DNA from: Planctomycetota bacterium
GTDB taxonomy: Bacteria > Planctomycetota > Planctomycetia > Isosphaerales > Isosphaeraceae
Direction of reading: 5' to 3'
Assembly: GCA_021808995.1 (NCBI GenBank)
Contig: JAKBAP010000004.1
Coordinates: 1,678-37,254 of the forward strand
DNA length: 35,577 bases
Both the position numbers and the translations under genes were made by a program. Below are positions 1 through 35,577 of the stretch, one piece after another; the stretch's first letter is position 1, and each line of letters starts with the position of its first letter. The notes below the pieces were generated by a model that did no database searches, was not told the origin of the DNA, and saw only the letters and a program-made list of their open reading frames with translations.

Positions 1-812
1 AGGGCCGCGCGGATAATGCCCGTGTACAGAACCGGAAGACCGACTCGGCCTCGTCCAAGCTGTCGCACGGCCGCCCGGAGGGTCTCGAGATTCGACCCCA
101 CCAGCAAAAGCGCGCACGCCGGCAAGAGCGCGGGAACGGACGTTTGCCCGATCACGGCCAGCACCACCGACGTATTCGCAAGAGCGAAGCCAGGGGACTT
201 GGGCTCATCACCCCCCCCCGCGAGGCTCGAACGGTGTCTGGCGCGATCAAGCGCCTCCATGATCCGACTCAGCGTGGTCTGGGCCGGGTCGTATTCGATC
301 AGAACGCACCCCGTCGTCTTGCTCGCGACCGAGCGAGTCACGCCAGCCGCGTCCCGCGCCGCCATGCGAACCCGCTCGAAGGCCCCCCTGTCCTTGAGCA
401 AATCCTCATGGCGAAGGCGGACCCGTCCCGGCCGCTGATGAACCATCGCCCAGGTGGTCAGGCTTGAGCCGATCCGGCGCACGGTAACCCGAGGGCGATC
501 GACGATCAGGTCCCGCACGATCGAGCCGGCCGAAACGGCCGCCGTCGAGTCCGCTCCGCGAATCGTCTGGGCCAGGCGCTCGAGCAAGACGAGCAGCCTG
601 TCGGCCGCGACGGGAACCACCAGGGCCTCGCCGAGATCGCGGTTAATCTCAACGCTCGCGACCTCGGGAAGAGCCAGGACTCGCTTGAGGAAGAGCGTCC
701 CGAGCTCAGCCAGCCGAGACCCAAACACATCCGCGTCGCGCACGACGACCCCGCCGGCCCCCGAGGGCACGACCGTGGAAACTACCTTGGCCGCGAGCGC
801 GAGATCGTTCAC
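1..812 (-). CDS. P-type ATPase, N-terminal part (gene runs off left edge), HMA_2-like domain
   Basis: Not in ORF track. Open minus-strand frame from GTG at 812 (preceded by GGAGG) to the edge: VNDLALAAKVVSTVVPSG...ALPEVASVEINRDLG...MVHQRPGRVRLRHEDLLKDRGAFERVRMAARDAAGVTRSVASKTTGCVLIEYDPAQTTLSRIMEALD...TSVPALLPACALLLVGSNLETLRAAVRQLGRGRVGLPVLYTGIIRAA. Collinear with the N-terminal half of the 1945-4590 ATPase (HELPGRLRLK...GTVLVQYDPRQLSRDQIIEILESA...VPGLLPASALLLAYTSIPTFKSARAVLFEERRLGVDVLDA). Confidence 0.8.
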   Translation of the reverse strand, partial: MNDLALAAKVVSTVVPSGAGGVVVRDADVFGSRLAELGTLFLKRVLALPEVASVEINRDLGEALVVPVAADRLLVLLERLAQTIRGADSTAAVSAGSIVRDLIVDRPRVTVRRIGSSLTTWAMVHQRPGRVRLRHEDLLKDRGAFERVRMAARDAAGVTRSVASKTTGCVLIEYDPAQTTLSRIMEALDRARHRSSLAGGGDEPKSPGFALANTSVVLAVIGQTSVPALLPACALLLVGSNLETLRAAVRQLGRGRVGLPVLYTGIIRAA

Positions 813-859
813 GGAACCTCCATTCGTGGGGTTCGGGACGAGGAGACGCGGAAACGAGC

Positions 860-1090
860 TCACTCGGCGACAAAGGGACGCAGCGATCCGCTCTCGACCA
901 TTTGCTCAAGCATCGTGGCGATCTCGCTCTCTTGACGGTCGAAGACGTTGAATACCATGCGCAATTGGTGCCGCCGCCGCTCGACTTCGTAACCGAAGTA
1001 GAGCAGGCCGAGCGTCCCCACGATAATCGTTGTGATCGAAACTTCCTCGCCGTTCATGGAACCTCCCAGGCCGATGGGGACGAAAATCAT
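860..1090 (-). CDS. Small single-TM hypothetical protein
   Basis: 76 aa ORF, hydrophobic N-terminal segment (ITTIIVGTLGLLYFGYEV), 4-nt overlap with the upstream 178-aa ORF, same strand as the cluster. Confidence 0.65.
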   Translation of the reverse strand: MIFVPIGLGGSMNGEEVSITTIIVGTLGLLYFGYEVERRRHQLRMVFNVFDRQESEIATMLEQMVESGSLRPFVAE

Positions 1091-1623
1091 AGGAGCTCCG
1101 TGGTGGTCTCTCGCAAGACCCGGATCATGCCGTCTAGTCCCTCGCGATAAAGCTCCTTACGCACCGCCCGGTCCATCGGGACGACCGTGCGGTTCAAGGC
1201 GATGAAACGCAACAGCTCTTGCAGCCGGGCGAGCGCCTGCTCGGGGCTCTTGACCAGCCCCAGGTTGAGCCGAAAGCCGCGATAACCCCGATCCTTGCGC
1301 TCCGAGGGCGCGTAGCGATCATAGACCAGGATGATGGGGTCGTGCCCGATCAACCGGGGAGCCCCCTTGATGAGCTCGATCGATTGTTGCTTCGAGAGAA
1401 TGTAGATCGAGTCTTGTTTTTCGAAGGCCGCCAGGGTGGTAATGTGCGAGTGAACGACACTGGCGACCGCGCTGTTCCAGCCGGAGTCGATCAGGAAGAT
1501 GTCAAACCGTTTCGCCGCGGGATCAGGCGCTACGTCGGTGGAAGCGAATCGAAGATCGAGATCGACCTTGGGCGGCGATTTCCGCTTCTCGCCTTTCTCA
1601 TGCTTTTCGCTCTTGTCGGCCAT
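1087..1623 (-). CDS. Hypothetical protein (Lys/Glu-rich N-terminus, soluble)
   Basis: 178 aa ORF in the collinear minus-strand cluster; no family recognised. Confidence 0.7.
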   Translation of the reverse strand: MADKSEKHEKGEKRKSPPKVDLDLRFASTDVAPDPAAKRFDIFLIDSGWNSAVASVVHSHITTLAAFEKQDSIYILSKQQSIELIKGAPRLIGHDPIILVYDRYAPSERKDRGYRGFRLNLGLVKSPEQALARLQELLRFIALNRTVVPMDRAVRKELYREGLDGMIRVLRETTTELL

Positions 1624-1658
1624 GTCGGGTCCTCGGATTCGCGGGCCAGGAAGAAGGC

Positions 1659-1970
1659 TCAGAGATCGAGCTCGGTGGCGACGCTCTCAATAAAGTCCAC
1701 GGCCTGACGGCGATTGGCCTCGGTGGCCATCATCTTGGCCGCCAGGCTGAGCTCGGCGTCGACCACCATTCGTTCGTGCGTGAACCGGACGATGAACGAG
1801 ATCCATCGCGCCTTGATGACGAGCTCGGGCCTGTCCGCGCGCCACTCGAGCTCGGTTGGCGTGGGGATCTCGTTCCTGCGCTGGTGAAAGGCCGCCTGAA
1901 TCGCCGCGCGAGCGGGTGCGTCGATCGGGCGCTTGATCGGCCGTTCATAGAGCGTTTCTCTCCAGGCCAT
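1659..1970 (-). CDS. Small protein, possibly polyhydroxyalkanoic-acid-system (PHA_gran_rgn)-like fold
   Basis: 103 aa ORF overlapping the 3' end of the ATPase gene. Weak resemblance by eye: LEWRADRPELVIKARWISFIVRFTHERMVVDAELSLAAKMM...VDFIESVATELDL. Confidence 0.6.
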   Translation of the reverse strand: MAWRETLYERPIKRPIDAPARAAIQAAFHQRRNEIPTPTELEWRADRPELVIKARWISFIVRFTHERMVVDAELSLAAKMMATEANRRQAVDFIESVATELDL

Positions 1971-4590
1971 ACGCTTGCCTCAATTCCTGGGAATGGCGTT
2001 TCTCGGCCTCGAGCTCGGCGATCTTGCGAAGCGGGAGCATCCCGTTGCCAAGCGCGGCCAGGGCCGCCACGTTGTTGGTGACCACCGACGCCATGATACC
2101 GAAACCCAGCGAAAAAACTCCGATGATACACGCGATATTCGGGGCCAGGATCAACCGCCAACTCCTTCTCACATTCTGATCCAGGTCACGCGCGATGTCG
2201 CGGAGGTCACAGAGCTTTGACAAGCCCTCCTCCAGAAACACGATATGGGCCGTGTCGGTCGCGATCGACGAAGCACCTCGCAGCGAAATCGAGACGTTGG
2301 CTTGCTTGAGCGCGATCGAGTCGTTGATGCCATCTCCCACGAAGCAGACCTTTTTTCCCTCCTTTTGCAGGGCGATGACATGGTCGGCCTTGTCCGCGGG
2401 CAACACCTGGGCGAAATAACGGTCCATGCCCAGCGATTCCGCCAGCCGCCGCGTCGGTGCCTCGTGATCGCCCGAGATGATCGCGATGTGCTTGATTCCC
2501 CGCTCGCGAAGCCCCTTGACGATCGCCTTCACCTCCGGGCGAACCGCCGCGTGCAACTCTAGAGCGCCCCCAAGCGCCCCGTCGACCGCGACCATCACCA
2601 TCGTGTGCCCCTCGCGATGAGCCTGGGCAAGCCCCTCCTCGATATCCGGCGGGACTGGAACCCCCTCCAGATCCATGAACCGTCGGCTGCCGACCTTGAT
2701 CGTTCGGCCCATCACCGACACCGTGATCCCATAGCCGACCTTGTATTGGGTGTCGTCGGTCGGGGGCAATTCCAGGCCCAGCTCCTGGGCCTTGTGCAGG
2801 ATCGCAAGCGCGATCGGATGATGAAACCGCCGCTCGGCCGCCGCCGCGTACAACAAGATCCGCTCGGGCTCGAACCCCTCCGCCGCCAGCATCCGGCCCA
2901 CTTCAGGGCGTTCGCGAGTCAGGGTGCCTGTCTTATCAAACAAAACGGTGTCGACCTCGTTCATGAGCTCAAGCGCGCGCCCATCCTTGACCAGGATCCC
3001 CTTGTTGGCGCAGAGCGCCAGCGACGACAGCATCGCCAGCGGGGCGGCCATCCGAATGCCCGTGCCAAAATCGCTATTAAGCACCGCGACAGCACCCCCA
3101 GGACCCATCGTCGCCATCCCCAGAGCCCCCACGGCCAGCGTGGGAATCACCGCCTTGTCGGCCAACCGCTCTCCCTTGTGCTGCGAGCTGAGCTTATAAC
3201 CGGCCGTGTCGTTCAAGATCCGGCTGATCTTCGCCGAGGCCGTGTCCGAACCCGATTTCTCGACCTCCACGAAAATCTTTCCCGCCACCATCAACGTCGC
3301 CGCGAAGACCCGGTCCCCCACTCCCTTTTCCGCCGGCGTTGATTCGCCCGTGAGGGCATGCTGGTCAATTACCGCCATCCCCTGGGCGATCACGCCGTCG
3401 ACCGGCACCACCTCTCCCGTGTTGACCACGATCGTGTCGCCTGGCTCAAGCCGATCGAGCGACACCTGGACCTCGACCCCGTCGCGATACAGCCACACGT
3501 ACCTCGGCTGCTTGCCAAACGCGTTGAGCAACAGCTTCTTCGAGTTATCCTGGGTCCGCTTGACCAGCACCTGGCCGAATCCAAGACACCAACACAGAAC
3601 CGCCCCGGGAAAGATCGCCATCGTGCCCAGACAACCGACAACGACGATCGCGTCCAGGACATCGACCCCCAGCCGACGCTCCTCGAACAACACCGCCCTG
3701 GCGCTCTTGAAGGTCGGAATCGATGTATAGGCAAGCAACAAGGCCGACGCCGGCAAGAGCCCCGGAACCGCGAACTGGGCCACCGCCGCCAGCGGCATCG
3801 AGACCGTGCAAAGGGGCAAATGCAGGTCGGGTTTGTCTTTCTCGGCCGGGTGCTCCGCGGATGTGATCGCCGACTCGAGGATCTCGATGATCTGATCCCG
3901 TGAAAGCTGCCTGGGATCATATTGCACCAGGACGGTGCCAGTCAGGGAGCTGGTCTTGTAGTAGTCGATCCCCAGCACGCTCATCAGCTCGCGCTCGATC
4001 GCCTGGCAGAGCTCCCCCTTGCGATGAAGGGCGGGGTTCTTGAGCCGGAGCCGACCAGGCAGCTCGTGCTTGATCTCCCAGTGCGTGACAATCGCGCCAT
4101 GGCGAAAATAGCGGATCGCCCCCTTCGAATCCCGCACCGGGCTCACCGAGGTGATCGTCACGCCGAGAGGCTCGGGCACGGCCGGCTTGCCATTCGCGGC
4201 GGCCTTGCCATTGGTCCCGGCGTGGACACCATTCGTACCGTGGACGCCGTTCGACCCCGCGTGAACGCCATTCGTGCCCGCGTGAACGCCATTCCTGCCG
4301 TGGACTCCATTCGCCGCCGAGCCGTTCTTGGACTCACGGGCCGGATCCAGGATGGCGGAGACGCGTTTGAGAACATGCTGGAGCGAGTAGGTCTTGGCAC
4401 AAAACCCGATCTCAGCGCGAGGGGTTTCGCTCGAGCCCACTTGGCTGCTGATCGTGACCTCGTCGACCTCGGGTGCCTGAAAGATTCGCTCGAGAAACCG
4501 CCGGCAATCCGGGTGGCCGGGCTCGGCGAAAAGCTGGCGGCTCTCAAGTTGGATCCGACCACGAGCGGGAAACCGAATCGCAAGGTCCAT
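1945..4590 (-). CDS. P1B-like P-type ATPase with HMA_2-like N-terminal domain, lacking a CPx motif
   Basis: ORF 1945-4641; start chosen at MDLAIRF (4590). Motifs: TGES, DKTGTLT, HHPIA, GDGINDS; HELPGRLRLK N-terminal domain. TM6 region reads AVAVLNSDFGTGIRMAAPLAML where CPC would be expected. Confidence 0.92.
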   Translation of the reverse strand: MDLAIRFPARGRIQLESRQLFAEPGHPDCRRFLERIFQAPEVDEVTISSQVGSSETPRAEIGFCAKTYSLQHVLKRVSAILDPARESKNGSAANGVHGRNGVHAGTNGVHAGSNGVHGTNGVHAGTNGKAAANGKPAVPEPLGVTITSVSPVRDSKGAIRYFRHGAIVTHWEIKHELPGRLRLKNPALHRKGELCQAIERELMSVLGIDYYKTSSLTGTVLVQYDPRQLSRDQIIEILESAITSAEHPAEKDKPDLHLPLCTVSMPLAAVAQFAVPGLLPASALLLAYTSIPTFKSARAVLFEERRLGVDVLDAIVVVGCLGTMAIFPGAVLCWCLGFGQVLVKRTQDNSKKLLLNAFGKQPRYVWLYRDGVEVQVSLDRLEPGDTIVVNTGEVVPVDGVIAQGMAVIDQHALTGESTPAEKGVGDRVFAATLMVAGKIFVEVEKSGSDTASAKISRILNDTAGYKLSSQHKGERLADKAVIPTLAVGALGMATMGPGGAVAVLNSDFGTGIRMAAPLAMLSSLALCANKGILVKDGRALELMNEVDTVLFDKTGTLTRERPEVGRMLAAEGFEPERILLYAAAAERRFHHPIALAILHKAQELGLELPPTDDTQYKVGYGITVSVMGRTIKVGSRRFMDLEGVPVPPDIEEGLAQAHREGHTMVMVAVDGALGGALELHAAVRPEVKAIVKGLRERGIKHIAIISGDHEAPTRRLAESLGMDRYFAQVLPADKADHVIALQKEGKKVCFVGDGINDSIALKQANVSISLRGASSIATDTAHIVFLEEGLSKLCDLRDIARDLDQNVRRSWRLILAPNIACIIGVFSLGFGIMASVVTNNVAALAALGNGMLPLRKIAELEAEKRHSQELRQAYGLERNAL
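4198..4316 (-). repeat. In-frame degenerate coding repeat NGVHAGTNGVHAGSNGVHGTNGVHAGTNGK
   Basis: Repeated N-G-V-H-(A)-(G/T) units between the two N-terminal domains of the ATPase; the repetition is also visible in DNA (gcgtgaacgccattcgtgcc). Confidence 0.85.
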
Positions 4591-4767
4591 GGTGTGTTTC
4601 GCTTCGTTCTCGAGACTAGGATGCCACGAACGGAGGCCCAATCAGCGCGCGAAGGCCCCCGCCGTCGTCATACGGATGACGCGGAGCCGCATTTTCGCGA
4701 GCGTCGCAGGGGTGTTGTGAAGGACCGAAAGCCGCCCGCCCGAAGCGATCGCGGCCAGTGTGAGCAA

Positions 4768-5031
4768 TCAGACCGTTTGCGATTCGACCGGTCCCGCGTC
4801 CTTGGGGGTTTGCTTCATCTCGGCCATGGCGTCCTGGACGGCCTCGACCCGTTCGGCGACGTGGCGGGCCACTTCGGAATAAGAATCGCCGACGGCCGAA
4901 CTGGCACCCGCGATCCCCGCCGCGATAATGGGACCCAATTTCTCCTTGAGCAATGGCAGATTGGCCCCAAAGGCGGCCCCGACCGCCGCCCCCGCGGCGA
5001 AAAACAGCATCTCGGACTTGGTCACCGGCAT
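4768..5031 (-). CDS. Small membrane protein with Gly/Ala-rich helix
   Basis: Start set at MPVTKSEM (5031) with GGGGAGG upstream; MLFFAAGAAVGAAFGANLPLLKEKLGPIIAAGIAGASSAVGDS. Resembles small Gly-rich membrane proteins found beside HMA_2-type ATPases (DUF5132/DUF6110-like, by eye only). Confidence 0.7.
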   Translation of the reverse strand: MPVTKSEMLFFAAGAAVGAAFGANLPLLKEKLGPIIAAGIAGASSAVGDSYSEVARHVAERVEAVQDAMAEMKQTPKDAGPVESQTV

Positions 5032-5237
5032 CGCGTTCGGCCTCCCCTTCCGAAAAGACTCGCGGCAAGGGTCTTGTCCATCCCTTGCCATCACCAAGGC
5101 ACGGGGCAATTCCCCCAGGCCACGGAACCCGTGAATTCAGACACCTTCATGTTACGTCCTGGGTCAACCACCGGTTCAGAGCATCCGCGCATTACCCCTC
5201 GATTCGTGCCCGCCGATCAGCGAGGTCCCGGAGATCA

Positions 5238-5585
5238 TCAACTCTCGAGGGGCGCGGGGGGTTCCACCATCGGTCGACTCTTGATCTGGTCGATGGCGTC
5301 CCGAGCGGCCTTGGCCCCGTCCACCAGTCCATTCACCATCGCGTTTTCAGTCGGGATCGATCGCGCCAGGAACACCGTCGGAAAGACCACTCCGTACGAA
5401 AGGCTGTAACTCGTCGTGTAGACAAGCCGCGACACGAACCGGCCAAGGACTGGAAGCGACCTCTCCACCGAGGCCCTGGCGTCGGAGGCCCCATCCTTGG
5501 CAGCCTGGAGCGCCGTCTCCATCGCGTCGGCCACGTTTTTCAAAGGATCGCTCGACGCGGCTTCGGTGGCAACATTCTCAGACAT
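5238..5585 (-). CDS. Hypothetical protein, first gene of the minus-strand cluster
   Basis: 115 aa ORF MSENVATEAASSDPLKNVADAMETALQAAKDGASDARASVERSLP...; Ala-rich helical N-terminus, central hydrophobic part. Confidence 0.7.
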   Translation of the reverse strand: MSENVATEAASSDPLKNVADAMETALQAAKDGASDARASVERSLPVLGRFVSRLVYTTSYSLSYGVVFPTVFLARSIPTENAMVNGLVDGAKAARDAIDQIKSRPMVEPPAPLES

Positions 5586-5788
5586 GGATCAGCACCCCTT
5601 GCGTCTATCGTTTGATGTCCAACGCTCCGGCAACATCCCGGGCGTCCCGTGCTCCTTCGGGTTTTCACGTTCTCCCGTGTCTTCCCTGGAATCGCTTTGA
5701 AAACGCACCAGTCTCAAAGATGCACGACTCATGCCGCCAGTATGATAATTCAAGCTTCCACAAACAGACTCTTCGATTCCCTTGCTGT

Positions 5789-5817
5789 AAGTTAATATGG
5801 GAACTCTAGGTAGTCAA
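5789..5817 (-). promoter_or_regulatory. Candidate sigma70-type promoter for the minus-strand cluster
   Basis: On minus strand: TTGACT (5817-5812), 17-nt spacer, TAACTT (5794-5789), in a locally AT-rich intergenic region (5740-5840) upstream of the 5585 start. The -10 match is weak. Confidence 0.3.
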
Positions 5818-5930
5818 GTATAAATCAGTGAGTCGCCAAGGTTTTCATGCCTTTCGCGGTTGGGGAAAATCGGCGGCACGATGCCATTGGGCTTAATATA
5901 GCTCGGGTTGGGACCGAAAGCGGCGGCCTG

Positions 5931-6995
5931 TCATTCAACCTTGAGAAAATAAAAGCCAACGCCGAGCATCAGGAAGACGGCGACGAGCATGGCTCCTTCG
6001 AGCCAATCGGATTCGCCGTCGAAGGTGATGTTGTTGACCAGGATGACGGCGATGGCGACCGCGACGATTTCGAGCCGGGTGAACAGCAGATCCATGGGCG
6101 TGGAAGTGAACAGGCTGGCGAAGATGAGGGCAGGCGCGACGAGCAGGGCGATTTGGGTGGCCGCTCCGATGACGCTTCCGACGACCAGATCCATCTGATT
6201 CTTGCGAGCGAACGTGATGGCGTTCATGATGCTCGAGACGTTGCTGACGGAGGCCAGCAGGATGATCCCGGCGAAGACCGCGTTGAGGTGGAGCATCTTG
6301 GTGGCCGGTTCGAGCGAGTCGGTGAGGATCTCGCTCACGAAGGCCAGCGCGAGGGTCGCGCCCGCCAGATTGAGCAAGGCTCGTTTCCAGGAGCCGGTCT
6401 GGGCGAGATTGAGCTCGCGGGGTCCGGCGGTTTCGAAGAGCTTCCGGTGGGTGGCGAGCGTGTAAATCAGGCTAAGCCCGTAAACAAGGAGGAGGATGAA
6501 CGCGATTTTTCGGCTGATTTCGTGTTCGGCGGCCGGCGAGGAAAAGTGGAAAAGCGCGGGTACCATCAGGCCCACGACGGCGAGCATCATCAGGGTGGTC
6601 GACATCCGGGCCGACCGGACGTTGAACCGCTGAACCGGGTGGGTGAGCCCCCCCACGAACATCGCCAGGCCGAGGGTGAGCAGCAAATTGCCCAGGATCG
6701 AGCCGGTCAGCGACGCCTTCACGACCTTGAGCAGGCCGTTCTTGAGCGCGAAAAAGCCGATGATGAGCTCGGGCGCGTTGCCCATGGAGGCGTTCAAGAG
6801 CCCCCCAAGTGTCGGCCCGATGTGGACGGCCAGTGATTCCGTCGCCCCACCCACGATTTTCGACAGGGGCACGATCGAGAGCGCGGCCGAGCCGAAAACC
6901 AGGATCGGGCTGGCTTTGGTCCACCACAAGACCGCCGCGATCGGAATCATGATTAACAAAAGGTTGAGCGTCAGCTTGACCGGCGATTCCTTCAT
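5931..6995 (-). CDS. Calcium/proton exchanger (Cax/ChaA type, CaCA family)
   Basis: 354 aa polytopic protein with GNAPELIIGFFALKNGLLKVVKASLTGSILGNLLLTLG and the repeat half NVSSIMNAITFARKNQMDLVVGSVIGAATQIALLVAP. Confidence 0.92.
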   Translation of the reverse strand: MKESPVKLTLNLLLIMIPIAAVLWWTKASPILVFGSAALSIVPLSKIVGGATESLAVHIGPTLGGLLNASMGNAPELIIGFFALKNGLLKVVKASLTGSILGNLLLTLGLAMFVGGLTHPVQRFNVRSARMSTTLMMLAVVGLMVPALFHFSSPAAEHEISRKIAFILLLVYGLSLIYTLATHRKLFETAGPRELNLAQTGSWKRALLNLAGATLALAFVSEILTDSLEPATKMLHLNAVFAGIILLASVSNVSSIMNAITFARKNQMDLVVGSVIGAATQIALLVAPALIFASLFTSTPMDLLFTRLEIVAVAIAVILVNNITFDGESDWLEGAMLVAVFLMLGVGFYFLKVE

Positions 6996-7454
6996 TCCGA
7001 TTGACTTTCTCTAGTCATCGAGACCGCGACCGGGCATCCGAAGGGATCTCACGCGAATCGCTATAAAACCAAAACCTCTCGCATCGCCCTGGAGGACTCA
7101 AACGACACGATCCTAGGACCGATTTCACCTCTCGTCAGTCTCCATGATAGCGACAGGTTCGACAATCCTTTGATGATTCGCTCCAAGGGCGTCATTTTGG
7201 TGAACGGTCCCCGATCAGGCGAATGAGGAGAGCCCCGGCGCTGACATTCAGCCTGTCACCGAGGAGATCTCGCGATCGCCCATCGATTCCCGGTGAGCGG
7301 CCATGTTATCCTCGAAAAGTTGAATGAAAAACCTGAAGCGAGGTTGTGATTGTGTCGTCGACTCGCGAACTTCCGCTCCCAAGCCGAAGACCGAAGCCGG
7401 CTCGAGCGTGTCTCGCTAACCTTCCAACCCCAAGCCTCGCGCGGCGAGACCGCC

Positions 7455-8654
7455 ATGGAGAGCCCATTCATGCCGACGTTCGTGCTAACCGATGTCTCGG
7501 GCGACATCTGGCAAGAGACCTTCGCCGTGGACCCGACGGCGATCGGGCTGGGCGATCAGCCCCCCTGGCGCGTGACCAAGCAGCGGCTCCGGGGGGGGCG
7601 TCGTGACGGGGTCGACCTGGTGGTGGTCGACAATGGCCTGCTGCGGTTTTCGATCATCCCCACGCGTGGGATGGGGCTCTGGAACGGCTCGTGCGGGGGC
7701 GACCGGCTGGGCTGGGATTCGCCCGTCACCGACGGACCCGTCAACCCCATGTTCGTGAATCTCGCCGCCGACGGCGGCCTGGGCTGGCTCGACGGCTTTG
7801 ATGAGCTCCTGGCTCGCTGCGGCCTGGAGAGCAATGGCGCGCCCTATGAGGAACGGCCCTCGCCAGCCGGACCCGCGACCATGCACGGCCTGCACGGACG
7901 CATCGCCAACATTCCCGCTTCGTATGTCGCGGTCCACATCGATCCCAGGCCGCCGCACGAAATCACGATCGAGGGCCGGGTCGACGAGACCCGACTCTTT
8001 GGGATGGGCGTCCGCATGGAAACCCGAGTCGCAACCGTCCCAGGTTCGAGCCGGCTCGTGGTGTGCGACCAATTCGTGAATCTCAAGGACCATCCCATCG
8101 AAATGCAGGTCCTCTATCACTGGAATTTCGGTCCCCCCTATCTGGGGGAGGGCTCCCGGTTCGTCGCGCCGGCCCACGCCGTCGTCCCACGCGATCAAGC
8201 CGCGACCGCGGCCCTCGCGGAGTACGACGCCTATCGACCCCCCACGCCAGGATTTCATGAACAAGTCTTTTTTCAAGAGCTCATCGCCGACCCCACCACC
8301 GGCGAAACCCTCGCGATGCTCAGGAACCCCGAGGGCGATAAGGCCGTCGTCCTGCGATATCGGCTCGACGAGCTCCCCTCGTTCACGCTCTGGAAAAACA
8401 CCGGGGGCCTCCGCGACGGCTACGTCACCGGGCTCGAGCCCGGCATCAATTACCCCAATCCACGCCCTTTTGAAAAAGCGCGCGGACGGGTCGCGATCCT
8501 GCCACCGGGGGGACGGCGGCAGGCGCGGATGATCCTAGACTTTCTGGCCACGGAGCAACAGGTCGCCGCCGTCGAACAGGAAGTGGCTCGGCTTCAATCG
8601 CTGGGCCCCAAGGTCGTCCACCCCGCGCCGATCGAGCCCTATGCCTCGGCTTGA
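7455..8654 (+). CDS. DUF4432 / aldose 1-epimerase-like protein
   Basis: ORF 7350-8654; probable start MESPFMPTFVLTD (7455). GVDLVVVDNGLLRFSIIPTRGMGLWNGSCGGDRLGWDSP, MQVLYHWNFGPPYL typical of galactose-mutarotase-like DUF4432 proteins. Confidence 0.85.
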   Translation: MESPFMPTFVLTDVSGDIWQETFAVDPTAIGLGDQPPWRVTKQRLRGGRRDGVDLVVVDNGLLRFSIIPTRGMGLWNGSCGGDRLGWDSPVTDGPVNPMFVNLAADGGLGWLDGFDELLARCGLESNGAPYEERPSPAGPATMHGLHGRIANIPASYVAVHIDPRPPHEITIEGRVDETRLFGMGVRMETRVATVPGSSRLVVCDQFVNLKDHPIEMQVLYHWNFGPPYLGEGSRFVAPAHAVVPRDQAATAALAEYDAYRPPTPGFHEQVFFQELIADPTTGETLAMLRNPEGDKAVVLRYRLDELPSFTLWKNTGGLRDGYVTGLEPGINYPNPRPFEKARGRVAILPPGGRRQARMILDFLATEQQVAAVEQEVARLQSLGPKVVHPAPIEPYASA

Positions 8655-8667
8655 TGAGCGACCCCAA

Positions 8668-10842
8668 TCACGCCTCGGACGGCCGCAGCAGCCGAAGCGC
8701 GTTGAAGACGACGAGCACGCTGGTGCCGACGTCGGAGGCGACGGCGATCCACAGGTTCGCGAACCCAAGCACGGCGGCGATCAGGACGGCGACCTTGACG
8801 ACGAGCGCGATCGCGATGTTTTGACGAATCCGCGCCAGCACTCGCCTCCCGTGTCGGATCAACCAGGGCAAGCGGCCCAGGTCGTCGGCCAGGAGGACGA
8901 TATCGGCGGATTCGAGAGCGGCCCCGCTCGAGACGCCCCCGAGCGCGATCGAGACCTTGGCCGCGGCGAGGGCGGGCGCGTCGTTGACGCCGTCGCCGAC
9001 CATGCCGGTCGGGCCATGATGGGCGTCGAGCTCGGCGATGGCCTGGACTTTGTCGGCGGGCAGCAGGCCGGCCCGTTCCTCGCTCACCCCAAGTTCGCGG
9101 GCCACCGCCGCCGCGGTCCGAGCGTTGTCGCCGGTGAGCATCACCGTACGCAGGCCCAGCCCCTGGAGCTCGGCCACCACCCGAGCGGCCTCGGGGCGCG
9201 GTCGATCGGCCAGCCGGATAAACCCCAGCGGACCCGACGACGCGGAAACCGCGACCGCCGAGCCAACCGAATCCTCCGCCTTGTGGAGCTCGTCGTGAAA
9301 ATCAGGCTCGCACATGCCTAATTGATCAATATAACGATGGCTCCCGAGATAATACTCGACGTCCTCGACCCATCCCAAAGCGCCCAGGCCTGGGATCGCG
9401 CGGTAGCCGTCGGCGATGGGGACCACGAGCTCGCGGGCGCGGGCGTGGCGAGCGATCGCCTTGCCCAGGACATGCCCACCCCGATCGCCCAGCGCGGCCG
9501 CGATCGAGAGCAACCGGTCCTGGCCGCCCGCGCCGGCCGCGCAGACGACCTCGACGACGTCCGGCCGGCCGCTCGTCAGTGTCCCCGTCTTGTCAAACGC
9601 GATCGCGCTTAAGCGCCCGACCTGCTCGAGATATTCGCCTCCCCGGATCAAGATCCCTCGTCGCGCCGCCGCCGCCAGGCCGCACACGATCGCCACTGGC
9701 GTCGCGATCACCAGTGCGCACGGGCACGAGATCACCAGCACCACCAGACCCCGATTGACCCACTCCCTCACCACCCCCGAATCCAGACCAGACCACCCTG
9801 AGCTCACCATCGTCCAGACCAAGGGCAAGACCATCACCAGCAGCGACACCGCCACCACGATCGGGGTATAAACCGCCGCGAATCGCGTGATCCGTCGCTC
9901 CACCCCCGCCCGACCAGCCCGCGCTGACCGCACCTGGTCCACGACCCGCGCGACCACCGACTCGCTCACCGGGCCGTCGGCGCGGACCTCGAGAGTTCCC
10001 TCCCCATTCACGGTCCCCGCGTGCACGAAATCCCCAACCTCGCGCGGGGTCGGAACCGACTCGCCCGTGATCGTCTTCTCATCGACGCTCGATCGACCCA
10101 CCGTCACCTCGCCATCCACGGGGATCACCTCGCCGGCGCGAACCAGCACGCGATCGCCCCGAGTGATCGCGCTCGCGGGGGTGGCGCTCGTCCGGCCGTC
10201 ATCTCCGATCCGCTCGGCCATCGTTGGCGCGACCTCCAAGAGCGCCCGCACCGATCGCCTGGCTCGCTCAAGCGAAAACGACTCCAGCAGCTCGGAGAGC
10301 CCATACAAAAACGCGACCGTCGCCGCCTCGTCCCACTCGCCCAGGCAGACGGCCCCAATGACGGCCAGACTCATCAGCACGTCGATATCGAGGCGCGCTT
10401 TGAGCGCGTTCCGAATCGCGCGGGGGAAAAGCCCGACCCCGCCGATCGCGATCGCGAGTCCGTAACACACCTCGGTCAGCCGATGCTCGACCGACGATTC
10501 GAGACCCAGGGTCTCACCCCAGGAGGCGACACTCAGCGCGGACAGGAGCGCGACCCCCGACCCTGCCGTCAGGACGAGTCGTTCGTGGCGCGACCACCAC
10601 GAGGCCGTTGGCACCGGGATGCCCTGCTTGGTCGCGCGCATCCCGGTTCGGGTGGTGATGACCGCGATCAGCCGATCGGGGTCCGTGAGCTCGGGGTCGT
10701 GGTCGATGGTGAGCGTGCCGTGGATCAGGTCAAACGAGAGCCCGGCGATCCCTGGCTCTCCGGCCAGGGCTTGGCGGAGGGTCTCGATCTCGTTCGGGCA
10801 ATCCAGTCCGGGAATCCCCAGCGTACAGCGGTCCTCGCTCAT
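8668..10842 (-). CDS. Heavy-metal P1B-type ATPase (Zn/Cd/Pb class)
   Basis: ORF 8668-10899; start set at MSEDRCTLGIPGLDCPNE (10842). SCPCALVIATPVAI, TGES, DKTGTLT, GDGVNDAPALA, C-terminal VVFNALRLLR. Confidence 0.95.
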   Translation of the reverse strand: MSEDRCTLGIPGLDCPNEIETLRQALAGEPGIAGLSFDLIHGTLTIDHDPELTDPDRLIAVITTRTGMRATKQGIPVPTASWWSRHERLVLTAGSGVALLSALSVASWGETLGLESSVEHRLTEVCYGLAIAIGGVGLFPRAIRNALKARLDIDVLMSLAVIGAVCLGEWDEAATVAFLYGLSELLESFSLERARRSVRALLEVAPTMAERIGDDGRTSATPASAITRGDRVLVRAGEVIPVDGEVTVGRSSVDEKTITGESVPTPREVGDFVHAGTVNGEGTLEVRADGPVSESVVARVVDQVRSARAGRAGVERRITRFAAVYTPIVVAVSLLVMVLPLVWTMVSSGWSGLDSGVVREWVNRGLVVLVISCPCALVIATPVAIVCGLAAAARRGILIRGGEYLEQVGRLSAIAFDKTGTLTSGRPDVVEVVCAAGAGGQDRLLSIAAALGDRGGHVLGKAIARHARARELVVPIADGYRAIPGLGALGWVEDVEYYLGSHRYIDQLGMCEPDFHDELHKAEDSVGSAVAVSASSGPLGFIRLADRPRPEAARVVAELQGLGLRTVMLTGDNARTAAAVARELGVSEERAGLLPADKVQAIAELDAHHGPTGMVGDGVNDAPALAAAKVSIALGGVSSGAALESADIVLLADDLGRLPWLIRHGRRVLARIRQNIAIALVVKVAVLIAAVLGFANLWIAVASDVGTSVLVVFNALRLLRPSEA

Positions 10843-11015
10843 TCCACCCCCCGTGAGCATGCGCGCGAACAGGCTGACCCAGCATGGGCCAGCGAGCAAT
10901 TATAGCGCGAACCCGACTTCGCGTGAACACGAGCGTCGGTGTTCGGGGATTGCCAGGGCGATCCGCGGAAATCCTGGCGGTCGAGATTCGTAAGCCGGCT
11001 CATCGAGAACGAATC

Positions 11016-12389
11016 TCAGCCTTGAAAAAGCGCGCGGATCGGTTGACCATCGGCGATGCGGTAGGGGCGGCCGGCGAGGTCCTGGATCTCGCTCGCGGGG
11101 TCGAGGCCGAATCGCTCAAAGAGCGTGGCCGCCAGATCCCCCGGCGTGACGCCGTCATAATCGGGATACGCGCCGAGCTTGTCGCTGCCTCCATGGGTCG
11201 TCCCGCCGCGAACCCCGCCGCCGGCGAGCACGACGCTATAGCAAAACGGCCAATGATCGCGGCCGGCGCTCGCGTTGACCTTGGGCGTGCGACCGAACTC
11301 TCCCATCGAGATCACCAGTGTTGATTCCAGCATGCCGCGTGATTCGAGATCCTCGACGAGAGCCGAAAACGCCCGGTCGGCCGGCGGCAAGAGATCGTTC
11401 TTGAGCCGGCCAAAGACATCCGAGTGCGCGTCCCAATTCGCGAGCTGGCCGTTGTGCTGGCCGTCATGCACCGTGACGAACCGAGTACCCGCCTCGATCA
11501 GCCGCCGAGCCAGGAGCATGCTCTGGCCCAGTTTGGTTCGGCCATAGCGGTCGCGCAGTCGGGGATCCTCCCGGCGGAGGTCGAAGGCGACCTTCACCTC
11601 GGGCGATCGTAACAGCCGAAAAGCTCGATCCTTGTAGACATCGAGCGCCAGCCCGCCCGTCGATTCGGCGCTCCGCGAGGGGTCGTCGATCAACCGGAGG
11701 AGCGATTGGCGATCATCCAGGCGTCCGAGCGAAACGTTGTCCGGGAGCTCCAGGTCGGGGAGGTGAAAACCCTCGACATTCGGGTCGTCCGAGACCTGCA
11801 ACGGGTTGTGGTTGGAGCCCAGGAATCCCGCGAGCTGGCCCGGCAGCATCACGACGTTGTACATCACGTGCGGCAGCGCCACCCACGTTGGCAGCCCTTT
11901 TCGCCCCACGAGTTGCCGAGAGAGCACCGAGCCCAGACAGGGGGGGTCGTTACGATCGTTTCCCAGGAGCTCAAGGTCCCCCTTCAAGGGGTTTCGCCCG
12001 CATAGGGTCGCGAACGCGGCCGCGTTGTGGTTCGTCATCGGATGGTGCATCGCTCGGATCACCGCCATCCGATCCCGCACCCGCGCCGACAAGGGGAGAT
12101 GCTCCGAAACTCGCAGCCCGGGCACCGAGGTCGCGATCGATCGAAATTCTCCCCGAATTTCGCGAGGGGCGTCGGGCTTCATGTCCCAGGTGTCGAGATG
12201 ACTCGGCCCCCCGTAATGAAAGAGCAGGATGCACGATCGCACCGGCCCCGGCCGCGAACGCTCCTCGGCCCTTAAAAGCCGAGCCAGGTTCAGCCCCCCC
12301 AGGCCCGTCAGGCCGCCAACCCGCAATAACGACCGCCGCGACAGTCCCGGCGATCGCGGCGGACCCGATCGTGATCGATCGCCCATCAT
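11016..12389 (-). CDS. DUF1501 domain-containing protein
   Basis: SRRSLLRVGGLTGLGGLNLARLLRAEE (Tat-like), CILLFHYGGPSHLDTWDMKPDAPREIRGEFRSIAT, GEFGRTPKVNASAGRDHWPFCYSVVLAGGGVRGG: planctomycete DUF1501 hallmarks. Confidence 0.95.
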   Translation of the reverse strand: MMGDRSRSGPPRSPGLSRRSLLRVGGLTGLGGLNLARLLRAEERSRPGPVRSCILLFHYGGPSHLDTWDMKPDAPREIRGEFRSIATSVPGLRVSEHLPLSARVRDRMAVIRAMHHPMTNHNAAAFATLCGRNPLKGDLELLGNDRNDPPCLGSVLSRQLVGRKGLPTWVALPHVMYNVVMLPGQLAGFLGSNHNPLQVSDDPNVEGFHLPDLELPDNVSLGRLDDRQSLLRLIDDPSRSAESTGGLALDVYKDRAFRLLRSPEVKVAFDLRREDPRLRDRYGRTKLGQSMLLARRLIEAGTRFVTVHDGQHNGQLANWDAHSDVFGRLKNDLLPPADRAFSALVEDLESRGMLESTLVISMGEFGRTPKVNASAGRDHWPFCYSVVLAGGGVRGGTTHGGSDKLGAYPDYDGVTPGDLAATLFERFGLDPASEIQDLAGRPYRIADGQPIRALFQG

Positions 12390-12618
12390 TCCCCCAAGTC
12401 CTCAATCCGTTTCCGTGGCATCACAAGTCGACCCGCCTCGCCCCGAGACGCTTGTTAAACTTTGGTTAAACAGTAACCCGGGAACGTCATGATCGCAATC
12501 CCATCGCAAGGGAATCCCCTTGTGTTGGGGCGTGGGTTTGAGTCTGATACGGCTAGGAATCCTTGATTTTAAGATCCGCCCGCGAGGAAGCCCGGGGACG
12601 CGAGGCAAGGAGTCGCTC

Positions 12619-13251
12619 TTGGCTGAATACTACCTGGTGCGCCATGGGGCGATGGGGCGAGTGGGCCGGTTCCCCGCCATGACGGGATGTCCACCTCTTG
12701 AGCGAGGAGGGCTCGTGGTGCTCGAAACGAGCCGGGGCCGCGAGCTGGGTGAGGTGTTGGTCGCGCTCGAATCGGTCTGGTCGGGCCTACCGGCGGCGGA
12801 TCCCAGCGACACGCATGGAGTGCTTCGGCCCGCGGATGCCGAGGATCTGCGCCGGGGCCGCATCGACGAACAAACTCGCTCGGACCTGTTGGCGCTCGGC
12901 CAGGGGTTGCTCGCGAGCGAGGATTGGCGGGCGGTGCTCGTGGATGTTGACGTTTTGATTGATGAACATACCGTTGTGTTTCATTATCTTGGTCCGAGGC
13001 CTCCGGATGGCGCTCGGCTACGGGCGCGTTTTCGGATGGAATACGATCTCGAGGTGCATCTGGAATCGATTGGCGAGGAAGAGATCGATCACGAGTCCGC
13101 GGCGGGATCTTGCGGCCAAGGCTGTGGTGATCGCGGCCCGCGTGACGGCGAAACCACGGGGGGGGGATGCGGGAGCTGCTCTTCCGGCTCGTGCGCGGTG
13201 GCCTCGCTGGTCGAAAAGCGAAAAAAGGCGACCTCCGGGAGCGCTCTCTAA
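12619..13251 (+). CDS. PSP1-like protein with Cys-rich C-terminus
   Basis: ORF 12520-13251; likely TTG start 12619 (LAEYYLVRHGAMGRVGRFPAM). RGGLVVLETSRGRELGEVLVAL and DVDVLIDEHTVVFHYLGPRPPDGARLRARFRMEYDLEVHLESIG fit the PSP1 pattern; C-terminal CGQGCGDRG...GGGCGSCSSGSCAVASL. Confidence 0.65.
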   Translation: MAEYYLVRHGAMGRVGRFPAMTGCPPLERGGLVVLETSRGRELGEVLVALESVWSGLPAADPSDTHGVLRPADAEDLRRGRIDEQTRSDLLALGQGLLASEDWRAVLVDVDVLIDEHTVVFHYLGPRPPDGARLRARFRMEYDLEVHLESIGEEEIDHESAAGSCGQGCGDRGPRDGETTGGGCGSCSSGSCAVASLVEKRKKATSGSAL

Positions 13252-16200
13252 CGGGTCTGAGCCAGCGATCGCGAACCGGGTTTAGGGGATCGGGTCGGGT
13301 GGTTGCATCGGCTCTTGAGCAAAACGTCGATCGGCCCCCGAACCGGGTCAAAGGCGGCATCGCGTGAGTAAGCCCGTTGGTAGAAATCCGGGTTCGCCTG
13401 GAACGCGTACTCGAGTTGCTTGACCGCCCGCCCCAGGAACTCCGGGCGGCTCTTGGCGGTGACCGCGTAGGCGCGTGCGAGCGCGAGATGGCAGTTCCCT
13501 CGCCTCGCATGGATCGCGATCGCGAGATCGAGACTGCGTCTCGCGAGGTCGCGGCTTTCGTCGAGTTTGCCGTGGCTTAAATAGACACGTGAGGCGTTGA
13601 GGAGGCTGTTGATCAGCTCGGGGTCGTGTCTGAGATGGCCGATGAGACCAGGATGCTGGAAAATGGCGTTGAAATCCTGGGCGGCCTCGGGAAATCTCTG
13701 GTGTTCAACCTCCCAGAGGGCCCGATTGATTCGGGCGGGGATGTCTCCGGGCTCGAGCACGAGGATCTTCGTGTACTCGGCGGCGGCTAGGTCTTGCTCG
13801 CCCGAGCGCAGGATCCGGGTTGCCAGCTCGCCCCGGAAGTGGATGTCGTCGGGGTCGGTGTCGGGCCTTCCCCGATGGAGGTCGCTTGGGTCGTGACGAA
13901 ACGTGGAGCGGGTCAGGTCATCCAGACCGGGAACGAGCGTGGGTCGGGAACCTCCCTCGGGAGGGCGAGCCTCTCCCAGGCTTCTTCCGGTACGCCAGTA
14001 TTCGCTGGGGAGCCGGCCCGAGAGCATCTCGAACCGCTGGATGTCCTCGGAGAGCCCCGCGAGCTCGCCCGACGAGGCACGTACAAACGCGCGCGAGCCG
14101 TAAACCTCGGGATAATCGGGGGTGCCTGCCTGGGCTAAATCGCATTCGCTCAGGGCGTCGTCGAACTGACCCAGCTCGGCCAGACAGGCGGAAAGCCCCA
14201 AATGAAGGGCCGAGTTATTGGGCCAGCGGGCAAGACAATGACGCAAATGATCGGCCGCCTGGTCGAAACGGCCGAGCGCGAACGACGCCGAGGCCGCTCG
14301 GTAATGTCCCCAATACGATTCCCGATGGTGGACAAGATACCCCTCGAACAAGCCCAGCGCTCGGGCCAGTGGACCCGTCGCCGTGTTGTTGGAATCATCG
14401 GCCCCATCGTCGCGAGCGTCATACTCGGAGGCGACGCCCATCAGATAGAGATCGTGATCGGCCTGGCCTGGGATCTTGGCGGGCAATCGGTCGGGCCCAC
14501 CCTTGCCGATCCCGACCAGCTTGGTCTCGAGGGATCGGGCCAGCAGATCATAGGCTTCGATCGAAACACCCTTGCTCACCTGATCGAGAATCGACAGCGC
14601 CCGTTCCCAGTCGGCCGGTGAATCGACGCGGGCCGCGAGCGCTCGGCAATAGCGGTAAGCCTGCTCGAGCAGCCAAAGCTCGACATCCTTCCGATCGGCG
14701 TCTGGCAACAGACGGACATCGTCGCGTTCACGCCAATCGCCGACCCCCAGGAGCTCGTAATCCTTGAGCGCGCGTTGGGCGATATCGACCACCCTACGAT
14801 CGCGCTTCGCGATTGAATCGGATCGACCCAGGCCGGCACCCAGGAGATTGAGGCCGAGCCGCTCGCCAGGGCGCTGAAACCCATAAGCGCCACCTTGAAG
14901 GTCGCCGATGTACCAGCCCATTTTTTGCTGGGCGCGATCGGAGAGGGCCTGGAGTGAGACAAGGCGAGCGACGAGCACGGCGGCCGTGAGTCCGACCACG
15001 ATTGTGATCGAGGCGGCGGTGAGCATGCGTTTCTGTCGTCTGATGAAGCGAGGGACGCGGTCGCCCATCAGCGAATCGGTGGCGAACGCCGGCGCGCGAT
15101 TGGTCCGCCAGCGGTCGAGGTCGTCGGCCAGCTCGCGGGCGTGGTGGTAACGGCGGCTGGGATCGAGATCAAGACAGCGCTCAAGGATGGATCTCAGCCC
15201 TCGCGGAATGGATCGCCCCCCTTGGGTCGCGTGGCGAATCAGGTCGGCGGCGGAGATTTGCCTGGCCTTGGCCCAATCGGAGGCCCTCCGTGGCGCGGCC
15301 GGACCCGCGATCCCGGGGCGAGTGCTCCGAGCTGGCGTGATCTCAGGGAGCCGGCCGGTGAGCGCCTCGAGCAAAACCATCCCGAGTGAGTAGACATCGG
15401 CCCGATGGGCGTCGAAATCGGCCGAGGAATCGGCCATCGCGGACGATCCTGGTTGGTGAGCCAGCCGGGCCAGCCGCTCGGGTGCCATGTAGGCCAAGGT
15501 TCCGCCCAGCTCGCTCGACCCCCCCTCGGGCACGACCCGCGAGCCATCCCGCGCCAGATTGAAATCCAGCAACATCGGCGTGCCGTTATCGGTCAAGATG
15601 ATGTTCGAGGGCTTGACGTCGCCATGGATGACGGCCTTTCGATACGCATGGTCGAGCGCGGCGGCCAATCGAGCGATCAGCCAGGCGATGGCTTGACCGT
15701 AAGACAGTCTCTCGAGGATTTCCCGGGCGGGCCGGGCGGTCTGGACGCTGGGATACTCCGAGGCCGCGACCGAATCCAGATCGTCGAGCAAGTCCCGGCC
15801 AGTGCTCGGCTCGACCCTGGCACGCCTGGCCTCAAGCACGGCGGCCAAGGTCGCTCCCCCCCAGAAGGGCATCCGGATGAGCTGAAAGACTCCGTCGTTG
15901 ACGGGTTCCTGGGATTCGACCTCGACGATGTTCTCGTGACGGGCGCGGGCCAGAAGGTGAGCCTCCTCGCTGGGCCGCGTCGTGAGCTTGATCACGATCA
16001 GGCGGTTTTCCAGGTCGACCTGCTCCGCGAGGTAGACCCGTGCGAAGGCTCCCCTGCCCAGCTCTCGCTTAATAAGGTAGGCACCGATCCAATCTCCCCC
16101 CTCAGGCCACTCAGGCCCTCCCTCCTGGGGATCGACCAGCCGCTCCAGGAGCGAGGCGGGGCATTCCGCGTGCAGCTCAAGTAAGCGTCCCAGCGACCCA

Positions 16201-16496
16201 TCAAGGTCGGGAAAACGCGCGAGATAGTCGCTCGCGATGGGAGCGCCACCGCTGGCCTCCACCAGGCAAAAGTCCCGATAGACGAGCTCGACCCGCCCCT
16301 CGGAATCGCTGGGATCGAGCCTGGATAGAAAGGCCCGAAGATCCGGGGATTCGCCGGTTTCCCAGGCAGCCGTGTAGGCGTCGATCACATCCAGCCGGGA
16401 ATTCAAGCGCGACGAGCCCAGGGTTGGGTCCCGATGATCTGGCGACCCGCCCCCGACCGCGCCGCGCGCACTCGAGGATGATGGATGCACGATCAT
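13248..16496 (-). CDS. Serine/threonine protein kinase with C-terminal TPR-like repeats
   Basis: RELGRGAFARVYLAEQ, VIHGDVKPSNIILTDNGTPMLLDFNLARDG, DVYSLGMVLLEALTGRLP, TM segment (MLTAASITIVVGLTAAVLVARLV), then TPR-like repeats. Start M at 16496 gives a 4-nt overlap with the sigma gene. Confidence 0.92.
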   Translation of the reverse strand: MIVHPSSSSARGAVGGGSPDHRDPTLGSSRLNSRLDVIDAYTAAWETGESPDLRAFLSRLDPSDSEGRVELVYRDFCLVEASGGAPIASDYLARFPDLDGSLGRLLELHAECPASLLERLVDPQEGGPEWPEGGDWIGAYLIKRELGRGAFARVYLAEQVDLENRLIVIKLTTRPSEEAHLLARARHENIVEVESQEPVNDGVFQLIRMPFWGGATLAAVLEARRARVEPSTGRDLLDDLDSVAASEYPSVQTARPAREILERLSYGQAIAWLIARLAAALDHAYRKAVIHGDVKPSNIILTDNGTPMLLDFNLARDGSRVVPEGGSSELGGTLAYMAPERLARLAHQPGSSAMADSSADFDAHRADVYSLGMVLLEALTGRLPEITPARSTRPGIAGPAAPRRASDWAKARQISAADLIRHATQGGRSIPRGLRSILERCLDLDPSRRYHHARELADDLDRWRTNRAPAFATDSLMGDRVPRFIRRQKRMLTAASITIVVGLTAAVLVARLVSLQALSDRAQQKMGWYIGDLQGGAYGFQRPGERLGLNLLGAGLGRSDSIAKRDRRVVDIAQRALKDYELLGVGDWRERDDVRLLPDADRKDVELWLLEQAYRYCRALAARVDSPADWERALSILDQVSKGVSIEAYDLLARSLETKLVGIGKGGPDRLPAKIPGQADHDLYLMGVASEYDARDDGADDSNNTATGPLARALGLFEGYLVHHRESYWGHYRAASASFALGRFDQAADHLRHCLARWPNNSALHLGLSACLAELGQFDDALSECDLAQAGTPDYPEVYGSRAFVRASSGELAGLSEDIQRFEMLSGRLPSEYWRTGRSLGEARPPEGGSRPTLVPGLDDLTRSTFRHDPSDLHRGRPDTDPDDIHFRGELATRILRSGEQDLAAAEYTKILVLEPGDIPARINRALWEVEHQRFPEAAQDFNAIFQHPGLIGHLRHDPELINSLLNASRVYLSHGKLDESRDLARRSLDLAIAIHARRGNCHLALARAYAVTAKSRPEFLGRAVKQLEYAFQANPDFYQRAYSRDAAFDPVRGPIDVLLKSRCNHPTRSPKPGSRSLAQTR

Positions 16497-17080
16497 GATC
16501 GCCGCTCCAGCCGCGACCACGCGGCCTCAATGATCCGCCGCAGCGAGCGCTCGTCAACCTGGGTCTCGGCCGCGATGTCCTGATACGTCCACCCCTCCCG
16601 CCGCAGGCTCAGCACCTTGACCTCAAGGGGCGAACGCTCGGCGGTGAGTCGGGTAAAGCATTCCCGCTCAACAGCCGCCTGGCTGGGGGAAGGATCCGAC
16701 GACGCGATTTCGAGCGGTTGCTCGCGATCCCCCCACCGCACGTACAGGCTTTCCTCGACCCGAACGCTGTATTTCGCCGTCCGTGTCAGCCGCCGATGCT
16801 GCTCCAGGACCTTGTTACGGACCACGCCTGCCAAATACTGAAGCAAATGCCGTTCGTTTTCGAATCCGCGCGTGTTTCCTTCGAGCTTGGGGATCACGCT
16901 CTTCCAGACCGCCTGAACAAAATCCACCGAGTCATACTGTCCGCGAATCTCTCGAGGCAGACGAGCGCGTACCATGATCAGGACTTCACGCTCATAACGC
17001 GTCAAAAACTCACCCATCGCGTCTCGATCGCCGCTCTTCGCGCGCGCCATCAGGTCCCGCAAGACTTCATCATCCGCCAT
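16493..17080 (-). CDS. ECF-type RNA polymerase sigma factor
   Basis: ORF 16493-17101; start MADDEVLRDLMARAKSGD (17080). QYDSVDFVQAVWKSVIPKL, LLQYLAGVVRNKVLEQHRR, LSLRREGWTYQDIAAETQVDERSLRRII. Confidence 0.92.
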   Translation of the reverse strand: MADDEVLRDLMARAKSGDRDAMGEFLTRYEREVLIMVRARLPREIRGQYDSVDFVQAVWKSVIPKLEGNTRGFENERHLLQYLAGVVRNKVLEQHRRLTRTAKYSVRVEESLYVRWGDREQPLEIASSDPSPSQAAVERECFTRLTAERSPLEVKVLSLRREGWTYQDIAAETQVDERSLRRIIEAAWSRLERRS

Positions 17081-17580
17081 GGCCCTCGCCCCCGCTGACA
17101 TTCTCGATTAAGCAGCGAACGCCGGTCCTCGGCCTCTTCCACGCCTTGAATCCACTCCGATCAAAGCCCGGCCATCTCCAAAACTCTCCATGTCGACGGA
17201 GCCCTCGGACTTCCCCTTTTCTCACGCCCATCCATCCACCCGCGACGACTTCGACCCCCCCTAGTCCGACGCCGCCGGCCACTGGTCCCCATCCCAGATC
17301 GTCACGCCAGCCCCATTTATTAAACCTTCGCGGGGACGGCAAATCCAGCTTTTCTTTTTCCGGCACGCCAGATTCGAGTCACAATTACGCCAGATCAAAC
17401 GTTTTATCCCATGAAAACCAAGACGATCAGAGCATTGCGGGAAGCACGCGGGCTCATCGTAACCTGTTTTTCCAAGGATGGTTACACCCTGTTTGCTTTG
17501 ATCGTTTATCATTGGTTCGAGGACGGTTCTTGAGTCGCTCCAGGGTATTCCTTCGTGGATCACGCCTTACAAAAAAAAGA

Positions 17581-17682
17581 CCGCCGGTTTTGAGCGGCGA
17601 TTGCAACTCTTTATCTCACCAACGAACGATCGGCAACAACCCGCCACAAAAAATCCGCCGGTTTCGCGCTGGGATTGCAACT
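17581..17682. repeat. Imperfect 28-nt direct repeat, two copies, 74-nt period
   Basis: 17581-17608 ccgccggttttgagcggcgattgcaact and 17655-17682 ccgccggtttcgcgctgggattgcaact: 24/28 identical, each preceded by an A-tract. Confidence 0.7.
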
Positions 17683-17907
17683 GAGAGTGTGAGCCCTGGA
17701 GACAGCCAGGGAATCGAGGATCGGAGGCAACCGCCCGAAGCGCCCGGGACGGTTGGGATTTCTCAAGGAGATCTGGAGGCGGAGAGTCGTTCCCGACTCT
17801 CGGGCCGAACGACGGGCGTTTCCAGGCCGGTGCAGGGATCGCGACGAGTGGACAACGACGTTGTTTGCCACATCCCATCGAGTGGAAGATCAAGGGAGTT
17901 TACCGCG

Positions 17908-18915
17908 ATGACACGACTCCAGACGAGTGCCCAGGACGTTTCGAATGGTCTTCAGGTTTATCTGCGCGACATCAAGGACGACTCGCTGCTTTCGGCCGCC
18001 GAGGAGCGTGAACTGGCCGGCGCGATCGCTCAAGGGGACAAGGACGCCAGAACTCGGATGATTCAGGCCAATCTGCGGCTGGTGGTGAAGATCGCCCGCG
18101 ACTATCTGGGCCGAGGGATGGTTCTGGAGGACCTGGTCGGCGAGGGAAACCTGGGGCTGATCCGGGCGACCGAGGAGTTCGACCCGGACTTTGGCACGCG
18201 GTTTAGCACCTACGCGAGCCACTGGATCAAGCAATCGATTCGCCACGCCTTGATCAACACGACTTCGACGATCCGCCTGCCGGCCCACATGGTGGGGCTG
18301 CTCACCAAGTGGCGTCGGGCGGAGCGGTCGCTGGCTCGCGAATCCGGCCGGGCCGCGAGCTTTGACGAGATCGCCACGTTCCTGGGACTCAGCGAGGCTC
18401 AGAAGGTCCTGGTGGAAAAGGCGTGCCAGGCGCGCCAGCTCAAGCTCGAAAGTGGCATGGGAGGGGAATTGGGTCGGTGGTCGCCCGATGATTCGCGTGA
18501 CCCTAGCCTGGGACCCGACGCCGCGCTCGAGGCCGACGACGAACGCAAGATCCTGGCCAGGAGGATGAGCATGCTCGACCCCCGCGAGCGAATGGTCCTC
18601 GCCCTGCGCTATGGTCTCGGGGGCGAGACCCCGCTGACTCTCAAGGAAATCGGCCGACGACTGGGCGTGACCCGTGAGTGGGTCCGCAAAATCGAGATTC
18701 GCGCTGTCAGGAAGCTCGACACCCGCGACGACCAACCCCCCCGCGACTCGCGAGACGCCACGCCCGGACCCCGTCGCAACGTGGCATCCAGGCGTTCACG
18801 GGCGATCGCCGACCCTGCCCTCGCGGCCACCACCCGCGCCTTCCCCAACCCGCTTCGATCCCGCCGCGGTACCAGCGAGGGATCTCTCACGGGAGCGCGA
18901 AATCGCTGGTCGTGA
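17908..18915 (+). CDS. RpoD/RpoS-like sigma-70 factor
   Basis: ORF 17146-18915; start MTRLQTSAQDVSNGLQVYLRDIKDDSLLSAAEERELA (17908). NLRLVVKIARDYLGRGMVLEDLVGEGNLGLIRATEEFDPDFGTRFSTYASHWIKQSIRHAL, LTLKEIGRRLGVTREWVRKIEIRAVRKL. Confidence 0.93.
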   Translation: MTRLQTSAQDVSNGLQVYLRDIKDDSLLSAAEERELAGAIAQGDKDARTRMIQANLRLVVKIARDYLGRGMVLEDLVGEGNLGLIRATEEFDPDFGTRFSTYASHWIKQSIRHALINTTSTIRLPAHMVGLLTKWRRAERSLARESGRAASFDEIATFLGLSEAQKVLVEKACQARQLKLESGMGGELGRWSPDDSRDPSLGPDAALEADDERKILARRMSMLDPRERMVLALRYGLGGETPLTLKEIGRRLGVTREWVRKIEIRAVRKLDTRDDQPPRDSRDATPGPRRNVASRRSRAIADPALAATTRAFPNPLRSRRGTSEGSLTGARNRWS

Positions 18916-19014
18916 TCACAAGGCCCATGACGCCGGCCGTGACGAAGGAAGTCCCCCTTTGGAGTCATCGTCCTGGGATGAAGCCGTGGAACACTCTCGG
19001 CTTGTGTCCTATCC

Positions 19015-20178
19015 CTAGTTGAATTCCGATGCCGAGCGAGCCAGGCGTACGATTCGCCAGCCCTCGGTTCCGAATCGGATCTCGCGCTCGGCGAATTCCC
19101 AGATCACGAGTTTTTTATTCGATAGCAAGGCCGGCCTTCGCGCCAGGTCTTGCCGGACCAATGTCGACCCGCCCCCGTCGTTGACAATCGAGGCGAGCGG
19201 ACGCCCGAGCTCACGCGCCAGATGCGCGATCAGCCCGGCCGCGCCAGGCACGTCGTGTTCATAGATGCGAAGGAAGCTGTCGCCCAGGATCAGGATCTCG
19301 GAATCCGGGCGATCCTCGTAGGGGGCTCCCGAATCCGATTGGACCACGCGCGAGCAGACGACCGACTCGGGAAGGAGCGAGCCCTTGATCGACGCCGATC
19401 GCAGCATCTCAACCAGATCGCCGGCGCGCTGGGCGACGACCGACCGCTCGGAATAGGCGTGATCACCCCTGGAGAGCACGCCCCCCGCGAGCACCTGTCG
19501 CGCGATGGAGGCCGCGGCCGCGTGGACCCCCGCGGGCGACCAGTGGGTGTCCCTCGCCAGATAAAGCCTTCCCGTGCCCGTGCGGCCCTGGTCCTGTTTG
19601 ACGCGGCGAAACACCTGAAACAAGTCGACATGTTCGATGCCGTTACGATCGAGCTCGTCGAGTAGATGCTGGGTCTGTTCATTCACGACCACCCCCAGGC
19701 CCTGGGCCCGCCGGGTGAGCAGCTCGGGATAAATGCTCTCCTTATTGGGCACGGGCACGACCAGGAGACGAATACCGCGCGCCTGGAGTTGATCGCGGAA
19801 CGACCGGATCGCGGGGAGGGGATCGGAGGAATCGCTCTCGGGACCAATCGCCGGGCGCTCGACCTCATAACGCACGCTTGGTCGATAGAAGAGCCATCCT
19901 TCGCGCCCCACGACGGCTTTTTCACCCGCGTCGTCGAGAAATCGCCACTCGGCGTACTGCATCCGCGGCCGAAGCCGCTGGATCACCAGGCTCGACGCCT
20001 CGAGCCCGTGCTCGTAGGCGTGCAGGTTACGAGCCGTCGGCGGCCTAAGGAAGAGCTCCAGCGCGCCAGGGGTCTCCCCGCGGCGAAGCTCGGCAACCGT
20101 CTGAATCACCCCCGGCGCGATGATCACGGCGAGGAAGCCGGCGGCCAGATAGACGTAAGCGCGACGGTCGATGGGCAC
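19015..20178 (-). CDS. AlgJ/AlgX-like SGNH-type acetyltransferase
   Basis: GIRLLVVPVPNKESIYPELL, LYLARDTHWSPAGVHAAA, ILILGDSFLRIYE; 10 nt downstream of the algI-like gene. Confidence 0.85.
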   Translation of the reverse strand: MPIDRRAYVYLAAGFLAVIIAPGVIQTVAELRRGETPGALELFLRPPTARNLHAYEHGLEASSLVIQRLRPRMQYAEWRFLDDAGEKAVVGREGWLFYRPSVRYEVERPAIGPESDSSDPLPAIRSFRDQLQARGIRLLVVPVPNKESIYPELLTRRAQGLGVVVNEQTQHLLDELDRNGIEHVDLFQVFRRVKQDQGRTGTGRLYLARDTHWSPAGVHAAAASIARQVLAGGVLSRGDHAYSERSVVAQRAGDLVEMLRSASIKGSLLPESVVCSRVVQSDSGAPYEDRPDSEILILGDSFLRIYEHDVPGAAGLIAHLARELGRPLASIVNDGGGSTLVRQDLARRPALLSNKKLVIWEFAEREIRFGTEGWRIVRLARSASEFN

Positions 20179-20188
20179 GGATGGGAAC

Positions 20189-21646
20189 CTAGAACTGGAA
20201 ATAGAGAAACGGGTTGAACGACTGCGAGAACATCACCATGAGCGAGAGGCAAAAGAGCGGGTGCACGACGACGGCCTTGGGCCAGGTGATCTCCCGGCTC
20301 CAGTCATGCGCCTGCGTGGGCCAGGCGACGATCAGCAAGGCGACGGCCATGAAAACAAGCGTTCCGCGCGTGTACAACAAGGCGGGTATGAGCAACATTC
20401 CCGAGCCCGAGCCCCCCTGTCCCAGCATGGCACCCAGATAGGTGACGGCCTCGTGAAGCGTGGCCGCGCGGAAGAGGACCCACGAAATCACCACCAGCAC
20501 GAACGTGGCCGCTACCCGGACCGGCCGCGGACTTCGTTGATACGCGCTACGCTTTCCCTGGAATCGCTCCCACGCCAGCAACACCCCGTGATACGCCCCC
20601 CACGCGACGAACGTCCAGTTCGCGCCATGCCAGAGCCCCCCCAGGAGCATGACCACGATCAGATTGAAATAGGTACGAACCGCCCCCCCCCGATTGCCAC
20701 CCAAGGGAATATAGAGATAATCACGCAAAAAGGTGCTCAATGAAATATGCCATCGTCGCCAGAAATCGGTGATGTTCTCGGCCTTGTAGGGGGAATCGAA
20801 GTTTTTCAGGAATTCGAATCCAATCATTCGTCCGAGTCCGACGGCCATGTCGGAATAGCCCGAGAAATCGAAGTAGATTTGCAGGGTGTACGCCAGCGCG
20901 CCAAACCAGGCGTCGGGAGCGGAGAGGGACTGGGCTCCGAAGGCGGCGTCGGCAACCCGGCCCATGGCGTTGGCGAGCAGGATTTTCTTGGCGAATCCGA
21001 GGATGAACAGGGTGACGCCGGAGCTGAATTTTTCCAGGGTGTGGGTTCGGCTCACGAGCTGATCGGCCACGGTGTTGTAGCGGATGATGGGCCCGGCGAC
21101 GAGCTGGGGAAAAAGCGCGATATAGCAGGCGAAATCCAGGAACGACCGGACGGGGGGGGCGGTTCCATGATGGACGTCAAGGGTATAGCTGAGGGCGTGG
21201 AACGTGTAAAACGAGATCCCGATCGGGAGCGTGATTTCGAGCACGTGAACCGGGCCGGCCCCAAGCCAAGCGAGCGCCTGGTTGAGGTTGATCTCGAGGA
21301 ACATGAAATACTTGAAGAATCCAAGGGTGCCAAGGCTGACGACGACGGCGAACGTCGCGACCCAGAAGCTTAGCCGGCGGCTGATCCCTGGCTGGCCGAT
21401 GATCCGTCCGCAGACATAGTTAACGACCGTCACCCCCAGCATCAGGAGGATGAACCAGGGATTCCACCAACCGTAAAAGAGATAGCTGGCGACGACCAGG
21501 AGGGCGTTGAGCGCGAGGCAAGTGCCCGAACTGGACGCGCCCACCCGGCGGCTCAGGTGGTCGACGGCGTGGTACGACGCCAGGACGAGCGGCAGAAAGT
21601 AAAAGACGAAAAGATATGTAGTAAAGACCATGCTCAGCCAGGCCAT
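20189..21646 (-). CDS. MBOAT family O-acyltransferase (AlgI-like)
   Basis: VFTTYLFVFYFLPLVL, ISFYTFHALSYTLDVHHG, LQIYFDFSGYSDMAVGLGRMIGFEFLKNFDSPY, DFWRRWHISLSTFLRDYLYIPLGGNRGG, LGGLWHGANWTFVAWGAYHG. Confidence 0.96.
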   Translation of the reverse strand: MAWLSMVFTTYLFVFYFLPLVLASYHAVDHLSRRVGASSSGTCLALNALLVVASYLFYGWWNPWFILLMLGVTVVNYVCGRIIGQPGISRRLSFWVATFAVVVSLGTLGFFKYFMFLEINLNQALAWLGAGPVHVLEITLPIGISFYTFHALSYTLDVHHGTAPPVRSFLDFACYIALFPQLVAGPIIRYNTVADQLVSRTHTLEKFSSGVTLFILGFAKKILLANAMGRVADAAFGAQSLSAPDAWFGALAYTLQIYFDFSGYSDMAVGLGRMIGFEFLKNFDSPYKAENITDFWRRWHISLSTFLRDYLYIPLGGNRGGAVRTYFNLIVVMLLGGLWHGANWTFVAWGAYHGVLLAWERFQGKRSAYQRSPRPVRVAATFVLVVISWVLFRAATLHEAVTYLGAMLGQGGSGSGMLLIPALLYTRGTLVFMAVALLIVAWPTQAHDWSREITWPKAVVVHPLFCLSLMVMFSQSFNPFLYFQF

Positions 21647-21691
21647 GTCGTCGGAGGGGAGGGTTGAATCGGCATGGGGGCGAGCGGCCGT

Positions 21692-22186
21692 TCAACCGCT
21701 GACCAGATCGGTCCAGACAGCCCAGTAGATCGGGTCGGGATCTTCCTCGAAATACTTATTGAGGATCGCGCCCGAGAACTCGTCGAGCATGGATCCATCG
21801 AGCGACATCCGTTCGACCTGGTCCTCGCGGAAGGTCTTGAGGTCGCCTCCGATGTTGGGGACGAGTTGATCGGCGGCGTCCGCGCGGGGTTTGAAGGGGT
21901 TGTAATGGCCGACGTAGATGGTCTGGCCCCTCACCGAGCCGCGGTGGACCTCGATGACCTGGTATTTCAGGACGGTCGCGTAGTTGTAGAGTTCGCGCTC
22001 GAAGATCGCCCCCTCGGGGATTTCGACGAGTTTCGCGGTGACCTCGATCGTGCCGTGTCTGGCGAGCTCGGGGTCGGAGCTCGGTGTTCCCCCGCCCATG
22101 CTGGCACTCGGGGAGCAGGCGGCCGAGATCAGAACCACGGCAAGCAAGGAGCCCCCCAGGATGGTCCGACTCACGCGGAAGGTCAT
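21692..22186 (-). CDS. Putative lipoprotein linked to the O-acetylation genes
   Basis: Start MTFRVSRTILGGSLLAVVLISAACSPSAS (22186): signal peptide plus lipobox-like SAAC. Confidence 0.75.
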   Translation of the reverse strand: MTFRVSRTILGGSLLAVVLISAACSPSASMGGGTPSSDPELARHGTIEVTAKLVEIPEGAIFERELYNYATVLKYQVIEVHRGSVRGQTIYVGHYNPFKPRADAADQLVPNIGGDLKTFREDQVERMSLDGSMLDEFSGAILNKYFEEDPDPIYWAVWTDLVSG

Positions 22187-22280
22187 GAACTTGTCCCTTC
22201 TCTTGGCGTCTGGCTCTTCGCCAAGCAATCTCGAGGCATGGTGAACCGATGGCACGATGGAGCGGCTTCCCGGCTTGATA

Positions 22281-23417
22281 TCAGAAGGAATCGGAGCTAA
22301 CCGCCTCTCCACCGTTGGGAGTGGCGATCGCGTACCATGGCAGGTAGTTCACCGAATTCTTGATGAAGCGAACCGTGCCATCCATGAACATCACATTCAC
22401 GCCGCCGGGGTGGTTGGAACTGGCGGCGACCATGGTAATGGTACCCCGAGCGTCGACGACGATATCGTGATAGAGGCAATTGGTGCGATTGGGCAACTGA
22501 GTATGCGAGTAAATCATGCTCGCGCCATAAGCCCACCACTCCCCCTTCCAGGACCATTCCTGGTTGAAGTTGGTGATCGGAACCCGATTGCAAAGCTCCA
22601 TGAACTGAAAGTCGGTCGGAAGCGAATTGGAATTCGCCCCGAGGTTGTACACTTCCGCCAGTCCATTGGTGGCGTGGTAACGGGCGACGGCCTGTCCCTT
22701 GATCCATTCGGTGAAGATCGCCGTATTGCTGGTCCCGTCGCGAAACGTGGCCAAGGTCGTGGTGTCGTTGACGGTTTTATCCCAGGTACTGGCGACATAA
22801 TTGGGGCCATTGAGAGCCCAGGTGTAATCCGGTCGCCCGCCGCTGATCCGCCGATTCAGGCCAATATTGCAGGGGTAATTACTGGCGCCGACCAGCTTGG
22901 AACCGTAATCCGCGAAGAAATAGGTCCCGGAAGAGCCGGGGTTGGGATCCGAGGGACAGAGAAACGCGGCGATCTGCATGCAGATGACCGTCATCTGAGG
23001 GATGCTGTCACTCCCTCCGGCCGCGTTGTCGGGGGGGTTGCTATCGACATAGACGGTGTCGCCGTAGCTGAACTTCGCGCCAAAATCCCAGTTGATCATG
23101 TTAAAGATCACCTGCTGATCGAGGAACGGGAGCAATCGCGCGTGCTGCGACCAATTCTGCCGCGGCTGAGGGATCGGCACGCCGGCGGCGGTCCACGCCG
23201 CGTCGACACAGACAGGTGGCAGGGCTTCGTTCAGGTTGACGTAATTTTGCATCGCCAACCCGATCTGCTTGAGATTGTTCGTACACTGCGTCCTGCGAGC
23301 CGATTCACGGGCGGCCTGCACGGCGGGAAGGAGTAAGGCAATCAGAATCGCGATAATGGCGATCACCACGAGCAACTCGATCAAGGTAAATCCGCGGCCG
23401 CCTCGAGTCATCGCCAT
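22281..23417 (-). CDS. DUF1559 domain-containing protein (type II pseudopilin-like N-terminus)
   Basis: Start [60 protein letters not shown]-terminal [20 protein letters not shown]. Confidence 0.95.
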
Positions 23418-23526
23418 AGCCTCTCGAAAGGGGGATGAAAACGGAATCTCACGGCGCGGGAGGCTTCCGGGAGAGAAGACATAAGTTCTTATCAGATCGG
23501 TTCTTGAATCCATGATACCGAGTCGG

Positions 23527-23793
23527 CTATCGTTTCTTCTTCTGGCCGGGATAGCCATTGCCCTGGTCGGGACGAGGACCCGCGAGCGAACCGGCCCCCT
23601 CAAGGGCTCCCGGAGCGATCTTGTAAAACTCTTCCTGTGTCTCGGCCTGGGCCGCGCGCGCGCCAGGGATCTTTTCATGAACCCGAGAGGCTTGTGCCTT
23701 GATCGCCGCTTCGTTATCCTCCGCGCAACCGGCCAGCCCCAGGACGCAAAGACTCAGAAGGGAAAGGCTCGATCCGCTGGCGACGACTCTCAT
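23527..23793 (-). CDS. Small putative lipoprotein
   Basis: Start [32 protein letters not shown] (23793), lipobox LAGC; directly upstream of the DUF1559 gene on the same strand. Confidence 0.65.
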
Positions 23794-23975
23794 GATGAGT
23801 ATGTCTCCCTCCACAATTGGCACGACTTACTTTGTGATATCGGACGCGAACTTCGCGAAGCATCACGTGCGTTGGCGCGAATTTCGTCCGCCTCCTCGGA
23901 ATGTTCGGGCGCGGCACGCATCCGCGCGTACCCTCAATCGCGGTAGGAACTCAATCAACGGCGTCCGAGCCTTTG

Positions 23976-23996
23976 ATCGCGAGTCTCGCTCGCGAT
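23976..23996. repeat. Perfect 8-bp inverted repeat (ATCGCGAG-tctcg-CTCGCGAT)
   Basis: Read directly; lies in the ~970-bp intergenic stretch 23794-24767. No T-tract, so not a canonical terminator. Confidence 0.6.
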
Positions 23997-24767
23997 AAGT
24001 CGTTCCCGAAAAGTGGGTTCGGCTAAATCGCGGGGCACGTCCGCGATCCTGGTGTCCACGGTCTTGAGGTCGGGGAAACCACCCGATCCACACTGACCAC
24101 AACTCCGTTCTCAAGGATTTGCCCTGCTCAATGGGGCGATCCATCGCGGCATTGAGACGAGCCTTTGGGGGTCATCTCACAACGCCAAAGCATAACACAT
24201 CCAGATCGGCCTGCCTCGCGAAAGAGGATCACGTCCAGAGGACCCGGGGGCGGAACTCCTAAACTCATCTTAATCCAGCCACCACGGTAGGGCAAGGGCC
24301 ACCATCGGCGCGGTTCGGCGATGGAGACGAGGTAAGGGTTTGGCGAACAGGGTCCTCCTGGGCACGAAGGGTCCACCCTGGGCACGGCCGGTGGTCCCAT
24401 CACTGTTGTCCATCGGATGACCGGGTAATGCAATGATTATCGTAACGCTTATCTTCTCCAGTAACCCATTCACGTTTCCTGGCGCGAGGACCATGCCGCC
24501 GGCGCATCAGGGCGTGGCCTGTCGGGGGAGTCGCGGATGGCTTTTTGGGCTTCTCGGCGGCCTTTCGCCCGACTCCGCTCACCGCGGTCGGCCGAGTCCC
24601 ACGTTCGCGCGTGACGCGGGATTCGGGCGACGAGCTCGGGCTCGCCCGCGCGCGATCGTCCCTTGCACCGGGATGGGCGGGGCTGCTCCAATCGATCGCG
24701 TCGCGGTCTTGATTGAAGGCGTGAGATCCCAGCGCCTGGCTGGCGACAATCCCGAGGGACGGGCGCA

Positions 24768-26312
24768 ATGTCACAGGCGTGGGCTGGATGGCGATCACGG
24801 GCGCTCGATCTCGGCTTGCTCGTCGCGGTGGCGGCTGGCGGCGTGTTGGGCAATGCCAACTGGTCGGCCCAGCCCCGGTTTGACGGAGCGGGCTACGCGA
24901 TCCTGGCCCGGGCGATCGCGACCGGCCAGGGTTATCGCGCGCTCGACCACCCCGACCACCCCCGCCATGCCCACTTTCCGCCGGGTTATCCGCTGGCGCT
25001 CGCGCTCGTTTGGAAGTCGCTCGGAGAATCGACCGTCCTCGCCCACGCCCTCTCGGCGGCCTGCGCTGTCCTCGCCTGCGCGGGCGCTTGGCTCTGGTTT
25101 CGGAGGCTCTACACCCCGCCGACGGCCTTGATGATCGGGCTCGCCCTGGGCCTGAACTGGCTCTGGGACCGCACGGGGTCCGCCATTCAGTCCGAGCCGC
25201 TGTTCTTGCTTTTGAGCCAGGCGGCCGTGATCGCCCATGTATCGGGTCGGAGGCATGGTTCGCGCATCGCCTCGACGGTTCTCACGGGGATGTCGCTGGG
25301 ATTGGCTCTCATGACCCGATGGGCCGCGCTGGCACTGGTCGCCGCCGTGGTGATCGATCTCACCTGGCAAGGTCAGGCCAAGCGCTCGCTGGGGGTCGTC
25401 CTGATCACGGGCGTGATCGCCCTGCCCTGGCTGGCGTGGACACTCTTCGTGGTGAATTCCGGCGGGGAAACGGCGGCGGGGCTGCTCAACCTTGAGGCCG
25501 GTGGTGTGATCGCGCGGATCGGGGAGCAGGGGCTGTTTTACCTGGAGCGGGTTCCCGACGCGATCCTTGGCCCTTATGTCGAGGTGGCGACGGCTCGGGG
25601 AGGACTGGTTCGCGTGGTCGCGGTGGCGTTCGCGGTGGGGGTGTTGGCGATCGTGGGCGTGGGATTGATCGCGCTCGGGCGGCGTCGCCGAGCCGGGCGG
25701 ATCGCGCTCCTGATCTCGATCGCGACGGTGGGGTTGCTGCTCTTCTGGCCGTACACCGAGGCCGGTCGGTTCTTGATCCCGCTCGTGCCCTGTCTGCTGA
25801 TCGGCGTGGTCGAGGGGTTGGCGGCCGTATTGAGGGGTGTGGGGTGGGTGAGGAGACCCGCTCGATCGCGGCATCTGGCCGCGTGGCTGATTCTGGCCGC
25901 GTGCGTGCCGTATTCGGGCTATCAGCTCGCCCGTGGAAAGGCTCGGCGTGGATCGGGAGACGAGCGGGAGTTTTCGCTGGCCTGCCGCTGGATCCTTCAG
26001 AACGCGCGCCGGCCGGGTCCGGTTCTGGCCCGGCACCCCGGGGACGTCTACTGGCGAACGGGTCGAGAGGCGCTCGAGGTCGAATCGTCGGAGCGGCCGG
26101 GGTTCGAGGACGCCTCCCCACGCGCGATCGCCGGGTTGATCCGGCGATACAGGGCCGCCTACGTGGTCGTCGATCGTGGGCTCTACACGAATGAACCGGC
26201 CGGGCCGCTCGCCCGATTCGTCCGCGAGCGGCCCAGGGTTGTCCGGCGTGTTTGGCCTGAGGGCGACTCGGCGGATAGGGTGGTGATTTATGAGATCCTC
26301 GAACCGGATTGA
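24768..26312 (+). CDS. GT-C-type integral membrane glycosyltransferase-like protein (ArnT/PMT superfamily)
   Basis: 514 aa polytopic protein; DGAGYAILARAIATGQGYRALDHPDHPRHAHFPPGYPLALALVWKSLGES is typical of the first periplasmic loop of PMT_2/GT39-like proteins. Confidence 0.8.
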   Translation: MSQAWAGWRSRALDLGLLVAVAAGGVLGNANWSAQPRFDGAGYAILARAIATGQGYRALDHPDHPRHAHFPPGYPLALALVWKSLGESTVLAHALSAACAVLACAGAWLWFRRLYTPPTALMIGLALGLNWLWDRTGSAIQSEPLFLLLSQAAVIAHVSGRRHGSRIASTVLTGMSLGLALMTRWAALALVAAVVIDLTWQGQAKRSLGVVLITGVIALPWLAWTLFVVNSGGETAAGLLNLEAGGVIARIGEQGLFYLERVPDAILGPYVEVATARGGLVRVVAVAFAVGVLAIVGVGLIALGRRRRAGRIALLISIATVGLLLFWPYTEAGRFLIPLVPCLLIGVVEGLAAVLRGVGWVRRPARSRHLAAWLILAACVPYSGYQLARGKARRGSGDEREFSLACRWILQNARRPGPVLARHPGDVYWRTGREALEVESSERPGFEDASPRAIAGLIRRYRAAYVVVDRGLYTNEPAGPLARFVRERPRVVRRVWPEGDSADRVVIYEILEPD

Positions 26313-26321
26313 CCACCTCGG

Positions 26322-27140
26322 TCATTTGCCGGCGCTGTCCTGGAAAGTGAGGGTTCCGTAATCCTCATGGCGGTGGAAGCTGGGTTTGGTGAGCGGGGCC
26401 GAGCTTGAGAGCACGGGCTGGGTCCCCTTGGGGCCGTAATCGTAGCGGCAAAGGGCGAACCGCCATTCAGCGCCGGCCTTGGGCTTGCCGCCCGAGGGGG
26501 CGAAGGCGGTCCAGGGAATGCGACCCTCGACGATCCAGGCCTTGTCGTCGTCGCCGGGTTGGTCGAGCGTGCCCTCCAGGGCGACGACGGCCTTGCTCCC
26601 AAGGGGCGCGGCCTTTGACACGTCGCGGCCGTCCCCGCGCTCGGGGAAGGCGAGCTCAAAGACGAGCTCCTTGGGGTTGGCCTGGAATTCGTAATAGTTC
26701 CTGGCGTCGGGGCTGGGCTTGAAGAAGAGCTCGAAGACATCGCCGTTCCAGAGGGTGTCGTTGCGTTTGACTCCAAACGAGCGGAGCTCGGCGTCGGTCA
26801 TGTGGGCCGCGTAATAGAGGGCCTGGTCGTCCCAGACCAGATAGGCGGTGGTCCCCTGTCGTGGGGTCTTGGTCCAGAACGAGGCAAAGCGGCTAATGGG
26901 GTCGGCGGCTTTCCAGCAGGGGTCGTCGAGCTTGCCGTCGAGGATCGGCGCGCGAAGAGCGCGGCGGCAGACGGCATGGGAGGTCGCGATCTCGGACGCG
27001 GAGGCGTCTTGCCGACCATCGACCTTGTTTCTCGGCGCGGATTCGCCGCCGAAAGCAACCGCCGTCGCGCAGAGGCTCAGGACCACGCATAACGCGCGCT
27101 GATGGGGAATCATGATTGTGTTATCCATTTCGTCATTCAA
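26322..27140 (-). CDS. CBM9-like (carbohydrate-binding family 9) secreted protein
   Basis: APILDGKLDDPCWKAADPISRFASFWTKTPRQGTTAYLVWDDQALYYAAHMTDAEL...NGDVFELFFKPSPDARNYYEFQANPKE...AEWRFALCRYDY. Confidence 0.85.
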   Translation of the reverse strand: MNDEMDNTIMIPHQRALCVVLSLCATAVAFGGESAPRNKVDGRQDASASEIATSHAVCRRALRAPILDGKLDDPCWKAADPISRFASFWTKTPRQGTTAYLVWDDQALYYAAHMTDAELRSFGVKRNDTLWNGDVFELFFKPSPDARNYYEFQANPKELVFELAFPERGDGRDVSKAAPLGSKAVVALEGTLDQPGDDDKAWIVEGRIPWTAFAPSGGKPKAGAEWRFALCRYDYGPKGTQPVLSSSAPLTKPSFHRHEDYGTLTFQDSAGK

Positions 27141-27162
27141 GGTCGGTTCAGGAAGCTCGCGG

Positions 27163-28602
27163 TCACGGCAGGAGCCATCTCGCTAGACGGCCAGTGGGCA
27201 AGTCGGGGCGGATCAAGCGGGTTGGCTGATCGAGGTCTTGCAGCACCCCCTCGGCCGCCTGGTAGCCGCTTCGGACAGCCCCCTCCATGGTGGCGGGCCA
27301 GCCGGTGGCCGTCCAGTCGCCAGCCAGGAACAGACCGTCTTGCCCCGTCCGTTGCCGGGGGCGATCGTAGTCGACACCCGGGCGAACCGCGAACGTCGCC
27401 CCATGCTCGGTCACGACCCAGTACCGCAGGAGCGCGGCCGAACGGACCTCCGGCCAGAGATCCGCCAGATCCTCGAGCACCCGATCACGGATCGCGACCT
27501 TGTCGAGCCCGAGCAGACCATACGAGGCGCTCACGACGAGCTGAAGGTACTGAGCCCGGCCTGAATCGGGCGAGCCTGGCGCGGACCGACCCTGGATGGC
27601 GGTGTGGTTGAAGACCCACTGGACCAGTCGGCCGGGCGTGACCACGTGGTCGAACGGGCAGATGGGCCGATCGAACCAGAGATGCACGCCCGTGATCGGC
27701 GAGGCCTTGAGGGCCGCCGCGTTCTCGACGGCCCAGACTCGCTCGCGAAGCGGTTCGGGGATCATGTCGGCCAGCCGATCAAAGGGAACGGCCAGAATCA
27801 CGAAATCCGCGGCCATGAGCCGTCCCGAGCGGGTCCTGACCCCGACCAGACCCTCTTCATCGTCGACCTCGATCGAGCGAACGCCCGTGGTGAGCAAGAC
27901 CTCGACGTCGTTTTGAGCGAGCCATTTCTCGAGCCGAGCGCCATAGAGGTCGCCAAGGGGCACCAGGGGGATTTCCGGCTGAAAGCCGATGCGATTCTTG
28001 AGAAACCCGTCCAGGAACACCTTTCGAGCGTGACCGACGTCCATGCGGTCGAGCTCTTCATTCAGGGCCGAGACCAGGATGGTCGCCCAGAAGAGCTCGA
28101 TCGCGCGCGGAGTCTGACCGTGGCGTTCGAGCCACTGGCCAAACGATTCGCCCGGCGGGGAAGCGAGCGGCCGAGCCAGCGCGGCCAGCCCACGCGCGAC
28201 GGCGAGCTTATCAAGAGGGCCAAGGAATCGTGCCTTGAGGAAGCTCCCCGCGAGGTGAAGAGGCGCGGGCAACAGCCCCGCGCGAAATCGGGAGACCCGG
28301 CCGGCACGGTCCAGGAAGACGATCTCAGGCTCCCGACGCATGAGATCGGCGATGCCGACGCGGGTGCAAAAATCGGCGAGGTTGGTGCAGCAGGCCATAC
28401 TGACGTGCTGGCAATTATCGACCAGCTCGTTCGTGACGGGGTCGACGAATGAACTGGCGCGCCCGCCGAGCCTGGGTCGGCTCTCGAGCAAGCGGATCTG
28501 GAGTCCGCGGCCGACCAGGCGAGAGGCGGCGGCCAAGCCGGCGAGGCCTCCGCCGACGATGACCACACGTGGCGGCGGCGGCCGGTGGACCGAACTGCTC
28601 AT
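27163..28602 (-). CDS. hpnE: Hydroxysqualene dehydroxylase HpnE-like FAD-dependent oxidoreductase
   Basis: VVIVGGGLAGLAAASRLVGRGLQIRLLESRPRLGGRASSFVDPVTNELVDNCQHVSMACCTNLADFCTRVGI; C-terminal DGLFLAGDWTATGWPATMEGAVRSGYQAAEGVL. Confidence 0.82.
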   Translation of the reverse strand: MSSSVHRPPPPRVVIVGGGLAGLAAASRLVGRGLQIRLLESRPRLGGRASSFVDPVTNELVDNCQHVSMACCTNLADFCTRVGIADLMRREPEIVFLDRAGRVSRFRAGLLPAPLHLAGSFLKARFLGPLDKLAVARGLAALARPLASPPGESFGQWLERHGQTPRAIELFWATILVSALNEELDRMDVGHARKVFLDGFLKNRIGFQPEIPLVPLGDLYGARLEKWLAQNDVEVLLTTGVRSIEVDDEEGLVGVRTRSGRLMAADFVILAVPFDRLADMIPEPLRERVWAVENAAALKASPITGVHLWFDRPICPFDHVVTPGRLVQWVFNHTAIQGRSAPGSPDSGRAQYLQLVVSASYGLLGLDKVAIRDRVLEDLADLWPEVRSAALLRYWVVTEHGATFAVRPGVDYDRPRQRTGQDGLFLAGDWTATGWPATMEGAVRSGYQAAEGVLQDLDQPTRLIRPDLPTGRLARWLLP

Positions 28603-29858
28603 CGAGGGGATCCAACCACGCCTGGGCCCTCGCTCGAACTCGTGCCAGTGACCACGGGAAGCAGATGCCCGAGCTTGTCGCGCTTGGCGTCGAGGTATCG
28701 CCTGCGCTCGGCGACCTCCGGGGCGACGATGGGAACCTGGTCGACGACCTTGAGCTCAAACCCATAATAGACGAAGGCGTCGGTTTTCTTGGGGTTGTTG
28801 GTGAGCAATCGCACCCGAGAGAGCCCGAGATCCTTGAGGATTTGCAGCCCGATGCCGTAATCGCGGAGGTCAGCGCGATAGCCTAACGCTAGGTTGGCGG
28901 CGACGGTGTCGAGACCCCCGTCCTGGAGGCCATAGGCTCGGATTTTCTCGATGAGGCCGATCCCGCGCCCCTCTTGCGGCAGATAGATCAGGGCGCCCGC
29001 GCCCTCGGCGGCGATCATTTCGAGGGCCTGGTGGAGTTGATCGCCGCAATCGCATCGGAGCGAATCGAGCAAATCGCCGGTAAAGCACGAGGAATGCAGG
29101 CGGACCAAGGGAGCATCGGCCTGGGTCGGGTCGCCCATGACGAAGGCGACGGGCTCGTTACCGGGTTCGTGGCGGACGCGATAGCCGATGACGCGAAACA
29201 TCCCATAGCGCGTGGGCAGGTCGGACTCGGCCGCGCGGACGACCAGTTTTTCCCGCCCGCGGCGGTATTTGATCAGGCTCTCGATGGAAACCAGGGGAAG
29301 GTTGTGCTCCAAGGCCAGAGCACGGAGCCGTTCGCGGCTGGCCACTCCGGTGCCGTCAAGGACCTCGCAGATCACGCCGGCCGGAGACAGGCCGGCCATC
29401 CTCGCCAGGTCGACGGCGGCCTCGGTGTGGCCCGCCCTGCGCAACACGCCCCCCTCCTTGGCCACCAGGGGAAAAAGGTGGCCGGGCCGGACCAGATCCT
29501 CGGGCCGCGTGGTGGGGTCGAGGATCGCGTGAATCGTCCGCGAACGCTCGGTGGCGCTAATCCCAGTGCGGCACGAGACATGGTCGACCGGGACCGTATA
29601 GGGCGTCTGGTGAGGCGCGGTATTATGGTCGACCATCGGCCCAAGCTGAAGCCTGGCGGCTGTTTCGGGCAGGATCGGCATGCACAACTGGCCCCGCCCG
29701 TGGGTGATCATGAAGGCGACCGTCTCGGGAGTGACCCGTTCGGCCGCCGCCACGAAGTCCCCTTCGTTCTCCCGATCCTCGTCGTCGACGACAATGATGA
29801 TTCGCCCCTGACGGAGGGCTTCAAGGGCCTGATCAATCCTCGCGAATTCGTCGTGCAT
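28599..29858 (-). CDS. ribBA: Bifunctional 3,4-dihydroxy-2-butanone-4-phosphate synthase / GTP cyclohydrolase II
   Basis: RibB: IVVDDEDRENEGDFVAAAERVTPETVAFMITHGRGQLCMP. RibA: VRLHSSCFTGDLLDSLRCDCGDQLHQALEMIAAEGAGALIYLPQEGRGIGL. Confidence 0.97.
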   Translation of the reverse strand: MHDEFARIDQALEALRQGRIIIVVDDEDRENEGDFVAAAERVTPETVAFMITHGRGQLCMPILPETAARLQLGPMVDHNTAPHQTPYTVPVDHVSCRTGISATERSRTIHAILDPTTRPEDLVRPGHLFPLVAKEGGVLRRAGHTEAAVDLARMAGLSPAGVICEVLDGTGVASRERLRALALEHNLPLVSIESLIKYRRGREKLVVRAAESDLPTRYGMFRVIGYRVRHEPGNEPVAFVMGDPTQADAPLVRLHSSCFTGDLLDSLRCDCGDQLHQALEMIAAEGAGALIYLPQEGRGIGLIEKIRAYGLQDGGLDTVAANLALGYRADLRDYGIGLQILKDLGLSRVRLLTNNPKKTDAFVYYGFELKVVDQVPIVAPEVAERRRYLDAKRDKLGHLLPVVTGTSSSEGPGVVGSPR

Positions 29859-29972
29859 CCTGGCGTTCCCGCATCGTGGCCCAACTCACCGCGCGACTGG
29901 GCTCGGTGAGGATGACCACACTCACCTGTATTCTACTCACTTCGACTAGACCACGCTCGGGACCACGCGGGT

Positions 29973-31025
29973 TCAGTACGAATCGGCCGAGATCACCTCG
30001 CCAAAAGCACGCGTCGCAAGCGCCCGCCATGCGATCGGGCTGATCGATTGCTTGAGGAAATGAACCGAGCCGTCGGTGAACAGAAAATTCACGCCCCCTG
30101 GGTGCATGCTCCAGTAATCCTCCACGTGGGCCTCGGGATCGTCGGGGGTGCGAGTGCCGTCCTCAAGCCCGGCGGGGCCGAGCACCTGCGTCCAGCACTC
30201 CTCGGGCGAGGGGTTGAAGCGGTCGCTCCCCCCCTGCGACGTTGGCGTCTTGCCCAGCCATCCGTTGATTGACCGGGCCGTCCAGGTGACGAAGCTCAGG
30301 TTGTGGCTCCGCTCGCCGACCGCGATGGTATTGCTCGTTCCATCGGTGACCGCGGCGATCCGGATCGCGCTATTGCGATAGAAGATCCCCGCCGGGATCC
30401 CGATCGGATCACCAGGAAGAATCGCGTTCGGATTCGGGCCCGAACCCGCGCAGATCTCTCCCAGGCCAAACATTCCGACGTAATTGCCCCGGGCGACCGT
30501 GTCGACGACCTGGCTCCCACTGTACGAGCCAGGATTGGCCGGATCGGGCGGATTCGCCAGAACCGGAACCAGCGAGGGGGCGTCGTCCGAGGGGCAAATG
30601 TAGACGCTCAGCAAGGTGGTGCTGCACGTGTTGTTGGCGGGATAAGCCACCGAAAGGCTGAAATTGACGGAGTTATAGAGCGGGGTCTGGTCGAGCTGGG
30701 GCAGGATCATGCTCCCCCACGCCCAGCCTGGGCCCAGGTCGATGCTGCCGCCAGCCTCTTGGTCCTGGTTGCAGGGGTCGAGGATCGTGGGATTGATCGC
30801 GCTGACGTAGCCGGGAGGAAAGACGTTCATGCTCTCGTGATAATTGTGCAGGGCGACGCCCATTTGCTTGAGGTTATTGACGCAAGACGCCCGGCGGGCG
30901 GCCTCGCGGGCAGCCTGAACGGCCGGCAGCAAAAGGGCGATCAAGACCGCGATGATCGCGATCACGACCAAAAGCTCAATCAAGGTAAAACCCGGCGAAA
31001 CCCGCCGTTGGAAAGGGGCGCGCAT
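29973..31025 (-). CDS. DUF1559 domain-containing protein (pseudopilin-like N-terminus)
   Basis: Start [64 protein letters not shown] (31025); HPGGVNFLFTDGSVHFLKQSI. Confidence 0.95.
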   Translation of the reverse strand: MRAPFQRRVSPGFTLIELLVVIAIIAVLIALLLPAVQAAREAARRASCVNNLKQMGVALHNYHESMNVFPPGYVSAINPTILDPCNQDQEAGGSIDLGPGWAWGSMILPQLDQTPLYNSVNFSLSVAYPANNTCSTTLLSVYICPSDDAPSLVPVLANPPDPANPGSYSGSQVVDTVARGNYVGMFGLGEICAGSGPNPNAILPGDPIGIPAGIFYRNSAIRIAAVTDGTSNTIAVGERSHNLSFVTWTARSINGWLGKTPTSQGGSDRFNPSPEECWTQVLGPAGLEDGTRTPDDPEAHVEDYWSMHPGGVNFLFTDGSVHFLKQSISPIAWRALATRAFGEVISADSY

Positions 31026-31101
31026 GGAGACTCTCCGCGTTGGATGAACCTGGAGAAGGACATGAATAACCGAGAATGAGACAGCCGGGAATGGAGCGGG
31101 A

Positions 31102-31422
31102 TCAGGCGGAGGGGGGAGCGCGGGGCGCGGGCCGGTGGATCGCGGGCCGAGGGGAATCGAGCCTGTTCGGGACGATCTGGGCCGGCGCGACGCCCTCAAG
31201 CAAGGGGGCGGGCACCCCGATGGCGGCAAGCTGGCCCTGGGAGACGAAATGGCAGATCGCGCAGGAGTCAGGTGCCTCGCCCAAAGGCGTCGCGCGGTCG
31301 CCCGATGTTCGGGCGTGATGCCCAACCCCCGGCAGCGCGTGCAGGGCCGGCCCGCCGAGCACGATCAAGCCGTGCCAGGCCAGGAACACGCCAACCAGGA
31401 GTCGCGAGATTCGCCGAGACAT
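31102..31422 (-). CDS. Small exported protein with a CXXCH motif
   Basis: ORF 31102-31605; start MSRRISRLLVGVFLAWHGLIVLGGPALHALPGVGHH (31422); APDSCAICHFVSQGQLAAIGVP. Confidence 0.6.
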   Translation of the reverse strand: MSRRISRLLVGVFLAWHGLIVLGGPALHALPGVGHHARTSGDRATPLGEAPDSCAICHFVSQGQLAAIGVPAPLLEGVAPAQIVPNRLDSPRPAIHRPAPRAPPSA

Positions 31423-31540
31423 CAGTGGCCCGTTCAGGAATCGGTCGGGTGACTCATTGCATCGCGATCGAGAGACCGGTATTTCAATCACTACGAGCGA
31501 TTCGACGTTTGTCAAGTGCCAGTGATTTGAGAAAGGTTGG

Positions 31541-31924
31541 GTGAGGCCCATGACTCGGAGCGTGGCCGTCGTCGGCGCCAGCGGGGATCCCGCGAAATAC
31601 GGCAATAAAGCCGTCCGCGCCTATCGCGACGCGGGATGGACCGTCTTTCCCGTCAATCCCAAGCTCGACCAGGTGGAAGGGCTCGAGTCATTCCCCGACC
31701 TCGATGCGATTCCCGTCGCCGAGCTCGATCGCGTGTCGTTTTATATCCCACCGAGCGTGGGCCTGGCCATGCTCGACCAGGTCGCTCGGAAACGGGTCGG
31801 AGAGCTCTGGCTCAACCCCGGCGCGGACTCACCCGAGGTCGTCACTCGCGCGACCGAGCTGGGCCTTCCCGTGATCCAGGCCTGCGCGATCCTGGGCGTC
31901 GGACGCCGACCGTCCGATTACTAA
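31541..31924 (+). CDS. CoA-binding domain protein (YccU-like)
   Basis: VAVVGASGDPAKYGNKAVRAYRDAGWTVFPVNPKLDQVEGLESFPDLDAIP...VSFYIPPSVGLAMLDQVARKRVGELWLNPGADSPEV. Confidence 0.92.
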   Translation: MRPMTRSVAVVGASGDPAKYGNKAVRAYRDAGWTVFPVNPKLDQVEGLESFPDLDAIPVAELDRVSFYIPPSVGLAMLDQVARKRVGELWLNPGADSPEVVTRATELGLPVIQACAILGVGRRPSDY

Positions 31925-31950
31925 CCCCCGGCTCGCCGCGGAGCTCGTTG

Positions 31951-32006
31951 CAAGATCCCGCCGCGGTCGGAGTTAACGATTTTCCAAATTCGACCGGAGG
32001 ATCTTG
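31951..32006. repeat. Imperfect long inverted repeat downstream of the CoA-binding protein gene
   Basis: caagatcccgccgcggtcg (31951-31969) pairs imperfectly with cgaccggaggatcttg (31991-32006). Confidence 0.6.
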
Positions 32007-32347
32007 TAAGAACGACACGACACAACCTGCCCGGCCATCGGGAAGCCACCATCAGGCCACCGGGATCAATCGCGATAAGGTCAAGTCTCGCCTGATGTTT
32101 CGTCACTTTCGTTGAAATCGGAGCAATCGGCTCCTGAAATCCGGGGGCGAATCGGGTTCATGGCACATCGCTTGCTGAATAACCAATTCGCCTTGGCCAC
32201 TGACTTCACTTCCGACCGTGCCTGAATGTGTTAATGATGTGAGACTCGCGGCCGATTGGCTCGCGACCAACGGTCGTGGGGCGTGCCGCGGTATGGGCAA
32301 ACGAATCGTCGGCGGGCGGTTTTGCTCAAACGAACAGGAGGTTCGTG

Positions 32348-33619
32348 ATGCGAGTCTGGAAGCCCTTGATCGCGGGAACGATGGCCTTGGGCTTCTGGTC
32401 GAGCGTCTGTCAGGCGGACCCCATCACCTGGCCCAATGGGCCATGGTCGAACTGGTCGTCATGGACGGCCGGGGCGAACGGATCGACCGGAACCAGCGCC
32501 CCCACGACGGCCGTCACGCCAATCGTTTACTGGAGAGAATCGGCCGCCTCGACTCCCGCCGTGGTCGCCCCGACGCCGGTCGCACCCACGCCGGTCGCCA
32601 CCACGCCGGTCGCACCCACGCCGGTCACCCCACCCGTGATGACCGCGCCGGCGACGACGGTGCCTGTCATGTCGACCCCTTCGCCGACCTCAACGGCACC
32701 TTCTTTCCCGACGATCACCTGGCCCTCCGCGTCGTATGCGTCACCCGTCTCGGTGCCCTCCCTCGCACCGGCACCCGCCCCGGCCATGGTCGCGAGCTAT
32801 CCTACCCCCGTGGCGACCACTGCTCAGGTCCCGAGTGCTCCCCAGGTCTTGTCGTTCAACCAAACCCCCGCCCCGATCGTCCAGGCCCCGGTCGCATCCA
32901 CCGGGTCGATGATCTCAAATAAGCCGGTGGACGCCTTTATCAACCTCGGCAACGGGCCGTATCCGCAAGCCAGCCTGATCACCACGGGAGGAGCCCAGCC
33001 CTGGTATAATAGCCCAGGCGTGGCGACGATCTTTGGCGGCCCGCCAACCCTCCAACAACAGCAGAGCTTTGACGCCGCGATCTTGCGGGACGTCCAACGG
33101 ACGTTTTCCCAGAGCGGCATCCCGATCACCCTCACCACCGACCCGACTCAGGCCGCCCTGCACACCCTGAGCGTCGTTTCGAATACCGTCAGCTCCTCGC
33201 TCCCCTCCGCCATCGGCATGACGCAGGTCGGGACCAACGGATTTAGCTTTATCGATCAGAGCGCCCAATCGGCCCAGACGGTCAATCAGCTCGAACAGAT
33301 CGTGGCCCACAACGTCTCGCACGAGCTCATGCTGGCCTTTGGCGTGCCGGAGAACTACGACCAGACCGGCCAATACGTGGACGCGAGGATGGCGAGCTGG
33401 TCCATGATGGTGAGCCCGACCGCGACCTTCAGCCCGGCGGCCTCGCTGGCGATCTCGCAGGCTATTCAATCACAGGAAAACGCGGCCGGGGGGTTGGGCG
33501 CACAGCTCTTGAACCCCACCGCGAACGCGGTCCCCGAGCCGGCCACATGGATTTCCTGGATCGCCGTCGCCTCGACCGCGCTGGGCTTCGCTCGGGCTCG
33601 GCGCAAGGCTGGGAAGTAA
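32348..33619 (+). CDS. PEP-CTERM protein with Pro/Thr-rich linker and degenerate metzincin-like region
   Basis: Start MRVWKPLIAGTMALGFWSSVCQADP (32348); C-terminal VPEPATWISWIAVASTALGFARARRKAGK; internal VAHNVSHELMLAFGVPENYDQTG...SWSMMVSP. Confidence 0.85.
   Translation: MRVWKPLIAGTMALGFWSSVCQADPITWPNGPWSNWSSWTAGANGSTGTSAPTTAVTPIVYWRESAASTPAVVAPTPVAPTPVATTPVAPTPVTPPVMTAPATTVPVMSTPSPTSTAPSFPTITWPSASYASPVSVPSLAPAPAPAMVASYPTPVATTAQVPSAPQVLSFNQTPAPIVQAPVASTGSMISNKPVDAFINLGNGPYPQASLITTGGAQPWYNSPGVATIFGGPPTLQQQQSFDAAILRDVQRTFSQSGIPITLTTDPTQAALHTLSVVSNTVSSSLPSAIGMTQVGTNGFSFIDQSAQSAQTVNQLEQIVAHNVSHELMLAFGVPENYDQTGQYVDARMASWSMMVSPTATFSPAASLAISQAIQSQENAAGGLGAQLLNPTANAVPEPATWISWIAVASTALGFARARRKAGK
32567..32632 (+). 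repeat. Tandem coding repeat (PTPVA/TTPVA)
   Basis: gacgccggtcgcacccacgccggtcgccaccacgccggtcgcacccacgccggtcaccc; encodes PTPVAPTPVATTPVAPTPVTPP. Confidence 0.85.
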
Positions 33620-33632
33620 CCCCTCGCCGATC

Positions 33633-33670
33633 AAAAAAACCCGAACCGAGCGCGGGTTGCTCGATTCGGG
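33633..33670 (-). terminator. Rho-independent terminator for the minus-strand PEP-CTERM gene
   Basis: Minus strand: CCCGAATCGAGC-AACCCGC-GCTCGGTTCGGG then TTTTTTT; 12-bp stem with one mismatch, 72 nt past the stop at 33742. Confidence 0.8.
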
Positions 33671-33741
33671 GGCAAGATCGGCGTGGACGAACGGATCATG
33701 AGTGGGATTTCGGGGTCGCCACGGGGCAATGACCTCGGCGA

Positions 33742-34425
33742 TCACGCCTTGGCCGAACGGCGGCGACGAATCCAGCCAAATCCACCGACAAAGCCCAGAC
33801 CGGTGAGGGCCAAGGTCAGCGTGGCGGGTTCAGGAACGGCGGAGACGTCAATGGTGTTAAGCAAAACATTCCCGGAGGTCGCGGTCAGGTAAAACACGTC
33901 GCCGCTCGTCTTGGCCTCGGCCGCCGTGATCGTGAACGAGAACTGCGTCGGCGAATTGTTGGCGTTCGTGAAGTGGTAGAGTTCGTCGCTGGTCGCGTAC
34001 GAGCCATTGAGCGGGCCCCCGAAAAGGGCAAATCCCTCGTTCCGCTGAACGCTGCCAATGGTGAACGTCACGCTCGACGTGGGGTTCGCCGCGAGCACCG
34101 TGGCCATGTTGACCTCGATCGCGGATGTGGTCGTGATTTCGTGGTCGCCGGTGGGATCGTTGTTGATCCCCAGACCGGTCTCGCTCCCGCCCCCGTTCTT
34201 GGCGTAAAGGTCCGTGGCCGTCCCGATGGTTAGGGTCGGCCCGGTGCTCAGGGCCGATTTGAATCCATAAGTGTCGATTTGGTCAGCCCCGATCCCGTAG
34301 GTCTGGGTGGTCCCAAGCTGACCGTTAAAGCTCTTCGATGCGAAGGTGTAAATGATGTCGGCTCGGGCCGGCGCGGCCACTGCCAACACACCCGACAAGG
34401 CGAAAAGCGACAGAAGACGTTTCAT
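33742..34425 (-). CDS. PEP-CTERM protein
   Basis: Start MKRLLSLFALSGVLAVAAPARADIIYTF (34425); C-terminal VPEPATLTLALTGLGFVGGFGWIRRRRSAKA. Confidence 0.9.
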   Translation of the reverse strand: MKRLLSLFALSGVLAVAAPARADIIYTFASKSFNGQLGTTQTYGIGADQIDTYGFKSALSTGPTLTIGTATDLYAKNGGGSETGLGINNDPTGDHEITTTSAIEVNMATVLAANPTSSVTFTIGSVQRNEGFALFGGPLNGSYATSDELYHFTNANNSPTQFSFTITAAEAKTSGDVFYLTATSGNVLLNTIDVSAVPEPATLTLALTGLGFVGGFGWIRRRRSAKA

Positions 34426-34625
34426 TCGAAGCACTCCAAGGAGAAAGGGCCGATATCCATGAGACGGCCAGGTCAAAAACCATTCTTTCGGGCGGCTCGC
34501 GTGTTGCCCCAGATTGGGCGCGTCTTGACACTCGAACCGCTCGAGCATCTCCAACCCGTGCTTGCGATCACGCACCGCCAGGGATACGCTATTCAAGACC
34601 GAGGTCGGAATGAGATTTGATGACC

Positions 34626-34650
34626 AAAAGGAACTCGTTTGTTCCTTTTT
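34626..34650. terminator. Terminator-like A-tract/T-tract hairpin in intergenic region
   Basis: aaaaggaac-tcgttt-gttcctttt: perfect 9-bp inverted repeat followed by T. Not directly downstream of a credible CDS. Confidence 0.45.
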
Positions 34651-34902
34651 ACGAACCTAGGGACGCTTCACGTTTCGATGACGCACCGTGTTGATCGCCA
34701 AGCAACGAGGGCTTGACAGACACCGTTCGCGAAATGCCTGAATAAGCCATCGCGATCGCAGGTTGCATGAGAGTAGCCGTCCGCCTTGGCCTCAAGACTC
34801 GGAGGAGGGCGGACTGGGAGTTTGCGGTTGGCAGCGGCGGGGGCTGGGGCGAATAATGGGTCAGGCTGGGATCGACCCCTATCGCGAAAGGTATTCCGCC
34901 CG

Positions 34903-35577
34903 ATGAGTGTGTTTCAGCTTGAGAGTCCGTTCGAGCCGGCTGGCGACCAGCCTCAGGCGATCGCGAAGCTGGTCGAGGGGCTCAGGGACGGTCGGACGTG
35001 CCAGACCCTGATGGGCGTGACGGGCTCGGGCAAGACGTTCACGATGGCCAACGTGATCGCCCAGTATGGCCGGCCGGCCCTGGTGATGTCGCACAACAAG
35101 ACCCTGGCGGCCCAGCTTTACGGCGAGTTCAAGGAGTTTTTCCCGAACAACGCGGTTCGCTATTTCGTCAGTTATTACGACTATTACCAGCCTGAGGCCT
35201 ACATTCCCCAGCGCGACATTTATATCGAGAAGGACGCCGCCATCAATCAAGAGATCGAGCGTCTGAGGCTAGCCTGCACGAGCGCTCTCGTGAGCCGGCC
35301 CGATGTCCTGGTCGTGGCCAGCGTTTCGTGCATTTATGGCCTCGGCTCGCCCGAGGATTACCGCAAGATGATGGTGCGGGTGAAGGTTGGCGACGTGGTG
35401 GATCGGGATGAATTGCTCCTGAAGTTCGTCGACATCCAGTATGACCGCAACGATATCGCCTTTGAACGGGGCAAATTCCGGGCCCGGGGCGACGTGGTCG
35501 AGATCTGGGCCGCCTATGAGGAAATCGCCTATCGCATCGAGCTCTTTGGCGACGAGGTCGAGCGGCTGGCGACCATC
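34903..35577 (+). CDS. uvrB: UvrABC system protein B, N-terminal part (runs off right edge)
   Basis: Not in ORF track; ATG at 34903: [122 protein letters not shown]. Confidence 0.98.

Follow-up and report, generated by a model that had tools for sequence, protein, structure and literature searches.

A conserved gene cluster pairing an intact P1B-like ATPase with a catalytically degenerate paralogue and often linked to a Cax-type exchanger

We find that a P-type ATPase devoid of its catalytic motifs persists as a single clade, beside an intact paralogue and within a compact gene cluster, in several bacterial phyla. The cluster lies at the start of the 35,577-nucleotide stretch of planctomycete DNA analysed here (the window), which spans bases 1678-37254 of contig C1 in an assembly of 586 contigs and 5.17 Mb. 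A full-text literature search for P-type ATPase pseudoenzymes found no account of them, and there seem to be hardly any descriptions of conserved pseudo-P-type ATPases. Our preferred reading, which we hold tentatively, is that the two proteins may form a complex of pump and pseudopump that moves a hard divalent cation, probably Ca2+, and works with a Ca2+/H+ exchanger.

The initial annotation described seven collinear genes on the minus strand, and all seven open reading frames are indeed in place: orf1 (5238-5585, 115 aa), orf2 (4768-5031, 87 aa), ATP1 (1945-4590, 881 aa from the ATG), orf4 (1659-1970, 103 aa), orf5 (1087-1623, 178 aa), orf6 (860-1090, 76 aa) and ATP2 (1-863). The short overlaps between ATP1 and orf4 (1945-1970, 26 nt) and between orf5 and orf6 (1087-1090) are real. 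The tight packing that had been noted holds from ATP1 onward, but not ahead of it, where gaps of about 206 nt (orf1/orf2) and about 177 nt (orf2/ATP1) separate the genes. ATP2 starts at 863, or at a GTG at 812, and its frame runs beyond the start of the window; the window holds the N-terminal third, and most of the remainder can be read from the contig start (locus L004, in which ATP2 occupies 3-2540). The frame there is open from 2540 to the contig end, interrupted at 1668-1677 by a scaffold gap of 10 N. A second contig of this assembly, C276, ends in a stretch that matches the first 135 bases of C1 with 99.3% identity, and the two contigs very likely join there. On C276, outside the window, gene8 (19149-19640; locus L169, 11150-11641) follows directly after ATP2 on the same strand. 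Given this overlap and the strand of gene8, it is very likely that the source genome, too, has all eight genes in the order found in relatives. Rfam elements were absent from the window and from six cluster loci, thus no known riboswitch lies behind the linkage of these genes.

ATP1 has the features expected of an active P1B-like ATPase with an HMA_2 N-terminus. Its TGES, DKTGT, HP and GDGIND motifs are intact, as they are in the ATP1 proteins of main-cluster relatives, its N-terminal motif reads HELPGRLRL, and it scores 395 bits against TIGR01525 (cut-off 346) and 44.3 bits against HMA_2 (PF19991, cut-off 30), the profile against which it had been suggested that the protein be checked. The first ATPase had also been called CPx-less, and rightly so: the intramembrane site SDFGTGIRMAAPL reads S-D-F-G-T at the position where SCPC is expected, leaving the protein without the thiol site of P1B-type ATPases. 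Across the main-cluster intact ATP1 proteins this position reads S/C/A-D-(F/L/M)-G-T; Asp and Thr, or neighbouring sulphur-free residues, occupy the places of the CPC cysteines, so that no thiol ligands are present there. Identities between ATP1 proteins of different phyla are 60-70%, and dN/dS for close pairs is 0.03-0.11. About 3.1 kb upstream of orf1 the window encodes an ordinary Cd/Zn-type P1B ATPase (8668-10899; TIGR01525 553 bits, CPC present). In a tree with this exporter as the outgroup, ATP1 stands apart from it, inside a larger clade of HMA_2-linked ATPases (support about 0.98-0.99), in accordance with the proposal that the ATPase is distinct from ordinary exporters.

ATP2 has lost every catalytic motif. 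TGRG replaces TGES, DDHPA replaces DKTGT, GDRDID replaces GDGxND, HP is absent, and the score against TIGR01525 falls to 128 bits (cut-off 346), below what is required of a P1B-type enzyme. The N-terminal motif HQRPGRVRL is retained, and the match to HMA_2 is weak (16.8 bits, cut-off 30). The initial annotation spoke of two paralogous HMA_2-type ATPases; the two genes are paralogues and ATP1 carries a clear HMA_2 domain, but ATP2 matches it weakly, and the pair is really one pump and one pseudo-pump. Thirty-one sequences form the ATP2 clade with support 1.0, and DKTGT is missing in all of them. From dN/dS values of 0.09-0.36 for close pairs, higher than those of ATP1 yet well below 1, ATP2 is judged to be under purifying selection; these values, together with the persistence of ATP2 as one clade, rule out that it is a pseudogene. 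An AlphaFold model of the ATP2 orthologue in locus L037 (pLDDT 84, pTM 0.70) matched P1B ATPases in the PDB with a best E of 2.5e-33. TM-scores were modest, about 0.3-0.55, which is in line with what a protein of several mobile domains should give. The model predicts that ATP2 keeps the complete P1B ATPase fold, probably with two N-terminal ferredoxin-like domains, as judged from the order of strands and helices.

Isosphaeraceae also have secondary clusters (L115 7107-14878, L132 and L135) that encode three more degenerate ATP1-like proteins. There the degenerate ATPase accompanies orf5, in some cases with orf1, orf6 or a DUF454 protein, and no intact partner ATPase immediately adjoins it. These copies group with ATP2, with support of 0.998 for all dead copies, a grouping to which a long-branch effect may contribute.

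The remaining genes encode small proteins, and profile searches placed orf1, orf2, orf5, orf6 and gene8 in no named family at a meaningful score. Orf1, small and amphipathic or hydrophobic, matches no Pfam, NCBIfam or PHROGs family; its own family has 10 invariant columns and extends over Planctomycetes, Gamma- and Alphaproteobacteria and Acidobacteria, and a member also lies immediately ahead of an ATP1-like ATPase on a Methylobacterium plasmid. Orf2 is a Gly/Ala-rich helix protein seen solely beside planctomycete clusters (12 of 37); DUF5132 and DUF6110, raised earlier as profiles to compare it with, gave no match. Orf4 appears to be an ATP1-associated domain, since seven other genomes have it as an in-frame extension of the ATP1 C-terminus. 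As an identity for orf4 we rejected PHA_gran_rgn (PF09650), which it matches at 14.4 bits (cut-off 26.6) and which two of 21 members match weakly. Among the other profile matches, a FeoC-like one of 15.3 bits, likewise below cut-off, was set aside. Orf5 is a soluble alpha/beta protein with no Pfam family above chance. Its AlphaFold model, of moderate confidence (pLDDT 79), has a thioredoxin-like topology, and Foldseek returned weak matches to thioredoxins (best thioredoxin E 0.041); it was not accepted as a thioredoxin, since the window protein has no cysteines and thus no CxxC. Orf6 has a short N-terminal hydrophobic helix followed by a small cytoplasmic domain. Its length of 76 aa and the hydrophobic helix agree with its earlier description as a single-TM protein, but the membrane span is only tentative, since the hydropathy of the helix does not reach the cut-off of 1.6. 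In relatives, the gene after ATP2 is gene8, which encodes a protein of about 107-160 aa.

The arrangement is conserved well beyond the source genome. Isosphaeraceae share the core order orf1-ATP1-orf5-orf6-ATP2-gene8 with other Planctomycetes, with Methylococcus-type gammaproteobacteria and with one member each of the alphaproteobacteria and the acidobacteria. A script run over the fetched loci gave orf1-orf2-ATP1-orf4-orf5-orf6-ATP2 for Isosphaeraceae, and orf1-ATP1-orf5-orf6-ATP2 is found in the Methylococcus-type gammaproteobacteria, Rhodopila and Acidobacteriales. In a tally of 37 clusters, a few of which share one genome, we counted ATP2 in 35, gene8 in 34, orf1 in 33, orf5 in 31 and orf6 in 31, in each case after orf5; orf2 and orf4 were seen in Planctomycetes only. 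Because it is kept in about 35 other clusters, the gene arrangement is, on this comparison, not a product of chance. The co-conservation of the small genes with the ATPases, on which the initial annotation had staked its case, is therefore evident (orf1, orf5 and orf6 in 31-33 of 37 clusters), and its broader picture of a metal- or ion-handling cluster with an unusual CPx-less ATPase and small proteins of no known family is supported. The distribution is patchy. Of 151 genomes from the Methylococcus-type order, 20 carry orf5; among alphaproteobacteria it was detected in one of 337, and among acidobacteria in two of 247, the second of these matches being marginal. Searches with orf5 and ATP1 across 294 evenly drawn planctomycete genomes returned the source genome as the sole match, thus few planctomycetes beyond the cluster's own family carry it; ATP1- or ATP2-like genes occur in 30 of 45 genomes of the order, counted by hand. 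Such patchy spread, combined with the 60-70% identity of ATP1 across phyla, suggests horizontal transfer of the cluster.

The strongest functional clue is the linkage to a Cax-type Ca2+/H+ exchanger. In the window the exchanger (5931-6995, minus strand, 354 aa) lies upstream of orf1, scores 297 bits against TIGR00378, and is the only cax found in the source genome. A TIGR00378 search of 38 carrier genomes showed that at least 20 (21 when the second cluster of genome G307 is included) have a Cax no more than 12 kb from the cluster, where 0.62 would be expected at random placement, a chance figure that overstates independence because carriers are related within lineages. In about half of the carriers the cluster lacks a neighbouring Cax, and in three no Cax was detected at all. 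Since the linked Cax proteins spread over several separate parts of the Cax tree, the linkage seems to have more than one origin. Cax proteins as such are well known, and the linked gene is clearly one of them; what differs here is its recurrent position next to a P-type pump/pseudopump cluster.

How might these proteins work together? We propose a membrane pump complex in which ATP1 is the working P1B-like ATPase and ATP2 a dedicated pseudo-ATPase. ATP2 would keep the pump fold and an HMA_2-like N-terminus, self-phosphorylation should be impossible for it, and it would probably serve as a regulatory or structural partner. Orf4 would be a subunit or domain of ATP1, and orf1, orf5, orf6 and gene8 would be accessory parts. 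ATP1 probably exports a hard divalent cation, most likely Ca2+, from the cytosol to the periplasm or to an internal compartment, and would do so together with the Ca2+/H+ exchanger. We infer a hard divalent cation, with Ca2+ first, from the Cax linkage, the linked polyphosphate kinases described below and the cysteine-free site of ATP1; a site of this kind would suit Mn2+, Fe2+, Mg2+ or other ions as well, and gene neighbourhood by itself is no proof of a complex.

A question that follows is whether the cation is stored. In an acidocalcisome-like compartment, the pump and Cax would load Ca2+ into vesicles and polyphosphate would hold it there. The conjunction of a Ca2+ transporter with polyphosphate synthesis by which such compartments are recognised is found here, in the Cax linkage (at least 20 of the carriers) and in the presence of polyphosphate kinase, and is suggestive only. 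The kinase is present in all 38 carriers and in seven of 14 control genomes, but ppk is common in bacteria and the controls are unrelated to the carriers. In addition, four genomes of three classes (two Methylococcus MAGs, Rhodopila and Acidobacteriales) have a second ppk in the vicinity of the cluster, where 0.35 is expected (P about 4e-4); the two MAGs are similar, leaving about three independent cases. In these MAGs (L051 202-8972 and L052) the order is polyphosphate kinase-orf5-orf6-orf1-ATP1, followed by a Pit-type phosphate transporter that adjoins the Methylococcus clusters, and ATP2 is absent from the locus. Against a store, ppk linkage is lacking in all planctomycetes examined, and no direct sign of a Ca2+/polyphosphate compartment was seen. 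The excerpts of the literature on intracellular Ca-carbonate formers treat other transporters and name no such cluster. We therefore regard an acidocalcisome-like compartment as unlikely, and give similarly little weight to the bolder idea of a horizontally spread, organelle-like Ca2+/polyphosphate store in which an active P-type ATPase has a dead pump as an obligate subunit.

The cluster had been likened to a ferrosome locus, in which ATP1 would pump iron as an ATPase of the FezB type (P1B-6) while the small proteins shape an iron-storing membrane compartment. The likeness that survives is that both systems combine an HMA_2-linked P1B-like ATPase with small accessory proteins, and that ATP1 shares its HMA_2-linked clade (support about 0.98-0.99) with fez-like plasmid ATPases, among them one on a Cereibacter plasmid beside FeoA, TonB receptors and FecR; the comparison set consists of fez-like plasmid ATPases and loci, with no authentic FezB or FezA among them. 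The other testable fez features did not bear the comparison out. The small proteins differ: orf1, orf2, orf4, orf5, orf6 and gene8 had no match in eight plasmid loci with HMA_2-type ATPases, apart from orf1 at the Methylobacterium locus. FezC is, according to PMC10979944, a DUF4405-like cytochrome in Desulfovibrio-type fez clusters; DUF4405 is unlinked in 37 of 38 carriers, lies about 7.5 kb away in one, and was not found in the source genome. The membrane sites also differ, the fez-like ATPases having a Cys (D-Y-x-C) at a place where ATP1 has none, and the pseudo-ATPase is an extra component here. Iron genes are absent among recurrent neighbours, and the window contains no canonical Fur box with up to 3 mismatches allowed, although planctomycete Fur boxes may differ. 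ATPases of HMA_2/DUF5132 clusters branch nearer to ATP1 than do those of the fez-like set, and the cluster on a Gloeothece plasmid also combines an HMA_2-type ATPase with a second HMA_2 protein (1.6-kb), but it has no homologues of orf1, orf5 or orf6. We thus downgrade the ferrosome reading, now quite improbable, although the shared clade made it a sensible lead, and tentatively prefer a Ca2+-type pump/pseudopump complex.

An ordinary exporter of a transition metal (Mn, Zn, Ni or Co), accompanied by a degenerate paralogue left to drift after duplication, strikes us as equally doubtful. ATP1 does belong to the P1B family of CopA and ZntA, scoring above the TIGR01525 cut-off with all catalytic motifs, and ATP2 is predicted to share their fold. 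Rhodopila has, by eye, an orphan orf5-orf6 pair near CbiMNQO-like cobalt transporter genes. The cluster differs from those exporters in the missing CPx, in an HMA_2 N-terminus with PGRxR and in the dead partner, and a drifting duplicate would not be expected to stay under purifying selection and hold together as a single clade across several phyla. Metal-resistance regulators or efflux partners are not recurrent beside the cluster, where Cax is the commonest neighbour.

If the substrate of the pump/pseudopump complex is Ca2+, the cluster would represent a new bacterial calcium system, and the involvement of a compartment would make it relevant to the way in which bacteria construct organelles for ion storage. 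Aquisphaera insulae (L038) is among the carriers in culture, which makes the cluster testable.

Other neighbours were diverse. In a survey of 85 neighbouring proteins, EcsC and Phenol_MetA_deg occurred five times each and most others were single genes. An EcsC-family protein (PF12787) lies near ATP2 and gene8 at L098 13340-14164 and in six other gammaproteobacterial loci. A protein of about 400 aa recurs at L124 17553-18791, where it is lipoprotein-like, and in ten other loci; the one member scanned had no clear Pfam family. Farther along the window (19018-21646), an AlgX-like SGNH hydrolase sits beside an MBOAT acyltransferase, which looks like a polysaccharide acetylation pair.
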